Origin: Sulfitobacter sp. M05
Lineage (GTDB): Bacteria; Pseudomonadota; Alphaproteobacteria; Rhodobacterales; Rhodobacteraceae
DNA length: 64,000 bases
Assembly: GCF_029285175.1 (NCBI RefSeq)
Contig: NZ_JABEDH010000002.1
Coordinates: forward strand, 992,001-1,056,000
Direction: 5' to 3'
Shown here piece after piece: positions 1-64,000 of the stretch. A program made the position numbers and the translations under genes. The notes below the pieces were generated by a model, which made no database searches, was not told the DNA's origin, and saw only the letters and a program-made list of their open reading frames with translations. Within the stretch, counting starts at the first letter, position 1. Each line of letters starts with the position of its first letter.

Positions 1-548
1 AACAGGTGGCCGGAGAGTGGCGAAACTTCGGAAGGTTTCAGGATCACGGTACAGCCCGTTGCAATGGCCGGGATCGCCTTGAGGATGATCTGGTTCATCG
101 GCCAGTTCCATGGCGTGATCAGGGCACAGACACCAATCGGCTCAAGCAGTGTTTTCTCGGTGGCGGTAAAATCTTTCTCGAAAGAGAAATCCTTGAATGC
201 CTTGAGGAAGCCGCCGATATGCCAGCTGCCTGCGCCAACCTGCTGGGCACGGCTCAGATCAATCGGGGCACCCATTTCCAACGACATGGCCTGTGCCATC
301 TCTTCCTGACGTGCATCATAGATGCCGGCCAGTTTTTCCAACAGCGCCATGCGCTCTTCGCGCGAAGTCTGCGACCAGCTGTCAAATGCGGTGCGGGCCG
401 CAGCAACGGCCGCGTCGGTATCGGCTTTGTCACCCAGAGAAATCACCGCACATTGTTCTTCGGTGGACGGGTCGGTCACGGCAAAATCATTTGCCTTGGC
501 GGGGGAAACCCATGCGCCATTGATATAGAAATCACGTTTTTCCAACAT
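1..548 (-). CDS. aldehyde dehydrogenase family protein, N-terminal part (cut by window edge)
   Basis: Reading leftward from the ATG at 548, the frame stays open to the window start and encodes the N-terminal half (about 182 residues) of an NAD(P)-dependent aldehyde dehydrogenase. It begins MLEKRDFYINGAWVSP and contains the Rossmann-proximal signature LITPWNWPMNQ followed by CTVILKPSEVSPLSG, both typical of the superfamily. The catalytic cysteine and glutamate lie beyond the window, so activity and substrate cannot be judged. The gene is divergent from the peroxiredoxin, with 154 bp between the starts where promoters of both must lie. The family call is firm; the subfamily is not. Confidence 0.9.
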   Translation of the reverse strand, partial: MLEKRDFYINGAWVSPAKANDFAVTDPSTEEQCAVISLGDKADTDAAVAAARTAFDSWSQTSREERMALLEKLAGIYDARQEEMAQAMSLEMGAPIDLSRAQQVGAGSWHIGGFLKAFKDFSFEKDFTATEKTLLEPIGVCALITPWNWPMNQIILKAIPAIATGCTVILKPSEVSPLSGHL

Positions 549-702
549 GGTGGAACTCCTCTTGAAGATGGGGCACCCCTTGCGGGCTGTGCCGGTTTCC
601 GCGCCACTGTGTCACCCCGCCGCAGCCGCCGCAAGGGGCTGGTTTGCGAAGGATAAATCACTACATAGGGACAGGATATTCACATTCCCACAGGAGGAAA
701 CC

Positions 703-1356
703 ATGGGCTTGCGCATCAACGACACAATTCCGGATTTGACGGTAGAAACGGATAAGGGCACGATTTCGCTGCACGACTTTGTAGGCGACAGCTGGGCCAT
801 TCTGTTCTCGCACCCCAAAGATTTCACACCGGTTTGCACAACCGAATTCGGTGCCGTTGCGCAACTGGCGGATGAATGGGAAAAGCGCGGCACCAAGGTG
901 ATCGGCGTAAGTGTTGACGGAGTCGAGGATCACAAAAAATGGAAAGGCGACATCGAGCACGTCGCAGGGGCCACGGCCGGTTTCCCGATCATCGCCGATA
1001 CCGGTCTTGAGGTCTCCAAAGCTTTCGACATGTTGCCCGCTGAGGCCTATATGCCGGATGGCCGCACACCTGCGGACAGCGCAACCGTGCGTTCCGTGTT
1101 CATCATCGGCCCTGACAAACAGCTGAAGCTGTCGATGACCTATCCCATGACTGTCGGGCGCAATTTTGCTGAGGTTCTGCGGGCGCTGGACGGTTTGCAG
1201 ATGTCCACCAACAACGGTGTGGCGACGCCTGCGAATTGGAATGTCGGCGAGGATGTGATCATTCCACCAAGCGTTTCGGATGCAGACGCCAAGGCGAAAT
1301 TCGGTGAGTTCGAGACCGTCTTGCCCTATCTGCGCAAAACCAAAGCGCCCAACTAA
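703..1356 (+). CDS. 1-Cys peroxiredoxin (Prx6 type)
   Basis: A thiol peroxidase of 217 residues. The motif HPKDFTPVCTTEFG places the peroxidatic cysteine at residue 45, and PVCTTE is the Prx6 signature. No second cysteine occurs in the protein, so it should act as a 1-Cys enzyme needing an external thiol reductant. The ATG at 703 was chosen because AGGAGG ends about 5 bases upstream and the protein then starts GLRINDTIPDL, as the family does. The frame is open upstream to 547, but that stretch has no family similarity. The cell role is probably peroxide detoxification in the cytoplasm. The nearest gene is the divergent aldehyde dehydrogenase; no operon partner follows on this strand. Confidence 0.93.
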   Translation: MGLRINDTIPDLTVETDKGTISLHDFVGDSWAILFSHPKDFTPVCTTEFGAVAQLADEWEKRGTKVIGVSVDGVEDHKKWKGDIEHVAGATAGFPIIADTGLEVSKAFDMLPAEAYMPDGRTPADSATVRSVFIIGPDKQLKLSMTYPMTVGRNFAEVLRALDGLQMSTNNGVATPANWNVGEDVIIPPSVSDADAKAKFGEFETVLPYLRKTKAPN

Positions 1357-1521
1357 ACCATCCGGCCTTTAACCTGAGCCATCATGTATCGCTTTTCGCG
1401 TTCGACCAAAGGGAGAGGCAGCGAAAGTGATTCATGTTTAAGGCGGGGCGCTTTAATTGTTGAAAACGTCGCGTCCCGGTCAATGGCCTGGGCGCGGCCT
1501 CTTCTGTCTTGGGGCGTGAGC

Positions 1522-2310
1522 TTAGCTCAGATCAAGCGGATCCATCGACAACAACAACATTGAATGGTTCCGCCCAACCGCATTGCTGATCGCACGAAAC
1601 CGCGTCCTGCGGGCACGACGCATCGCATACATGTGACGATACCCAAGCGCGCCTGCCGCTGCCAAGGCGGGGCTTGTACCACCGGTGACGGAACGGCGGT
1701 CAACTTCCATCCCGATAACCGGCCTGTGCGTCGCCAGCGTTTTTGAGGCCCCTCTAATCACCTCGGCCTCAAGCCCTTCAACGTCAATTTTGACAAAGGA
1801 CACGGCCCGTCCGTTCAGGCCAAGGTCAATCCCGTCGAGTGCCACAAGGGGCAGGTCGACCCGTTGATCCGCCGGGTGCCCTGTGGCGCTTGCCCCCGTG
1901 CCACCAAGGTTGCCCTCTGGCTGGATTGCGGTCAGCGTGTGGCTGTGATCAGACAGGCCCACGGGATGCACCGTGATGTTGGGGCGCAGGCGGGCATTGA
2001 TCTGCAACAGGTCCAACGCCTTGCGGTTCGGCTCGAAGGCGTGAACATGGCTAAAATGGTCGGCGAAATTAACCGCGTGGTTGCCGATATTCGCCCCGAT
2101 ATCCAGACAGATGCTGTCGCGATCAAGCTTCGGGAACAGCTGGTGTTCCAACGCGTCCAGTTCCCGATAGGCAAACCGCCCGTCGATGTGCAATTTCAGG
2201 GTGATGTGGTCAAAGGCATAGCCTGCCAATGGCGGGCGACCGGCCGACCGATGTGACCGCGCTGCTGACTGCATCAGCTGTTTGAACAGGGCGCGATAAA
2301 TTTGACGCAT
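1522..2310 (-). CDS. FkbM family SAM-dependent methyltransferase
   Basis: A 262-residue methyltransferase. The SAM-binding motif CLDIGANIGNHAVNF lies near residues 68-82, the acidic strand end HAFEPN follows, and the FkbM hallmark FVKIDVEGLEAEVIRGA is in the second half. FkbM enzymes O-methylate sugars or polyketides; here no glycan or polyketide genes are adjacent, so the substrate is unknown. The N-terminus is basic with no signal peptide, consistent with a cytoplasmic enzyme. It is convergent with the peroxiredoxin (165 bp apart, no clear gene or terminator in between) and is transcribed in the same direction as pnp. An inverted repeat lies about 75 bp upstream of its start. Confidence 0.88.
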   Translation of the reverse strand: MRQIYRALFKQLMQSAARSHRSAGRPPLAGYAFDHITLKLHIDGRFAYRELDALEHQLFPKLDRDSICLDIGANIGNHAVNFADHFSHVHAFEPNRKALDLLQINARLRPNITVHPVGLSDHSHTLTAIQPEGNLGGTGASATGHPADQRVDLPLVALDGIDLGLNGRAVSFVKIDVEGLEAEVIRGASKTLATHRPVIGMEVDRRSVTGGTSPALAAAGALGYRHMYAMRRARRTRFRAISNAVGRNHSMLLLSMDPLDLS

Positions 2311-2382
2311 GGCGACTGGTTAAGCAGCGTAAATGCCCTTGGCAAGTGGCAAGGCAGCGATGTGACTTGGTGAAGGGCGGGT

Positions 2383-2416
2383 TTCACTTTGTTTTGTGGC
2401 GTAAAAACAAAGTGAA
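2383..2416. repeat. perfect 13-bp inverted repeat, possible operator
   Basis: TTCACTTTGTTTT (2383-2395) and AAAACAAAGTGAA (2404-2416) are exact reverse complements with an 8-base centre. The element is AT-rich in a GC-rich context and lies between the fkbM start and the pnp terminator. No T-run follows in either direction, so a regulator binding site upstream of fkbM fits better than a terminator. The function is inferred only. Confidence 0.55.
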
Positions 2417-2482
2417 CACATTTGCGGCATCGGCATTCTGCCAAAAATTTGTGCTGTCTCGCAAACCAGCATCCGCAACGCA

Positions 2483-2510
2483 AAAGCCCCGGCGTTTCCA
2501 CCGGGGCTTT
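2483..2510 (-). terminator. rho-independent terminator of pnp
   Basis: AAAGCCCCGG (2483-2492) pairs perfectly with CCGGGGCTTT (2501-2510) around an 8-base loop, 24 bp beyond the pnp stop codon. On the minus strand the stem ends in TTTT, as expected for an intrinsic terminator. Confidence 0.85.
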
Positions 2511-2533
2511 CGTATGTTTGCAAAACCGTAGGG

Positions 2534-4669
2534 TTACCCTTCGGCTTTTTCTTCCGGTTTCACTTCTTCGCCAGTTTCCTGATCGACAACTTTCATCGAC
2601 AGGCGCACCTTGCCGCGGTCGTCAAAGCCCAGCAGCTTAACCTTAACTTCCTGACCTTCCTTCAGAACGTCGGAAGGGTGGTTCAGGCGGCGGTTTTCGA
2701 TCTGGGAGACGTGTACCAGACCGTCGCGCTTGCCAAAGAAGTTCACGAAAGCACCGAAGTCGACGATTTTCACAACCGTCCCCGTGTAAACCATGCCTTC
2801 TTCCGGCTCAGCTACAATCGAGTGGATCATGTCGTAGGCTTTCTTGATCGCTTCGCCGTTGGGCGACGCAATCTTGATGATGCCTTCGTCGTTGATGTCG
2901 ACCTTCGCGCCGGACACTTCGACGATCTCGCGGATGACTTTACCGCCGGAACCGATCACTTCGCGGATTTTATCCGTTGGGATCTGCATGGTTTCAATTC
3001 GCGGTGCATGCTCTGAGAATTCAGCCGCGCCAGTGATGGCCTTGTTCATTTCGCCAAGGATATGGATGCGGCCTTCTTTGGCCTGCGCCAATGCCTTTTC
3101 CATGATCTCTGGGGTGATGCCCGCGATCTTGATGTCCATCTGCAGTGACGTGATACCTGCTTCGGTACCGGCCACTTTGAAGTCCATGTCGCCAAGGTGG
3201 TCTTCGTCACCAAGGATGTCTGACAGGATCGCATATGATCCGTCGTCTTCCATGATCAGACCCATCGCAACACCGGCCACGGCCGCTTTCAACGGAACAC
3301 CCGCGTCCATCATGGACAGGGAACCACCACAGACGGACGCCATGGAGGACGAGCCGTTGGATTCAGTGATCTCGGATACAACGCGTACGGTGTATGGGAA
3401 ATCAGTTGGCGCAGGCAGAACCGCCTGAAGCGCACGCCATGCCAGCTTACCATGACCGATTTCACGACGGCCGGGAGGGCCCACGCGACCTACTTCACCA
3501 ACCGAATAGGGAGGGAAGTTATAGTGCAGCAAGAAGTTGGATTTGAAGTTGCCGTGCAGCGCGTCGATGAACTGTTCGTCGTCGCCGGTGCCGAGTGTGG
3601 TCACAACCAAACCTTGCGTTTCACCGCGGGTGAACAGCGCCGAACCGTGGGTCCGTGGCAGAACGCCAGTCTCGGAAACGATGTCACGGATTTCGTCCGT
3701 TTTACGTCCGTCGATCCGCTTGCCCGTCTTGACCACGTCGCCACGCAGGATTGACGCCTCAAGGCCCTTCATCGCGGAACCAAGGTTGGCATCGGCCAGC
3801 TCGTCCTCAGACAGCTTGGACTTGATCAACTCACGTGCTTCGGCAACAGCTGTTGTGCGCTCTTGCTTGTCTGCAATCGCAAAGGCCGCGCGCATCTCGT
3901 TTTCGCCCGCTTTGGCCACAGCCGCAGACAATTCAGAGTAATCAACCGGCTGGAAATCAAACGGCTCTTTCGCCGCATCTTCGGCCAGATCAATGATCAG
4001 GTCGATGACTGGCTGAATGCTGTCATGCGCAAACTTGACCGCGCCGAGCATTTCTTCTTCGCTCAGCTCATAGGCTTCGGATTCAACCATCATCACGGCG
4101 TCTTTGGTGCCGGCAACAACCAGATCCAAACGCTGATCGGGGTTCATGCGCAGGTTCTGCATGTCGTCGATTTCAGGGTTCAGGATGTATTCGCCACCCT
4201 CAAAACCCACGCGGCATGCCGCAATCGGGCCCATGAACGGCGCGCCGGAAATGGTCAGCGCGGCAGAGGCGGCGATCATCGCAACCATGTCCGGATCATT
4301 GACCAGATCATGCGACAGAACAGTACACATCACCAGAACTTCGTTTTTGAATCCGGGCACGAACAGCGGGCGGATTGGACGGTCGATCAAGCGGCTGGTC
4401 AGCGTCTCTTTCTCGGTCGGACGCGCCTCGCGCTTGAAGAAGCCACCGGGGATTTTACCCGCGGCATAGTATTTTTCGTTGTAATGAACGGTCAGGGGAA
4501 AGAAGTCCTGACCCGGCTTTTGCTGGCGCGCGAAGGTCACGTTCGCCATGACGCTGGTTTCGCCCAGCGTGGCAATGACAGAACCGTCCGCCTGACGGGC
4601 GACCTTGCCGGTTTCGAGTGTCAGCGTCTCTTCGCCCCACTCGATGGATTTTTTCGTTACGTTAAACAT
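2534..4669 (-). CDS. pnp: polynucleotide phosphorylase
   Basis: A 711-residue phosphorolytic 3'-5' exoribonuclease and degradosome component, of normal length for the family. It carries two RNase PH domains (roughly residues 10-230 and 310-545), the catalytic-core stretch [20 protein letters not shown] in the second, a KH domain with [10 protein letters not shown], and an S1 domain ([18 protein letters not shown]) near the C-terminus. The charged tail ends [11 protein letters not shown]. The start [12 protein letters not shown] is preceded by AGGAAA. In most bacteria pnp directly follows rpsO; here rpsO lies about 4 kb upstream on the same strand with four unrelated genes between, so pnp must have its own promoter in 4670-5046. 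Confidence 0.98.
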
Positions 4670-5046
4670 CTACGTTTCCTGTGTTGGCCAGTTGGCCATT
4701 TGCATAGAGGCCGAATTGCCTCTGACTCCGGTATCTTATTTGGTCGGCGCTGGAGTCCGGGCGCCGGCTTTCAGATGTCGCGCGTGTACATCAGATTGCG
4801 GTCGAGGGAAAGAGTTGTGGTGCGGGGGTGGTTCTTTGGCAAAATGGCGCTGCACGCGCATATCGGACTGCGGGATTTGGGGCCAGTTGCGGCGTGGGCG
4901 TATGGCGGGGCCATTGATGCGAAAGGGGCGGCAAAACGCAGGCTGGGGGATGAGTTTGTGGTTCCAAGTTCCCCACGCGCACTGCAGACTGTTGCCGCAG
5001 ATTGTGAATCGGCCCGGTGCCCAATTTCACGAAAGGAGCTTACAAA
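4670..5046. promoter_or_regulatory. divergent intergenic region between pnp and the VOC gene, no gene seen
   Basis: These 377 bp separate two divergent genes, so promoters for both should lie here. Several short frames cross it, but none has recognisable similarity or a convincing ribosome binding site. Close to the pnp start is the tandem palindrome TGGCCA-GT-TGGCCA (4685-4698). In other bacteria pnp leaders are cleaved and autoregulated; whether that holds here cannot be read from the sequence. Confidence 0.5.
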
Positions 5047-5463
5047 ATGATTGCTTACGTCACTGTTGGTGCAGATGATATCGTTCGGGCAAAAGGGTTC
5101 TATTCCGCGTTTCTGCCCGCCCTTGGCTATGACCTGAAAGAAGGGCCAGAGGGGCTGAGCTTTGCTTTGCCGGTCGCGCTGGGACAATCGCCGGTTCATC
5201 CGGATTTCTATGTAAAACCAACATTTAACGGCATGCCGGCCACGGCAGGGAATGGGGCCATGGTCGCCTTTGAGGCCCGTGATCAACAGCAGGTGCGTGA
5301 TCTACATGCCGCCGCCCTTGTCGCTGGCGGGCAGGACGAGGGCCAGCCGGGTTTTCGCCCCTCATATGGCCCGCGTTTCTATGTCGGTTACCTTCGCGAC
5401 CCTCAGGGCAACAAAATCGCCTTGTTTTCCAGTAACCCGAATGAAGCAGGGCGGGACGGGTAG
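5047..5463 (+). CDS. VOC/glyoxalase superfamily protein
   Basis: A 138-residue single-module vicinal-oxygen-chelate protein. The beta-alpha-beta fold shows as IAYVTVGADDIVRAKGFYSA at the N-terminus and FYVGYLRDPQGNKIALF at the C-terminus, the usual signature of glyoxalase/bleomycin-resistance/dioxygenase relatives. The ATG at 5047 is preceded by AAGGAG at the right distance; a GTG at 5017 is in frame but less well placed. The substrate is unknown: VOC members include glyoxalases, fosfomycin and bleomycin resistance proteins and dioxygenases, and nothing nearby decides. It is divergent from pnp and appears monocistronic. Confidence 0.85.
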   Translation: MIAYVTVGADDIVRAKGFYSAFLPALGYDLKEGPEGLSFALPVALGQSPVHPDFYVKPTFNGMPATAGNGAMVAFEARDQQQVRDLHAAALVAGGQDEGQPGFRPSYGPRFYVGYLRDPQGNKIALFSSNPNEAGRDG

Positions 5464-5661
5464 GCCACACAGGAAATCGCTCGAATTGGTACTTATGCGT
5501 GGCCAGATTCCCCAATGAATGACCGTTCCGCCTTGATTTTGTGCAGGGTGATCCTAACCAAAAGCAACATTTGGCCGATACGGTCATTTTAACCAAGCAT
5601 TAACTCTTTTCAGGTGAAAAAGTGCTACCATTAAGGGAATCGCAACTGGGAGGATGCCAAG

Positions 5662-5877
5662 ATGAAAAATCATGATTTGGAGCACCAGATGGAGCAGTTG
5701 GAGCGTGCGCTTGACGCGGCTTCCACACGAGAGCGGCTGAAACTTGCCCCTCATGTTCAACAGATCACCTGCCGGCTGGGCGCGCGGCACCAACCGATCC
5801 CGCGCCGCTTACAGAGCATCCAAAAAGTGCTGGAGCAGGAAGCCTTTGACGACATGTTCGACAACATGCCTGTCTAA
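5662..5877 (+). CDS. small conserved-looking protein of unknown function
   Basis: A 71-residue product beginning MKNHDLEHQMEQLERALD, preceded by GGGAGGA 9 bases upstream, which supports translation. The first 25 residues look helical and charged, perhaps a short coiled coil; the rest is arginine-rich (RHQPIPRRLQ) with an acidic tail. There are no cysteines and no membrane segment. I do not recognise a family. It lies between the VOC gene and the convergent amidinotransferase gene, and the start region at about 5580-5650 is AT-rich, as a promoter would be. Confidence 0.6.
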   Translation: MKNHDLEHQMEQLERALDAASTRERLKLAPHVQQITCRLGARHQPIPRRLQSIQKVLEQEAFDDMFDNMPV

Positions 5878-5932
5878 ATGGGCCGTCTTCTGCGCACGCA
5901 ATTCGCTCGCGCCGAAGACGGCCTCCTAACGC

Positions 5933-7048
5933 TTACGCCGATAGGCTTGGGAAGTAGTCTTCGCAATCGCCCTCGCGGTACACATCCGCCGTGCAACAAT
6001 GCAGCCCGCCGCCAAAGGCATAGGCATCGCGCAATTCGACCTCGATCACGTTCATCCCCAGCTTGTCCATCTGCTCTGCCTGATAGACCTCTGATTTCTC
6101 AACGCAGACGGTTTTCGGGTCCAGCACCAGCACGTTCATGCTCAGCCATGTTGAAGAATAACACAGCGGTGGCGGCGTGTTATGCGCGGGCTGGGCGGCG
6201 TCCACAATCTCCCAACCGTTGGCCTCAAACATGCCGCGCTGCTCTTCGGGCAAGCGGCGCTGCGGATTGTTCAGGATCAAACCGGGCCGCAGTGGGGTAA
6301 ACGTCGCATCAATGTGAATCGGATAGGGATCACCGGGGAAATTCACCGTATGCACGCGGTGATCAGGAAAGTGCCGGCGCAGCCATTCGATGCCTTTAAG
6401 GTTCGTTGTGAACCCGTGCTGCACCACCAAATCACGCCCAAAACGCAACACGTCAGCAGCATCAAACAGTGGCTCTTCCTCTGTCGTGACAAAGAATTTT
6501 TGTGCGGCCCATTCCAACCGCTTGGCATCGCCAATCTTTTCGCTCAGATAATCAGGATGATAATCCGCATCGGTCAGCCGTGGCTTGGGCGCGCTCTCAT
6601 GGCGGAAATTTGGGTCTTCGTCAAAATACCGCTGCATCAAGGGGCGATAGTTCAGATACTCAAACCAGCGACAGCGATAAGACATTGTTGCCTCAAGCAT
6701 CTCTGATCCGACCGTCAGCAGCACGTCGCGCGGTGGCATACAGCCAAACTGGCTTTCGGTATGAAAGTCGGGCGTTGTCGCGGGTACGGAGTGATCAATC
6801 GACGTGGGCCGATCCACCCGCACGCCGCGTTTCTCAAGCATCGAGGCGAACCCATCCAGCAACTCATTCGCCCGGTCAATCGTCTCTTGCGGGCGTCGCC
6901 CCCATTGGCCGCGCATATCGCTGTCTTCGGGGACTTTGGCGTCCAGCGCGGGTTCTTCCGGCGGGATGTGGCAATCATCGGCGCGCCCCACAATCACATG
7001 TTTCAACGGGTCCCATTCGTTCCAGCTGTTCACCACGGTCTTTTGCAT
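5933..7048 (-). CDS. glycine amidinotransferase-like enzyme (AGAT family)
   Basis: A 371-residue member of the arginine:glycine amidinotransferase family, which moves the amidino group of arginine to an amine acceptor through a cysteine intermediate. All three core residues are visible: Asp196 in LFDAADVLRFGRDLVVQ, His245 in YPIHIDATFTPLRPGLIL and Cys351 in FGGGLHCCTADV; these match the mitochondrial GATM motifs. The ATG at 7048 follows GGGAGGG; the open frame extends further upstream without family similarity and overlaps the amidase. Acceptors in the family include glycine, scyllo-inosamine phosphate and lysine; which applies here is unknown. The divergent amidase is only 102 bp away, suggesting shared control and perhaps a linked substrate. 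Confidence 0.88.
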   Translation of the reverse strand: MQKTVVNSWNEWDPLKHVIVGRADDCHIPPEEPALDAKVPEDSDMRGQWGRRPQETIDRANELLDGFASMLEKRGVRVDRPTSIDHSVPATTPDFHTESQFGCMPPRDVLLTVGSEMLEATMSYRCRWFEYLNYRPLMQRYFDEDPNFRHESAPKPRLTDADYHPDYLSEKIGDAKRLEWAAQKFFVTTEEEPLFDAADVLRFGRDLVVQHGFTTNLKGIEWLRRHFPDHRVHTVNFPGDPYPIHIDATFTPLRPGLILNNPQRRLPEEQRGMFEANGWEIVDAAQPAHNTPPPLCYSSTWLSMNVLVLDPKTVCVEKSEVYQAEQMDKLGMNVIEVELRDAYAFGGGLHCCTADVYREGDCEDYFPSLSA

Positions 7049-7150
7049 TTGCGCCCTCCCAAGCGTCTGGTTTGCAAAAGGCGTAAAAGCAAAGATGCAC
7101 CTGTGCAAGTCCGGGTGTTCATGCCAGTCTGGCGAAAAATTGGGGGGCTT

Positions 7151-8545
7151 ATGGAACTGTTTGAACGCAGTGCGACCGAAATCGCCAAACTTGTTGCAAC
7201 CGGCGCAGCGACTGCGCGCGAGGTGACGCAATCGGTCATCACGCGCATGGATGCGGTGAACCCGGCGTTGAACGCCGTTGTGGCGCGCAATGATGACGAA
7301 GCGCTGCAAGCGGCGGATGCGGTGGACCGTGCCCGCGCGGCGGGCGATCCCCTTGGCCCGATGGCAGGTGTGCCGGTGACAACCAAGGAAAACGTCGATC
7401 AAACCGGCTTTGCCACCACCAACGGTTTGCGGCTTCAGAAAGACCTGATCGCCAGCAGTGACAACCCTGTGGTTGCCAGCCTGCGCCGGGCAGGGGCGGT
7501 AATTGTAGGGCGGACCAACACGCCGGCATTTTCACTGCGCTGGTTCACCCGGAATTCCCTGCACGGGCATACCAAGAACCCGCATAATGCGGCCATCACG
7601 CCCGGTGGTTCTTCCGGTGGGGCCGCTGCTGCCACGGCGGCGGGTATTGGTGCGATGGGCCACGGCACAGATATCGGCGGATCGATCCGTTATCCGGCCT
7701 ATGCCTGTGGCTTGCAGGGCATCCGCCCGACCCTTGGCCGTGTTGCCGCCCGCAACGCCAGCGCACCGGACCGCCACATTGGCGCGCAGCTGATGGCGGT
7801 GTCCGGCCCTCATGCAAGATCTGTCGCGGATTTACGTCAGGCCCTGACGGTCATGGCCCAGCCGGATGTGCAAGACCCCTGGCATATGCCGGCCCCTATG
7901 ACAGGTGCCGAATATCCCCGCCGCGCCGCGCTTTGTGTCGCCCCCGAAGGATTGAACACGCACCCTCTGGTGGAACAGTCACTGCGCGAGGCGGCGGCGC
8001 GTCTGACGGATGCCGGGTGGGAGGTGACCGAGGTGGACAGCCCGCCGTTCCGCGCGCCCGCGCGTTTGCAGGCACAATTATGGCTGGCGGAAATGGAGCG
8101 CGGAGCCAAAACCATGTTTGCACAAGAGGCCGATCCGGACGCGCTGCATGTGCTGGCAGAAATGCACAAGATCACCGCCTTGCCAGATATGAATCAGGTG
8201 TTGGATGCGCTTCAGGCCCGTTTGGGTTTCCTGCGCGACTGGGAGATGTTTCTGGCGCAATACCCGGTGTTGATCTGCCCGGTTTCCGCCGAACCGCCGT
8301 TTCCTGACCTGCTCGACCTTGCCGATTTCCCGCGCTGTCTTGAGGCGCAGCTGACACAGGTTGGCCTGCCGTTAATGGGGTTGCCGGGCATGTCGGTCTT
8401 CACCGGCTTTGCCGAGGGTGAGGCCGGCCACACCCCGATGGGCGCGCAGTTGATCGGCGGGCGCTACCGTGAGGATATCCTGCTGGATGCGGCAGAGGCG
8501 ATTGAACAGCGCAGCCCGAAAATTGCGGTTGTGACACCAGCCTGA
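7151..8545 (+). CDS. amidase signature family hydrolase
   Basis: A 464-residue amidase-signature enzyme. The Ser-cisSer-Lys triad is complete: Lys79 in VTTKENVD, Ser154 in PGGSSGGAAAA and Ser178 in GTDIGGSIRYPA, with the expected 24-residue gap between the serines. The ATG at 7151 begins MELFERSATEIAKLVATG, a standard family N-terminus; a longer frame upstream runs across the amidinotransferase gene antisense and is not used. No signal peptide is seen, so it is cytoplasmic. GatA is unlikely because no gatB or gatC is near. The substrate is unknown, but the divergent pairing with an amidinotransferase makes an amide of a guanidino or amino acid compound worth considering. Confidence 0.88.
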   Translation: MELFERSATEIAKLVATGAATAREVTQSVITRMDAVNPALNAVVARNDDEALQAADAVDRARAAGDPLGPMAGVPVTTKENVDQTGFATTNGLRLQKDLIASSDNPVVASLRRAGAVIVGRTNTPAFSLRWFTRNSLHGHTKNPHNAAITPGGSSGGAAAATAAGIGAMGHGTDIGGSIRYPAYACGLQGIRPTLGRVAARNASAPDRHIGAQLMAVSGPHARSVADLRQALTVMAQPDVQDPWHMPAPMTGAEYPRRAALCVAPEGLNTHPLVEQSLREAAARLTDAGWEVTEVDSPPFRAPARLQAQLWLAEMERGAKTMFAQEADPDALHVLAEMHKITALPDMNQVLDALQARLGFLRDWEMFLAQYPVLICPVSAEPPFPDLLDLADFPRCLEAQLTQVGLPLMGLPGMSVFTGFAEGEAGHTPMGAQLIGGRYREDILLDAAEAIEQRSPKIAVVTPA

Positions 8546-8576
8546 TGCATCGACGAGAGTTGCCCTAGCAGACAAA

Positions 8577-8605
8577 AAAACCGCGCCTGAAGCAGACGCG
8601 GTTTT
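8577..8605 (-). terminator. terminator shared by rpsO and the amidase gene
   Basis: AAAACCGCG (8577-8585) pairs with CGCGGTTTT (8597-8605) around an 11-base loop, between two convergent genes. A-runs and T-runs flank it on both sides, so it should work in both directions. Confidence 0.8.
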
Positions 8606-8631
8606 CTGTAACCTAACGGTCGGGCTGGCGC

Positions 8632-8901
8632 TTAGCGGCGCAGGCCCAGACGCTTGATCAGATCCTGATAGCGCGCTTCGTCTTTGCTCTTGGTGTAATC
8701 CAGAAGCTTACGGCGTGTCGCAACCATTTTAAGCAAACCACGGCGGCCGTGGTTGTCTTTTTTGTGGGTCTTGAAGTGTTCAGTCAGTGTCGCAATGCGC
8801 GAGCTCAGAACCGCAACCTGTACCTCGGGGGAACCGGTGTCGCCCTCTGTGGTGGCGAATTCCTTCATGATGCGTGCTTTTTCTTCAGCTGTAATCGACA
8901 T
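8632..8901 (-). CDS. rpsO: 30S ribosomal protein S15
   Basis: An 89-residue protein with the S15 sequence throughout: [18 protein letters not shown] at the start, [15 protein letters not shown], the rRNA-binding stretch [15 protein letters not shown], and [24 protein letters not shown] at the end. It binds 16S rRNA early in 30S assembly. A GAAAGGAGA box precedes the ATG. Unlike the usual rpsO-pnp pair, it has its own terminator directly downstream and pnp is about 4 kb away; upstream on the same strand lie an RTX gene and then DUF1643, GNAT and truB. Confidence 0.98.
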
Positions 8902-9059
8902 CGGGGTCTCCTTTCAGAGTTTAGGGTTATGGCGCAGGCCGGGATGTCGTCCAGCACAGGCCCATGGAGGTGTTGCCCGTTGAAGGAATCAACAGGCGCC
9001 GGTGGCGTATAGGAAAGATTGGGGCCGATGGCAAAGTAATTTTGCAAGCGGGGCCAGCG

Positions 9060-10028
9060 TCACGCCCCGGTCAGGTTCATCGCCACAGCCGAGCTGAGCG
9101 GGATCAGTGAAATTTCAGCTACGGACAAGGCGGCTTGGCCGCTGACCTGCGCAACCACCTGATCCCCCATTCGCACTTGCAGCTGTCCGTCATTGTCAGG
9201 ATCAGGCTGAACCGTCACCTCTGGCACATCGGTCTCTACATCGCTGTCGTCCCAGATGAACAAAAGTGTATCGTCTCGTGGTTCGAAATCGATGATCTGG
9301 GCCTGTGCGCCATCGCTGGCCCACTCACCCAGCGCAAACAGGTCACTGCCGTCACCACCGTGAAGCACATCACCGTGACCTGCGATGATCACATCATCGC
9401 CGCCGCCACCGTTCAGGAAATCCATCCCATCGGTGTCCAGCTCGCCGGCGTCATCTGCTGTACTGTCGAGGTTGCCGGCAGTGCCGCTTAGCGTGTCATT
9501 GCCCGCCCCACCGAACAGGGTGTCCTCACCGCCATCCCCGCGCAGCACATCATCGCCCAATCCCCCCGATACCGCGTCATCCCCCGCGCCGCCGGACAAA
9601 TGGTCATCGCCGTCCGAACCGTTCAACGCATCATTACCATCGCCCCCCGCCAGGACGTCATCGTCATCCTGCCCGACCAATGTGTCGTCCAGTGATCCGC
9701 CATAAAGGTCATCATCCCCCGCCGCGCCGATCAGGCTGTCGTTGCCGGCGTCACCAACCAGGGTGTCATCGCCGCCGTCCCCGTGCAATTCGTCATCGCC
9801 GTCCCCGCCGGACACAAGGTCTTGACCGTCACCGGCACTGATCCGGTCATCGGCGTCGCTGCCCTGTATGTTTTCGGCCTGTTCCGATCCAAGGATCAGG
9901 TTCACCTGTTCACCGGTGTCCTCGGGGTGGGGAACCACCTCTTCTTCGCTTTCAACATCGTCGCTAATATCGACAAAGGCGGCGGCACTGACTGCCATCA
10001 GACCCATCAAACCAGCCAACCATAACAT
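9060..10028 (-). CDS. membrane-anchored or exported RTX calcium-binding protein
   Basis: A 322-residue, very acidic protein. The start is hydrophobic (MLWLAGLMGLMAVSAAAF), acting as a signal or membrane anchor, followed by an acidic linker. Roughly residues 65-225 hold about a dozen nonapeptide RTX units of the type GGDGNDALNGSDGDDHL, which fold as a calcium-binding beta-roll. The C-terminal part, ending SSAVAMNLTGA, is non-repetitive. A GTG at 10085 would add 19 residues before the hydrophobic segment; I prefer the ATG at 10028 because it puts that segment at the very N-terminus. No type I secretion genes are near. The function (adhesion, calcium buffering or surface protein) is not determined. 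Confidence 0.78.
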   Translation of the reverse strand: MLWLAGLMGLMAVSAAAFVDISDDVESEEEVVPHPEDTGEQVNLILGSEQAENIQGSDADDRISAGDGQDLVSGGDGDDELHGDGGDDTLVGDAGNDSLIGAAGDDDLYGGSLDDTLVGQDDDDVLAGGDGNDALNGSDGDDHLSGGAGDDAVSGGLGDDVLRGDGGEDTLFGGAGNDTLSGTAGNLDSTADDAGELDTDGMDFLNGGGGDDVIIAGHGDVLHGGDGSDLFALGEWASDGAQAQIIDFEPRDDTLLFIWDDSDVETDVPEVTVQPDPDNDGQLQVRMGDQVVAQVSGQAALSVAEISLIPLSSAVAMNLTGA

Positions 10029-10151
10029 GCCAACACCCCGCCCAATGCGAAAAACGGCCCAATGCCGCAGCTTGATACAATCCACATCATCAGGCTTACG
10101 TCAAAGGGTATCGCGTTAACTGGTTAAGGATTTATGTTCTTTTACAGGGTG

Positions 10152-10658
10152 TTAATGCCATTCGATCGGCTGCTGCGCATAGGGCAGGTACAAGGGGTGC
10201 TTGGGGTGCCTCTCCTTGGACAATCCCAGATGAAATAGCGGGCGGTCCAACCCGTGCAGCAGTTCCGCCACCTCTGGGCCACGCCCGCGATGCGCGCCAT
10301 GCACACCCCATGCGGCGATGATCTGATCTGCCCATGCGGTGCCGTCGCGCAGGGTGGCGTCATTTTGCGGCCCCACCGGATCCTCTGCGGCGCGCATGTC
10401 GCGTGGATCGGTGGCGCGCCATGCAAAGATATTGGTGACGCGAAATCCGCCAAAGCCCAGATGCCGCGCCCGCCGTTCACAGCGTTCGACCGTCGGATCG
10501 TTTTGCACCTCGGTGGCGGTCGAGGGGTTGAGCATCACGAACAGCACCTTGGGCTGCGTCCTATCCCACACCCGCGTCAAGCTATAGCGATACCTTTCGC
10601 AATCCGAATAGACTGCGGTCGAGGGCGCGTCGCCTTTGGTATGGCTGCGGGTGATCAT
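10152..10658 (-). CDS. DUF1643 domain-containing protein
   Basis: A 168-residue cytoplasmic protein with the DUF1643 signature: CERYRYSLTRVWD, then VLFVMLNPSTATEVQNDPTV and a later GFRVTNIFAWRATDP. The biochemical role of DUF1643 is unknown to me; members are common in bacteria and phages. The ATG at 10658 begins just before the conserved region; an ATG at 10721 would add 21 residues (MSTGPSRFPFAPQPSP) with no good ribosome binding site. It sits between the RTX and GNAT genes, in the same direction as truB and rpsO. Confidence 0.8.
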   Translation of the reverse strand: MITRSHTKGDAPSTAVYSDCERYRYSLTRVWDRTQPKVLFVMLNPSTATEVQNDPTVERCERRARHLGFGGFRVTNIFAWRATDPRDMRAAEDPVGPQNDATLRDGTAWADQIIAAWGVHGAHRGRGPEVAELLHGLDRPLFHLGLSKERHPKHPLYLPYAQQPIEWH

Positions 10659-10755
10659 GAGGTGGTTCTGACAGGGCGACGGCTGCGGCGCAAATGGAAA
10701 CCGACTAGGGCCTGTGGACATTCATCACGTGCCCTCAGCGCGAGAGACCCGAGGT

Positions 10756-11265
10756 TCAGGTAAACCGGTAAGAATAGACGTTGTTCAGATAGCCTTGATC
10801 TTGAACACGAAAATAGGTCTCTCCAACGTGTTCAAAACCTTGCGCGCGGTAAAAGGCGATTGCCGGTGCGTTTTCGGCATTGGTTGTCAGCCAAACAGCA
10901 TCCTTGCCCTGATCACGACAATGCCGAAGCGCAGTGTGCAACAGGCGCTTGCCAATGCCTTTGCCGTGGTGGCGCGGCTGCACATAAAGCGTCGCGATTT
11001 CTGTCGTTGAACATCCCTCAACGGGGGGCTGGGCATTAGAGGTGACGCGAATAAAGCCGTCAATTCCCTCGTCGTTTTGGGACACCAGAATAAACTGGTC
11101 AGGGTCAGAAATCAGCGCCTCTGTCTTTCGAGTTGTGAATTCCTGCAACGCATAGTCAGCGAAAAACGCAGTGACCCCGCGCTTCAGGTAAGTGCCAAGC
11201 CAGACCTCGATCGAAATCGCCGCAATGCTTGAGGCATCCGAAAGCTGCGGCGATCTAAGTGTCAT
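10756..11265 (-). CDS. GNAT family N-acetyltransferase
   Basis: A 169-residue acyl-CoA-dependent N-acyltransferase. Motif A, which binds the CoA pyrophosphate, is VQPRHHGKGIGKRLLHTAL, and motif B follows as NAPAIAFYRAQGFEHVGETYF, both canonical. The ATG at 11265 gives MTLRSPQLSDASSIAAI, the usual GNAT start; the frame is open further upstream into truB but without similarity. The substrate may be a protein N-terminus, an amine or a small metabolite. It lies 37 bp downstream of truB on the same strand and may be cotranscribed with it. Confidence 0.88.
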   Translation of the reverse strand: MTLRSPQLSDASSIAAISIEVWLGTYLKRGVTAFFADYALQEFTTRKTEALISDPDQFILVSQNDEGIDGFIRVTSNAQPPVEGCSTTEIATLYVQPRHHGKGIGKRLLHTALRHCRDQGKDAVWLTTNAENAPAIAFYRAQGFEHVGETYFRVQDQGYLNNVYSYRFT

Positions 11266-11302
11266 TTTGCGGGGCTCTCCCTGTGAATCCTTCAGGTCTA
11301 AG

Positions 11303-12208
11303 TTACGTGTTAAACACGCGACTGGGGTGCAATTCACCCGCTTTAAACCGCCCGACAGCCACGGCCACCCCATCAAACGAGGCCCAGCATTCATCCCCGT
11401 ATTCAACATCATGGGCAATCACCATGCCGGGGTTGCCGTTGCGCAGCTTCACCGCGCCCTCGGCTGTGGCTTTTACCTCGGGCAGGTCTGCCAACCCCTG
11501 TTCCAAAGGCAACAGATGGGTGTCCAGTTCGGGGGTGCGCGCCATCGCTTCGATCTGTTCAATGGTCAGCCCGTCGCCCGCGTCAAACGGCCCCGACCAG
11601 ATCCGGCGCAATTCGCGCACATGACCATAACAGCCCAAAGTCGCCCCCAGATCCCGCGCGATAGAGCGTACATACCCGCCTTTGCCGCAGACCATTTCAA
11701 GCGTCACATGATCCGCGTCGGGACGGTCTGTCAGCAACAGGCTTTCCACAAACAACGGACGCGCAGCCAGCTCCATTTCCTCGCCGTCGCGGGCGCGCTT
11801 ATAGGCGCGTTCCCCGTCTATCTTGACGGCGGAAAACTGTGGCGGGACCTGTTCGATATCACCGATGAAAGCGGCCAGCGCCTCTTTGATGGCTTCGTCG
11901 TCAGGGCGCAGATCGGAGGTCTTCAGAACCTCGCCTTCGGCATCGTCGGTGTTGGTCGATACCCCAAGGCGCACCGTGAATTCATATGCTTTCAGCGCAT
12001 CAGTGATATAGGGTACCGTTTTGGTCGCCTCGCCCAGCGCAATCGCCAGCACGCCGGTGGCATCGGGATCAAGCGTGCCGGCATGGCCCGCCTTTTTCGC
12101 CTCAAGCGCCCAGCGCACCTTGTTGACCACCGCCGTCGACGTTGGCCCCGCCGGTTTATCCACCACCAGCCAGCCCGAAATATCGCGTCCCTTGCGTGTG
12201 CGTCCCAT
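11303..12208 (-). CDS. truB: tRNA pseudouridine-55 synthase
   Basis: A 301-residue enzyme that makes pseudouridine 55 in the T-loop of tRNAs. It has [20 protein letters not shown] at the start, the catalytic aspartate 47 in [14 protein letters not shown], and the conserved [19 protein letters not shown] motif as [15 protein letters not shown]. The ATG at 12208 is preceded by AGAGGG; an in-frame TTG at 12226 is less likely. The rbfA-truB-rpsO order of proteobacteria is retained but a DUF2233 gene is inserted between rbfA and truB. Confidence 0.97.
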
Positions 12209-12275
12209 GATGCCCTCTTTGTTCAAATCAGGCCCGCGCTATACTGTGTGGATGCGCAACTTCCCAGAGGGAATT

Positions 12276-13016
12276 CTACTGTGCAGTTTCCACAACACCG
12301 ATGATCGGGCCGAGGGTGGTAAACCCCGTACCGCTGCGGCCCAGATCAGGGGCCCGCATCCGAGAAATATTGCCGTCGAAATACAAGGCGTTGGGTAGTT
12401 TCAGATGATCCCGAAACAAGGTGCCGAATTCATGAAAAGTCACCACCGTGTCCGAAATCGCAAACACCGCGCGTTTGCCGTCTTGCGTGGTGCCGACCCC
12501 GTTGCGGATATAGCGCGAGGTGCTGTCGGGCAGAAATCGCGGATGTAATGCCCCGTCGATCACCAGCATCGGCCCCGATTGCGTTGCCGAACGACAGTCG
12601 GGTGCCTGTTCAAGAAACCGCAGGGTTTCAATCACATCGGCGCGCCCGTCGCGCAGGCACAACACCCCATTGGGCAGCAACCCGAAATTCCCCGGTCCCG
12701 CATTCGGGATCACCCGCTGCACCTCGACCCCGTTTTCAACATAATGGCCGACCGGGTGGCGGTCTTCATGATACATGCCCGCATTTGTGGCAAAGCCCAG
12801 CGACAGCCCCTGTTGTTTTAGTGTGGCGTCCAGCGTGCCGAAATGGCCATACACATCCCCGTTGTCGTCGGCCAAAAACAGCTCAAGCCGCTCGGTGGTC
12901 AGATCAACTTCGCAGATGACATAGGTGTTGTCGCGATGGGTCTCGTTGCGGCACTGCGCGGCGTCTGCGGGCAGGGCCAGCAGCATCAGCCACAGCACTG
13001 CCGCAAGGGGTTTCAT
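12276..13016 (-). CDS. exported phosphodiester glycosidase-like protein (DUF2233/NAGPA)
   Basis: A 246-residue protein with a clear signal peptide ([20 protein letters not shown]), so exported. The mature part shows the DUF2233 phosphodiester-glycosidase pattern: [20 protein letters not shown], then [21 protein letters not shown] and [12 protein letters not shown]. The family is named for the mammalian enzyme that uncovers mannose-6-phosphate; bacterial members are thought to act on glycan phosphodiesters, but the substrate here is unknown. Its ATG overlaps the rbfA stop by 4 bp (ATGA), so it should be translationally coupled to rbfA although the functions are unrelated. Confidence 0.85.
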
Positions 13017-13441
13017 CCCTCGGAGGCCGCGTCGGGCACGTCGTCAGGGGCATCCGCATCGCGCCGCACCTTGGCGTCCGACAGCATCCGGCGGGTTTCG
13101 TCCATCTGATCGAACGTCTGATCCAGCTGGAACCGCAGGTCGGGTGAAAACTTCAGCGTCAGTTTCTTTGAAACCTGTTTGCGAATCTCGTGTTTGTTGC
13201 GCGCGAGCAGTTTCAAAACTTCATCCTGGCCTTCGCCGCCCAAGGGCAACACATAGGCCGTCGCGACCTTGAGGTCGGAGGAAGAACGCACCTCGCCCAC
13301 TGTGATCGACAGACGGTTCAGTTCCGGATCGTGGACATCGCCCCGCGCCAGAACCTCGGACAGTGCCCGACGGATCGTTTCACCGACCCGCAGTTGGCGT
13401 TGTGTCGGGCCGCGGCCCTCATATGTGTTGTTCTTACCCAT
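13013..13441 (-). CDS. rbfA: 30S ribosome-binding factor A
   Basis: A 142-residue late 30S maturation and cold-shock factor. The conserved core reads [17 protein letters not shown], then [21 protein letters not shown], and the KH-like fold ends in [19 protein letters not shown]. The acidic C-terminal tail ([15 protein letters not shown]) is variable in the family. It is the first gene of a leftward run that includes DUF2233 and truB. The divergent dapB starts 88 bp away. Confidence 0.96.
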
Positions 13442-13528
13442 AAGCCCTACCTAAGGCTTCCCATTGTCTTTGCCAAGCGGCTGCGGTCACGCTAAACGAG
13501 GCTTAATTTACATGCAGGAGCGCACAGT

Positions 13529-14344
13529 ATGACCCAGACCCTTTCCGTGGCAATCACCGGTGCCTCTGGCCGCATGGGGCAGACCCTGATCGGGCTGGTT
13601 AACGCTTCTGACAAAATGGACCTAAGCGGCGCGATTGAACGGTCTGGCCATGCTTGGGTCGGGCAGGATGTGGGCGAAATGATGGGCGGTGCGGCGCTGG
13701 GCGTGGTTGTGACCGATGACGCTGCGGCGGCCTTGGCGTCGGCAGATGCCGTAATTGACTTCACCGCGCCGCAGGCGACGATCGCTTTTGCAGCATTGGC
13801 AGCACAGGCCGGGATCGTGCATGTCATCGGCACCACGGGCATGACCGAAGATGAAATCGCTGCCCTTGCTCCCTATGCCGACAGGGCCACGATCATCCGC
13901 GCCGGCAATATGAGCCTTGGCGTTAACCTGTTGACCCAGCTGACAAAGCGGGTCGCTGCCGCGCTGGATACGGATTACGACATTGAAATCATCGAAGCGC
14001 ACCACAACCAAAAGGTCGACGCCCCCTCCGGCACGGCCCTGATGTTGGGCGAAGCCGCCGCCGAGGGGCGTGGCGTGGCATTGTCCGATGTGTCGGATCG
14101 TGGGCGCGACGGCATTACCGGTGCGCGCAAACCCGGCGACATCGGCTTTACCGCCATTCGCGGTGGCGACATCATCGGCGAACATGACGTGATGTTTGCT
14201 GCTGCTGGTGAACGCATCATTCTGCGCCATGTTGCTTCTGATCGCAGCGTCTTTGCCCGTGGCGCGCTCAAGGCCGCACTTTGGGGCCATGGCCGGGCGG
14301 CGGGGCAATATGATATGTTGGATGTTTTGGGGCTGTCCGACTAA
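13529..14344 (+). CDS. dapB: 4-hydroxy-tetrahydrodipicolinate reductase
   Basis: A 271-residue NAD(P)H-dependent reductase of the diaminopimelate/lysine pathway. The N-terminal Rossmann motif is [15 protein letters not shown]. The catalytic/substrate motif [20 protein letters not shown] is intact, and the C-terminal domain ends in [18 protein letters not shown] upstream supports the ATG at 13529. It is divergent from rbfA and followed on the same strand by a small exported protein. Confidence 0.97.
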
Positions 14345-14417
14345 ATCCACAGGCTTTTGAAACTTTTTCGCGGTTGCGGACGTTTGTTTTAGGACAACGT
14401 CTCGATGGAGAACCCCA

Positions 14418-14780
14418 ATGAAGGCTTTTGCCCTGACAGTTTCAGTTTGCGCCACTTTGGCCGGCCTTGCGTCCCCTGCATTGGCCGACCTGCAAAAGGT
14501 CACATCACGGGATGCTTTTGTCGCGCTTGTCGATGGCAAAACCCTTACGCGGCCTTTGGTTCGGCTTCAGGTGCTGCCAAACGGCCAGATCACCGGCAAA
14601 GGCGCGACATGGAAAATCAGCGGTAAATGGGTATGGAAAGATGGCTACCTCTGCCGCAGCCTGAACTGGGGCGGGGATGATCTGGGCTACAATTGTCAGG
14701 AAATCAAATCTGACGGCAGTCGGATGCGCTTTACCTCCGATCGGGGCAGTGGCGATTCCGCCGAGTTCAACCTGCGCTGA
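14418..14780 (+). CDS. small exported protein of unknown function
   Basis: A 120-residue protein with a signal peptide (MKAFALTVSVCATLAGLASPALA). The mature part of about 97 residues is rich in tryptophan, glycine and basic residues, with WKISGKWVWKDGYLCRSLNW and two cysteines in the spacing CRSLNWGGDDLGYNC that could form a disulphide in the periplasm. The pattern of short beta strands suggests a small beta-barrel or sandwich. No catalytic motif is seen. It follows dapB by 73 bp but shares no sequence with DapB and should not take that name. Confidence 0.75.
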   Translation: MKAFALTVSVCATLAGLASPALADLQKVTSRDAFVALVDGKTLTRPLVRLQVLPNGQITGKGATWKISGKWVWKDGYLCRSLNWGGDDLGYNCQEIKSDGSRMRFTSDRGSGDSAEFNLR

Positions 14781-14782
14781 GC

Positions 14783-15076
14783 TTAGAAATCGACCGCCAG
14801 CCCTTTTTTCTCCCAATCGCCATAGCGCACGGGCTCTGGTCCGTCACGCCCGCCCAACTCCGGCGGCAGCGCCAGTTCGGCCGCCTTCTTGCGCCGCTCT
14901 TCGGCCTCGGCCAATGCGCGCTGGGCCGCGGGTGGAATGGGCTTTGGCGCGGGCGTCGGGTTCGGGCCGGGGGGCAAATCCGGCCCCGGTGTGGGCGTCG
15001 GGGGTGTTGGCGTGTCCGGGATCGGGCGCGCAGCCGGGTCACTGGCTTTGGTGTTCGGTGTCAAAGGGTCTGTCAT
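14783..15076 (-). CDS. DUF1674 protein, SDHAF4-like succinate dehydrogenase assembly factor
   Basis: A 97-residue protein. A proline/threonine-rich disordered N-terminal half (PDTPTPPTPTPGPDLPPGPN) precedes the conserved C-terminal DUF1674 box ELGGRDGPEPVRYGDWEKKG ending AVDF. The same box defines eukaryotic SDHAF4, which helps insert the flavinated SdhA subunit; alphaproteobacterial members are presumed to do likewise. The start at 15076 is preceded by GAGG; an upstream alternative would add MRRISKAGLPQEDD. No sdh genes are in the window. It is convergent with the preceding small exported gene and divergent from rsmB. Confidence 0.85.
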   Translation of the reverse strand: MTDPLTPNTKASDPAARPIPDTPTPPTPTPGPDLPPGPNPTPAPKPIPPAAQRALAEAEERRKKAAELALPPELGGRDGPEPVRYGDWEKKGLAVDF

Positions 15077-15206
15077 ATCATCCTCTTGAGGCAAGCCTGC
15101 CTTTGATATACGTCGCAATTCATTGCGGACAAGCTCGATCGGCCAGATAGGCCGGACAGCAGATTTTATCCGGATCGCTCAGAACAGCCCGATAGGAACC
15201 AAGCAG

Positions 15207-16487
15207 ATGTCAAACACCGGAGTCCAAGCCCGTCGCAGTGCTGTGTATCTGCTGGACCAAATTCTGGGCGAAGAGCCGCGGCTGATGTCGGAATTGCTGG
15301 CCAGCGGGGTGCTTGACAAGCTCTCGCCCGATGATCGCGCCCGCGCCCAGAGATTGGCCACGGAAACCCTGCGCGGTTTGGAACGGGCCGACCGCCTGTT
15401 GCAGAAACATTTGAAAAAACCGCCGGTCCTGACGATCCAGAATGTGTTGCGCGTCGGCACCGTGGAGCTTTGTCAGGGCGGCGCGGCGCATGGTGTCGTG
15501 AATGCCATGGTCAATCTGGTTGGCCAGCATAATAAGCTGAGCCATCTCAAAGGGTTGACCAACGCTGTCTTGCGAAAAATCGCCGCCGAAGGCCCTGCTG
15601 CATGGGATGCTCTGCGCGCGCCCCGCTTGCCTAAATGGCTGCGTGGGCCCCTGTCAGAGGCATGGGGGCCTGATGCAATGGCGGCAATGGAAATCGCCCA
15701 TTTCGCCGGTGCGCCGCTGGATCTGACCGCCAAAACAGACGCCGCAGCGGTGGCCGAGGCGACCGGTGGCACGCTGCTGCCCACCGGATCGGTGCGCATC
15801 ACCAACCCCGGTCAGGTGTCGACCATGGCCGGGTTTGCCACGGGTGACTGGTGGGTGCAGGACGCCGCCGCTGCCATTCCCGTGCAAATCCTGAAACCGC
15901 AGGCGGGCGAGGCGATCCTTGATCTCTGCGCCGCACCGGGCGGCAAAACCATGCAAATCGCTGCGGCCGGTGCGGATGTCACCGCGGTGGACGATTCGTC
16001 CCCCCGTATGCAGCGGGTCAGCGAAAACCTTGCTCGTGTCGGTCTCAAGGCCAAAACCCTGACCAAAGATGTGCGGGCGATCAAAGGGACGTTTGACGCC
16101 ATTTTGCTGGACGCCCCCTGTTCCGCCACCGGCACTATTCGCCGTCACGCGGATTTGCCCTATGCCAAGGACGGCTCTGACTTTGGTGATTTGATCGGGC
16201 TGCAAGGTGATTTCATCGACCACGCATGGTCCCTGCTGAAACCGGGCGGACGGATGGTGTTTTGCACCTGTAGCCTGTTGCCCGACGAAGGCGAGGTGCA
16301 GGTTGACGAGGCGCTGGAACGCCACGAGGACATGCATGCGGACACGGAGGCGCTGATGGTGCCCGGTGTCCAACCCGAGTGGATCACCACCGAAGGCGGG
16401 TTGCGCCTGCGTCCTGATTACTGGTCCGAACTGGGCGGCATGGACGGGTTCTATATCGTCTGTCTGCGCAAAGCCGGCGCGGCCTAA
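15207..16487 (+). CDS. rsmB: 16S rRNA m5C967 methyltransferase (RsmB/NOL1/NOP2/sun family)
   Basis: A 426-residue RNA cytosine-5 methyltransferase. An N-terminal NusB-like RNA-binding domain (about residues 5-135) precedes the SAM domain with ILDLCAAPGGKTMQIA, the two catalytic cysteines being in DAPCSATGTIRRH and VFCTCSLLPDEGE. The ATG at 15207 begins MSNTGVQARRSAVYLLDQIL; an upstream in-frame start at 15123 adds 28 unsupported residues. The stop overlaps the convergent PhnD-like gene by 4 bp. Confidence 0.93.
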   Translation: MSNTGVQARRSAVYLLDQILGEEPRLMSELLASGVLDKLSPDDRARAQRLATETLRGLERADRLLQKHLKKPPVLTIQNVLRVGTVELCQGGAAHGVVNAMVNLVGQHNKLSHLKGLTNAVLRKIAAEGPAAWDALRAPRLPKWLRGPLSEAWGPDAMAAMEIAHFAGAPLDLTAKTDAAAVAEATGGTLLPTGSVRITNPGQVSTMAGFATGDWWVQDAAAAIPVQILKPQAGEAILDLCAAPGGKTMQIAAAGADVTAVDDSSPRMQRVSENLARVGLKAKTLTKDVRAIKGTFDAILLDAPCSATGTIRRHADLPYAKDGSDFGDLIGLQGDFIDHAWSLLKPGGRMVFCTCSLLPDEGEVQVDEALERHEDMHADTEALMVPGVQPEWITTEGGLRLRPDYWSELGGMDGFYIVCLRKAGAA

Positions 16488-17227
16488 ACCGGCGGGTTTT
16501 CAACCGCCAGATAAGCGGTTTGGGGAATGGCGATCAGCCCCTTCAGGTCAAGGGCCGTGCGGTGGGCGCTATCCAGCTGGGCGATGGCCTCGCTCACCGC
16601 GTTAAACATCACCTGCTGGTCCGCGTCCTTGGCCGCGATATAGGGCAGGCCCGGCGTGGGCGCTGTCGTGTCGATGACCCGCAACGCCTTGGCAAAACGG
16701 TCAAACCTCTGAATCAGCCGCCATGTCTGGGCATCCAGAACTGCGATGTCGCCGGCCCCATCGGCCACCATGCGTGCCGATTGCACATGTCCGCCGCTGG
16801 CGCGACGGTTGTTGAACCAGAACCCGTGTTCGCGCGCCCAGAAGTAAGCGGCGGCAAACCCCGATTGCGAACAGGCCTGATTGAACACAAACCGCGCATC
16901 CGCAAAGGCCTCTGGCGTTTCACGGGAATCATTTGCACGCACCACAACGACGCTGTTGTAAAATCCGGCGGGGCACCCCTCCAGCGCAAAATCCGGCGTG
17001 CCGATCAATGTCACATGATCCGCCAGCCGTGTCCGGTAGGGCATTCCGCAGGTCTGGCTGAACACCAGATCAGGTGAGAGCCACAGATCGTAGGTGTCCC
17101 TCGCATTGTCCAGCTTTGCCGGTGTGTCGATCCCTCTTGCACTCAATGCTTCGCGCAGCGCCGCCCAATAGGCGTTGTTTGCCGCCTCCAGTTCTGGGCG
17201 GGCATACATCATCAGGCTGGCAGTCAT
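16484..17227 (-). CDS. PhnD-like periplasmic-binding-fold protein without signal peptide
   Basis: A 247-residue protein of the phosphate/phosphonate (PhnD-type) substrate-binding superfamily: LWLSPDLVFSQTCGMPYRTRL, VVVRANDSRETPEAFADARF, FNQACSQSGFAAAYFW and GAGDIAVLDAQTWRLIQRF follow the usual order of hinge and ligand-pocket segments. The start at 17227 has GGAG upstream and gives MTASLMMYARPELEAANN, which is not a signal peptide, so the protein may be cytoplasmic. No permease or ATPase is adjacent. It lies between rsmB and the heparinase-like gene, on the opposite strand. The ligand is unknown. Confidence 0.75.
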   Translation of the reverse strand: MTASLMMYARPELEAANNAYWAALREALSARGIDTPAKLDNARDTYDLWLSPDLVFSQTCGMPYRTRLADHVTLIGTPDFALEGCPAGFYNSVVVVRANDSRETPEAFADARFVFNQACSQSGFAAAYFWAREHGFWFNNRRASGGHVQSARMVADGAGDIAVLDAQTWRLIQRFDRFAKALRVIDTTAPTPGLPYIAAKDADQQVMFNAVSEAIAQLDSAHRTALDLKGLIAIPQTAYLAVENPPV

Positions 17228-17399
17228 CGCGCACTCCATTTTTGCATAGTACTTTCCTAGCGCAGGGCCCGTCCTGGTGACAGACGCAAACTGCCCGAAC
17301 CCGCCGATTGGCGGGCGCTGGCCGAAAAACGGTGACACCTTGTAACTGCCGGTCTATGCTGCCGCCAAACGCCATCAGAGCGTCAAGGGCAGTCAGAAT

Positions 17400-19148
17400 A
17401 TGTTCAACCTAACCTCACTGAAAGCGCGTCAGGCGCGGCTTTTGAATGCAGTGCATGCCGCTTTGGCAACGCGCACAACGGCCAGTGTCAAAGGCTTTGT
17501 TTCCTCACCCGAGCCGCGCACGATCGGGTCTTTTGCCCGGGGCCGTCAACTGGTTGCGGGCAACTACCTATTTGCCGGTACGTTGATCAATGCGCCGGGT
17601 CATTCGCTCTGGGACATTGCCGCGCCGGACGCAAATTATGCGGCTGATTTGCAAGGTTTTGCCTGGCTTGATGATCTGGCCGCTGTGGGGGATGCGCGCG
17701 CACGGGACGCCGCCCAAAGCTGGCTTTGGGGTTGGATTGACCGGTTTGGCAAGGGCCGCGGCCCTGGCTGGACACCTGATTTAACAGGGCGGCGTCTGAT
17801 CCGTTGGATCAACCATGCGCTGTTTGTGCTGCGCGGTCAGGAACCGGATCAAAGCCGCGCATTTTACCGTTCACTGGTGCAGCAGACCCAATTCCTTTCC
17901 CGCCGTTGGCGCGGTGCGGCCCCCGGCTTGCCGCGTTTCGAGGCGCTGACCGGTCTGATTTACGCCGGACTTTCGCTTGAGGGGCAAGAGGCGCTGGCCG
18001 ATCCGGCAATCAAGGCGCTGGCGCGCGAATGTGTCGCCCAAATTGACGATCAGGGCGGTTTGCCGACCCGCAACCCCGAAGAACTGCTGGCCGTATTCAC
18101 CCTTTTGACATGGGCCGCCGCAGCGCTGGAGGATGCAGGGCGGGCCTGTCCCGCAGATCACCTTGCTGCGATCGAACGGATTGCCCCGACGCTGCGGTCC
18201 CTGCGCCATACTGACGGTGGGTTGGCGCGGTTTCACGGCGGGGGGCGCGGCACCGAAGGCTGGCTTGATCATGCACTGGCCGCAAGTCGGGTCAAAACCG
18301 CACAGCCCGATGGGCTGGCCATGGGCTATGCCCGGCTGTCCGGCGGGCGCACCAGCATCGTGATTGATGCGGCAACCCCGCCAAAAGGGGCGGCCAGCAA
18401 CAACGCCCATGCCTCGACACTGGGGTTCGAGCTGACCTCGGGGCGGCGTCCGCTGGTTGTCAGCTGCGGGTCTGGTGCCTCCTTCGGGCTGGATTGGCGG
18501 CGTGCAGGGCGCGCGACCCCGTCGCATTCCACCCTCTGCCTTGGCGGTTATTCCAGCGCCCGTCTGGCGAATCCCGACACGGCTACCGGCTTTGAGGCTT
18601 TGATTGGTGGTCCGACCCATGTGCCGGTTGAAATGTCGCCGCAATCGGATGGGATTAAATTTCAGGGCGGGCATGACGGTTATGTCGCGTCGCACGGGCT
18701 GACCCATGCCCGCACACTAGAGCTCACCTTTGACGGGCGCGGCCTTGCGGGTGAGGATATGCTGCTGGCGCTGGAAGATATCGAGAAGCGCCGATTTGAC
18801 GCGGCATTAGACTCGGGCAAGCTGAAAGGGCTGCGGTTCGACATCCGCTTTCACCTGCATCCGGATGTGGATGCCACGCTCGACCTTGGTGGCGCAGCGG
18901 TGTCGATGGCGCTAAAGAGCGGAGAAATATGGGTTTTTCGCCACGACGGCACGCATAATCTGTCTCTTGAACCGGGCGCTTATCTGGAAACCACCCGTCT
19001 GAAACCGCGCGCGGCCTTGCAAATCGTGCTGTCTGGCAGTGCCTTTACCTATGCCACGCGTGTCCGCTGGTCCTTGTCCAAAGCGCAGGAAACTGCGATT
19101 GGCGTGCGAGACTTGTCGATGGACGAGCCGTATCTGAACGAAGACTGA
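17400..19148 (+). CDS. heparinase II/III-like protein
   Basis: A 582-residue protein of the heparinase II/III superfamily (alginate-lyase-type alpha barrel plus C-terminal beta domain). The alpha-barrel region shows FDRFGKGRGPGW-type and RRLIRWINHALFVL segments; the C-terminal domain contains HASTLGFELTSGRRPLVVSC and a later DLGGAAVSMAL. No signal peptide is seen, unusual for a polysaccharide lyase. The gene ends 15 bp before purH, so the two are probably cotranscribed. Members with this housekeeping neighbourhood may act in cell envelope metabolism rather than in sugar degradation; that is inference. Confidence 0.82.
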   Translation: MFNLTSLKARQARLLNAVHAALATRTTASVKGFVSSPEPRTIGSFARGRQLVAGNYLFAGTLINAPGHSLWDIAAPDANYAADLQGFAWLDDLAAVGDARARDAAQSWLWGWIDRFGKGRGPGWTPDLTGRRLIRWINHALFVLRGQEPDQSRAFYRSLVQQTQFLSRRWRGAAPGLPRFEALTGLIYAGLSLEGQEALADPAIKALARECVAQIDDQGGLPTRNPEELLAVFTLLTWAAAALEDAGRACPADHLAAIERIAPTLRSLRHTDGGLARFHGGGRGTEGWLDHALAASRVKTAQPDGLAMGYARLSGGRTSIVIDAATPPKGAASNNAHASTLGFELTSGRRPLVVSCGSGASFGLDWRRAGRATPSHSTLCLGGYSSARLANPDTATGFEALIGGPTHVPVEMSPQSDGIKFQGGHDGYVASHGLTHARTLELTFDGRGLAGEDMLLALEDIEKRRFDAALDSGKLKGLRFDIRFHLHPDVDATLDLGGAAVSMALKSGEIWVFRHDGTHNLSLEPGAYLETTRLKPRAALQIVLSGSAFTYATRVRWSLSKAQETAIGVRDLSMDEPYLNED

Positions 19149-19163
19149 CCAAAGGACCAACCG

Positions 19164-20750
19164 ATGACTGATCTATACCCCGTTAAACGCGCCCTGCTTT
19201 CTGTTTCCGACAAGACCGGATTGGTCGAGCTGGGCAAGGCTTTGGCGGGGCACGGGGTCGAGTTGCTGTCCACAGGCGGCACTGCAAAGGCGCTGCGCGA
19301 GGCGGGGTTGGACGTGAAAGATGTGGCCGAGGTCACGGGGTTCCCCGAGATGATGGATGGTCGTGTGAAAACCCTGCATCCGGTTGTACATGGTGGTTTG
19401 CTGGCGCTGCGCGATAATGACGAACATGTTGCTGCAATGGATGCGCATAACATCGGCGGCATCGATCTGGTGGTGGTGAACCTGTACCCGTTTGAGGAAA
19501 CCGTGGCCAAGGGCGCGGAATATGCCGAGGTGATCGAGAACATCGACATCGGCGGCCCCGCGATGATCCGCTCTGCGGCCAAGAACCATGGCTTTGTGAA
19601 TGTTATTGTCGATACCGAAGATTACGCCGCCGTGCTCGCTGAGCTGGACGCGAACAAGGGCGCGACGACTTATGCCTTGCGCCAGCGTCTGGCCCAGACC
19701 GCCTATGCCCGCACGGCGGCCTATGACACCGCCGTCAGCACATGGATGGCGGCGCAAGTTGGCGAAACACCGCGCCGTCGCACATTCGGCGGCACGCTTG
19801 CCCAGACCCTGCGCTATGGCGAAAACCCGCACCAGCAGGCGGCATTCTATACTGATGGTTCGAACCGCCCCGGCGTGGCGACTGCCAAACAGCATCAGGG
19901 CAAGGAACTGTCCTATAACAACATCAACGATACCGATGCGGCCTTTGAGCTGGTCAGTGAATTTGATCCCGCACAGGGTCCGGCCTGCGCCATCATCAAA
20001 CATGCCAACCCCTGTGGCGTGGGCACTGGCGAAACAATGATCGAAGCCTATACCCGCGCCTTTGATTGTGACCGCACGAGCGCTTTCGGGGGCATCATCG
20101 CCCTGAACCAAACCCTGGACGGGGCCACCGCCGAAGCGATCAGCGGCATCTTTACCGAAGTGGTCATCGCGCCGGATGCAGACGCCGATGCGCTGGCGAT
20201 CTTTGCCAAGAAAAAGAACCTGCGCCTTTTGACCACCAATGGTCTGGCCACCCCCGACACCGCGCAACTGACAGCGCGGCAGGTCTCTGGCGGCTGGCTG
20301 GTGCAGGACAAGGACGTGGGCCGGATCACCCGGGATGATCTGAAGGTGGTGACCAAACGCACGCCATCGGAACAGGAACTGAGCGATCTCCTGTTTGCAT
20401 GGACGGTTGCCAAACATGTGAAATCCAACGCCATTATCTATGTCAAAGACGGCGCAACCGTTGGCGTCGGTGCCGGCCAGATGAGCCGCGTTGACTCAAC
20501 CCGTATCGCCGCGCGCAAAGCGCAAGACATGGCCGAGGCCATGGGCCTGCCCGCGCCACTAACCCAAGGATCGGTTGTGGCCTCCGATGCCTTCTTTCCC
20601 TTTGCCGACGGTTTGATCACCGCCGCCGAAGCCGGGGCAACCGCGCTGATCCAGCCGGGCGGCTCCATGCGGGACGATGAAGTGATTGCAGCGGCGGATG
20701 AGGCGGGCCTTGCCATGGTCTTTACCAACATGCGCCATTTCCGACACTAA
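19164..20750 (+). CDS. purH: bifunctional AICAR transformylase/IMP cyclohydrolase
   Basis: A 528-residue enzyme for the last two steps of IMP synthesis. The N-terminal MGS-like cyclohydrolase domain reads [18 protein letters not shown] and [15 protein letters not shown]. The transformylase domain has [27 protein letters not shown] with the catalytic Lys-His pair, and [20 protein letters not shown]. Its length matches the family. It is tightly spaced after the heparinase-like gene and before lspA (17 bp), suggesting one transcript. Confidence 0.98.
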
Positions 20751-20767
20751 GGCGGGGCAGACAGCAT

Positions 20768-21277
20768 ATGCGCATCCTCTTTTGGTCAGCCTTCGCGGCA
20801 TTCCTGATAGATCAGGCCAGCAAGTATCTGGTGGTCCATTTGTGGGAACTGTGGAGGGTGCGCGAAATCGACGTGCTGCCGCCCTATCTCAACTTTCGCT
20901 ACGGCGAAAACCGTGGGATCAATTTCGGCCTGTTTGGCGATGGCTCTGATGCCAGCCGTTACATTCTGATCGGTCTGGCCCTGACGATCTGTCTGGCTGT
21001 GGTGGTCTGGATCGGGCGGGGCAAATTCGGCACTAAGGAACGCTTTTGCGCTGGTTTGCTGATCGGCGGGGCGCTGGCAAATGTGGTGGATCGTCTGGTT
21101 TACGGCTATGTTCTGGATTTCCTCAACAACTCTCTGCCGAATTGGAACAACCCCTTTGTTTACAACATCGCGGATGTCTTTATCTTTGCCGGTGCGATTG
21201 GCCTGATCCTGTTTGGTGAAGACGGTCGTAAAACGTCAGGCAAGGCCGGTGCGAAGACCGGTAAAAAAGCCAAGTGA
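20768..21277 (+). CDS. lspA: lipoprotein signal peptidase (signal peptidase II)
   Basis: A 169-residue inner-membrane aspartyl protease that removes signal peptides from diacylated prolipoproteins. Four hydrophobic segments are visible. The catalytic aspartates are Asp108 in GGALANVVDRLVYGYVLDF and Asp136 in FVYNIADVFIFAGAIGL. The conserved ENRGINFGL follows the first periplasmic loop. The C-terminus is lysine-rich (KTSGKAGAKTGKKAK). The next gene encodes a lipoprotein, a likely substrate. Confidence 0.97.
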   Translation: MRILFWSAFAAFLIDQASKYLVVHLWELWRVREIDVLPPYLNFRYGENRGINFGLFGDGSDASRYILIGLALTICLAVVVWIGRGKFGTKERFCAGLLIGGALANVVDRLVYGYVLDFLNNSLPNWNNPFVYNIADVFIFAGAIGLILFGEDGRKTSGKAGAKTGKKAK

Positions 21278-21328
21278 CATTGCCTGCCCGACCACGGTAT
21301 GAACAGGGCACCCGATAGGAGACGACTG

Positions 21329-21832
21329 ATGCGCCGTATCGCTTTACTTGTTTTGATCCCGCTGGCCCTCGGGGCCTGCGCCAACAAGGGCCTGCGCGAT
21401 TTGCAGAACGTGTCCGAGGGGCCGAACGAATTCATGTTGCAACCGGCCAAGCCGCTGGAATCACCCGCCAGTTATCGTGAATTGCCGACCCCCACACCGG
21501 GGCAGGCCAACTTGACTGACCGCTCTGCGCTGAACGAAGGCATCACCGCCTTTGGGGGCCGTCCCGAAGCGGCGGATGCCGGTATCCCGGCCAGCGATGG
21601 TGCATTGGTACAACATGCCTCGCGCCTTGGCGTGGCCGCGAACATCCGTGACGATCTGGCGCAAAGTGATGCGCAGTTCCGTAAACGCAAGGCGCGTTTC
21701 ACCCAGTTCCGGCTTGTGAAAGTGGACCGCTATAATCAGGCCTATCGTCGTCAGACACTGGATGCCCAAGGCGAGGCCAGCCGCTGGCGTCGTGCCGGTG
21801 CGCGCACCCCATCTTACGCCGCTGACCAATAA
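21329..21832 (+). CDS. DUF3035 lipoprotein
   Basis: A 167-residue predicted lipoprotein. The lipobox is LALGAC, with lipidation at Cys18 after a short hydrophobic stretch MRRIALLVLIPLALGA. The mature region KGLRDLQNVSEGPNEFMLQP and the arginine-rich tail RYNQAYRRQTLDAQGEASRW match the DUF3035 family that I associate with Rhodobacterales. Its function is unknown. It follows lspA by about 50 bp; residue +2 is alanine, so it is not retained by an Asp signal and should go to the outer membrane. Confidence 0.83.
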   Translation: MRRIALLVLIPLALGACANKGLRDLQNVSEGPNEFMLQPAKPLESPASYRELPTPTPGQANLTDRSALNEGITAFGGRPEAADAGIPASDGALVQHASRLGVAANIRDDLAQSDAQFRKRKARFTQFRLVKVDRYNQAYRRQTLDAQGEASRWRRAGARTPSYAADQ

Positions 21833-21943
21833 CCGGCAGCAGAGGGGCGGTTCGGTCCTTTCGTGCATTACAAATTTGTCATCCAGCTTGAATCTGCGCG
21901 TTCTTGGCGTAGGTGTTGAGCAGATGAATCTATCAAAGGACTG

Positions 21944-23290
21944 ATGATGTTCCGCTTGCCGACGCTTGCAGCCCTCCTTGCATTCGCTGTTTCTCCGATC
22001 ATGGCGCAAGCCGCTGAAAATGAGGCGGTGACATTTTTCACACTGGATAACGGCATGGATGTCGTCGTGGTCGAAGATCACCGCGCCCCCGCTGTTCAGC
22101 AAATGGTCTGGTATCGCGCCGGATCTGCGGATGAACCCAAGGGATCGTCCGGTGTGGCGCATTTCCTTGAACACCTGTTGTTCAAAGCGACGGACAAGAT
22201 GGAATCAGGCGAGTTTTCGGCTACGGTTGCGGCCAATGGCGGGCGCGACAATGCTTTTACCAGCTATGATTACACGGCTTATTTCCAACGGGTTGCCGCC
22301 GACCGTCTGGAACTGATGATGCAGATGGAAAGCGACCGGATGAAGAACATCCGACTGACGCCGGAAAATATCCGCACCGAACGCGATGTGATTTTAGAAG
22401 AACGTAACCAGCGCACTGACAGCAACCCCAGTGCCCTGTTCAGTGAACAAATGAACGCCGCGCAATATCTGAACCATCGCTATGGCACGCCGGTGATTGG
22501 CTGGCGGCACGAGATGGAAACCCTTGATCTGGACGACGCGCTGGCGTTTTACGAACTCTATTATTCACCAAACAACGCGATCCTTGTGGTGTCGGGGGAT
22601 GTGGACCCTGAAAAGGTGCGCATGTTGGCCGAGAAGTATTATGGCGTGATCCCCGCCAACCCCGACCTGCCCGAACGTCTGCGCACGCAGGAACCGCCGC
22701 AAACTGCCGAACGCCGTCTGATCTTTCGTGATGGCCGCGTGGCACAACCCTATGTCAGCCGCGCCTACCTTGCGCCGGAACGGGATCCGGGCGCACAGGA
22801 AGCGGCCGCAGCGCTGACCATTCTGGCGGAAATTCTGGGCGGGGGCACAACTTCGGTTCTGGCCGAAAAGCTGCAATTTGACGAACAGATCGCCACCTAC
22901 ACCGGTGCCTTTTATCGCGGATCAACACTGGACGACACGGCCTTCGATCTGGTTGTGGTGCCCGCCGCTGGCGTGACCTTGCAAGAGGCCGAAGATGCGA
23001 TGGACGCCGCGCTGTCCAGCTTTATGGAGACCGGCGTGGATGCAGCACAGCTTGACCGGATCAAACTGCAAATTCGCGCGGAACAAATTTATGCCCGCGA
23101 CAATGCCGAAGGGGTTGCCAACCGTTACGGTTCGGCGCTGGCCATCGGGCTGACTGTCGAGGATGTGCAGAATTGGCCTGATGTGCTGGAGGCGGTCACC
23201 GCTGAGGACATCATGCAGGCGGCTGAAAAACTGTTCGACCGGCGGGCGTCTGTCACCGGCTGGCTTATGAAAGAGGAGGCCGCGCAATGA
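21944..23290 (+). CDS. M16 family zinc metallopeptidase, catalytic member
   Basis: A 448-residue pitrilysin-family peptidase with a signal peptide (MMFRLPTLAALLAFAVSPIMAQA). The inverted zinc motif HFLEH is at residues 73-77 (VAHFLEHLLFKAT), and the distal glutamate follows in the DRLELMMQMESDRM helix region. Single-chain M16B proteins in bacteria usually come as a catalytic and a non-catalytic partner, as here: the next gene overlaps by 4 bp. Two ATGs in tandem (21944, 21947) could each serve as start after AAAGGA. The likely location is the periplasm; the substrate is unknown. Confidence 0.92.
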   Translation: MMFRLPTLAALLAFAVSPIMAQAAENEAVTFFTLDNGMDVVVVEDHRAPAVQQMVWYRAGSADEPKGSSGVAHFLEHLLFKATDKMESGEFSATVAANGGRDNAFTSYDYTAYFQRVAADRLELMMQMESDRMKNIRLTPENIRTERDVILEERNQRTDSNPSALFSEQMNAAQYLNHRYGTPVIGWRHEMETLDLDDALAFYELYYSPNNAILVVSGDVDPEKVRMLAEKYYGVIPANPDLPERLRTQEPPQTAERRLIFRDGRVAQPYVSRAYLAPERDPGAQEAAAALTILAEILGGGTTSVLAEKLQFDEQIATYTGAFYRGSTLDDTAFDLVVVPAAGVTLQEAEDAMDAALSSFMETGVDAAQLDRIKLQIRAEQIYARDNAEGVANRYGSALAIGLTVEDVQNWPDVLEAVTAEDIMQAAEKLFDRRASVTGWLMKEEAAQ

Positions 23291-24603
23291 GACTGATTTA
23301 CGCCCTTGCCCTGACGCTGATTGCGGCCTTGCCCGCCCGCGCCGAAGTTGACATTAAATCCGTCACCAGCCCCGGTGGCATCACCGCCTGGCTGGTCGAA
23401 GAACCATCAATCCCGTTTGTCGCGCTGGAAATCCGGTTTCGCGGTGGCGCATCTCTGGATGACCCGGAAAAGCGCGGTGCAGTTAACCTGATGACCGGCT
23501 TGTTGGAAGAGGGGGCGGGCGACTTGGACGCGCGGGCCTTCAGCCGTGCGCAGGAAGAACTGGCATCCAGCCTTGGGTTCAACGTCTCACGCGATTCGGT
23601 CGCAATCTCGGCACGGTTCCTAACAGAAAACCGCGACGCCACGGTCGCCTTGCTGCGCGCTGCCCTTCACACACCACGGTTTGATCAGGATGCAATTGAC
23701 CGGGTGCGTGGACAGGTGTTGTCGATCATCGAATCCGACAAGAAAGACCCCGATACCATCGCCAGCGAAACCTTTGCGCAAATCGCTTATGGTGATCATC
23801 CCTATGCCCATCCGTTGAACGGGACGACCGAGAGCGTTACCGCGCTTACCCGTGATGATATCGTTGCCGCGCATCAGGCTGTATTCTCGCTGGACCGGAT
23901 TTATGTCGGGGCCGTGGGCGATATTACCCCCGAGGTTCTCGGAACCCTGCTGGATGATCTGCTGGGTGGATTGCCGCAGTCCGGCGCGCCAAAGCCGGTG
24001 CGCGCCGACGTCAACATCCCTGCCGGCGTGACCGTGGTGGATTTCCCGACACCACAGTCGGTTGCTGTTTTCGGCCATGCCGGTATCTCGCAAAACGATG
24101 ATGATTTCTTTGCCGCGCTGATCCTCAACCAAGTGCTGGGTGGCGGATCATTTGAAAGCCGCCTGATGAACGAGGTGCGCGAGAAACGCGGGCTGACCTA
24201 TGGTGTCTATTCCTATCTCGCTTCGCGTGATTTGGCGGATGTCTATATGGGGTCGGTCAGTTCTTCGAATGACCGCATCGCCGAAGCCATTCAGGTGATC
24301 CGTGACGAATGGCACAAAGCGGCAGAAACCGGTGTCACACAGGAAGAACTGGACGCCGCCAAAACCTATGTCACAGGTGCCTACCCGCTGCGGTTTGATG
24401 GCAACGGACCGATTGCCAACATCCTTGTTGGTATGCAGATGCTGGGCCTGCCAATTGATTACATCCCGACCCGCAATGACAAGGTCGAGGTGGTGACACT
24501 GGCCGATGTAAAACGGGTTGCGGCAGAGTTGCTTGACCCCGAAAACCTGCACTTTGTTGTGGTGGGGCAGCCAGAAGGTTTGGAGACAAGCGACAGTAAA
24601 TAA
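23287..24603 (+). CDS. M16 family peptidase-like protein, non-catalytic partner
   Basis: A 438-residue M16B-fold protein with a signal peptide (MRLIYALALTLIAALPARA). Where the zinc motif should be it reads GAVNLMTGLLEEGAGDLDA, so HxxEH is missing and it cannot bind zinc in the usual way. It keeps the partner-type substrate-binding signature EVREKRGLTYGVYSYLA, as the beta subunit of mitochondrial processing peptidase-like pairs and the YmxG/AlbF relatives do. ATGA overlap with the catalytic gene argues for a heterodimer. A strong terminator follows at 24649. Confidence 0.92.
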   Translation: MRLIYALALTLIAALPARAEVDIKSVTSPGGITAWLVEEPSIPFVALEIRFRGGASLDDPEKRGAVNLMTGLLEEGAGDLDARAFSRAQEELASSLGFNVSRDSVAISARFLTENRDATVALLRAALHTPRFDQDAIDRVRGQVLSIIESDKKDPDTIASETFAQIAYGDHPYAHPLNGTTESVTALTRDDIVAAHQAVFSLDRIYVGAVGDITPEVLGTLLDDLLGGLPQSGAPKPVRADVNIPAGVTVVDFPTPQSVAVFGHAGISQNDDDFFAALILNQVLGGGSFESRLMNEVREKRGLTYGVYSYLASRDLADVYMGSVSSSNDRIAEAIQVIRDEWHKAAETGVTQEELDAAKTYVTGAYPLRFDGNGPIANILVGMQMLGLPIDYIPTRNDKVEVVTLADVKRVAAELLDPENLHFVVVGQPEGLETSDSK

Positions 24604-24648
24604 AGGGTAAACCGGTCAGTTAACCAGCTGATGCGGTTTGGTATTCAC

Positions 24649-24677
24649 GGGCTGTCCCCATAGGGACAGCCCTTTTT
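24649..24677 (+). terminator. rho-independent terminator after the M16 pair
   Basis: GGGCTGTCCC (24649-24658) and GGGACAGCCC (24663-24672) form a perfect 10-bp stem with a CATA loop, followed by TTTTT. It closes the rightward purH-lspA-M16 run just before the convergent ALDH16 gene. Confidence 0.93.
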
Positions 24678-24691
24678 GTATGATGCCGGCG

Positions 24692-27034
24692 TCATTCGCC
24701 GTAAGGCACCCAGACGTTTTTGACCTCGGTTGCGGCTTGTAGGAAGGCGCGGCCTTCACCGTCCGCGCCGGCCCAGTCTCGCGCCAAACCGTTGTTCACC
24801 CAGGTGCGCTTGAGGTTGCCGGCGGATGCCTTTTCGATCACGCCGCTAAGGTCAGCCGAGCCAAAACTCCAGACCGCGTCCACATCCAGGTGCCGTGCCA
24901 ACGGCTCGGCCAGATCGGCCTGCGGGCCGGTCAGGATATTCACCACACCTGCCGGCACATCGGAGGTTTCCAGGACCTGTACAAAATCAGTTGCCGCCAA
25001 GGGGAAGGGCGCGCTGGCAGAAAGCACCACCCGGTTGCCCATGGCAATGGCTGGTGCCATGCAGGAAACCAAGCCCAGCAGTGGTGCCTCGGCAGGGCAC
25101 AGCGCCCCGATAACGCCCACCGGCTCCTTCATTGCTAATGCGACACCGCGGATCGGCACACCGTGGACCTGCCCGTCGTATTTGTCGGCCCATGCCGCAT
25201 AGGTGAACAGCCGTTTCACGCTTGCCGCGACTTCTTTTGCACCGCCCTTGCTGCCTTGCATTGCATCCAGTCGCGCGGCAAATTCGTCGGCCCGCGCATC
25301 CAGATTCTCAGCAATATAATACAGAATTTGTGCCCTCAGATGGCCGGTTGTCTTGGACCAGCCTTTGGCGGCCTGCGCCGCCTCAACCGCGTTGCGCACA
25401 TCTTTGCGGTTTGCGTTGCTGGCATGCCCCAGCAGGCCGCCCGACTTGCCATAGATCGGCGTGGAATACCCGCCATCCGGGCGCGCCTGTTTGCCGCCAA
25501 TATATAGCTTTGCTGTCCGGTCCACGCCATCTGCCGGACCCCCATCGCCAGAAAACGCCGCAATCTCTTTCAGCGGTTTGGATTTTGTCTTGGGCTGTGT
25601 GTATCCCGCCAGACCTTCCCAACCGCCCTCGCGGCCAAAACCACTTTCGCGCACGCCGCCGAAACCGGCCGCCGCATCCATCAGATTGGTGCCATTCACC
25701 CAAACAATGCCCGCGGCCAGTTTTGGTGCAATGTCGAGCGCGAGATTGATGTTTTCGGACCAAACAGTCGCTGCCAAGCCGTAGCGGGTGTTATTCGCCA
25801 GTTGCACCGCCTCTGCCGGGGTGCGGAATGTGGTCGAGACCAAGACGGGCGCAAAGATTTCTTCCTGCATCAGGGTATCGGCGGGGTTCAATCCGGTGAC
25901 CAAAGTGGGCGGATAGAAACATCCCTGATCAGGGACCGCGCAAGCTGCCACATGGGTTTGCCCGCTGGTGTTTGCGTCAACCATCGCGGTAACGCGTTGC
26001 AACTGAACAGGATCGACCAGCGCGCCGACGTCGATGGATTTATCCAAGGGCGAGCCGATGCGCAGCTTGTCCATACGCGCGCGCAGCTTGGCGTAAAACA
26101 GATCAGCCACAGGTTCATGCACCAAGAGCCGCGACCCGGCGCAGCAAACCTGCCCCTGATTGAACCAGATCGCATCAACCAATCCTTCAACTGCGGAATC
26201 AAGATCGGCGTCGTCGAATACGATGTAGGGGGATTTACCGCCCAGCTCCAAACTTAACGCTTTGCCGCTGCCCGCTGTTGCTTCGCGGATGTGGCGGCCC
26301 ACCGCAGTGGACCCGGTAAAGGCAATTTTATCGACCTCGGCGGCAACGATCATTTCACCAACGGCACCGTCACCGGTCACGATGTTCACAACCCCCTTGG
26401 GCAGGCCGGCCTGCTGACAAATGTCAGCAAACAACAGCGCGGTCAGGGATGTATATTCCGCAGGTTTCAGCACCACGGTATTCCCCATCGCCAGCGCCGG
26501 CGCGATTTTCCATGCCAGCATCAGCAGCGGGAAGTTCCATGGAATGATCTGTCCGCAAACGCCCAAGGCTTCGGCATTGGGCAGCTCGCTTTCCATCAGC
26601 TGCGCCATGCCCGCGTGATAATAGAAATGGCGTTGCGCCAGAGGCACGTCGATATCGCGGGCTTCGCGGATCGGTTTGCCATTGTCCAGCACCTCAAGCA
26701 CCGCAAAAAGCCGCGCGTGTTTCTGCAACAAACGTGCCAAAGCATAAAGGTACTTTGCCCGGCCATGTCCGCCCAAATTGGCCCAGCCATTTTGCGCCTT
26801 GCGGGCCGCTTTGACAGCGGCATCAACATCGGATTGGGTGGCTTGACTGAGGGTCGCCAGCACCTCGCCGGTGGCGGGGTTCTTGCTGTCGAACCCGTCA
26901 CTGGGGGCGGTAAAGGAACCGTCGATAAAATGGCCAAAGCGGCTGCCTTGATCGACCAGCCACGCCAGCGCTTCGGCGGCGGATTCCGGGGCTACGCCAT
27001 AGTCCATGGTTTCGAAAATTTCCGAGACGCTCAT
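24692..27034 (-). CDS. ALDH16-type aldehyde dehydrogenase, catalytic domain fused to a pseudo-ALDH domain
   Basis: A 780-residue protein with two ALDH-fold halves. The first (about residues 1-490) has all catalytic features: NAD region [20 protein letters not shown], Glu263 in [10 protein letters not shown] and catalytic Cys297 in [12 protein letters not shown]. The second (about 510-780) repeats the N-terminal ALDH fold ([35 protein letters not shown]) but lacks a catalytic cysteine motif. This layout is the ALDH16 family; I recall an active bacterial ALDH16 from Loktanella being studied structurally. The start at 27034 gives [13 protein letters not shown]. It lies 10 bp downstream of deoC, so it probably oxidises an aldehyde from that pathway, such as acetaldehyde. 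Confidence 0.92.
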
Positions 27035-27044
27035 CGTTTTACCC

Positions 27045-28052
27045 TCAACTTGTCGCATGACGGTAGCCCGCCGAATAATTGCCCGTCACGTAATGTTCCA
27101 ACTGGCGTTCGATGTCGTTCAACAGCGATGACGCGCCAAAGCGGAACAGATCGGGGCGCAGCCAGCGGTCGCCCAGCTCTTCCTTGATCAGGGCAAGATA
27201 GGTCACCGCGTCCTTGGCCTTGGAAATGCCGCCCGCTGGTTTGTACCCGACGCGGATGCCAGTGTGATCGTAATAGTCGCGGATCGCGCGGATCATCACC
27301 AGCGATACAGGCAGGGTTGCATTGACGCTTTCCTTGCCGGTCGAGGTCTTGATGAAATCGGCCCCGGCCATCATGCAGACCAGCGAGGCGCGCGCGACGT
27401 TGCGCAGCGAACCCAGCTCGCCGGTGGCAAGGATCGCTTTGACATGGGCCTCGCCGCAGGCCGCGCGCATGGCTTGCATTTCATCATAAAGCGCCTGCCA
27501 GTTGCCGGACAGAACGTGGCGGCGCGAAATAACGATGTCGATTTCGGTTGCACCGGCTGCCACGCTCATTTCGATCTCGCGCAGGCGCAGTTCAAATGGC
27601 GACAGACCCGCCGGAAAACCGGTGGAGACCGCGGCCACAGGAATGTTGGTGCCCTGAAGCGCCTCAACGGCGGCGGGGATCATTTCGTGATAGACACAAA
27701 CGGCCCCTGTGGTGATGGGGGCCATGCCCAGTGTATCGAGCAGAGCAGGCGCCACAGGCTGGCGTGCCTTGGCACAGAGTCGGGCCACACGCCGGTCGGT
27801 ATCGTCACCGGACAGGGTGGTCAGGTCGATGCAGGTTACAGCGCGCAAAAGCCACGCGGCCTGATGCGCCTTTTTGACCGACCGGCGTGCGCCGATGGTG
27901 CCGGCCCGCCGTTCAATCGCCGATGTATTGGCCTGCGCGCCCAGCACCCAGTTCAGATCTAGCGGCATTCCCGGATTGCGCAGTTCAGTGACTTGCGGCA
28001 GTTGGGGGTGTGCGGTTGTTGCATCAGGCGTTGGTGTCAAAGCGGCAGCCAT
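27045..28052 (-). CDS. deoC: deoxyribose-phosphate aldolase
   Basis: A 335-residue class I aldolase that splits 2-deoxyribose-5-phosphate into acetaldehyde and glyceraldehyde-3-phosphate. The Schiff-base lysine is Lys235 in FIKTSTGKESVNA and the second active-site lysine is Lys271 in GYKPAGGISKAKDA. The N-terminal extension of about 60 residues makes it longer than the 220-260-residue bacterial form, closer to the long eukaryote-like form. The ATG at 28052 is used (GGAGA upstream). It is cotranscribed with the ALDH16 gene 10 bp downstream; together they could take deoxyribose carbon to acetate or acetyl units. Confidence 0.94.
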   Translation of the reverse strand: MAAALTPTPDATTAHPQLPQVTELRNPGMPLDLNWVLGAQANTSAIERRAGTIGARRSVKKAHQAAWLLRAVTCIDLTTLSGDDTDRRVARLCAKARQPVAPALLDTLGMAPITTGAVCVYHEMIPAAVEALQGTNIPVAAVSTGFPAGLSPFELRLREIEMSVAAGATEIDIVISRRHVLSGNWQALYDEMQAMRAACGEAHVKAILATGELGSLRNVARASLVCMMAGADFIKTSTGKESVNATLPVSLVMIRAIRDYYDHTGIRVGYKPAGGISKAKDAVTYLALIKEELGDRWLRPDLFRFGASSLLNDIERQLEHYVTGNYSAGYRHATS

Positions 28053-28149
28053 AGGGGTCTCCGGTCCAGTCAGAGCGCCAAGGTGCCACGGGGCCACAGG
28101 TGTTGGCAAGGCAGCGGGCGCAGGGGATCACGCGGTCATCATATCCGGC

Positions 28150-28509
28150 TCAGGAACCGCGATAGGTGGAATAGCCGAATGGCGAAAGCAAAAGCGGCAC
28201 GTGGTAATGCGCCGCGCCATCGGAAATGCCAAACCGGATCGGGATGAGGTCAAGAAACCGTGGCGTTTCGGGCGGAGTTGCGATGCGGTCAAGGTATGCG
28301 CCTGCCGCAAAAACCAGCTCGTATGTGCCGGGTATAAACTCATCTCTTGGCAAAATCGGGCTGTCGGTGCGCCCGTCCGCGTTGGTCACCATCCGCTTCA
28401 GTTCGACCCGCGCAGTATCGTCGATCCGGTACAGTGTGATTTCCAGACCGTCAGCGGGCAACCCGCGCGCCGTATCCAGAACATGAGTTGTCAGGTATCC
28501 GCCAGCCAT
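28150..28509 (-). CDS. uraH: 5-hydroxyisourate hydrolase (transthyretin-like)
   Basis: A 119-residue enzyme that opens 5-hydroxyisourate, the product of urate oxidation, to OHCU. It has the N-terminal signature [18 protein letters not shown], a central [10 protein letters not shown], and the diagnostic C-terminal tetrapeptide YRGS (STYRGS) that separates hydrolases from transthyretin. AAGGAAGCG precedes the ATG. It stands leftward, about 100 bp upstream of deoC, while the rest of the urate pathway is rightward from 30434; the intergenic region 28510-28755 should hold divergent promoters. Confidence 0.96.
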
Positions 28510-28755
28510 GGTGCGCTTCCTTTTGTATGAACACCCCCATGGTCTAACCCTCCTTGCGGCAAGGTCAATGCACGCTTGACGGGAATAACGGGGGTGCAGC
28601 CCCGGAGTGCGGCCCCGATTCGCGAAATTTCCGCAGGTGATTCGTTTTTGCTTTGACTGCGCCGTTTAACCTTTGCATATATGGCTCAGACAACAAGAAT
28701 ACGTGTTTGTCCCATAGATAACACACCAAATCCGGTATTCTTTTGGGGGAATGAT

Positions 28756-29376
28756 ATGCCATTGCGGACAGTGCGGGGCGCCACCGCCTTGATCTTTGCT
28801 GCTTGCGCGGCTCAGGCCCAAGACCGCCTGACACAGGATGGTGCGTCATTTGCTTTCAATGGTGCGCAGGTTACAATCTCGCGGGATGTGGCCGAGGCCG
28901 GACAACATGCGCAGACATTTGTGACACCGGACGCAGACTGTGGTGATGCCTGTATTGCGCCGATGCAGGTCGCGCAGGGTGTTGAAACGCTGGGTGAGGC
29001 CGAGGTGCTGGATTTTCTGGTCACTCAGGTTGCCACGGGGCGCGGCCTTATGGTGGATGCGCGTGTTCCCGCGGAACGGGCCAAAGGTTATATTCCGGGC
29101 ACCGTCAGTCTGCCGCACACCACGCTTTTGCCGGAAAATGCGTATCGCAAGGAAATCCTCTTGGCATTGGGCGGGCGCAGCTATGAGGATGTATTCAACT
29201 TTTCCGATGCCCGGCTGTTGTTGATCTATGACAACGGGCCGGTCAGCAACGACGCGGGGCTGCTGGTCGCGCATTTGCTTCAGGTTGGATATCCGGCTGA
29301 GCTGATCCGGTACTACCGTGGCGGTATGCAGGTCTGGTCGTCCTTGGGTTTCAACATGGAAACGGGGCAGTCCTGA
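28756..29376 (+). CDS. exported rhodanese-fold protein lacking the catalytic cysteine
   Basis: A 206-residue protein with a signal peptide (MPLRTVRGATALIFAACAAQAQ). The C-terminal two thirds has the rhodanese fold: LMVDARVPAERAKGYIPGTV is the CH2A-like element, and YRGGMQVWSSLGF matches the usual end. In the active-site loop, where a cysteine should open CxxGxxS, it reads LLLIYDNGPVSNDAG, so the cysteine is replaced by aspartate and sulphurtransferase activity is not expected. A CGDAC pair sits in the N-terminal part, perhaps a disulphide. The start at 28756 follows GGGGGA. The next gene begins one base after the stop and encodes a LysM membrane protein. Confidence 0.82.
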   Translation: MPLRTVRGATALIFAACAAQAQDRLTQDGASFAFNGAQVTISRDVAEAGQHAQTFVTPDADCGDACIAPMQVAQGVETLGEAEVLDFLVTQVATGRGLMVDARVPAERAKGYIPGTVSLPHTTLLPENAYRKEILLALGGRSYEDVFNFSDARLLLIYDNGPVSNDAGLLVAHLLQVGYPAELIRYYRGGMQVWSSLGFNMETGQS

Positions 29377-29377
29377 G

Positions 29378-30295
29378 ATGCAGAAACCGGATGATCCCGT
29401 AACCCCGCACGTCACGTTTGACAGCTATGTCGTGCCGCAGTCTGTGCAGCGCAAAACCCAAGTGCAGACGCCGGTGATGCCGCAGGTCCGTTCAATGGCA
29501 CCGCCGCCCCGGTTGGGGATGTCGGTTTCCGGTATGGTCCTCGCGATCGGCAGCATCGCCGTGCTGTCATTTGTTCTTGGGGTGATGGGCACGTTAAAGT
29601 TTGTGCGCCCGTCACCGCCGGCGATGGTGGCGCAGGTGCAAGAGGTGCAATCAGATGTCACACGGCAACAGGGCCTTGATCTGATATCGACAATCGCGCC
29701 AGCCGCACCAGCGACCGCGCAGGCGGCGGCGTTCTTGTTGCAAGACGGGATGGCCGAGGCCAGAACATCGGCCCGTGCCATGCTTGCGCCGGAAACAGAG
29801 CAGATGTTGCGCAGCGCGGTTCTGGCCGGAGATTACGCCATTGCCAAACAGGGCGCAGATGGCCCGCGCCGGTTGGTTCTGTCGGATGCCGATGCCGAAG
29901 AGGCGCGGCAAGCGTTGGGCGCAAAACTGCGCGCGGCTATCGCAGACGGTGCGGTTGAAGTTCCGGGCTATCTGAAGACCGCAACAGGTGGCAGCGATGT
30001 TGATATGGTGCTGTTCGACCTGATCCAGTCGTCGTTGACTGCGGACGGTTCCGCCGAAGCGGTCAAGGCGGCACGGGACATGAACCGCCGGGTCTTTGCC
30101 GCTTCAGATGCCCGAACAGAAATCGCAGAGGGCGTGCGGCGCTATGCCGTGCGTGCCGATGACAGCCTTGCCTATCTGGCATTGCAGTTTTACGGCCACC
30201 CGAATCAGCATCATCTTATCACCGTGGCCAATGAGACCCTGCTAAGGTCAGCGGACGGTATACGGACAGGCCAACAACTCATAATTCCAGAATAA
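29378..30295 (+). CDS. single-pass membrane protein with C-terminal LysM-like domain
   Basis: A 305-residue protein. About 47 cytoplasmic residues rich in Pro/Gln precede one membrane segment (VSGMVLAIGSIAVLSFVLGV), then an alanine-rich helical stretch, then a C-terminal LysM-like unit: YAVRADDSLAYLALQFYGHP, followed by IRTGQQLIIPE. LysM domains bind peptidoglycan, so the topology suggests an inner-membrane protein reaching the wall. It lacks a cleavable signal. It begins immediately after the pseudo-rhodanese gene; the two likely form one operon closed by the hairpin at 30325. The function is unknown. Confidence 0.78.
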   Translation: MQKPDDPVTPHVTFDSYVVPQSVQRKTQVQTPVMPQVRSMAPPPRLGMSVSGMVLAIGSIAVLSFVLGVMGTLKFVRPSPPAMVAQVQEVQSDVTRQQGLDLISTIAPAAPATAQAAAFLLQDGMAEARTSARAMLAPETEQMLRSAVLAGDYAIAKQGADGPRRLVLSDADAEEARQALGAKLRAAIADGAVEVPGYLKTATGGSDVDMVLFDLIQSSLTADGSAEAVKAARDMNRRVFAASDARTEIAEGVRRYAVRADDSLAYLALQFYGHPNQHHLITVANETLLRSADGIRTGQQLIIPE

Positions 30296-30324
30296 ACAAA
30301 AAAACAAGTTGGAGCAGCCAGTCT

Positions 30325-30361
30325 GGCAGCGGGCCGTCCTTTTAGGGGCGGCCCGCTTGCC
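30325..30361 (+). terminator. GC-rich terminator hairpin after the LysM gene
   Basis: AGCGGGCCG (30328-30336) pairs with CGGCCCGCT (30349-30357), extended by GGC/GCC with one bulge. It separates the rhodanese-LysM unit from puuE. No strong T-run follows, so termination efficiency is uncertain. Confidence 0.65.
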
Positions 30362-30433
30362 GTTTGGGGAGGGTGGATTGCGCAGGGAAAGGTTTTTGTG
30401 CAACGTGATCGCATCAATTGCAGGACAACCCAG

Positions 30434-31849
30434 ATGAACCGCTACCCCAGAGATTTCCGCGGCCACGGTGCCGCGCCCGCCGATGCCGCATGGCCAGACA
30501 ACGCCCGTATCGCGGTGCAATTTGTGGTGAATTATGAAGAGGGGGGCGAGAATTGTATCTTGCACGGAGATGGCGCATCCGAAGCCTTCCTGTCAGAGAT
30601 TGTCGGGGCTGCACCATGGCCGGGGCAACGCCATTGGAACATGGAATCAATCTATGACTACGGCGCACGGGCGGGGTTCTGGCGGTTGCACCGCTTGTTC
30701 ACAGGGGCCGATATTCCGGTAACGGTTTACGGGGTCGCCTCGGCGCTGGCCCGCGCTCCTGAACAGGTCGAAGCGATGAAAGACGCCGGTTGGGAGATCG
30801 CCAGCCACGGGTTAAAGTGGATTGACTACAAGGATCACGACGCCCGGGCCGAAACCGCCGATATGGCGGAGGCGATCCGCTTGCACACCGAGGTTGTCGG
30901 CGAGGCCCCGCGCGGCTGGTACTGCGGGCGCACCTCTGTAAACACGGTGGCCTTGGCCGCGGAAACTCAAGCGTTCGATTATATCTCAGACACTTATGAT
31001 GATGATCTGCCTTATTGGCTGGATGCGGATGGGCGCGACCAGTTGATCGTCCCCTATACGCTGGATTGCAACGATATGCGTTTTGCCACGCCGCAGGGGT
31101 TCAATTCGGGCGACCAGTTTTTTGCCTATCTGCGCGATACGTTTGACGCGCTTTATGCCGAGGGCGTGGATGGCGCGGCCAAGATGATGTCGGTGGGGCT
31201 GCATTGCCGGTTGGTTGGGCGGCCCGGGCGGATACAGGCGCTCAAGCGGTTTGTGGAATATATTCAGGGGTTCGAGGGCGTCTGGACACCCCGCCGGATC
31301 GAGATTGCCGACCACTGGCGGGCTGTGCATCCGCCCGCAGAACGCGGCCTGCGCCCCAGCCGAATGGCAAAGCCGGCGTTTGTCGAACAATTCGGGGGCA
31401 TCTTTGAGCATTCGCCATGGATTGCCGAGCGGGCCTTTGATCTGGAACTGGGCCCTGCACATGACTGCGCGGCCGGTCTGCATAATGCGCTGTGCCGGAT
31501 GTTCCGGTCCGCATCACGCCGCGAACGCTTGGGCGTACTGAATGCCCACCCTGATCTGGCGGGCAAGCTGGCGGCGGCGAAACGGCTGACGGCAGAAAGC
31601 ACCGCCGAACAGGCCAGCGCCGGCCTTGATGCGCTGACCGATGCAGAACGCGCGCAGTTTTCGGAGATGAACGCGGCCTATGTCGCCAAACACGGCTTCC
31701 CCTTTATCATCGCGGTTAAGGATCACGATAAGGCGGGCATCCTGCGCGCCTTTGAGCAGCGCATTGCCAATGAAACGCCGGTGGAATTCACCACCGCATG
31801 CAAACAGGTCGAACGCATTGCGCGTCTGCGGCTGGAGGATATGTTTTGA
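30434..31849 (+). CDS. puuE: fused allantoinase PuuE and OHCU decarboxylase UraD
   Basis: A 471-residue bifunctional protein. Residues 1 to about 310 are the cofactor-independent allantoinase PuuE of the polysaccharide-deacetylase fold (MNRYPRDFRGHGAAP, WEIASHGLKWIDYKDH, GLHCRLVGRPGRIQALKRF). Residues about 320-471 are OHCU decarboxylase UraD, with the active-site motifs LGVLNAHPDLAGKLA and KHGFPFIIAVK. One chain thus decarboxylates OHCU to S-allantoin and then opens it to allantoate. The ATG at 30434 is used. The downstream gene starts inside its stop codon, so translation is coupled. Confidence 0.94.
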   Translation: MNRYPRDFRGHGAAPADAAWPDNARIAVQFVVNYEEGGENCILHGDGASEAFLSEIVGAAPWPGQRHWNMESIYDYGARAGFWRLHRLFTGADIPVTVYGVASALARAPEQVEAMKDAGWEIASHGLKWIDYKDHDARAETADMAEAIRLHTEVVGEAPRGWYCGRTSVNTVALAAETQAFDYISDTYDDDLPYWLDADGRDQLIVPYTLDCNDMRFATPQGFNSGDQFFAYLRDTFDALYAEGVDGAAKMMSVGLHCRLVGRPGRIQALKRFVEYIQGFEGVWTPRRIEIADHWRAVHPPAERGLRPSRMAKPAFVEQFGGIFEHSPWIAERAFDLELGPAHDCAAGLHNALCRMFRSASRRERLGVLNAHPDLAGKLAAAKRLTAESTAEQASAGLDALTDAERAQFSEMNAAYVAKHGFPFIIAVKDHDKAGILRAFEQRIANETPVEFTTACKQVERIARLRLEDMF

Positions 31850-32655
31850 GCTACGCTTTCCCCCCCGGCGGTCTGCCGGATCAATCGGTCAATCCCGAAG
31901 GCAGCGCCGTGTTCACGCCTGCCTATGCGGTGATCCCTGCCAATACCCAGCGCGATATCGTAACCAGCTTCCTTCCCGGCTGGAAAGGGATGCGGATGTG
32001 GGTACTGGCGCGCCCGCTCAGCGGTTTTGCCGAGACGTTTTCACAATACGCGGTGGAGCTTGCCCCGAATGGCGGTTCCGACACCCCCGAGGCCGATCCG
32101 GAATCGCAATCGGTGATCTTGGTGGCCAATGGCACGCTGACGCTGAACATTGACGGGGCAAAACATGTGATGGAGGCGGGTGGCTATGCCTATATCCCGC
32201 CGGATGCTGTTTGGACCATCTGGAATGATGGTGATGTGATTGCGGAGTTCCACTGGGTACGCAAACGCTATGTCGGCGCAGAAGGGGTGGACCTGCCGGA
32301 GGCTTTTGTGACCTCGGACCAGGAAACCGCACCCATCGTGATGCCCGATTGCGATGGCGTTTGGGCGACGACACGTTTTGTTGATCCCACAGATTTGCGC
32401 CACGACATGCACGTCAATATCGTGACCTTCCAACCGGGCGGGCGCATTCCATTTGCCGAAACCCATGTGATGGAACACGGGCTATATGTGTTGCAGGGCA
32501 CGGCGGATTATCTGTTGAACAAGGATTGGGTACCGGTGGTGCCGGGGGATTTCATGTGGCTGCGCGCCTTTTGTCCGCAGGCCTGTATCGCCACGGGGGA
32601 CGAACCGTTCCGCTATCTGCTGTATAAGGACGTGAACCGTCACATGCCCTTATGA
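31846..32655 (+). CDS. allE: (S)-ureidoglycine aminohydrolase (bicupin)
   Basis: A 269-residue double-cupin enzyme that releases ammonia from S-ureidoglycine to give S-ureidoglycolate. Cupin 1 holds SQSVILVANGTLTLNIDG; cupin 2 holds FAETHVMEHGLYVLQGTADY with metal-ligand histidines and glutamate. There is no early ATG: a TTG at 31846 overlaps the puuE stop as TTGA and has GGAGG 7 bases upstream, giving SYAFPPGGLPDQSVNPEGSA as the start. It is followed by allA with an ATGA overlap. It could also hydrolyse allantoate-derived ureidoglycine only if an allantoate amidohydrolase is supplied from elsewhere. Confidence 0.86.
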   Translation: MSYAFPPGGLPDQSVNPEGSAVFTPAYAVIPANTQRDIVTSFLPGWKGMRMWVLARPLSGFAETFSQYAVELAPNGGSDTPEADPESQSVILVANGTLTLNIDGAKHVMEAGGYAYIPPDAVWTIWNDGDVIAEFHWVRKRYVGAEGVDLPEAFVTSDQETAPIVMPDCDGVWATTRFVDPTDLRHDMHVNIVTFQPGGRIPFAETHVMEHGLYVLQGTADYLLNKDWVPVVPGDFMWLRAFCPQACIATGDEPFRYLLYKDVNRHMPL

Positions 32656-33140
32656 GCCGCGAAATCAAGGTTGAGCCGCTGAGCGCAGCGGCGTTTGCCC
32701 CGTTCGGGGACGTGCTGGATGCCTCCGGTGCGCCGGACAAGATCATTAACGCAGGGCTGTGCGGGCGCCACCACGACCGCGCAACACTGGATTTCGGCCC
32801 CGAGGGCCGCGCAGGTATCAGCATCTTTAATGCCGAGGCGCGCAGCTTGCCCTATGAATTGACCCTGTTGGAACGCCATCCGGAAGGCTCGCAAGCCTTT
32901 CTGCCGATGACGGAACACCCTTTTCTGGTGATCGTCGCACCAGATGAGGGGGGCAGCCCCGGCGCGCCGCGCGCTTTTGTGACCGCACCGCATCAGGGCA
33001 TCAATTTTCATCGTGGGGTCTGGCATGGGGTTCTGACACCTTTGGCGGCCCCCGGACTGTTCGCAGTGGTTGACCGGATCGGCAACACGGCCAACCTCGA
33101 AGAGGTTTCTCTTGCTCCCTCCTATGTTGTCGTCCCATAA
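32652..33140 (+). CDS. allA: ureidoglycolate lyase
   Basis: A 162-residue enzyme splitting S-ureidoglycolate to glyoxylate and urea. Family motifs are AFAPFGDVLDASG at the start, ISIFNAEARSLPYELTLLERHPEGSQAFLPM in the middle (only partly listed as motif), INFHRGVWHGVLTPL and FAVVDRIG near the end. The ATG overlaps the previous stop (ATGA). It completes the ureide part of the operon. The urea product would need a urease outside this window. Confidence 0.94.
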   Translation: MSREIKVEPLSAAAFAPFGDVLDASGAPDKIINAGLCGRHHDRATLDFGPEGRAGISIFNAEARSLPYELTLLERHPEGSQAFLPMTEHPFLVIVAPDEGGSPGAPRAFVTAPHQGINFHRGVWHGVLTPLAAPGLFAVVDRIGNTANLEEVSLAPSYVVVP

Positions 33141-33191
33141 CTTTGCTAGCCTAAAAAATAGGCACCTATAAAAACGACAGGGACACAGCAT

Positions 33192-34511
33192 ATGACAAAT
33201 CTAACAACGGGTGCCTATAGCGACCCGAACCAGACGCCACCGCTGGCGCAGGCAATCCCGCTGGGCATCCAGCATGTTTTGGCGATGTTCGCCTCTAACG
33301 TGACACCTTCGATTATCGTCGCAGGGGCTGCAGGCCTTGCCTTTGGCGGGGCGGAACAGGTGTATCTGATCCAGATGGCGATGCTGTTTGCCGGTATCGC
33401 GACGCTGTTCCAAACTGTGGGCATTGGCCCCATCGGGGCGCGGTTGCCGATCATGCAAGGCACCAGCTTTGCCTTTGTCGGGGTGCTGGCGGGCATTGCG
33501 GCGGTGCAAGGGCTGAGCGTGGCGCTCACGGCTTGTATCATCGGCGGGGTGATCCACTTTTGCCTCGGGGCGGTGATCGGTAAACTGCGCTGGCTGTTCC
33601 CGCCGCTGATCACTGGGCTGGTGATCCTGGCGATTGGCCTCTACCTGATCCCGGTTGCCATTAAATACGCCGCCGGCGGTGCCGCGCCGTTCCAGATGGA
33701 GGCGGAAAGCTTTGGTTCCCTGATGCATTGGACCGTTGCCCTCAGCGTGGTGATCGTCGCATTGGTTCTCAAGTTCTTCACCAAGGGCACCACCAGCAGC
33801 GCCGCCATCCTGATCGGGTTGATTGTCGGCTACTTTGTGGCGCTGGCCTTTGGCATGGTTAGTTTCGCCCCGGTGGCCAAGGCCAGCTGGATCACCGGCA
33901 TTACGCCTTTCCCCTATGGTTTCGAGTTTTCTTTCGGGGCGGTGTTCGCCGTCACATTGGTTTCGATTGTTTCCGCAATCGAAACAGTTGGCGATACTTC
34001 GGCCACCACCAAAGCTGGCGCAGGCCGCGAGGCCACCAGTGAAGAAATCGCCGGTGCAACATACGCTGACGGTCTGGGCACGGCAGTTGCCGGTGTCTTT
34101 GGTGGATTGCCCAACACCTCGTTCAGCCAGAATGTCGGCATTGTTGGCATGACCGGCATCATGTCACGCCATGTGGTCACCATCGGCGCGATTGTTCTGA
34201 TCCTCTGCGGGTTGGTGCCGAAAATCGGCGCGGTCATCGCCTCGATGCCCCTGCCTGTCTTGGGCGGCGGCGTGATAGTGATGTTCGGCATGGTGGCGGC
34301 CGCTGGCATGAACATGCTGTCCGAAGTCGAGATGAACCGCCGTAACATGGTGATCATCGCGGTATCTTTGGCGGCGGGGCTTGGCCTGAACCTTGTGCCA
34401 ACGGCGGTGCAATACCTGCCCGGTGTGGTCAAGATTCTGGCAACCTCGGCTGTGGCACCAACCGCAATCGTGGCCATTTTTCTGAACCTTGTCCTGCCGC
34501 AGGAAACCTGA
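33192..34511 (+). CDS. NCS2 family purine (urate/xanthine) permease
   Basis: A 439-residue inner-membrane symporter of the nucleobase-cation NCS2 family with 12-14 hydrophobic segments. Signature pieces are PLGIQHVLAMFASNVTPSII at the start, IGPIGARLPIMQGTSFAFVG, and the core motif SAIETVGDTSATTKAG followed by LGTAVAGVFGGLPNTSFSQN, where the conserved glutamate and asparagine bind substrate. The position between allA and puuD points to urate or xanthine import, though uracil-type members exist. An intrinsic terminator follows at 34520. Confidence 0.93.
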   Translation: MTNLTTGAYSDPNQTPPLAQAIPLGIQHVLAMFASNVTPSIIVAGAAGLAFGGAEQVYLIQMAMLFAGIATLFQTVGIGPIGARLPIMQGTSFAFVGVLAGIAAVQGLSVALTACIIGGVIHFCLGAVIGKLRWLFPPLITGLVILAIGLYLIPVAIKYAAGGAAPFQMEAESFGSLMHWTVALSVVIVALVLKFFTKGTTSSAAILIGLIVGYFVALAFGMVSFAPVAKASWITGITPFPYGFEFSFGAVFAVTLVSIVSAIETVGDTSATTKAGAGREATSEEIAGATYADGLGTAVAGVFGGLPNTSFSQNVGIVGMTGIMSRHVVTIGAIVLILCGLVPKIGAVIASMPLPVLGGGVIVMFGMVAAAGMNMLSEVEMNRRNMVIIAVSLAAGLGLNLVPTAVQYLPGVVKILATSAVAPTAIVAIFLNLVLPQET

Positions 34512-34519
34512 TCCAATCG

Positions 34520-34560
34520 GGACCGCGCCGGTATCTGCCCGCGCGGTCCTATCTCTTTTT
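34520..34560 (+). terminator. rho-independent terminator after the NCS2 permease
   Basis: GGACCGCGC (34520-34528) and GCGCGGTCC (34541-34549) form a perfect 9-bp stem with a 12-base loop, followed by TATCTCTTTTT. Confidence 0.85.
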
Positions 34561-34619
34561 GGCCTTAAATACTGCTGCACCACAGCAAACCCAGACACAC
34601 CACCCAAGAAAGCACGCCC

Positions 34620-35843
34620 ATGTACGACCTTGCTGCCATCTCCTCCTGGATCGAATTCGCCGTGCGCTGGGTGCATGTCATTGTCGGCATTGCGTGGATC
34701 GGATCATCCTTCTATTTCATCGCGCTGGACCTTGGGCTACACCGTGACCGCAATCTCAAAAGCGGCGCAGATGGCGAGGAATGGCAGGTCCACGGTGGCG
34801 GGTTTTACCACGTTCAGAAATACCTCGTTGCCCCTGCACAGATGCCCGACGATCTGGTCTGGTTCAAATGGGAAAGCTATTCCACATGGCTTTCCGGCTT
34901 TGCACTGCTGATCCTGGTCTATTACTTCGGCGCGGAATTTTACCTTGTCGATCCCGCCGTGGCCGACATCGGCATCCCCACGGCCATCCTGATTTCGCTG
35001 TCCTCACTGGCCTTTGGCTGGCTGGCCTATGACTTTATCTGCAAAAGCAAATTCGGCGATGACAACACCCGCCTCATGATCGGGCTTTACGTGATCCTTG
35101 TTGCCATGGCCTATTTCTACACCAGCGTCTTTTCGGGCCGTGCGGCGCTGTTGCACCTTGGGGCGTTCACCGCGACGATCATGTCGGGCAACGTGTTTTT
35201 CACCATCATGCCGAACCAGCGCATTGTGGTGGCAGACCTGCAAGCGGGCCGCACGCCGGATGCGAAATATGGCAAGATCGCCAAGCAACGCAGCACCCAT
35301 AACAACTATCTGACGCTGCCTGTGATTTTCATGATGTTGTCGAACCACTATCCGCTGGCTTTCGCCTCCGAGGCGAATTGGATCATCGCGTCGCTGGTGT
35401 TTCTGATGGGGGTCACGATCCGGCATTATTTTAATACGATCCACATGCGCAAAGGGGATCCGATCTGGACCTGGCTGGTGACGGCGCTTCTGTTTATCGT
35501 GATCATGTGGCTGTCGACCGCGCCGATGTTTCGCGCGGATGAGCCGGAAGAGGCGCAGGGCGCTGCTGTGCGATTTGCACAGGCCGAAGGGTTTGAGATG
35601 GTGCAGAATATTGTGACTGGCCGCTGTTCCATGTGCCATGCGGCAGAGCCTGTCTGGGACGGGATGCACTGGCCACCCAAGGGCGTGCGGTTGGAAACGG
35701 AGCATCAGATCGCTATGGCAGCCAAGCAGATTTACCTGCAAGCCGGGCTGACCCATGCCATGCCGCCGGCGAACCTGAGCTACATGCAGGAGAGCGAGAG
35801 GGCGCAGATTGTGGCTTGGTACAAGGCGGCGACCTCGGACTAG
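34620..35843 (+). CDS. puuD: membrane urate hydroxylase with cytochrome c domain
   Basis: A 407-residue membrane protein of the PuuD family that oxidises urate to 5-hydroxyisourate and passes electrons to a haem. It opens with [20 protein letters not shown] and has eight or so hydrophobic segments with conserved histidines ([20 protein letters not shown]). The C-terminal domain carries the haem c site CSMCH at residues 336-340, with a candidate axial Met in [12 protein letters not shown]. It therefore links purine breakdown to the respiratory chain rather than producing hydrogen peroxide as soluble uricase does. It has its own intergenic region after the terminator. Confidence 0.94.
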
Positions 35844-35941
35844 GCGGGCATCCTCTTACCGCGTGGTTAGGTAGGTTTCTTGTCGATCAAGCGGTCCGAA
35901 TCGGGTTCAGTCTGCGCCGCGCTCATGCTAGGTTTTGCGGC

Positions 35942-37777
35942 ATGTACCAGACAAACCCCAACATAAGCGACACACAGCCGGTCATCCGTCAATTGGACGA
36001 TTCCGCGATCAACCGGATTGCGGCAGGCGAAGTTGTCGAACGCCCCGCCTCGGCGGTGAAAGAGCTGGTGGAAAACGCGGTTGATGCCGGTGCCAAGCGG
36101 ATTACCGTTGAATATGCGGATGGCGGCAAGACCCTGATCCGGGTGACCGATGACGGCTGCGGCATTGCGCCGGATGATCTGCCGCTGGCCCTGTCGCGTC
36201 ACGCGACCTCGAAAATTGACGGGTCTGACCTGCTGAACATTCATACCTTCGGATTTCGCGGCGAGGCCTTGCCGTCACTTGGCGCTGTTGGCCGCTTGAC
36301 CATCACCAGCCGCGCGGCGGGCCATGAGGGCGCGGAGATCACGGTGAACGGCGGACAGACCGGTGCGGTCAAACCCGCGGCACTGAATGGCGGTACTGTC
36401 GTGAGCCTGCGCGATCTGTTTTATGCCACACCAGCGCGCTTGAAATTCTTGCGCACCGACCGGGCAGAGGCGCAGGCGATTGGCGATGTGATCAAACGGC
36501 TGGCCATGGCGGACCCGTTTGTCAGCTTTACCCTGCGCGATGTCTCGGGTGGTGGCGAGGGGCGCAATGTGTTTCGTGTCGGGGCCGAGCAGGGTGATTT
36601 GTTTGACGCTCTGCATGGCCGGTTGGCGCAGGTGCTGGGGCGCGAATTTGCCGAGAATGCTTTGCCGATTGATGCGGAACGTGAGGGGCTGCACCTGACG
36701 GGTTTTGCGGCACTGCCGACCTATTCACGTGGATCAGCCGTTGCGCAATATCTGTTCGTCAACGGGCGGCCTGTGCGCGACAAGTTGTTGGTCGGGGCGC
36801 TGCGCGGGGCCTATTTCGATTTCCTGTCGCGTGACCGTCATCCGGCGGCGGCGCTGTTTATCGATTGTGATCCGACGCTGGTGGATGTGAACGTGCATCC
36901 GGCTAAATCCGAGGTGCGGTTTCGCGATCCGGGTCTGGCACGCGGACTGATTGTATCGGCGCTGCGCCATGCTTTGGCCAATGCGGGGCATCGGGCCTCA
37001 ACCACGGTGGCGGGGGCGACCTTGGGCGCGATGACACCGGAACCGACACAGGCGCGGGTCTATCAGATGGACCGCCCATCACCGGGCGCACGCACTGCCG
37101 CCTACGCGGCACAGGCACCGGGGTTTGCGGAAACCGCAGGTGTCTGGGGGCGGGTGGAAACGCCGGCAGAAGAGGTTGTGCAAACGGCGGACGAAGATTT
37201 CCCACTGGGCACGGCGCGCGGGCAGGTGCATGAAAACTATATCATCGCGCAAACCGCCAATGGCATGGTGATCGTCGATCAACACGCCGCGCATGAACGT
37301 CTGGTCTATGAAAAACTGAAACGCCAGATGGCAGAGAACGGCGTGGCCGCACAGGCGCTCTTGATTCCCGAAATTGTGGAACTCTCTGCGGGTGATTGTG
37401 AACGCCTGTTGGATATGTCGGTTGAAATGTACCGTTTTGGTCTGGGCATCGAAGCCTTTGGCGGCAGCGCCATTGCCGTGCGTGAAACGCCAGCGATCTT
37501 GGGCGAGGTAAACGCGCGCGCCTTGCTGCTGGATATTCTGGACGAACTGGCGGATCAGAACGACAGCAACCTGTTGCAGGCCAAGATCGAAGCGATCCTA
37601 AGCCGGATTGCCTGTCACGGTTCGATCCGGTCGGGCCGGCGGATGCGGGGCGAAGAGATGAACGCGCTGTTGCGCGAGATGGAAGCAACACCGCATTCGG
37701 GGCAGTGCAACCATGGCCGCCCCACGTATGTAGAACTCAAACTGGCCGATATTGAGCGGCTTTTCGGGCGGACATGA
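35942..37777 (+). CDS. mutL: DNA mismatch repair protein MutL (endonuclease type)
   Basis: A 611-residue MutL. The N-terminal GHKL ATPase has [31 protein letters not shown] and [14 protein letters not shown]. The C-terminal domain keeps endonuclease motifs: [14 protein letters not shown] (DQHAxxExxxxE form), [12 protein letters not shown] and CNHGRPT, which E. coli MutL lacks, so nicking by MutL itself is expected, as in species without MutH. The ATG at 35942 begins 14 residues before the conserved [16 protein letters not shown]; the frame is open upstream over the puuD end without similarity. It overlaps rmuC by ATGA. Confidence 0.96.
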
Positions 37778-39015
37778 TCGAGATTAACGGACAGATTTAC
37801 CAATGGGGTGATCCCCTTGTCATTGCGGCCCTTATTGCGGGCGCGTTGGTGCTGTTGATCCTTGTCCTGTTGATTGTCGCGGTGCGAGCGGCGGGCCGAT
37901 CGGCGCGGATGGCTGCACCGTTGGGGCAGCAAATTCAGGGGCTTGGCGGGTATGTACAGCAACTAGGGGCGGCGCAGGAGCGGCTTCAGGGGGGATTGCA
38001 GACCGTGTCGGATACGCAGGCAAATGCACAGGCCCAACTGATCCAGAGCATGGAGGCGCGGTTGGCTCATGTGCAACAGAACATGCAGGACCGGCTGGCG
38101 GATAATGCCGCGAAATCGGCGCGGGCACTGGCCGAGATGCAGGAGCGGGTGAACGCGACCCTGCACGGTAATTCGAAACAGACAACCACCAGCCTGACCC
38201 AATTGCAGGAACGGCTGGCCTCGATCGACAAGGCGCAAGACAATATCACCAAGCTGTCCGGTGATGTGCTGTCCTTGCAGGACATCCTGAGCAACAAGCA
38301 GACGCGCGGCAGTTTCGGGGAAATCCAGCTGCATGATATCGTGTCCAAGGCGCTGCCTTCGGATGCCTATTCGATGCAATCAACGCTTTCCAATGGCAAG
38401 CGGCCCGACTGTCTGATCCATTTGCCCAATCCACCGGGGCCGATTGTGATCGACAGTAAATTCCCGCTGGAGGCTTACGAGGCCCTGCGGCGTTCGACCA
38501 CGGATCACGAGGTGAAAGAAGCCGCGCGGGCGATGCGGGTGGCGGTGAAAGCCCATATTGATGCGATTGCGACCAAATACATCATCGAAGGGGAAACCGC
38601 GGACGGGGCGTTGATGTTTCTGCCCTCCGAGGCGGTCTATGCCGAGTTGCACGCGAACTTTGGTGAATTGACGCGTTACGGTTTTGAAAAACGTGTCTGG
38701 ATCGTGTCGCCGACAACCTGCATGGCAACGTTGAACACCATGCGGGCGATCCTGAAAGATGCAAGGATGCGTGAGCAAGCTGGCGCGATCCGCAAGGAAC
38801 TGGGGTTGTTGAACAGCGATGTGGAGCGTTTGGTCACACGGGTTGGCAATCTGGACCGGCATTTCGGGCAGGCGCGCAAAGATGTTGATGAAATCCTGAT
38901 CAGTTCGGAGAAAGCGGCGAAACGCTCGGGGCGGCTGCATAACTTTGATTTCGAAGAGTTGAACGAGGAGAAACCTGCAAGCAGCGTTGTGCCTTTGATC
39001 AAACCCGATAGCTAG
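37774..39015 (+). CDS. rmuC: DNA recombination protein RmuC
   Basis: A 413-residue RmuC. A membrane segment near the start ([20 protein letters not shown]) is followed by a long coiled-coil (about residues 60-170, [20 protein letters not shown]) and then the PD-(D/E)xK nuclease-like domain with [35 protein letters not shown] and [15 protein letters not shown]. RmuC limits recombination at inverted repeats in E. coli. It is translationally coupled to mutL (ATGA), a plausible DNA-repair operon. Its stop codon lies within the palindromic element at 39013. Confidence 0.94.
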
Positions 39016-39066
39016 GGTCAGGATCCATTCCCGCTGACGACACCGGAATAATGGGTCCTGACCCTA
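39013..39066. repeat. long imperfect palindrome covering the rmuC stop codon
   Basis: TAGGGTCAGGATCCATT (39013-39029) and AATGGGTCCTGACCCTA (39050-39066) are reverse complements except for one T:G pair. Inner ATTCC/GGAAT can pair further. No T-run follows. It may act as a terminator for mutL-rmuC or be a member of a dispersed palindromic repeat family. Confidence 0.7.
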
Positions 39067-39192
39067 ACGGCACCGACCAGCGGCGGGCCAAATTTTCTTT
39101 GCAACTTTTTTCCTTCTGGCAACGTGGTTTCTGCGCACTAGATGCACTGCAACGACAAACCAAAAACATGCCAAGACAGGATTCCTTACGAT

Positions 39193-40509
39193 ATGCCATT
39201 TGAAGAAAAGCAGGGCGGTATTCCCCCTGCGCACCCCCGTCGTTCGATCGCCGTGATCGGGGCCGGCATTTCCGGCATGGGGGCGGCGCACCGTCTGGCG
39301 GACACCCACACTGTTACGCTGCTGGAAAGCGGCGCGCAGCTGGGTGGACATGCGCGCACTGTGCTGGCGGGTAAGAACGGGGATCAGCCGGTGGATACCG
39401 GATTTATCGTGTTTAACTATGCGAATTACCCGTATTTGGCGGCCCTGTTCAAAGAGTTGGACGTGCCGGTCATCAAGTCCAACATGAGTTTTGGCGCGTC
39501 AATTGATGGCGGGAGGCTGGAATATGCCTTGCATTCTGTCGATGCGATTTTTGCGCAACGGCGCAATGCGCTGAACCCTGCGTTCCTGCGGATGGTGCGC
39601 GACATTGTGAAGTTCAATAAACACGCGGTACAGGTTGCGCAGGATAAATCACTGACCATTGCGGAATTCATCAATGTGCTGGGGCTGGGACAGTATTTCC
39701 GCGATTATTATCTGGCTCCTTTGTCGGGTGCGATCTGGTCGACGCCGACGGAAAAGATCATGGATTTTCCGGCCCATGCCATGGTGAGTTTTCTCGATAA
39801 CCACGCGTTGCTGGACTATTCCGGCCAGCATCAGTGGTACACGGTGCAGGGCGGTTCGACGCAATATGTGCAGCGGCTTGCGACGGCGATGGCCGCAAAA
39901 GGTGTTGAAATCCGGCTGAACGCAGCGGTGCAGGGGGTGCGCCGGACCGCGCAGGGCGTCGAGGTAAAGACTCGTGGTGCAGAATGGGAGACCTTTGACG
40001 AGGTGGTTTTTGCCACTCATTCCGATGACAGCCTTGCCATGTTGACGGACGCCGATACGGCCGAGCAAAAGGCGCTTGGCGCGGTCAAGTATCAGCCAAA
40101 TGATGTGGTGCTGCACGCCGATGCCAGCATTATGCCAAAGCGGCGCAAGACATGGGCGTCTTGGGTCTATACCGAGGATAAGAATGCGCAGTCGGATCGT
40201 ATTGACCTGACCTATTGGATGAATTCCCTGCAACCGATCCCCGAGGACGATCCGCATTTTGTGACGCTGAACACCAAACGCACGATCCGCGAAGAGTTGA
40301 TTTATGATCAGGTCACCCTGCGCCATCCGGTCTATGATCTGGCGGCCTTGGCAGCGCAAAAGGAGGTGGCGGCGTTGAACGGCACCCGCGGCACCTGGTT
40401 CTGCGGCGCATGGCTGGGCCATGGATTTCACGAGGATGGGCTGGCCTCGGCGATGCGGGTGGTTGAAGCTATCGAAAGGCGGGCCGCCAGACCGATTGCC
40501 GCCGAATGA
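39193..40509 (+). CDS. FAD-dependent amine-oxidase-like oxidoreductase
   Basis: A 438-residue flavoprotein with the ADP-binding Rossmann start SIAVIGAGISGMGAAHRLAD and the following GG-type motif ESGAQLGGHARTV. DTGFIVFNYANYPYLAALF and GAIWSTPTEKIMDFPAHAMV are typical of the family found beside DUF1365 and cyclopropane synthase genes. The ATG at 39193 begins close to the Rossmann fold; another at 39142 would add 17 residues. The next gene overlaps by ATGA. In Rhodobacter sphaeroides a similar flavoprotein belongs to the sigma-E singlet-oxygen operon needed for furan fatty acids; a role as a membrane-lipid desaturase or oxidase is inference. Confidence 0.85.
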   Translation: MPFEEKQGGIPPAHPRRSIAVIGAGISGMGAAHRLADTHTVTLLESGAQLGGHARTVLAGKNGDQPVDTGFIVFNYANYPYLAALFKELDVPVIKSNMSFGASIDGGRLEYALHSVDAIFAQRRNALNPAFLRMVRDIVKFNKHAVQVAQDKSLTIAEFINVLGLGQYFRDYYLAPLSGAIWSTPTEKIMDFPAHAMVSFLDNHALLDYSGQHQWYTVQGGSTQYVQRLATAMAAKGVEIRLNAAVQGVRRTAQGVEVKTRGAEWETFDEVVFATHSDDSLAMLTDADTAEQKALGAVKYQPNDVVLHADASIMPKRRKTWASWVYTEDKNAQSDRIDLTYWMNSLQPIPEDDPHFVTLNTKRTIREELIYDQVTLRHPVYDLAALAAQKEVAALNGTRGTWFCGAWLGHGFHEDGLASAMRVVEAIERRAARPIAAE

Positions 40510-41264
40510 CCAAGACAGTCGATCATATCGCAGGGCAGACGTTTCACGGGCGCAAAGGGGCCGTGAAGAACGCTTTTCGGTATTCGATCGACTATGTGCT
40601 GTGTGATGCAGAGGCCGAGGTGAAGACGCCCGCGCTGTTTGGGCGCAACAAGGCCGGCGTGGCGTCGTTGCAAGATGCGGATCACGGCGGTGCGGCCAAG
40701 CAAGGCATAGGGGCGAAATGGGTCCGGCAGGTGTTGCAGGAGCATCAGATCACTGGTGTTGCGCAGATCGAGATATTAGCCCAACCGCGCATTCTGGGGC
40801 ATGTGTTCAACCCGGTCAGTTTCTGGCTGTGCCGCAACAGCGACGGTGGGTTGATCATTGTGATTGCCGAGGTATCAAACACCTATGGTGACCGGCATTG
40901 TTACCTATGCGCCCATCCGGACAAGCGGGTGATCGACGCTACCGACCGGATCAGCGCCACCAAGATTTTCCATGTTTCGCCTTTTCAGCCGGTTGAGGGC
41001 AGTTATACGTTTCGTTTTGACATCACCGACGAAAAATTGGGTATCTGGATTGATTACACGGCAGGCGATGGCGGGTTGATCGCCACCCTGACAGGCAAGC
41101 GCCAGCGGCTTAGCAACCTTGGTATTCTTCGGGCGATGCTGCGCCGACCCTTTGGGTCCCGCCGCGTGCTGGCGTTGATCCATTGGCAAGCGGCAAAACT
41201 GTGGTGGAAGGGTGCGGGGTTTCGCAACCGGCCTGAGCCGCCGTCCTCGGGCGTGAGCCGGTGA
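40506..41264 (+). CDS. DUF1365 domain-containing protein
   Basis: A 252-residue DUF1365 protein. Conserved pieces are AVKNAFRYSIDYVLCD at the start, ILAQPRILGHVFNPVSFWLC, EVSNTYGDRHCYLC and KIFHVSPFQPVEGSYTFRF. No membrane segment or signal is obvious. The family has no settled biochemical role but is consistently linked with the FAD oxidoreductase upstream and with lipid-modifying enzymes. ATGA overlap with that gene and TGATG overlap with the MFS gene downstream show one operon. Confidence 0.88.
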   Translation: MTKTVDHIAGQTFHGRKGAVKNAFRYSIDYVLCDAEAEVKTPALFGRNKAGVASLQDADHGGAAKQGIGAKWVRQVLQEHQITGVAQIEILAQPRILGHVFNPVSFWLCRNSDGGLIIVIAEVSNTYGDRHCYLCAHPDKRVIDATDRISATKIFHVSPFQPVEGSYTFRFDITDEKLGIWIDYTAGDGGLIATLTGKRQRLSNLGILRAMLRRPFGSRRVLALIHWQAAKLWWKGAGFRNRPEPPSSGVSR

Positions 41265-42508
41265 TGCCAGCCGCGCCGCGCAACCTGTCTGCTTATGCAT
41301 TGTTCGCGGCACTTCTGTCGGCGGCGGGGCTGCCGATCTATATCCATGCCCCCAAGTTTTATGTGGATGAATATGGTGTCTCTCTTGCGGCGCTTGGGGC
41401 GGTTCTGTTCGGATTGCGCCTGATCGACGTTGTGCAGGATCCGTTGTTGGGAAAGCTGTCGGAAAAGCTGCGCCACAAGCGCGGGGTGGCGGTTGCCATC
41501 GGGGCTGCCGTGATGGCCCTTGCGATGATCGGGCTGTTCGCTGTGGCCCCGCCAGTGCAGCCGATCCTGTGGTTTGGTGCCATGCTGACGCTGGTGTTTT
41601 CAGGCTTCAGCTTCCTGACCATCAGCTTTTATGCGCAGGGGGTGGCCAAGGCGGATCGCATGGGCCGCGTGGGTCATTTGACGCTGGCCCGTTGGCGTGA
41701 AACCGGCGCGCTTTTGGGGGTCTGTGTTGCGGCGGTTGCGCCTGTGGCGCTTGGCGCTGTGATGGGCGCGCCTTTTGCGGGTTTTGCGGTTGGGTTTTGC
41801 GGTTTGGCCCTAATGTCGGTGCTGGCGATGCGCGGCGAATGGCACAGCGGCGGCACGCCACCTGCCAGCGGTTTCGGGCCTGTTCTGGCAGACCCGATTG
41901 CCCGCAAACTCTTGGTGATTGCGCTGTTGAACGCGGCCCCTGTGGCGGTCAGTTCGACACTGTTCCTATTCTATGTGGAAATTGCGCTGGCGGCCCCGGG
42001 ATGGGAGGGCGCGCTTTTGCTGTTGTTTTTCCTGTCCGCTGCTGGCGCGGCCCCGGTCTGGGGCCGGTTGGCCGAACGATTTGATCCCAAACCCGTGCTA
42101 CTGTCTGCGATGGGATTGGGCATTGTCGCCTTTGGCGGTGCTATCCTGTTGGGGCCGGGGGATGTGCTGCTGTTTGCGTTGGTCTGTGTGGGCTCGGGGG
42201 CGGTGCTGGGGGCTGACCTGACCTTGCTGCCGGCGATGTTCGCGGCACGGCTGGCCAAAATATCGCCCTCCGCCGCAGAAGGTTTCGGGCTTTGGGCCTT
42301 TGTTTCAAAGTTTACATTGGCATTTGCTGCGGTGGCCCTACTTCCTGCCTTGGAGGGTGCGGGGTTGCAGACCGGCGCGCAGGATAACCCGCCCGAGGCG
42401 TTGCGCCTGTTGGTGCTGTTTTATGCCGCTGTGCCCTGTGTTCTGAAGCTGGCGGCGATTGCGGTGCTGGCAACCGTGCGCAGGGGTGACGGGGATGAAG
42501 GGCCGTGA
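41264..42508 (+). CDS. MFS/GPH-type transporter
   Basis: A 414-residue inner-membrane protein with about 12 hydrophobic segments. LRLIDVVQDPLLGKLSEKLR near residue 50 is the GPH-cation symporter loop motif, and VGHLTLARWRETGALLGVCV is a matching cytoplasmic helix. The ATG at 41264 shares its A with the DUF1365 stop. GPH members move sugars or lipids (MelB, MFSD2-type); in this neighbourhood a lipid-related cargo or flippase is possible but unproven. The gene ends 22 bp before the SDR gene. Confidence 0.83.
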   Translation: MPAAPRNLSAYALFAALLSAAGLPIYIHAPKFYVDEYGVSLAALGAVLFGLRLIDVVQDPLLGKLSEKLRHKRGVAVAIGAAVMALAMIGLFAVAPPVQPILWFGAMLTLVFSGFSFLTISFYAQGVAKADRMGRVGHLTLARWRETGALLGVCVAAVAPVALGAVMGAPFAGFAVGFCGLALMSVLAMRGEWHSGGTPPASGFGPVLADPIARKLLVIALLNAAPVAVSSTLFLFYVEIALAAPGWEGALLLLFFLSAAGAAPVWGRLAERFDPKPVLLSAMGLGIVAFGGAILLGPGDVLLFALVCVGSGAVLGADLTLLPAMFAARLAKISPSAAEGFGLWAFVSKFTLAFAAVALLPALEGAGLQTGAQDNPPEALRLLVLFYAAVPCVLKLAAIAVLATVRRGDGDEGP

Positions 42509-42530
42509 TGAACCGGCCAAAGGAGGAAAG

Positions 42531-43262
42531 ATGAAAGACTGGCAAGGAAAACGCTATTGGTTGGTTGGGGCCAGTGACGGTTTGGGGGCGGCATTGGCGC
42601 AAAAGCTAAGCCGCGCCGGTGCCGAAGTTATCCTGTCGGCACGTTCGGAGGACAAGCTGGCGGCACTGGCGGCATCCCTGCCGGGCAAGGCCAGTTATCA
42701 GGCGATAGACGTGGCGGACACCGAGAGCGTAAAAGCGGCCGCCGCGGCGGTGGGTGCGGTGGATGGCGTGGTGTTTTTGGCCGGTGTCTATTGGCCCTTC
42801 GGTGCCAAGGAATGGGACGCGGATCAGGCCACGGCCATGGCAGACGTCAACTTTACCGGCTTGGTGCGGGTGATGGGGCAGGTGGTGCCGGCGATGGTGG
42901 CGCGTGACGCGGGGCATATCGTGATCACCTCCAGCTTGACGGGTTTTCGCGGCTTGCCCGGTTCGATCGGCTATACCGCATCCAAGGCGGGCACCATGTC
43001 GCTGGCGGAATGCATGTACGCCGATCTGCGTAAAACCGGTGTGCAGGTGCAGGTGGTGAACCCCGGATTCATCAAAACACAACTGACGGCGAAGAACGAT
43101 TTCAAAATGCCCTTCCTAATGGAAGCCGAAGATGCGGCGCAGGAAATGTTCGAACATATGAACACGGAAAGCTTCAAGAAAAGCTTTCCGTGGCTGTTTT
43201 CATGGCTGTTCCGGGCCAGCCAGGTGTTGCCCGACTGGCTGTATTTCCGGATCTTCAGTTAA
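42531..43262 (+). CDS. short-chain dehydrogenase/reductase
   Basis: A 243-residue classical SDR. The cofactor motif is YWLVGASDGLGAALAQKLSR, a VGAS variant of TGxxxGxG; the catalytic serine is in HIVITSSLTGFRG and the YxxxK in IGYTASKAGTMSLAE. The ATG at 42531 has AGGAGG 7 bases upstream. It closes the FAD-DUF1365-MFS-SDR unit. The last 8 bp overlap the convergent saccharopine dehydrogenase-like gene. The substrate is unknown. Confidence 0.9.
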   Translation: MKDWQGKRYWLVGASDGLGAALAQKLSRAGAEVILSARSEDKLAALAASLPGKASYQAIDVADTESVKAAAAAVGAVDGVVFLAGVYWPFGAKEWDADQATAMADVNFTGLVRVMGQVVPAMVARDAGHIVITSSLTGFRGLPGSIGYTASKAGTMSLAECMYADLRKTGVQVQVVNPGFIKTQLTAKNDFKMPFLMEAEDAAQEMFEHMNTESFKKSFPWLFSWLFRASQVLPDWLYFRIFS

Positions 43263-44310
43263 GGGCATCCATGTGGCTGGCAAAGGTTGCCCGCGCCCGT
43301 GACCAGACACCGTCTTGGTCGGTTTCCAGTTGCATCAGCGTTGGCAGGAGTTGACCGGCAAAGTCTTGCGAGCTTTCCAAGGGTAACATCGACGGCAGGT
43401 TGTCGATGGCCATGACATCCATCACCGGATCCGTGTGAACCCGGAGGGCAGGCGCGGCCCAAGTGGTGGCGCGGTCATAGACCGGCACAGGGTTGTAATC
43501 GCTGTCAGGGTCGCAAGCGATATCACCAATGACGCTAAGACTGCGCGGCGCGGTCAGCGCAGTTTTCGGCACAAACACGGGGGTTTGCGGGCCGGCCAGA
43601 ATGCAGTTCAGAAAGATGTCATGGGACAGGATTTCGGGGAAAGGGCCGCCGTGGGAGGTTTCCTTCATGTCCCAGCCAGTGACGGGTGCGCCCATCGCCT
43701 TGCACAGATCCGCAGCACCGGTGCCCACACGGCCCAAGGCCCCGATGATCAGCGCGGTTGGGGGGCTGCATGCGGCCTGCATGTCGCCGGCCAGATCGGT
43801 TTTCAGCGCCTCAGCATTGGCATAGGGGGTAACCGGTCCGCATTGCGCGTCGCGCTGCTGCGCCGCCCATGCCTTGAGCGAGACCGCGGCACCGGCAAAG
43901 CCAGCCCAATAGCCAAAGGCGGCAACGCGTCGGCCCGCCTCATTGGTGAGGTATTCCAGATCAAGCAGGGTGCCGCCACCGGCCTGAAACCGGCGCAGCA
44001 AGGTCTGGCCGGAAAGCTGCCCCTTGAAGGCATGGCCGAACATGATGTGTGTATGGGGCAGGGGGGTGCCGTCATCGGGCAGTTCCTTGAGGCCAAAGAT
44101 GATCGCATCCGACGGCGCGTCCGGCCATGAATGCATCGCCGCGATGGCGCATCCTGTGGCGACGTATTCTGCGGTTTCAATGGCACGGGTGCCGCAGGCC
44201 TCGACAGTAACGTCAAAGCCCTGTGCCATCAGGGCGGTAACCCCTTCGGGGGTGACCCCGACGCGTGTTTCGTTTTCGCGCTGTTCGGCGCGGACCCAGA
44301 TATGTGTCAT
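43255..44310 (-). CDS. saccharopine dehydrogenase-like protein (lysine-forming type)
   Basis: A 351-residue protein of the AlaDH/PNT-like saccharopine dehydrogenase group. The N-terminal domain starts THIWVRAEQRENETRVGVTP; the catalytic lysine/histidine region is FGLKELPDDGTPLPHTHIMF, and the Rossmann motif is TALIIGALGRVGTGAADLCK. The family reversibly converts saccharopine to lysine plus 2-oxoglutarate. The glutamate-forming partner is not nearby, so the pathway cannot be confirmed. ATGA overlap with the upstream GST gene makes a two-gene operon. Confidence 0.85.
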   Translation of the reverse strand: MTHIWVRAEQRENETRVGVTPEGVTALMAQGFDVTVEACGTRAIETAEYVATGCAIAAMHSWPDAPSDAIIFGLKELPDDGTPLPHTHIMFGHAFKGQLSGQTLLRRFQAGGGTLLDLEYLTNEAGRRVAAFGYWAGFAGAAVSLKAWAAQQRDAQCGPVTPYANAEALKTDLAGDMQAACSPPTALIIGALGRVGTGAADLCKAMGAPVTGWDMKETSHGGPFPEILSHDIFLNCILAGPQTPVFVPKTALTAPRSLSVIGDIACDPDSDYNPVPVYDRATTWAAPALRVHTDPVMDVMAIDNLPSMLPLESSQDFAGQLLPTLMQLETDQDGVWSRARATFASHMDALN

Positions 44311-44927
44311 AACATGCCCTTTTTACGGATGGTTTTAACGCTGTCACGGGCTTCCATGCGGGCCAGATAGGCCCCGATTTGCGGAAATTCGGCAAGGGGG
44401 ACTCCGTCACCGGCCAGCCAGCTACAGACAATAAAGAGATAGGGATCGGCAAGCGACAGGTGATCGCCACCGACAAAATCCCCGCGCAGGCAGTCGGATT
44501 GCACATATGCTGCACAGTCGGACATGGTTTGCGCCACTTTGGCGGTCATGTCTTCATGGCTGGACTGTTGGTCGGCCCAACGGCTGCCGCGCAGCTTGTG
44601 GGCATGGGCCACATGCATGGTTGAGGCGAGGTAATACATGACACTGCGCATATGGGCGGTATCTTCGGGGTCTTGCGGGACCAGCCCCGCTTCCGGTGCC
44701 AGTGCCGCGATATAGTCGAGCAAGGCTCCGGTTTCGGTCAGAACGCCGCCCTTGTCGGTGATCAGGGCCGGCACGCGGCCTTTTGGGTTTAGCGCAAGGT
44801 AGTCGGGGTGGGTTTGCCCGGCGGTGGCGAAATCCACTTTGATGGGATCATAGTTCAGCCCTGCCTCTTCTAATGCGATGGCAACAGCGACAGATATGGT
44901 GCCGGGGGCGAAGTAGAGTTTCATCAT
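44307..44927 (-). CDS. glutathione S-transferase
   Basis: A 206-residue cytosolic GST. The thioredoxin-like N-terminal domain (MMKLYFAPGTISVAVAIALE) has the ALNPKGRVPALI cis-proline loop and LTETGALLDYIA glutathione-binding motif. The helical C-terminal domain contains LSLADPYLFIVCSWLAGDG. The sequence is closest in style to the beta class, which uses a cysteine, though that position reads serine (TIS). AAAGG upstream of the first of two tandem ATGs supports 44927. It is translationally coupled to the saccharopine dehydrogenase-like gene. Confidence 0.93.
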   Translation of the reverse strand: MMKLYFAPGTISVAVAIALEEAGLNYDPIKVDFATAGQTHPDYLALNPKGRVPALITDKGGVLTETGALLDYIAALAPEAGLVPQDPEDTAHMRSVMYYLASTMHVAHAHKLRGSRWADQQSSHEDMTAKVAQTMSDCAAYVQSDCLRGDFVGGDHLSLADPYLFIVCSWLAGDGVPLAEFPQIGAYLARMEARDSVKTIRKKGML

Positions 44928-44960
44928 GGTCGGACCTTTCGCGGGTCGGCCAAGCGTCGG

Positions 44961-45614
44961 TCAGATATGAGTCTGTGCGACGCGGCGTTCAGGAGTTTCA
45001 AGATGCGGCACGGCGTTGAACAGAACAGGTGACCAGTGTCCGCCAATCGGAAACAGACGGTGCATCGAAGTATGCATGATCGCTAGGGCCAGACGGGCCA
45101 TGGCCGGTATATCCAGATGCATTGCCTGCGACATGGCCATCGAGATCAGCCCGCCGGACGTCACCACCAGCGCGGGGCCGCTGCCGGCGGCAATTTCTTG
45201 CAGGGCATCATTGACGCGGGTGTGGAATTGCTCCCAGGTTTCCGGTGTGTCCTCGATTTTGCCGTCTTTCCAATAGGTAAAGACAGTGGGGAGGTGCGTG
45301 GTGAATGCGCCTTGCTCTGTGGGGAATGCGATGTTGTGTTGTTCTTCCAGCAGTTTGGCCATGGTGAAATATTCAAGTTCATTCAGGCGCGGGTCGCGGA
45401 CAGCATCCAGTCCGGTCTGCATGCCGTCTGCTGTTTCGATATGGCGACGCAGGGTGCCGGTATAAAGCCGGGTGTGGTGGGTGGCGCTGTCCTGAAGATA
45501 GCCCCCCAGCCAGCCGGCTTGTTCATGGCCAAGATCGCTGAGCCGGTCATAGCTGAGTTCGTCTTTGGCACCGGAATTGGCCTGACCGTGGCGGATGAGG
45601 GTGATGTGGGACAT
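44961..45614 (-). CDS. histidine phosphatase family protein
   Basis: A 217-residue member of the phosphoglycerate-mutase-like histidine phosphatases. The catalytic motif is ITLIRHGQANSG at residues 4-15, the second arginine lies in TGTLRRHIETADG and the second histidine follows in the GGLISMAMSQAM-SMHRLF region. The start at 45614 follows AAAGGAG; the frame is open far upstream, antisense to the formate dehydrogenase gene, and that extension is not real. The substrate is unknown. It lies 33 bp upstream of the GST gene and may be cotranscribed. Confidence 0.9.
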   Translation of the reverse strand: MSHITLIRHGQANSGAKDELSYDRLSDLGHEQAGWLGGYLQDSATHHTRLYTGTLRRHIETADGMQTGLDAVRDPRLNELEYFTMAKLLEEQHNIAFPTEQGAFTTHLPTVFTYWKDGKIEDTPETWEQFHTRVNDALQEIAAGSGPALVVTSGGLISMAMSQAMHLDIPAMARLALAIMHTSMHRLFPIGGHWSPVLFNAVPHLETPERRVAQTHI

Positions 45615-45815
45615 GAGGCGGCTCCTTTGGGTGCTTTGATAGGCGAGCGCGGCGCGGGTTGAAAGTGCCGCTGAGTTTAATTGGCAAGATGAAGGGCAGG
45701 TCGCGCCTATCGGAAACCCTGCTTGGCGTAAAACTGGAGCAGGGTGTCGGGAATGGGACTCCTTGCCGGCTCTTTGAAACGCTATAAAACCTGAACGATA
45801 AGCAGGAGAAGCTTC

Positions 45816-48584
45816 ATGGCGGATAAGATTACATTCACGCTTGACGGAAAAACTGTCGAGGCGGAGAGCGGTCTGACGATTTGGGAAGTTGCCAATGGCC
45901 GTGGCCTTGTGATCCCGCACTTGTGTCACAAACCCGCCCCCGGATACCGCCCGGATGGCAACTGTCGTGCCTGTATGGTCGAGATCGAAGGCGAACGCAC
46001 GCTGGCGGCCTCCTGTATTCGTGAACCCGCTGAGGGGATGGTCGTGACCACCAACAATGCGCGTGCCCAATCGGCGCGCAAGATGGTGATGGAGTTGTTG
46101 ATGGCGGACCAGCTGGACGAGGCGGTTGCCCATGACCGGTCCAGCCATTTGTTCGATATGGCCGCGCTGAACGGGGTTGACGCCAGCCGTTTCCCGAAAT
46201 TGGAAGAAGGCCGCATTCCGCTGTTGGATGACAGCCATGTTGCGATGTCTGTCAATCTGGATGCCTGTATTCAATGTGGTCTGTGTGTGCGGGCCTGCCG
46301 AGAGGTGCAGGTCAACGATGTGATCGGCATGTCGGGGCGGGGCCATGACAGCTATCCCACGTTCGATCTGGCGGACCCGATGGGCACGTCCAGCTGCGTG
46401 GCCTGCGGGGAATGTGTGCAGGCCTGCCCAACAGGCGCTTTGATGCCATCGAGCGTGGTAGATGCCGATCAGGTGGGCGACAGCGCGGATTTTGACAAGG
46501 AAGTCGAGAGCATCTGCCCGTTCTGTGGTGTCGGATGTCAGATTTCATTGAAGATCAAAGATGACAAAGTGAAATACGTCGAGGGCATTAATGGCCCTGC
46601 GAACGAAGGGCGGCTGTGTGTGAAAGGCCGGTTCGGGTTTGATTATATCCACCATGACCACCGGCTGACCAAGCCGCTGATCCGTCGCGAGGATGCGCCG
46701 GCCAAGGGGTTGAACGTGGATCCGGGCAACTGGCAGGAGTTCTTCCGAGAGGCGGAATGGGATGAAGCGCTGGATTTCGCGGCCAAAGGGCTGAAGGACA
46801 TCGGCGGCACCGGTGTTGCCGGTTTCGGCTCAGCGAAATGCACCAACGAGGAAGCCTATCTGTTCCAGAAGATGATCCGGCAGGGGTTTGGTCATAACAA
46901 CGTCGATCACTGCACACGTCTGTGTCACGCGTCCTCTGTTGCGGCGCTGATGGAGAACGTGGGGTCTGGCGCTGTGACTGCGACGTTTAACGAGATTGAG
47001 AACGCCGATGTGGCCATTGCGATTGGGTGTAACCCGATTGAAAACCACCCCGTTGCGGCGACCTATTTCAAGCAGTTCACCAAGCGCGGTGGCAAGCTGA
47101 TTGTGATGGACCCGCGGGGGCAGGCGCTTAAGCGGTTCTCGTCGCATATGCTGCAATTCCGGCCCGGCACCGATGTGTCGATGTTGAATGCGATCATGCA
47201 TGTGATTGTCGAGGAAGAACTGTACGACAAGCAGTATATCGATGCCTACACCGAGAATTGGGAAGCGGAAAAAGAGCATCTGAAAGACTTTACCCCCGAG
47301 AAGATGGCGGAGGTTTGCGGCATCGACGCCGAGACCCTGCGCGATGTGGCGCGTACCTTTGCTGGCGCAAAGGCGGCGATGATTTTCTGGGGCATGGGGG
47401 TCAGCCAGCACATTCACGGAACTGACAATTCGCGCTGTCTGATTTCACTGGCGTTGATGACCGGCCAGGTTGGGCGCCCTGGTGCTGGCCTGCACCCGCT
47501 GCGTGGTCAGAACAATGTGCAGGGTGCTTCGGATGCTGGTCTGGTGCCGATGTTCCTGCCGGATTATCAGTCAGTGATGAACGACGGGGTGCGCTCGGCC
47601 TTCACGGAGGTCTGGAAATCGGAGGATTTCTCCAACCAGAAAGGTCTGACCGTAACCGAGATCATGGACGCGGTGCATGATGGCGATATCAAGGGCATGT
47701 ATGTGCTGGGGGAAAACCCGGCGATGTCTGACCCTGACGTGGAACATGCCCGGGATGCGCTGGCCAAGCTGGAGCATCTGGTGGTGCAGGATCTTTTCAT
47801 CACGGAAACCGCAAATTTCGCGGATGTGATCCTGCCGGCGAGTGCCTTTGCCGAGAAAGCGGGCACGGTTACCAATACCAACCGTCAGGTGCAGATGGGC
47901 CGTCCGGCGGTGCCACCGCCGGGTGAGGCGCGCGAGGACTGGTGGATCGAGGTGGAGTTGGCCAAACGTCTGGGGCTGGGGTGGGATTACACATCCCCTG
48001 CGGATGTTTTTGCCGAGATGAAGCTGAACATGAAATCGCTGGATAATATCACTTGGGACCGGCTGGAGCGTGAAAACGCAGTGACCTATCCGTCGCTGTC
48101 GCCCGAGGACCCCGGTCAGGCGATTGTATTTGCGGATGGTTTCCCGCGGCCCGACGGGCGCGCGCGGTTTACGCCTGCGTCGATTATTGCGCCGGATGAT
48201 GTGCCCGATGAAGAGTTCCCGATGATCCTGACTACCGGACGGCAGTTGGAGCATTGGCACACGGGTTCAATGACGCGGCGTTCTAAGGTGCTGGACGGAT
48301 TGGAACCGGAAGCGAATTGTTCTTTGCATCCCAGCACCCTGCGTAAACTGGGTGTGACACCCGGAGAAGCGGTGCGGTTGTCGACCAAGCGCGGTACGAT
48401 CGAGATTATGGCCCGTGAGGATCGCGCGGTCATGCCTGATATGGTGTTCCTGCCTTTTGCCTATGTGGAGGCCGCGGCGAATATTTTGACCAATCCGGCG
48501 GTGGACCCTTACGGGAAAATCCCGGAGTTCAAATTTTCCGCTGTAAAGGTTGAGGCTGTTGTGGAACCGGCTACAGCGGGGTGA
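45816..48584 (+). CDS. formate dehydrogenase catalytic subunit (molybdenum, FdsA/FdhF type)
   Basis: A 922-residue enzyme. It has an N-terminal [2Fe-2S] ferredoxin-like domain (IPHLCHKPAPGYRPDGNCRACM), a His/Cys cluster region, two [4Fe-4S] motifs (CIQCGLCVRACREVQ and CVACGECVQACPTGA), then the Mo-bisPGD domain with CPFCGVGCQISLK. The metal ligand is Cys370, next to His371, in HCTRLCHASSV; it is cysteine, not selenocysteine. The C-terminal molybdopterin-binding domain reads LTTGRQLEHWHTGSMTRRS. This is the FdsA layout, slightly short of Rhodobacter FdsA, but fdsB, fdsG, fdsC and fdsD are absent. The partner for electron transfer is therefore unknown. CAGGAGAAG precedes the ATG. Confidence 0.93.
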   Translation: MADKITFTLDGKTVEAESGLTIWEVANGRGLVIPHLCHKPAPGYRPDGNCRACMVEIEGERTLAASCIREPAEGMVVTTNNARAQSARKMVMELLMADQLDEAVAHDRSSHLFDMAALNGVDASRFPKLEEGRIPLLDDSHVAMSVNLDACIQCGLCVRACREVQVNDVIGMSGRGHDSYPTFDLADPMGTSSCVACGECVQACPTGALMPSSVVDADQVGDSADFDKEVESICPFCGVGCQISLKIKDDKVKYVEGINGPANEGRLCVKGRFGFDYIHHDHRLTKPLIRREDAPAKGLNVDPGNWQEFFREAEWDEALDFAAKGLKDIGGTGVAGFGSAKCTNEEAYLFQKMIRQGFGHNNVDHCTRLCHASSVAALMENVGSGAVTATFNEIENADVAIAIGCNPIENHPVAATYFKQFTKRGGKLIVMDPRGQALKRFSSHMLQFRPGTDVSMLNAIMHVIVEEELYDKQYIDAYTENWEAEKEHLKDFTPEKMAEVCGIDAETLRDVARTFAGAKAAMIFWGMGVSQHIHGTDNSRCLISLALMTGQVGRPGAGLHPLRGQNNVQGASDAGLVPMFLPDYQSVMNDGVRSAFTEVWKSEDFSNQKGLTVTEIMDAVHDGDIKGMYVLGENPAMSDPDVEHARDALAKLEHLVVQDLFITETANFADVILPASAFAEKAGTVTNTNRQVQMGRPAVPPPGEAREDWWIEVELAKRLGLGWDYTSPADVFAEMKLNMKSLDNITWDRLERENAVTYPSLSPEDPGQAIVFADGFPRPDGRARFTPASIIAPDDVPDEEFPMILTTGRQLEHWHTGSMTRRSKVLDGLEPEANCSLHPSTLRKLGVTPGEAVRLSTKRGTIEIMAREDRAVMPDMVFLPFAYVEAAANILTNPAVDPYGKIPEFKFSAVKVEAVVEPATAG

Positions 48585-48593
48585 ACACGATTA

Positions 48594-48656
48594 GCGCCCG
48601 AAACGGGCGCAGATGATTCTATTTTGCTGAGGGGGACTTTGCCCCCCAGACCCCCC
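48594..48656 (+). terminator. hairpin and C-rich repeat after the formate dehydrogenase gene
   Basis: GCGCCCG-AAA-CGGGCGC (48594-48610) is a perfect short hairpin 9 bp after the stop, with ATTCTATTTT downstream. A second G/C element, GGGGG-ACTTTG-CCCCC (48631-48646) followed by CCCCCC at 48651-48656, resembles a short intergenic repeat often seen at gene ends in this group. It lies between convergent genes. Confidence 0.6.
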
Positions 48657-48719
48657 ACAGCATTTAAGGCCAAAAAGAGAAGAAAGCTGTTTGGCTGAAG
48701 ATGGCGCACAGCAGGGTGG

Positions 48720-49421
48720 TCAGCCCCAAGTGACATCGCCGAGAAAGATGTATCCGGCACCGTAGATTGTTTTGATCAGGCGCGGGTTTTTTGGGTCTTC
48801 GCGCAGTTTTGTACGCAGCCGCGAAATCCGCACATCCATGGCCCTGTCAAAGGACTCAGAGGCGGCACCGCCAAGGCTTTCTTGCATCTGGGTGCGGCTG
48901 ATCAGACGTTTGGGGCTTTCCAGAAAGAGCCGCAAGACTTCGCTTTCTGCATGGGAAAACGGTATCTCCTCGCCTTCGGTATCGCATAGAACATAGCTGT
49001 CGAAATAGGCGGTCCAGCCGTTGAAGCTGGCGGTATTGCCGGTGGCAGTTGCGGATTTGGGGCTGCGCAGGCGGGCGCGGATGCGGGCCACCACTTCGGT
49101 CGGATCGAAGGGTTTGATGATGTAGTCATCGGCACCCAGTTCAAGCCCCGTCACGCGGTCCTGCACCTGCGCGCGGCCGGAAATGATGATCACAACCGCG
49201 CCCAGTTCAAGGGCCAGCCGGTGGACCAGCGTCAGCCCGTCGGTGTCGGGCAAGCTGAGATCGACAAGGCAGACATCGGGGGTGCGTTTGGCCAGCGCCG
49301 CCTCAAAGGCGCGGGCGCGGGCGAAGCTGAGGGTGTCAAAGCCGGCCTCTTCCAGCGCATCGGCCAGAAGGGTGCGAATTTCGGGTTCATCGTCCAGAAT
49401 GGTGACGAGGGGGCGGGTCAT
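48720..49421 (-). CDS. OmpR/PhoB-type response regulator
   Basis: A 233-residue two-component regulator. The receiver domain has the acidic pair in VTILDDEPEIRTLL, the phospho-acceptor Asp54 in DVCLVDLSLPDTDG and the conserved lysine in DDYIIKPFDPTEV. The C-terminal winged-helix domain has LLFLESPKRLISRTQMQESL-like and RAMDVRISRLRTKLREDP motifs ending in IKTIYGAGYIF. Its ATG overlaps the stop of the hybrid kinase gene (ATGA), so the two form a pair. The divergent acyl-CoA ligase/Liv genes 2 kb away are the likely targets. Confidence 0.95.
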   Translation of the reverse strand: MTRPLVTILDDEPEIRTLLADALEEAGFDTLSFARARAFEAALAKRTPDVCLVDLSLPDTDGLTLVHRLALELGAVVIIISGRAQVQDRVTGLELGADDYIIKPFDPTEVVARIRARLRSPKSATATGNTASFNGWTAYFDSYVLCDTEGEEIPFSHAESEVLRLFLESPKRLISRTQMQESLGGAASESFDRAMDVRISRLRTKLREDPKNPRLIKTIYGAGYIFLGDVTWG

Positions 49422-51325
49422 TCAGGGGCCTCGCGCGTTGGAGTGATAAGAGCCGCGAGATCATCCGCGGTGAAGGGTTTGCGCAGCACCGGGGCCAGCC
49501 GCTGACCACTGCGGAACAAAGCGTTGTCAGGCGGCAGCGAAGTCATCAGCAGCATTGGCACACGGTCTGCATTGCGCTGGGCAAGGTCGAGGCCGGTGGC
49601 TTCGCCGACCAGCTGGATATCGGAAAGAATCATTGCGATATCGGGCAGATCGGCAAGCAGGGCCGTGGCTTCGTCGGCGCTGATGGCTTCGATGACGGAA
49701 TGGCCCAGATGCATCAGCATATCACGTACAGATGCGCGGATGTCGCCGTCGTCCTCGACCAGCAGCACGAGACCGGTGGTGGCCGGCAGAGCGGCGCGGT
49801 AGGGCAGGCGCAGGGTGATCAGCGCGCCGGTGTCGCCGTTGCGCAGGCGCAGGTCGCCGCCGGCAGATTTCGCCATATCATAGACCATCGAGAGGCCCAG
49901 TCCGCTGCCTTCGCTGGCCTTGGTGGTGAAAAAGGGGTCGATGCCGCGTTCAAGGGCGATGGGCGAGAAACCGGGGCCGGAATCCTCGACGGTCCATTCG
50001 ATCCAAGTGTCGTTTACAACCCGTTGTTTCAGGGTGATATTTCCCGCCGCACCGCAGGCATCGCGGGCGTTCAGGATCAGGTTTAACAGGCTGTCGGTGA
50101 TATGCCCCTTGTCCAGCAGCACCGCCTGATCCGGGGCGTTGTTTTCGATGACAAGTGTCATTCCATCGGGCAGGGCCGGGTTTGCCAGCGTGGCAAGATC
50201 ACTCAGCACCGTTGCAGGGGCCGTGGCGGTGGGGCGCTGGGCGCGCGGGCCGGTGACATCGGCAATTGAGCTGAGCAGGGTGCCGCCGCGCCGTGCTGCC
50301 GCGAGGGTGCCGTTCACCAGTTCAAGTGCCTGTTCGGGCAGGTCCGGCAGGCGGCCAAGCCGGGATTGCATCCCTAGAATGATCGTCAGCAGGTTGGAAA
50401 AGTCATGCGCCAACCCTGAAATCATTTGTGCGGCCAGCTCGCGTTTGCGGGTTTGTTGCAGAGCGACGCGGGTTTGGGTTTCCTCGGTGATGTCCATCGA
50501 CAGGATATAGGCCCCGCCGAGGGTATCGGGCGTAAAGGCGGCGCGGATGCGGCGGGCGGAGGCATCATGGGTGAATTCCTTGATTGCGGCGATGCCGTTG
50601 AAAGCGTCCTTCAGTGCGGGTTCGATACGCTCGTAAGCTTGCGCACCCAGGGCTGCGCTGATGTGCAGCCCGGCAATATCGGTAGGCCGGCCCGGCATTA
50701 CTGTAGACAGTTTGTTGTTGGAAAACGTGTAGTGCCCGTTGGCATCAACATGGGCGATATGGGCCGGCATCATTTGGGTGGTCAGACGGGTGCGGGCCTC
50801 GGAAGCTGTTAGTTGCCGTTTGGTTTCTTCAAGGGTGGTGATCATCGCGGCCAGTTTGCGGTTTGTTGCGGACAGTTGTTCGGCATGGGCAAGCACCTGA
50901 TCCGACAGCGCATCCGAGCGTGCGCTGAGCAGGGCCTCTTGTTGTTTGGTCGCGGTGATGTCGGTGTAAACAGTCACCCAGCCGCCTTGCGGCAGGGGGG
51001 ACCCCTCGACGCTGATGGTGCAGCCGTTTGCGCGGGTGCGTTCCATGTAGTGCGGCTTGAAAGCCAGAGCCTGATCAATGCGTTCGTTCACAAAGCTGTC
51101 GACATCTTCGACCGGCCCGTATTCGCCACGGGCGGCAAGGTGACGGATGGTTTCGCGAAAGGTGGCCCCCGGTGTGACCAGCCTGTCGGGCAAGCTGAAC
51201 ATTTGTTGGAACGGAGCGTTGGAGACCACAAGTTGCAAGTTAGAATCGTAGATTGTCAGGGCCTGTGCAATCAGGTTTAACCCGGCGCTGGTCATCGCTT
51301 TGGCTTGTTCGTCGGTGATCTGCAT
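49418..51325 (-). CDS. PAS-containing hybrid histidine kinase
   Basis: A 635-residue sensor with no membrane segment, so it senses in the cytoplasm. Order: PAS domain 1 (about 15-125, ALTIYDSNLQLVVSNAPFQQ), a coiled coil (about 130-180), PAS domain 2 (about 185-280), HisKA with phospho-acceptor His307 in SGLAHDFSNLL, HATPase (NARDACGAAG, EDSGPGFSP, GSGLGLSMVY) and a C-terminal receiver (about 518-630) with Asp569 in MILSDIQLVG. GGAGG precedes the ATG at 51325. The extra receiver may modulate signalling to the partner regulator. It is divergent from the ligase gene (206 bp), implying control of that operon, perhaps by an intracellular ligand such as an acyl compound. Confidence 0.94.
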   Translation of the reverse strand: MQITDEQAKAMTSAGLNLIAQALTIYDSNLQLVVSNAPFQQMFSLPDRLVTPGATFRETIRHLAARGEYGPVEDVDSFVNERIDQALAFKPHYMERTRANGCTISVEGSPLPQGGWVTVYTDITATKQQEALLSARSDALSDQVLAHAEQLSATNRKLAAMITTLEETKRQLTASEARTRLTTQMMPAHIAHVDANGHYTFSNNKLSTVMPGRPTDIAGLHISAALGAQAYERIEPALKDAFNGIAAIKEFTHDASARRIRAAFTPDTLGGAYILSMDITEETQTRVALQQTRKRELAAQMISGLAHDFSNLLTIILGMQSRLGRLPDLPEQALELVNGTLAAARRGGTLLSSIADVTGPRAQRPTATAPATVLSDLATLANPALPDGMTLVIENNAPDQAVLLDKGHITDSLLNLILNARDACGAAGNITLKQRVVNDTWIEWTVEDSGPGFSPIALERGIDPFFTTKASEGSGLGLSMVYDMAKSAGGDLRLRNGDTGALITLRLPYRAALPATTGLVLLVEDDGDIRASVRDMLMHLGHSVIEAISADEATALLADLPDIAMILSDIQLVGEATGLDLAQRNADRVPMLLMTSLPPDNALFRSGQRLAPVLRKPFTADDLAALITPTREAPE

Positions 51326-51531
51326 CAGGGCCTCCTGCCTTATCGCTAGCACTGAAGCCGCGCGAGGCAAAGGGCCTGAAGGGTGTCTGGTGGCGCTGTT
51401 ACATTTCGTAAGGTTTTAGAAAAATTCAGGAAAAAGTTGACCTCCACGCTGTAGCCATCATCCTGATGGATGGGGGAATCGCATAAAGCGGTCGATCCTG
51501 CCGAATAGGGCAGGTTAGGGAGGACATAACT
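51326..51531. promoter_or_regulatory. divergent promoter region between the kinase and the ligase-Liv operon
   Basis: These 206 bp hold both starts. A small palindrome CCATCA-TCC-TGATGG lies at 51455-51469 and a TTGACC box at 51437-51442, either of which might belong to the ligase promoter. AGGGAGGA at 51518-51525 is the ligase ribosome binding site. None of the regulator sites can be assigned with certainty. Confidence 0.4.
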
Positions 51532-53505
51532 TTGGCAACGCCACTGACGCGCGCCGACGGACCACAGTCCGTTCCGGCGCTACTGCATCGTAACGCCACC
51601 AAATTCGCGGACGCACCGGCGTACCGTGAAAAAGAATATGGTATCTGGCAAAGCTGGACCTGGTCGCAGACCCGCGACGAGGTTGAGGCGCTGGCGCTGG
51701 GCCTGATGGAAATGGGCATCAACGAGGGCGATTTTGTTGCGATCATCGGACGCAACCGCCCATATCTTTATTGGGCGATGATGGCCGCAGAGATGTGCGG
51801 CGCTGTGCCTGTGCCGCTGTATCAGGACGCCAACGCCGAAGAGATGGCCTATGTGATGAGCCACTGCGGTGCGCGTTTTGCCATCGTGGGAGATCAGGAG
51901 CAGGTCGACAAGATTCTGGAAGTCGAAGAGCAGCTGTCTGAGTTCGAGCAGATGATTTACCTCGATCCGCGCGGTTTGCGCAAATATGATCACGGCGCGA
52001 TGAAGCAATATTCCAACGTGCAGGAAATCGGCCGCCAGTTCCGCGACAAACACATTAAGGAGCTGGAAGCACGTCAAGCCAAGCTGGATTACGACAGCAC
52101 AGGCGTGATGCTTTATACTTCAGGCACAACCGGCAAGCCCAAGGGCGTGGTTCTGAGCAACCGCAACGTCATCGAGACTGCCAAGTCGTCTTCCGAATTC
52201 GACGGGCTGCGTCAGAGTGATGATATTCTAGCCTATTTGCCGATGGCATGGGTGGGTGATTTTATCTTTTCCGTTGGGCAATCCCTGTGGACCGGGTTCT
52301 GCACCAACTGCCCGGAATCCGCAGACACCATGCATGTGGATCTGCGCGAGATTGGCCCGACCTATTACTTTGCCCCGCCGCGGGTATTCGAAACGCAGCT
52401 GACCAATGTGATGATCCGCATGGAAGACGCCAGCCGCATGAAAAAATGGCTGTTCGATACCTTCATGGCCCATGCCCGCAAGGTTGGACCGGCGATTCTG
52501 GATGGCAAAAGCGTCAGCCAATGGGACCGGTTTAAATACAAGCTGGGCGAAGCGTTTGTCTATGGGCCGCTGAAGAACACCCTCGGGTTTTCACGTGTGC
52601 GGGTCGGCTATACGGCGGGTGAAGCGATCGGGCCGGAAATCTTTGATTTCTATCGGTCCTTGGGGATCAACCTGAAACAGCTTTACGGCCAGACCGAAGC
52701 CACAGTGTTTATCACCGCGCAGCCGGATGGCGAAGTGCGCAGTGATACGGTGGGCGTCACATGCCCCGGTGTGGAGCTGAAAATCGCCGAGAATGGCGAA
52801 GTATTTTATCGCTCGCCGGGCGTTTTTGTGGAGTATTACAAAAACCCCGAAAGCACCGCCGATACCAAGGATGCCGAAGGTTGGGTCGCCACAGGCGACG
52901 CGGGCTTTATCGAGGAAAGCTCGGGGCATTTGCGGATCATCGACCGGGCCAAGGACGTGGGCCAGATGGCGAGCGGATCGTTGTTTGCGCCAAAATACGT
53001 CGAGAACAAGCTGAAGTTCTTTCCGAATATTCTGGAGGCTTTGGTTTTTGGCAACGGCAAGGATGAATGTACAGCCTTTATCAATATCGACCTGACTGCG
53101 GTTGGTAACTGGGCGGAACGCAATAACATTGGCTATGCCTCCTATCAGGAACTGGCCCAGCATCCGCAAGTGGTTTCGCAGATTCAGGATCACGTCGAAG
53201 CGGTAAACGCATCGGTGGCCGAGGACGAGATGCTGTCAGGGTGTCAGGTGCATCGCTTTGTTGTGCTGCACAAGGAACTGGATGCTGATGACGGTGAATT
53301 GACACGTACCCGCAAGGTGCGCCGCCGGATCATCGAAGATAAGTATGCTGATATCATCGCGGCACTTTACGACGGGTCGGTAGAGGTCAGCACCGAGACG
53401 GAAGTGACCTATGAAGACGGGCGCAAGGGGTCGATCAAAGCGACGCTGGGTGTGCGGGACGCAAAGGTCATACCGGTGACACCAACAAGAATGGCGGCGG
53501 AATGA
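51532..53505 (+). CDS. long-chain-type acyl-CoA synthetase (AMP-forming)
   Basis: A 657-residue adenylate-forming ligase. The P-loop-like motif is MLYTSGTTGKPKGVVLSNRN, the adenine-binding motif LYGQTEATVF, and the hinge and catalytic-lysine end includes GWVATGDAGFIEESSGHLRI. The length and FACS-like order fit long-chain acyl-CoA ligases, but substrates in this group range widely. No ATG is well placed: translation starts at TTG 51532 (ATPLTRADGPQSVPALL) with AGGGAGGA just upstream. It heads the Liv-type operon, with a second, unrelated CoA ligase at the far end. Confidence 0.93.
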   Translation: MATPLTRADGPQSVPALLHRNATKFADAPAYREKEYGIWQSWTWSQTRDEVEALALGLMEMGINEGDFVAIIGRNRPYLYWAMMAAEMCGAVPVPLYQDANAEEMAYVMSHCGARFAIVGDQEQVDKILEVEEQLSEFEQMIYLDPRGLRKYDHGAMKQYSNVQEIGRQFRDKHIKELEARQAKLDYDSTGVMLYTSGTTGKPKGVVLSNRNVIETAKSSSEFDGLRQSDDILAYLPMAWVGDFIFSVGQSLWTGFCTNCPESADTMHVDLREIGPTYYFAPPRVFETQLTNVMIRMEDASRMKKWLFDTFMAHARKVGPAILDGKSVSQWDRFKYKLGEAFVYGPLKNTLGFSRVRVGYTAGEAIGPEIFDFYRSLGINLKQLYGQTEATVFITAQPDGEVRSDTVGVTCPGVELKIAENGEVFYRSPGVFVEYYKNPESTADTKDAEGWVATGDAGFIEESSGHLRIIDRAKDVGQMASGSLFAPKYVENKLKFFPNILEALVFGNGKDECTAFINIDLTAVGNWAERNNIGYASYQELAQHPQVVSQIQDHVEAVNASVAEDEMLSGCQVHRFVVLHKELDADDGELTRTRKVRRRIIEDKYADIIAALYDGSVEVSTETEVTYEDGRKGSIKATLGVRDAKVIPVTPTRMAAE

Positions 53506-53671
53506 GCGTGCGATCTAGGTTCGCGCTGATGCCACGCTTTTGTCTGTTGCCGCAGGCGGCAGACAATGCGCGGCGCGCGGCGTCATCCCGGATGTCGGGT
53601 GTGAACGCAGCTGTCGCGCTCGGGGAGGGGACAGTTTTGAGTTTAATTTGCAAGATGAAGGATGGGGCGGC

Positions 53672-54490
53672 GTGAAAGATATTGCTGAAAGCTATGTCAC
53701 AACGGACGGGCGCACCATTGGGCCTGTTGTGATGGAGATGAAGAATATTACCCTTAGATTTGGCGGCGTTGAGGCGATCAAGGATATCTCCTTTAACATC
53801 CGTGAAGGGGAAATTCGCGCCATCATCGGGCCGAACGGCGCGGGTAAATCGTCGATGCTGAATGTCATCTCGGGGTTCTATGTGCCGCAGGAGGGCGAGG
53901 TTTGGTACAAGGGCGCGCGTCGGCCGGCGATGAAACCTTTCGAGGTTGCCCGGCAGGGGATTGCGCGGACATTTCAGAACATTGCCCTGTTTGAAGGGAT
54001 GAGCGTTCTGGACAATGTGATGACCGGACGGCTGACCCATATGAAAACAGGGTTGTTTGCGCAGTCGCTGTGGAAGGGTAAAGCCGAGGCCGAGGAAATC
54101 GAGAACCGCGAAGTGGCGGAGAAGATTATTGATTTTCTTGAGATTCAGGCGATCCGCAAGACACCTGTCGCGCGTCTGCCTTACGGTTTGAAGAAACGGG
54201 TTGAGTTGGCGCGGGCCTTGGCCGCGGAGCCGTCGATCCTGCTTTTGGATGAACCGATGGCGGGGATGAACGTCGAGGAAAAAGAGGACATGAGCCGCTT
54301 TATTCTGGATGTGAACGATGAATTTGGCACCACGATTGCACTGATCGAGCACGATATGGGTGTGGTGATGGACCTGTCTGATCGGGTTGTTGTGATGGAT
54401 TACGGCAAGAAGATCGGCGACGGCACACCGGATGACGTGCGTAACAATCAGGATGTGATTGATGCCTATCTGGGGGTTGCCCATGACTAA
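53672..54490 (+). CDS. Liv-type ABC transporter ATPase (LivG-like)
   Basis: A 272-residue ATPase. Walker A is IGPNGAGKSSMLN, the signature motif is degenerate as ARLPYGLKKRVELARAL, and Walker B is ILLLDEPMAGMN. The LivG-type insertion and C-terminal end (VIDAYLGVAHD) are present. A GTG at 53672 preceded by GGATGGGG is the chosen start; no ATG gives a better one, and the 166 bp before it show no other gene. With the LivF-like ATPase at 58165 it would form the heterodimer driving import. Confidence 0.92.
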   Translation: MKDIAESYVTTDGRTIGPVVMEMKNITLRFGGVEAIKDISFNIREGEIRAIIGPNGAGKSSMLNVISGFYVPQEGEVWYKGARRPAMKPFEVARQGIARTFQNIALFEGMSVLDNVMTGRLTHMKTGLFAQSLWKGKAEAEEIENREVAEKIIDFLEIQAIRKTPVARLPYGLKKRVELARALAAEPSILLLDEPMAGMNVEEKEDMSRFILDVNDEFGTTIALIEHDMGVVMDLSDRVVVMDYGKKIGDGTPDDVRNNQDVIDAYLGVAHD

Positions 54491-54538
54491 TTCATACGGT
54501 CCCGATCCACTTATTGCCGGTTTGCAGGGGGCATTACG

Positions 54539-55546
54539 ATGAACGAACAACTCGCCTTTACGATTGAGGTTTTTGCCAACGGGCTGATGGCGGGGGTGCT
54601 TTATGCGCTGGTCGCTTTGGGGTTCGTTCTGATTTACAAAGCCTCTGGAATTTTCAATTATGCCCAAGGTGTTATGGCGCTTTTTGCGGCGATGACGCTG
54701 GTTGGTATTCAGAACGGGCAGGTGCCATTTGCCCATCTGATCAACGCGATTTTTGGCACTGAAATTCACCATTTTGGCTGGCATGTACATTCGTTTCTCG
54801 CGATCCTGTTGACAGTGGTTGTGATGATTGCGCTGGCCTGGATGGTGCAGCAGTTTGTGTTCAAGCATCTGGTGGGTCAGGAGCCGATCATTCTGTTTAT
54901 GGCGACCATCGGTCTGGCCTATTTCCTTGAAGGGGTGGCGGATCTGATGTGGGGGTCCGAGCTTAAGGCGTTGAACGTCTGTGCCGCGGAAGGAGCTTGC
55001 CTGCCGCAGGGGATGAACCTGTGGCTTGAGGGCACGACCTATGAGGCGCTGGGATACGGGTTCTTCATCGACAACCTTGATATTGTTGCGACAATTGTTG
55101 CCGCTGTGCTGGTCGCCGGGTTGATCATGTTTGCCCAGTACACAAAGCAGGGCCGCGCGATGCGGGCCGTGGCGGATGACCATCAGGCAGCCTTGTCGGT
55201 TGGTGTATCGCTGAACTTTATCTGGGTTCTGGTGTGGTCATTGGCGGGGTTTGTCGCGCTGGTTGCCGGCATCATGTGGGGCGCCAAATCAGGTGTGCAG
55301 TTTTCGCTGTCGCTGATCGCCCTCAAGGCGCTGCCGGTGTTGATGCTGGGAGGCTTTACGTCGATCCCCGGGGCCATTGTGGGTGGTTTGATCATCGGTG
55401 TGGGCGAGAAGTTGTTTGAGTTCTTGATTGGCGCGCCCTTCCTTGGCGGGGCCACGGAGAACTGGTTTGCTTACATGCTGGCGCTCGTGTTCCTGGTGTT
55501 CCGTCCGCAGGGCTTGTTCGGGGAGAAGATCATTGAGCGTGTTTGA
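54539..55546 (+). CDS. Liv-type ABC transporter permease (LivH-like)
   Basis: A 335-residue inner-membrane permease with eight or more hydrophobic segments. LMAGVLYALVALGFVLIYKA and GIFNYAQGVMALFAAM are the LivH hallmark at the start; the EAA-like cytoplasmic loop reads GRAMRAVADDHQAALSVGV. It is longer than E. coli LivH by about 30 residues, mainly in the first periplasmic loop (FGTEIHHFGWH). GGGGG precedes the ATG. It is followed by a repeat-bearing 79-bp gap and then livM. Confidence 0.93.
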   Translation: MNEQLAFTIEVFANGLMAGVLYALVALGFVLIYKASGIFNYAQGVMALFAAMTLVGIQNGQVPFAHLINAIFGTEIHHFGWHVHSFLAILLTVVVMIALAWMVQQFVFKHLVGQEPIILFMATIGLAYFLEGVADLMWGSELKALNVCAAEGACLPQGMNLWLEGTTYEALGYGFFIDNLDIVATIVAAVLVAGLIMFAQYTKQGRAMRAVADDHQAALSVGVSLNFIWVLVWSLAGFVALVAGIMWGAKSGVQFSLSLIALKALPVLMLGGFTSIPGAIVGGLIIGVGEKLFEFLIGAPFLGGATENWFAYMLALVFLVFRPQGLFGEKIIERV

Positions 55547-55559
55547 TGCCATGCGGCGC

Positions 55560-55610
55560 GTGGGTTTCACCCACCTTACAACAAAAACCGTAGGGTGGGC
55601 GCATTCCACC
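55560..55610. repeat. small palindromic intergenic repeat between the two permease genes
   Basis: GTGGGT-TTC-ACCCAC (55560-55574) is followed by CCCACCTTAC (55570-55579) and GTAGGGTGGG (55590-55599), which pair with each other apart from one T:G, and by GGTGG/CCACC (55594-55610). These nested motifs fit in a 79-bp gap inside an operon. They look like a dispersed GTAGGGTGGG-type repeat. Confidence 0.6.
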
Positions 55611-55625
55611 ACATTGGAGGCGTAA

Positions 55626-56738
55626 ATGTTCTACCGTGAAGCAGGCGATTTCAACACGTCCTACGCCGAGGACCAGCAGACCTTTCCGATCAAATTTGAC
55701 CGGTATCGCTATTACGTGGTGTTGTTCATCGCGATTGTGATCATCCCGTTTGTGATCAATGACTATTGGGCCAACTCTTTGTTGTTGCCCTTCCTGATCT
55801 ACGCCATTGCGGCGCTGGGGTTGAACATCCTGGTCGGGTATTGCGGGCAGGTCAGCCTTGGTACCGGCGGGTTTATGGCGGTGGGGGCCTATTCCTGCTA
55901 CAAGTTCATGACCGGCGTGGATATCTGGTGGGGCGGTGAACTGCTGTTCCGTTTGCCAGAGTTCAACATCTTTTTCAGCATCATCATGGGCGGTGTCATG
56001 ACCGCGATCGTGGGTGTGTTGTTCGGTTTGCCGTCCTTGCGGATCAAAGGGTTTTACCTTGCCGTGGCGACACTGGCGGCGCAGTTCTTCCTTGTATGGC
56101 TGTTCAACCGTGTGGCTTGGTTTTACAACTATTCCGCGTCGGGCCAGATTTCTGCGCCAGAGCGTGAACTGTTCGGGGTATTGATCACCGGACCCAGCAC
56201 CCCGGCATGGGCGACCTACCTGTTCTGTCTGTTCTTCACGGTTGTCTGTGCGATTGTGGCGCGCAACATGACCCGCGGTGCGGCAGGGCGTAAATGGATG
56301 GCCATCCGCGACATGGACATCGCTGCCGAGATCATCGGGGTGAACCCGCTGCGCGCCAAGCTGACGGCCTTTGCGGTATCCTCGTTTTTTATCGGGATTT
56401 CGGGTGCCTTGTTCTTTGCGGTCTATCTGGGCGCGGTCGAAGTTGGCGAAGCCTTTAGCATCACAAAATCGTTTCTGGTGTTGTTCATGATTATCATCGG
56501 CGGCTTGGGCAGCATCTTTGGCTCTTTTGCCGGGGCGGCGTTCCTTGTGGTCCTGCCGGTTGCCCTTAAGATTGTCGGCGTTGACTGGTTCGGCTGGCCG
56601 ACGGACATCGTGGCGCATTTGCAGTTGGTTGTTGTGGGCGGGTTGATTGTAATCTTCCTGATTGCCGAACCGCACGGGATTGCCCAGCTGTGGCGTGTTG
56701 CAAAAGAGAAGTTGAGATTGTGGCCGTTCCCCCACTAG
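55626..56738 (+). CDS. Liv-type ABC transporter permease (LivM-like)
   Basis: A 370-residue second permease. The LivM pattern is clear: IAALGLNILVGYCGQVSLGT then GGFMAVGAYSCYKF, PSLRIKGFYLAVATLAAQFF and the cytoplasmic loop GRKWMAIRDMDIAAEIIGVN. The end LIVIFLIAEPHGIAQLWRVA is the family terminus. GGAGG precedes the ATG at 55626. With LivH it forms the membrane channel of the importer. Confidence 0.94.
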   Translation: MFYREAGDFNTSYAEDQQTFPIKFDRYRYYVVLFIAIVIIPFVINDYWANSLLLPFLIYAIAALGLNILVGYCGQVSLGTGGFMAVGAYSCYKFMTGVDIWWGGELLFRLPEFNIFFSIIMGGVMTAIVGVLFGLPSLRIKGFYLAVATLAAQFFLVWLFNRVAWFYNYSASGQISAPERELFGVLITGPSTPAWATYLFCLFFTVVCAIVARNMTRGAAGRKWMAIRDMDIAAEIIGVNPLRAKLTAFAVSSFFIGISGALFFAVYLGAVEVGEAFSITKSFLVLFMIIIGGLGSIFGSFAGAAFLVVLPVALKIVGVDWFGWPTDIVAHLQLVVVGGLIVIFLIAEPHGIAQLWRVAKEKLRLWPFPH

Positions 56739-56810
56739 GGGCGCCACGTGAAGAACGCGGGATGAACCCGCGAGACGACAATCGGATAATATCCAAGGGA
56801 GGAAACACCG

Positions 56811-58094
56811 ATGAAATATAAACTAGGTACAATGGCCGTGGCCACGATGATGGCGGCAAGCCCTGTCATGGCTGACCTTGTGTTCCCGTCACTGAGCTAT
56901 CGCACGGGTCCTTATGCGGCGGGTGGTATCCCGTTCGCGGATGGCTATGCGGATTACTTCACCATGTTGAATGCCCGCGACGGCGGCATCGGTGGCGTAA
57001 TGACCAAGGTTCTGGAATGCGAAACCGGTTATAACACCGAAAAGGGTGTTGAGTGTTATGAAAGCACCAAAGGCGAAGGTTCGCTGGTGTATCAACCGCT
57101 GTCCACCGGCATCACCTACCAGTTGATCCCCAAGACAACAGCCGACAACATTCCGATGCACACAATGGGCTATGGCCGGACATCCGCCGCAAATGGCGAT
57201 GTGTTCAGCCACACGTTCAACTATCCTGCGAACTACTGGAACGGTGCCTCTGGTGCGGTTAACTATCTCTTGAACGAGAATGGCGGTTCACTTGAAGGCA
57301 AGAAAATTGCGCTGGTTTACCACAACTCTGCATACGGCAAAGAGCCGATCCGCACCCTGACTGAGCTGTCCAAAAAGCATGGCTTTGAGTTCAAGGAAGT
57401 GCCAGTTGACCACCCCGGTCAGGAGCAGAAATCGCAGTGGTTGCAGATCCGTCGCGACAAGCCTGACTATGTGATCATGTACGGCTGGGGCGTGATGAAC
57501 CAGGTTGCGGTTCAGGAAGCCGCGAACATCCGTTTCCCGATGGAGAACTTTATCGGCATCTGGTGGTCCGGTTCTGAAAACGACGTGCTGGCAGCGGGTG
57601 ACGCGGCCAACGGGTACAAAGCGTTGACGTTCCACGGCGTGGGCGACGATTTCCCCGTATTCGACGACATCAAAAAACACGTAGTTGATGCGGGCAATGC
57701 GGCCGGTGCTGGCGACCAGATCGGTACAGTTCTGTACAACCGTGGTCTTTATGCGGCGATGCTGGCGGCGGAAGCTGTGAAAACGGCGCAGGAAATCCAC
57801 GGTGTTGCAGACATCACAGCGGCGCAAATGCGTGACGGGATGGAAGCCCTGTCGATCACCGAAGAAAAGATGGCGGCCCTTGGTCTGCCGAACTTTGGTC
57901 CGTCCTTTGACGTGTCCTGTGCCAACCACGGTGGCGAAGGCTATGTCGGTGTGACCCAGTGGGATGCATCCGCCAAATCATGGTCGCTGATCTCTGACTT
58001 CGCGCCATCCGACATGGATGTGATCGGGGCGTTGGTTGCAGAAGACTCAGCAGCCTATGCCGCTGAAAACAACATCGAAAGCAGCTGTAAATAA
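56811..58094 (+). CDS. Liv-type periplasmic substrate-binding protein
   Basis: A 427-residue binding protein with a signal peptide (MKYKLGTMAVATMMAASPVMA). The type I periplasmic-binding fold shows YRTGPYAAGGIPFADGYADY in the first lobe and KIALVYHNSAYGKEPIRTLT as the hinge-following helix. It is about 60 residues longer than LivJ/LivK, and the sequence before GGIGGVMTKVLECETGY is unlike amino-acid binders, so the ligand may be something other than leucine, such as an aromatic or alicyclic acid. GGGAGG precedes the ATG. A hairpin follows and probably protects its mRNA. Confidence 0.93.
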   Translation: MKYKLGTMAVATMMAASPVMADLVFPSLSYRTGPYAAGGIPFADGYADYFTMLNARDGGIGGVMTKVLECETGYNTEKGVECYESTKGEGSLVYQPLSTGITYQLIPKTTADNIPMHTMGYGRTSAANGDVFSHTFNYPANYWNGASGAVNYLLNENGGSLEGKKIALVYHNSAYGKEPIRTLTELSKKHGFEFKEVPVDHPGQEQKSQWLQIRRDKPDYVIMYGWGVMNQVAVQEAANIRFPMENFIGIWWSGSENDVLAAGDAANGYKALTFHGVGDDFPVFDDIKKHVVDAGNAAGAGDQIGTVLYNRGLYAAMLAAEAVKTAQEIHGVADITAAQMRDGMEALSITEEKMAALGLPNFGPSFDVSCANHGGEGYVGVTQWDASAKSWSLISDFAPSDMDVIGALVAEDSAAYAAENNIESSCK

Positions 58095-58102
58095 GTTGCA
58101 CT

Positions 58103-58142
58103 CCCCTGTCCCGTGCGCCACGTGCGGGGCGGGGGTTCTTTT
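58103..58142 (+). terminator. partial terminator or mRNA-stabilising hairpin after the binding-protein gene
   Basis: The 15-base arms 58103-58117 and 58121-58135 pair fully with a few G:U pairs around CCA, followed by TTCTTTTG. Placed inside the operon directly after the binding-protein gene, it should raise that transcript over the downstream ATPase and ligase. Confidence 0.75.
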
Positions 58143-58164
58143 GAATTTTTGAGAGGTTTGCCCC

Positions 58165-59001
58165 ATGCTGGATGACGCAAAAGCCGCCGCCACACAGGTA
58201 GAGAACGTGTTGGAGGTCAACAATATCGAAGTGATCTACAACCACGTGATCCTTGTGTTGAAGGGCGTCAGCCTGAATGTGCCCAAGGGCGGGATCACCG
58301 CCTTGCTGGGCGGTAACGGCGCGGGCAAGACCACGACGCTCAAGGCGATTTCCGGTCTGCTGGCCAGTGAACGCGGCGAAGTGACCAAGGGCTCGATCAA
58401 ATATCGCGGTCTGGACATTGCCTATGCCGACCCTGCCGAGACCGTGAAAAAAGGTGTCGTGCAAGTGATGGAAGGCCGTCACTGTTTCGAACACCTGACG
58501 ATTGAAGAGAACCTGATGACCGGGGCCTATACCCGTTCGGACGGCAAAGGTGCCATCGCCGCAGATCTGGAAATGGTGTATAATTATTTCCCGCGTTTGC
58601 GCGAACGGCGTAAATCGCAGGCCGGCTATACCTCGGGTGGTGAACAGCAGATGTGTGCGGTTGGCCGCGCCTTGATGTCCAAGCCTGAGACGATCCTGCT
58701 GGACGAGCCGTCCATGGGCCTGGCCCCGCAGCTGGTTGAGCAGATTTTTAACATCGTGAAAGAGATCAACGAAAAGGAAGGGGTGACCTTCCTTCTGGCC
58801 GAACAGAATACCAATGTTGCCCTGCGTTTTGCGCATTACGGTTACATTCTGGAATCCGGTCGGGTTGTGATGGATGGTCCCGCTGCGGACCTGCGCGAAA
58901 ACAAAGATGTTAAAGAGTTCTATCTGGGCATGTCGGATGAGGGCCGCAAAAGCTTTCGCGATGTCCGGTCCTATCGCCGCCGCAAACGCTGGTTGTCCTG
59001 A
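58165..59001 (+). CDS. Liv-type ABC transporter ATPase (LivF-like)
   Basis: A 278-residue ATPase. Walker A is LLGGNGAGKTTTLKAISG, the signature is YTSGGEQQMCAVGRALM, and Walker B is TILLDEPSMGLAPQLVEQI. The tail YLGMSDEGRKSFRDVRSYRR is longer and more basic than in LivF proper. It begins 70 bp after the binding-protein stop, past the hairpin. Together with the LivG-like ATPase it completes the five-part importer. Confidence 0.94.
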   Translation: MLDDAKAAATQVENVLEVNNIEVIYNHVILVLKGVSLNVPKGGITALLGGNGAGKTTTLKAISGLLASERGEVTKGSIKYRGLDIAYADPAETVKKGVVQVMEGRHCFEHLTIEENLMTGAYTRSDGKGAIAADLEMVYNYFPRLRERRKSQAGYTSGGEQQMCAVGRALMSKPETILLDEPSMGLAPQLVEQIFNIVKEINEKEGVTFLLAEQNTNVALRFAHYGYILESGRVVMDGPAADLRENKDVKEFYLGMSDEGRKSFRDVRSYRRRKRWLS

Positions 59002-59083
59002 CGCCACGCAGGGGCCAACGCCCTATCTACATTTTGCAGCGCCCGAAAGGTGGGCGTCTTGTCCACCCTGATGGGGAAAAGCC

Positions 59084-60262
59084 ATGGCTGACACATATTT
59101 TGACGATCTGGAAACCCGCAGCGCGGATGCCCGCGAGGCTGCGCAATTGGCCGCCTTGCAAGAACAGCTGGTGCGCACCAATGTTAACGAAACACTGAGC
59201 AGTCTGGCCGATCTGGCCAAGTTGCCGGTGCTGCGTAAATCCGACCTAACCGAAGCGCAGAAGGCCAAGCCGCCGTTCGGCGGGATCAATGTCCAGAACA
59301 TCACCCATGTGTTCCAGTCACCCGGCCCGATTTATGAGCCCGGTGGCTCTGGCGGGGATTGGTTTCGTATGGGGCGTTTTTTACATGCCGCTGGTCTGGG
59401 TGCGGATGATATTGTGCAGAACTGTTTCGGCTATCATTTGACCCCGGCGGGCCACATGTTTGAAAGTGGCGCGCGTGCGGTTGGTGCCAAGGTGCTGCCT
59501 GCTGGTGTGGGGCAGACGGAATTGCAGGTCACAGCCGCGCGGGATGTGGGGACGACGGCCTATGCGGGCACGCCCGATTACCTCAAGATCATTCTGGAAA
59601 AAGCGGACGAGATGGGGGTGACCCTGAACATCACCAAGGCTGCTGTTGGCGGTGGTGCGTTGTTCCCGTCGCTGCGCCAGTATTACATTGATCGCGGGAT
59701 TTCCTGCCTGCAATGTTACGCTACTGCGGATGTCGGCAACATCGCCTACGAGAGTGCGGCAATGGAAGGGATGATTCTGGACGAGGGGGTGATTGTCGAG
59801 ATCGTCACACCGGGCACCGGCACCCCTGTGGCAGAGGGCGAAGTGGGTGAGGTTGTGGTGACAACCCTGAATCCTGATTACCCGTTGATCCGTTTCGCGA
59901 CCGGTGATTTGTCGGCCTTTATGACCGGCCCGTCGCCCTGTGGCCGTAGTAACCGGCGCATTAAAGGCTGGATGGGCCGCGCTGATCAGACAACCAAGAT
60001 CAAGGGCATGTTTGTGCGCCCTGAACAGGTGGCCGCCCTTGTCGCGCATCATGACGAGATCACCAAGGCCCGTGTTGTCGCCAGCCGCACAGGTGAACAG
60101 GACGTAATGACCGTTCACATCGAAAGCCCGCAAGATGATGCAAAGGCCTACGGACAGTCGGTGGCGCAACTGCTCAAGCTGAAAGGGCAGGTTGTAGTCG
60201 TCGCGCCGGGCACTTTGCCAAAAGACGGATTGGTGATCGAGGATCAGCGCAGCTATGACTAA
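59084..60262 (+). CDS. phenylacetate-CoA-ligase-like AMP-forming ligase (PaaK type)
   Basis: A 392-residue adenylate-forming ligase of the PaaK group. TYFDDLETRSADAREAAQLA and LPVLRKSDLTEAQKAKPPFG are the PaaK N-terminal pattern. The usual SSGTTG loop is changed to PGPIYEPGGSGGDWFRMGRF. CYATADVGNIAYES matches the adenine-pocket region, and GWMGRADQTTKIKGMFVRPE the hinge. GGGGAAAAG precedes the ATG. As the last gene of the Liv operon it suggests an aryl or related acid as cargo. The odd P-loop makes the assignment of activity less certain. Confidence 0.87.
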   Translation: MADTYFDDLETRSADAREAAQLAALQEQLVRTNVNETLSSLADLAKLPVLRKSDLTEAQKAKPPFGGINVQNITHVFQSPGPIYEPGGSGGDWFRMGRFLHAAGLGADDIVQNCFGYHLTPAGHMFESGARAVGAKVLPAGVGQTELQVTAARDVGTTAYAGTPDYLKIILEKADEMGVTLNITKAAVGGGALFPSLRQYYIDRGISCLQCYATADVGNIAYESAAMEGMILDEGVIVEIVTPGTGTPVAEGEVGEVVVTTLNPDYPLIRFATGDLSAFMTGPSPCGRSNRRIKGWMGRADQTTKIKGMFVRPEQVAALVAHHDEITKARVVASRTGEQDVMTVHIESPQDDAKAYGQSVAQLLKLKGQVVVVAPGTLPKDGLVIEDQRSYD

Positions 60263-60373
60263 GGCTATTCGAGGTTGACCTGACACCTCACGCGTCCCTT
60301 TCCAGGTTCGTTCAGAAGGATGGGGCGTGAAAAAGGGGGCAAGTCTTCCTTGAAACGCAATCGAGTCCTGGGT

Positions 60374-60910
60374 CTAGCTTTGCAGTTGCTTGATGTTGTC
60401 CAGTGACAGCCGATCAATCCCATTTGCATAGTTTTTGGCGTTCAAATGGTAAAAGGCCGCGTTCCGCAGGTTCGCGGCCGCATTGTCGACAGTCTTGATC
60501 AGCTTGGCCGGGCTGCCGGCAATGATCGAATTCTTCGGGAAAACCGACCCTTCCGTCACGATCGAATGGCCCGCGACAATGGAATTACTGCCGATCTTGG
60601 CACCGTCCATAATGGTTGCGCCAATCCCGATCAGCACCCTGTCGCCGATTTCACACCCATGCAGAACAACGCGGTGGGTAATGGAGCAGTCATCGCCGAC
60701 AATGGTTGGCGTCGCAAAACCAACGTGGATCATAACGTGGTCTTGGATATTGGTCCGCTCGCCGATCACAATTTCATGCATTTCCGCACGTGTCACAACA
60801 TAGGGCCAGATTGACGACCCGGCACCAACAGTGACTTTTCCGTATAGAAGAGCGGTATCGTGCACCAAGGCTGGTTCGTTCAAAGTAACGTCGGCACCAA
60901 TATGTGGCAT
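60374..60910 (-). CDS. gamma-carbonic-anhydrase/PaaY-like left-handed beta-helix protein
   Basis: A 178-residue hexapeptide-repeat protein. The left-handed beta helix covers about residues 10-150 (LYGKVTVGAGSSIWPYVVTR, IGIGATIMDGAKIGSNSIVA), with histidines in NIQDHVMIHVG and CSITHRVVLHGCEIG at the positions that bind zinc in gamma-class anhydrases. PaaY-type thioesterases and CaiE share this fold. The start at 60910 follows GGGAGAAG; upstream in-frame codons have no family match. It is convergent with the PaaK-like gene and may work with it. Confidence 0.88.
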   Translation of the reverse strand: MPHIGADVTLNEPALVHDTALLYGKVTVGAGSSIWPYVVTRAEMHEIVIGERTNIQDHVMIHVGFATPTIVGDDCSITHRVVLHGCEIGDRVLIGIGATIMDGAKIGSNSIVAGHSIVTEGSVFPKNSIIAGSPAKLIKTVDNAAANLRNAAFYHLNAKNYANGIDRLSLDNIKQLQS

Positions 60911-61081
60911 GTGTCTTCTCCCGTTTTCCAAACCTAGGGCCGATCCTTCAAAAAACGGTAGTCTTTCGTTACGTAAGAGCGCGCGTCTGACCTCAATGTC
61001 GATGGGGTAGGAGGTTGGGTTCCGGACCATTGGCCAGGGGCGGAGGGCGCGCGCGCAGTTGGAGACCCGCGCCCTCTTTGA

Positions 61082-61279
61082 TCAACGGCTGTCGTTGTCG
61101 GTGCTGACATAGGTGCCGTCATGCACCTTGCGTTCGCGTTCTGATATGTTGCGGGAACTTAGGGCAACCGGGGCTTCACTCTGGGCGAGGGCGGCGGTGT
61201 CTGTTGGGTGCCCGCTTTGAGCTGCGAAGCCGGTGCTGGCGGCGAGGGCGATGGCGGTTGTTGCGAAGATCAGTTTCAT
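61082..61279 (-). CDS. small exported protein of unknown function
   Basis: A 65-residue protein with a signal peptide (MKLIFATTAIALAASTGFAA), leaving a mature peptide of about 45 residues that is polar and without cysteines (SSRNISERERKVHDGTYVST). AGGAAAATG precedes the start. The mature part resembles short intrinsically disordered periplasmic peptides, with no known family. It stands alone between the gamma-anhydrase-like gene and the iron permease gene. Confidence 0.65.
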   Translation of the reverse strand: MKLIFATTAIALAASTGFAAQSGHPTDTAALAQSEAPVALSSRNISERERKVHDGTYVSTDNDSR

Positions 61280-61450
61280 CTCATTTTCCTTTCTGGGATG
61301 TTTCAGGCGGGTGATGTGCCGCGCTGTGTCATGACCTCAACTTGGGGCCTTGCCAGCGTTATCGCAAAACACATGTCTTCAATGACCTGTGTGGTCTGCG
61401 TGATCTGCGCCGCCTCTGGTAATCCTGACTGAAATCATCGAAATAGAGGT

Positions 61451-63115
61451 ATGACCTCTGTGACCGACCCAGAACAGCGCCCGATGAAACCCCGCGACGG
61501 GCTGCGCGGGCTGTCCCTGATTGCCATTCTTGCGGCGGTGGTCTGTGCCTTGCCGATGGTTGCTGTGGGGCTGGCCGCCTTTGGCGGGGGCACGGAAACG
61601 GTGCGCCATCTGGTTGATACGGTATTGGGGGAATACACCCGCACCACGCTGGCGCTGGTTTTACTGGTGTCTTTGGGGACGTTTTGTATCGGTGTCGGGG
61701 CGGCGTGGCTGGTTACGATGACACGGTTTACCGGGGTGCGCGTGTTGGAGATTGCATTGGTACTGCCGCTGGCCTTTCCGGCCTACGTGCTGGCCTATGC
61801 TTATACCAATGTTTTTGACCACCCCGGGATTGTGCAGACAACACTGCGCGATGTGATGGGGTGGGGACCGCGAGATTACTGGTTTCCAGACATCAGATCA
61901 CTGGGCGGCGCGGCCCTTATGCTCACGCTGGTGTTGTATCCTTATGTTTATCTGTTGGCGCGGGCTGCGTTCCTGCAACAAAGCGGTACAACATTTCTGG
62001 CAGCGCGGGCCCTTGGGTCAAGCCCGTGGGCCGCGTTTTTCAAAGTCAGCCTGCCACTGGCCCGTCCCGCGATTGCGGCGGGTGTTTTGCTGGCGGTGAT
62101 GGAAACAATCGCGGATTTTGGCACGGTGGCCTATTTCGGTGTACAGACCTTTGCCACCGGCATCTATACCGCGTGGTTCTCGTTGTTTGACCGAACGGGG
62201 GCGGCGCAACTGGCCCTGTGTTTGCTGAGTTTCGCCCTGCTGTTGGCGATGCTGGAGCGGATGCAACGGGGGCGTGCCAAGTACCACGATCCGGCGCGAC
62301 AGGCACAACAAATGGCACCGATCGAATTGACTGGCTGGCCGGCGCTTTGTGCGCAGGTGCTATGCGGTGTGCCGGTGCTGTTCGGGGCGGTATTACCGAT
62401 ATTTGTGCTGTTCAGCATGGGGTTGGGATCAGAGCAGAACCTGCTCAGCCCGCGTTACCTTGGATTCATTCGCAATTCGTTGACGCTGGCGGCGGTCGCG
62501 GCAATTGTGACGGTGGCCGCGGCGATTGCTGTCGGGTTTTTCCAGCGGCTGAGGCCGGGACGTGTGTCGCGCAGTACCGGTTATGTTGCGCGTTTGGGCT
62601 ATGCGGTGCCGGGCGGGGTGATCGCTGTGGGGTTGATGGTGCCCTTTGCGATGTTTGACAATGCGCTGGATGCCTGGATGCGCGCCACATTTGACATCTC
62701 GACCGGGCTGCTGGTCACCGGTTCAATATGGTTGCTGGTTGCGGCCTATATGGTGCGGTTTCTGGCGGCGGCACTGGGGGCTTATGAGGGCGGACAGGCG
62801 ATGGTGCATGTCAATATGGATGCCGCCGCCCGTTCGCTTGGGCAGACGCCGGTAGGTACATTGCGCCGCGTGCATTTGCCGATACTTGCGCCGTCTTTGC
62901 TGACCGCGCTGTTGATCGTCTTTGTCGACGTGATGAAGGAACTGCCCGCGACGTTGATCATGAGGCCGTTCAACTTTGACACATTGGCCGTGCAGGCTTA
63001 CCGGCTGGCAAGCGATGAACGGCTGGACGGGGCAGCCGTGCCATCACTGGTGATCGTGGCCATGGGGTTGCTGCCGGTGATCTTGATTTGCCGTCAGGTG
63101 GGACGCCGTCGATAG
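61451..63115 (+). CDS. iron(III) ABC transporter permease (FbpB/SfuB type)
   Basis: A 554-residue fused double permease with about 12 hydrophobic segments. Both halves carry the EAA-type loop: AARALGSSPWAAFFKVSLPLARPAIAAG (first, given in part here as AARALGSSPWAAFFKVSL) and AARSLGQTPVGTLRRVHLPI (second). The end VDVMKELPATLIMRPFNFDT is the FbpB signature. The fbpA binding protein and fbpC ATPase are not adjacent in this window. The start at 61451 has GAGGT upstream; an ATG at 61484 is an alternative. The region 61280-61450 may hold a promoter, but no clear iron-regulator box was seen. Confidence 0.9.
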   Translation: MTSVTDPEQRPMKPRDGLRGLSLIAILAAVVCALPMVAVGLAAFGGGTETVRHLVDTVLGEYTRTTLALVLLVSLGTFCIGVGAAWLVTMTRFTGVRVLEIALVLPLAFPAYVLAYAYTNVFDHPGIVQTTLRDVMGWGPRDYWFPDIRSLGGAALMLTLVLYPYVYLLARAAFLQQSGTTFLAARALGSSPWAAFFKVSLPLARPAIAAGVLLAVMETIADFGTVAYFGVQTFATGIYTAWFSLFDRTGAAQLALCLLSFALLLAMLERMQRGRAKYHDPARQAQQMAPIELTGWPALCAQVLCGVPVLFGAVLPIFVLFSMGLGSEQNLLSPRYLGFIRNSLTLAAVAAIVTVAAAIAVGFFQRLRPGRVSRSTGYVARLGYAVPGGVIAVGLMVPFAMFDNALDAWMRATFDISTGLLVTGSIWLLVAAYMVRFLAAALGAYEGGQAMVHVNMDAAARSLGQTPVGTLRRVHLPILAPSLLTALLIVFVDVMKELPATLIMRPFNFDTLAVQAYRLASDERLDGAAVPSLVIVAMGLLPVILICRQVGRRR

Positions 63116-63124
63116 GTGCGGCGA

Positions 63125-63739
63125 TCAGGCCTGTGCGGCGGTACGCTGTTGCCATGTCGCGCGCTCTACCACCCAGCTTTGCCAGGTGCCATCCTTGCCG
63201 TTCAACCGCAGCGCCCCTTCACTGACACGTGTTGCGCCCAGTTTGGCGGTGGCCCGTTGCGAGCGGATGTTGCCCGGATCAATATGCAGCCAGACACGAT
63301 CCACTTGGGCGAAAGCATGGCCAAGCATGAGCGATTTCATCTCAAGGTTACTGGCACCGCCCCACCAGTCACGGCCCAGAAACGTAAAGCCGATAGAGAT
63401 GCCACCGTCCTGTTGCGGGGGCGTGTAATAACGGGAACAGCCGATCACCCGACCTGTAGTGATAAGGGTGGCGGCCAGTGTGGATTGGCTGTCTAGCAGC
63501 ATGTCGAAATAGGGGGTGAATACCGTCCGCTGATGACGATCCTTGGCGGGGTGGCCGGCCCAGACTGCGGGATCTTTGGCCACGTCATAAAGCGGGTCAA
63601 GGTCATCACCATGCAGGGGGCGCATGTGCAGGGTTGCGCCGGTGAGGGTTGGTTGTGGATCAAAAGCGGGGTGCATCACGTCATCCATGAAAAAGGGGCA
63701 CACCATTTGCGGCGCACCCCTGACACTGAAACGCGACAT
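63125..63739 (-). CDS. GNAT family N-acetyltransferase (RimJ/RimL type)
   Basis: A protein of up to 204 residues. LHMRPLHGDDLDPLYDVAKD is the RimJ/RimL-type start and NIRSQRATAKLGATRVSEGA the C-terminal CoA-binding motif; IGFTFLGRDWWGGASNLEMK lies between. Several in-frame ATGs (63739, 63688, 63676) are possible; the shorter ones start closer to the conserved domain, so the true length is about 180-204 residues. The gene is convergent with the iron permease (9 bp apart). The substrate is unknown. Confidence 0.85.
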   Translation of the reverse strand: MSRFSVRGAPQMVCPFFMDDVMHPAFDPQPTLTGATLHMRPLHGDDLDPLYDVAKDPAVWAGHPAKDRHQRTVFTPYFDMLLDSQSTLAATLITTGRVIGCSRYYTPPQQDGGISIGFTFLGRDWWGGASNLEMKSLMLGHAFAQVDRVWLHIDPGNIRSQRATAKLGATRVSEGALRLNGKDGTWQSWVVERATWQQRTAAQA

Positions 63740-63776
63740 ACGCCCCGTCTATTGTTTTTTGTACCATTACGCCGGT

Positions 63777-64000
63777 TCAGCCCTTGGCGGCTTCGATCTT
63801 GTCCTGCGTTTTGGTGTCAAAGTCCGAAGCGTCGTGACGTTCGTGCAGTTGCAGTGACAGGTCATCTCCAAAGGCCCGATTGACCATGCGCCCGCGTGTG
63901 GTGGCGGGACGGGCATCAATCGCTTCGGCCCACCGCATGACGTTTTTGTATGAGGTCACATCAAGGAATTCAGCCGCGGAATAGAGCCGGCCCAGCACCA
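63777..64000 (-). CDS. yghU: YghU-type glutathione S-transferase, C-terminal part (cut by window edge)
   Basis: The last 74 codons of a gene that continues past 64000. EFLDVTSYKNVMRWAEAIDA and the terminal LQLHERHDASDFDTKTQDKI match the helical C-terminal domain of YghU/YfcG-like glutathione-dependent disulphide-bond oxidoreductases. The N-terminal thioredoxin domain and any catalytic residues lie outside the window. Confidence 0.85.
   Translation of the reverse strand, partial: VLGRLYSAAEFLDVTSYKNVMRWAEAIDARPATTRGRMVNRAFGDDLSLQLHERHDASDFDTKTQDKIEAAKG

Follow-up and report, generated by a model that had tools for sequence, protein, structure and literature searches.

An operon of Sulfitobacter sp. 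M05 very likely encodes a module that imports an organic acid and joins it to CoA. The best explanation overall, given an even chance of being right, is that the imported acid is trapped in this way and is most likely a methyl-branched C4-C6 acid. The operon lies in a 64,000-nucleotide stretch of DNA (the window) and comprises genes for an acyl-CoA ligase (LigA), LivG, LivH, LivM, a periplasmic binding protein (SBP), LivF and a PaaK-like protein, with a divergent kinase and regulator pair. Open frames and Pfam matches confirm that this arrangement is real. Computation establishes the gene order, the co-occurrence of the two ligase-type genes, a change in the ATP loop of the PaaK-like protein, and a correlation between a promoter site and the regulator. 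No account of this operon was recognised in the open-licence literature searched. The names under which its parts are recorded, branched-chain amino acid transport and phenylacetate-CoA ligase, are probably misleading.

Layout of the locus

All genes listed in an earlier note on this DNA are present, with the frames and Pfam domains it described (Table 1). Gaps of 34–82 bp separate the frames within the operon. The LivG frame is open from 53540, but as its homologues are mostly ~250–280 aa the true start is placed downstream, probably between about 53650 and 53740. For the kinase, the ATG at 51325 appears a likelier start than the end of the open frame at 51370.

Table 1. Features of the operon and its surroundings (positions in the window).
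Feature	Position	Strand	Basis or remark
OmpR/PhoB-type response regulator	48720..49421	-	Response_reg and Trans_reg_C
Soluble PAS hybrid histidine kinase	49418..51370	-	Pfam, H-box, low hydropathy
45-bp promoter block	51397..51441	+	Conserved columns; presence tracks regulator
LigA, AMP-forming acyl-CoA ligase	51532..53505	+	AMP-binding and AMP-binding_C_3
LivG-type ATPase	53540..54490	+	ABC_tran, BCA_ABC_TP_C; start uncertain
LivH-type permease	54539..55546	+	BPD_transp_2
LivM-type permease	55626..56738	+	BPD_transp_2
Periplasmic binding protein (SBP)	56811..58094	+	Peripla_BP_6
LivF-type ATPase	58165..59001	+	ABC_tran
PaaK-like ANL protein	59084..60262	+	PaaK fold; found in same genomes as LigA
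SPGPIYEP codons, at P-loop position of PaaK-like gene	59318..59341	+	Alignment, homologue survey
Hexapeptide gamma-CA/PaaY-like gene	60374..61030	-	Outside conserved unit

The gamma-CA gene at the operon end, also present as described, had been counted as a member of the module. Its homologue is absent from all 15 congeneric and all 40 wider stretches, and its score of 104.7 bits does not reach the TIGR02287 cut-off of 319.6. Membership in the conserved unit is thus rejected, and the gene is a local neighbour.

Conservation and co-occurrence

The earlier note had proposed a comparison of synteny across genomes, and in this comparison the operon order recurs widely. Two arrangements are found over many families, with ligA either flanking the transporter genes or lying inside them. 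As the order is repeated across many genomes, it is not due to chance. LigA and the PaaK-like protein occur in the same 84 genomes, from 17 families, in one sample of 397, and are common to 93 of 120 genomes of the family; both are raw counts that ignore phylogeny. Not every LigA-like protein is paired with a PaaK-like one. Plasmid cassettes of Sulfitobacter and Pseudosulfitobacter encode a LigA of 42–44% identity with no adjacent PaaK-like gene, the fragmentary genome G552 has LigA without the PaaK-like protein, and a plasmid copy in Methylibium PM1, a strain with a tert-butanol hydroxylase, has the PaaK-like gene with no LigA beside it. Many of the bacteria carrying the gene set come from soil and sea.

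The uptake-and-activation module proposed from the sequence, under a soluble kinase and regulator, is supported by gene order, co-occurrence and the promoter site described below. PaaY membership and, as set out below, aryl activation by PaaK are not supported.

Control of the operon

The kinase matches PAS_7 and HATPase_c in Pfam, with sub-threshold matches to PAS_4 and Response_reg, and has the H-box GLAHDFSNLL at residue 322. Its peak 19-residue hydropathy of 1.45 points to a soluble protein. An orthologue of the regulator is found in 60 of 120 family genomes (E<=1e-50), a few being just 43–53% identical.

OmpR/PhoB-type regulators bind direct repeats at target promoters. The 45-bp block before ligA consists of 10-bp direct repeats with a -35-like TTGAC at its end. 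Beyond it, at about 51459, CATCCT weakly resembles a -10 element. Across 14 Sulfitobacter promoters, 34 of the 45 columns are at least 90% conserved. In a first comparison the block was present in 15/15 genomes with the regulator and 0/4 without. With the prediction fixed beforehand, it was then found in 9/9 test genomes with the regulator and in none of 16 lacking it, and it is also present at three of three Rhizobiaceae plasmid loci. That the putative site follows the regulator supports the earlier proposal of two-component control, which would act through this block.

Relatives without the kinase and regulator pair have a repressor-like palindrome at the promoter. This was noticed in the same sequences in which it was later counted, making its count post hoc, unlike that of the 45-bp block. 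FadP was considered as its reader and dropped, being unique to Betaproteobacteria according to PMC5343134, and hence no repressor is named for the palindrome.

The two ligase-type proteins

LigA retains the features of an acyl-CoA ligase. Its AMP-binding domain scores 228.6 bits in Pfam, the P-loop TSGTTGKPKG and the YGQTE motif are intact, and a C-terminal EDGRKG extension is present.

The PaaK-like protein has a PaaK fold (Foldseek, best match 4rvn_D, E 4.2e-30) and resembles the PaaK phenylacetate-CoA ligases (4r1l, 2y27, 2y4o, 6hdw) in overall fold and C-terminal motifs. However, the P-loop SSGTTGKP of that family is replaced by SPGPIYEP in an alignment to 4r1l, 2y4o and 2y27, and a loop of the SPGPIYE type is found in 140/140 PaaK-like homologues surveyed, one of which was judged by eye. 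Additionally, the protein scores 110.1 bits against a TIGR02155 cut-off of 646.3. It is the rewritten loop and the missed cut-off, not the fold, that rule out PaaK proper. Nor do they support the activation of aryl acids, which the earlier note had linked to PaaK.

The PaaK-like protein probably no longer carries out standard ATP-dependent adenylation, and its constant company with LigA suggests a partner role. A rather unlikely alternative keeps the rest of the preferred explanation but gives this protein full ligase activity, with an atypical ATP loop and a second substrate. Motifs beyond the loop are indeed largely kept, with GRADQ and TGD invariant across the alignment, and the DGKxIxD lysine is K in 70/80 Burkholderiales. 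(Motif names, including that of the A10 lysine, follow ANL usage.) Against full activity, this position is L in 15/15 congeners, the loop is replaced in all homologues surveyed, and the association with LigA speaks for a partner. At the other extreme, PaaK-like proteins could form a repurposed ANL subfamily, without ATP-dependent adenylation and obligately partnered with LigA. Together with LivG and LivF they would make up a membrane complex that accepts the acid from the permease and gives it off as a CoA thioester, a form of ABC-coupled acylation with a pseudo-ligase subunit. This elaboration is considered unlikely.

Transporter and candidate ligand

The transporter resembles LivFGHMK-type (HAAT) importers in having a complete set of two BPD_transp_2 permeases, two ABC ATPases and a Peripla_BP_6 protein (Pfam). 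It differs from them in the fixed company of two ligase-type genes and in missing the NCBIfam cut-offs for LivG (247.2 bits vs 362), LivH (83.8 vs 379), LivM (108.7 vs 366) and LivF (203.3 vs 441), although LivF is the best NCBIfam match of its subunit. Folds close to that of the SBP include valine-bound 3lkb and also 4n03, whose deposited name is that of a fatty acid binder; related SBPs such as 4evq bind aromatic acids. Among the closest known systems is 4ru0, an SBP of the Pseudomonas fluorescens group whose structure was deposited without a named function. The SBP is not confined to operons like the one here: of 83 genomes in which it has a strong match, 13 carry it in operons without LigA and the PaaK-like protein. 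A PADLOC search for defence systems gave no match for the SBP or the PaaK-like protein.

Whereas the earlier note drew on how long the SBP is, the candidate ligand is now suggested by neighbouring genes in some lineages. About six lineages have either isovaleryl-/isobutyryl-CoA genes next to the operon or a gene for a B12 acyl-CoA mutase. Isovaleryl-CoA dehydrogenase lies beside it at loci L194 and L066 and in Azospirillum brasilense, Peteryoungia and Rhizobium SSA_523, and an isobutyryl-CoA-dehydrogenase-like gene is near it at L099 (ACAD8 is taken here to be an isobutyryl-CoA dehydrogenase). The B12 mutase cluster is found in Roseovarius THAF8 and in Xanthobacter Py2, which has a native isovaleryl-/pivalyl-CoA mutase. 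The mutase is not a regular partner: it occurs in 2/120 family genomes, on an operon-free contig in one and in a genome without LigA in the other. Neighbours of these kinds above the cut-offs were found at none of 80 Burkholderiales and 15 congeneric loci, nor in the plasmid stretches from A. lipoferum, A. ramasamyi, Ciceribacter, Aminobacter and Paracoccus. The branched C4-C5 acyl-CoA neighbours make a small methyl-branched short-chain acid the best guess, with an evenly balanced probability.

The first rival is that the same module serves medium- or long-chain fatty acids, supplementing the usual FadL/FadD pathway with ABC transport and CoA trapping. The best NCBIfam match of LigA is the fatty acid ligase FadD11 (NF038343; 271.7 bits, below the cut-off of 950), its homologues are named long-chain fatty acid-CoA ligase in database records, and the SBP fold is near 4n03. 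Catabolic neighbours, where identified, are of the short branched acyl-CoA type, and the fatty acid reading is judged unlikely. Highly improbable is a branched-chain amino acid importer with two ligase genes co-transcribed for a separate task, for although all transporter subunits are of the Liv family and valine-bound 3lkb is a near fold, the curated cut-offs are all missed and many families have LigA next to or within the transporter set, in two arrangements. Aryl-acid uptake with a genuine aryl-CoA ligase, the variant of the earlier note, fits the PaaK fold and the aromatic-acid-binding relatives of the SBP but is more improbable still given the rewritten P-loop, the missed PaaK cut-off and annotated stretches with no recognised ring-degradation genes beside the operon except a PaaD-type thioesterase gene in Xanthobacter.

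Proposed mechanism

For import and trapping of a methyl-branched acid, we infer the direction of transport, the ligand, the enzyme roles and the pairing of protein with site as follows. The ligand of the SBP would be an aliphatic carboxylate of small size, most likely a C4-C6 acid with a methyl branch, which joins metabolism near isovaleryl-CoA or isobutyryl-CoA. LivHM with LivG and LivF would carry it inward, and LigA would trap it by forming the CoA thioester. Alongside LigA, the PaaK-like protein may keep hold of the acyl group, pass it on or convert it to a thioester, or it may act as a regulator of LigA. In Escherichia coli, FadD performs vectorial acylation, in which CoA ligation drives or traps uptake. 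The proposed principle is alike, whereas the system here would couple an ABC transporter with two ligase-type proteins. In Sulfitobacter the soluble PAS hybrid kinase would detect a cytoplasmic signal, and the OmpR-type regulator would turn on the operon via the direct repeats that adjoin the -35 element. Where relatives lack this pair, the repressor-like palindrome occupies that place.

If true, these proposals would reveal a widespread and previously undescribed way in which Rhodobacteraceae and Burkholderiales take up organic acids, and would set apart a subfamily of ANL proteins whose ATP loop is rewritten. The operon would also be one at which two unrelated control systems, each with a candidate DNA site, seem to substitute for one another.

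Gene content and distribution of the LigA operon

The genes and coordinates that the earlier note claimed for an importer, ligase and regulator locus are borne out. An AMP-forming acyl-CoA ligase (LigA), LivG, LivH, LivM, a periplasmic binding protein (SBP), LivF and a PaaK-like protein are encoded in one operon, divergent from a two-component pair. The closest named SBP is that of Sulfitobacter pacificus (96% identity). The hexapeptide gene, placed by the earlier note convergent at the operon's end, is local only, with no homologue in the 15 same-genus (congeneric) stretches read or in 40 wider operon loci searched. It stands in the window as an insertion, separating the operon from an ABC permease gene. 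That permease has two BPD_transp_1 stretches, and in 15/15 congeneric loci its homologue lies 3' of the operon.

Coordinates of features in the window and in compared loci
Feature	Location	Position	Strand or orientation
OmpR-type regulator	window	48720-49421	-
Soluble PAS hybrid kinase	window	49418-51370	-
Direct-repeat block (45 bp)	window	51397-51441	
LigA-G-H-M-SBP-F-PaaK operon	window	51532-60262	+
Gamma-CA/PaaY-like hexapeptide gene	window	60374-61030	convergent
ABC permease gene	window	61451-63115	
SBP relative	L072	3934-5670	
Crp-type regulator gene	L069	3203-4021	
TetR-type gene	L254 (window genome, C1:1419673)	906-1501	

SBP matches were found in 40 of 60 genomes, comprising the window's own, 34/35 other genus members and 5/24 others of the class; the sole genus member lacking one is a genome 64% complete. 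At E ≤ 1e-3, 105/397 phylum genomes carry a match. In the synteny comparison proposed across Rhodobacterales and other proteobacteria, the order LigA-G-H-M-SBP-F-PaaK recurs in Rhodobacteraceae and other Alphaproteobacteria. In the named-genome scan, the best 80 of at least 586 confirmed stretches come almost exclusively from Burkholderiales, a bias set by the first row of the query. All seven genes are found in 60 of these 80, and the remaining 20 loci are shortened, at 3.7-15 kb.

Two further arrangements were identified. The second, G-LigA-H-M-SBP-F-PaaK, has a LigA 35-41% identical to the window's and a far diverged SBP. The third has a LigA of 42-44% identity and a pair of SBPs; genes for a CoA-transferase, an acyl-CoA dehydrogenase and a hydratase accompany it, and there is no PaaK-like gene within the stretches read. 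Plasmids of Sulfitobacter and Pseudosulfitobacter (L276, L277) carry it as G-LigA-H-M-F-SBP-SBP cassettes, a LigA-Liv type that would serve some acid. SBP relatives of 41-43% identity also occur in operons lacking LigA and PaaK-like genes (L072, L210, L211). These operons carry luciferase-type monooxygenase and FMN reductase genes, and the SBP family may therefore serve other compounds.

The two ligase-type proteins

LigA and the PaaK-like protein are found together. With thresholds fixed before searching (LigA E ≤ 1e-120, PaaK-like E ≤ 1e-70), both occur in the identical 84 of 397 phylum genomes, from 17 families, and neither exceeds threshold in the other 313 (raw counts, kinship ignored). 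In the family sample of 120 genomes, LigA occurs in 94 and the PaaK-like protein in 93, with 93 common to both (raw counts, kinship ignored), at a cut of 1e-100 that for the PaaK-like protein was picked once the list had been seen, the next match being 1.4e-58. The next best LigA relative in the window genome reaches only 56 bits. In G071, G300, G334 and G446 the PaaK-like gene lies at least 28 kb from the LigA operon. The SBP is less tied to the pair than its members are to each other: 70 of the 83 genomes with an SBP match at E ≤ 1e-50 carry the pair, and 14/84 pair genomes lack such a match. Eight PaaK-like matches (G168, G206, G231, G257, G290, G338, G368, G422) contain one in-frame stop within the aligned range, perhaps just the normal stop near the match end.

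The reading of the second ligase as PaaK-like stands by profile and fold (predicted model pLDDT 83), but not for the standard PaaK ATP loop, which is replaced in 140/140 homologues. Where PaaK structures 4r1l, 2y4o and 2y27 have SSGTTG(K/N)P, the PaaK-like protein has S-P-G-x-[ILMV]-x-[ED], found by pattern in 139 homologues and judged by eye in L197 (SPGPICEP). The rewritten loop is also present in 8/8 further plasmid copies; the host genome's one readable distant PaaK retains SSGTTGQ. The DGKxIxD lysine, which we take to be the A10 lysine, is K in 70 of the best 80 of at least 586 loci (Burkholderiales), in 18/31 and 11/14 of two wider sets, in 4/20 of a Rhodobacteraceae set and in 0/15 congeners, all 15 of which have L. 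Given the altered loop and the variably kept lysine, adenylation by the PaaK-like protein appears doubtful, above all for the window's. LigA retains the P-loop, YGxTE and TGD motifs and the C-terminal EDGRKG stretch.

Control of the operon

The 45-bp block before ligA contains three 10-bp direct repeats (commonest form ATTCGTAAGG, ATTGAGAAAA, CTTCAGGAAA) ending near TTGAC. A matrix was built from 14 Sulfitobacter promoters, the window and 13/15 congeners, in which 34/45 block columns are at least 90% conserved vs. 50/162 outside. The two congeners excluded for longer gaps also hold the block (z 18; all z-scores are from shuffles preserving base content alone). Among further loci, it is present in 15/15 from genomes that encode a regulator orthologue at 61% identity or above (z 9.0-22.6; one, L062, is a congener) and in 0/4 without (z ≤ 2.7). 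L101, with a 54% orthologue, scores intermediately (z 6.5), and in G405, where the regulator sits on another contig, the block is present. Thirteen loci outside the family gave z ≤ 3.9.

The prediction that the block follows the regulator was recorded before 26 new upstream regions were fetched. The block is present in 9/9 regions with the regulator (z 14.3-20.7) vs. 0/16 without the regulator (z ≤ 3.8); the one remaining region, whose genome encodes a 52% orthologue, falls in between (z 6.8). Regulator absence was scored by searches at E ≤ 1e-50 or 1e-40. On plasmids, 3/3 Rhizobiaceae loci with the regulator hold the block (z 10.8-12.7), against 0/8 other loci (z ≤ 1.9), the regulator status of these genomes being outside the count. 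The link between regulator and ligase-Liv operon proposed in the earlier note is thus supported, and the block is the predicted regulator site, in accord with its advance prediction.

Where the regulator is absent, a palindrome noticed after the fact, TGAAC-N4-GTTCA, may be a second switch replacing the block. It is exact in 13/20 upstream regions without the regulator, always 123-172 bp upstream of the frame start used, and has a single mismatch in 2 more. At up to one mismatch it occurs in 0/24 regions with the regulator and in 1% of shuffles. Extended by AAA, it is rare in four genomes scanned: G328 has one site where an isovaleryl-CoA dehydrogenase gene begins, the window genome's only site (TGAACATCCGTTCAAA) is just 5' of a TetR-type gene (best PDB match 3vpr), and the remaining sites are in or near unrelated frames. 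A Crp-type regulator, a putative third kind of control, precedes the operon instead in Burkholderiales and some other loci; such genes were seen in L069, L192, L195, L203, L205 and L267.

Candidate substrate and nature of the module

Branched acyl-CoA genes adjoin the operon in six lineages, if L194 is pooled with Azospirillum and the two Rhizobiaceae are treated as a single lineage. An isovaleryl-CoA dehydrogenase gene (best PDB match) lies 3' in L194 and, with TetR_C_24 and biotin-dependent carboxylase genes, in L066. On Azospirillum brasilense p2 the operon is preceded by genes for isobutyryl-CoA dehydrogenase and mmsB, and followed by those for isovaleryl-CoA dehydrogenase, carboxylase subunits and HMG-CoA lyase. 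Peteryoungia and Rhizobium SSA_523 have the isovaleryl-CoA pathway 3' and the two-component pair 5'. In L099 an acyl-CoA dehydrogenase closest to ACAD8 (1rx0) accompanies ECH_2, thiolase and TetR_C_24 genes. In the plasmid survey (27 matches; 11 stretches fetched, 8/11 with a gene table), TetR, B12-binding protein, acyl-CoA mutase and MeaB-type genes adjoin the operon in Xanthobacter Py2 and Roseovarius THAF8. Their mutases share 69% identity and are closest in the PDB to 2-hydroxyisobutyryl-CoA mutase; that of Py2 is a native isovaleryl-/pivalyl-CoA mutase.

Evidence against this reading comes from other loci. No branched acyl-CoA pathway homologues above the cut-offs occur in the 15 congeneric loci or the best 80 of at least 586 loci (Burkholderiales, many shortened), and no such neighbours were seen at the Azospirillum ramasamyi, A. 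lipoferum, Ciceribacter, Aminobacter and Paracoccus copies. The B12 acyl-CoA mutase is found in 2/120 family genomes: in G504 its contig lacks the operon, and in G563 LigA is missing. In Methylibium PM1 the operon has no LigA beside it and lies near an IS element, with Rieske oxygenase genes ~7 kb off.

Assignment of a branched acyl-CoA-related ligand, drawn from catabolic neighbour genes, would be a guess. The operon itself is predicted, from its sequence and conservation, to be a real import-and-CoA module whose second ligase-type protein is unusual, apparently undescribed in the open-licence papers searched.
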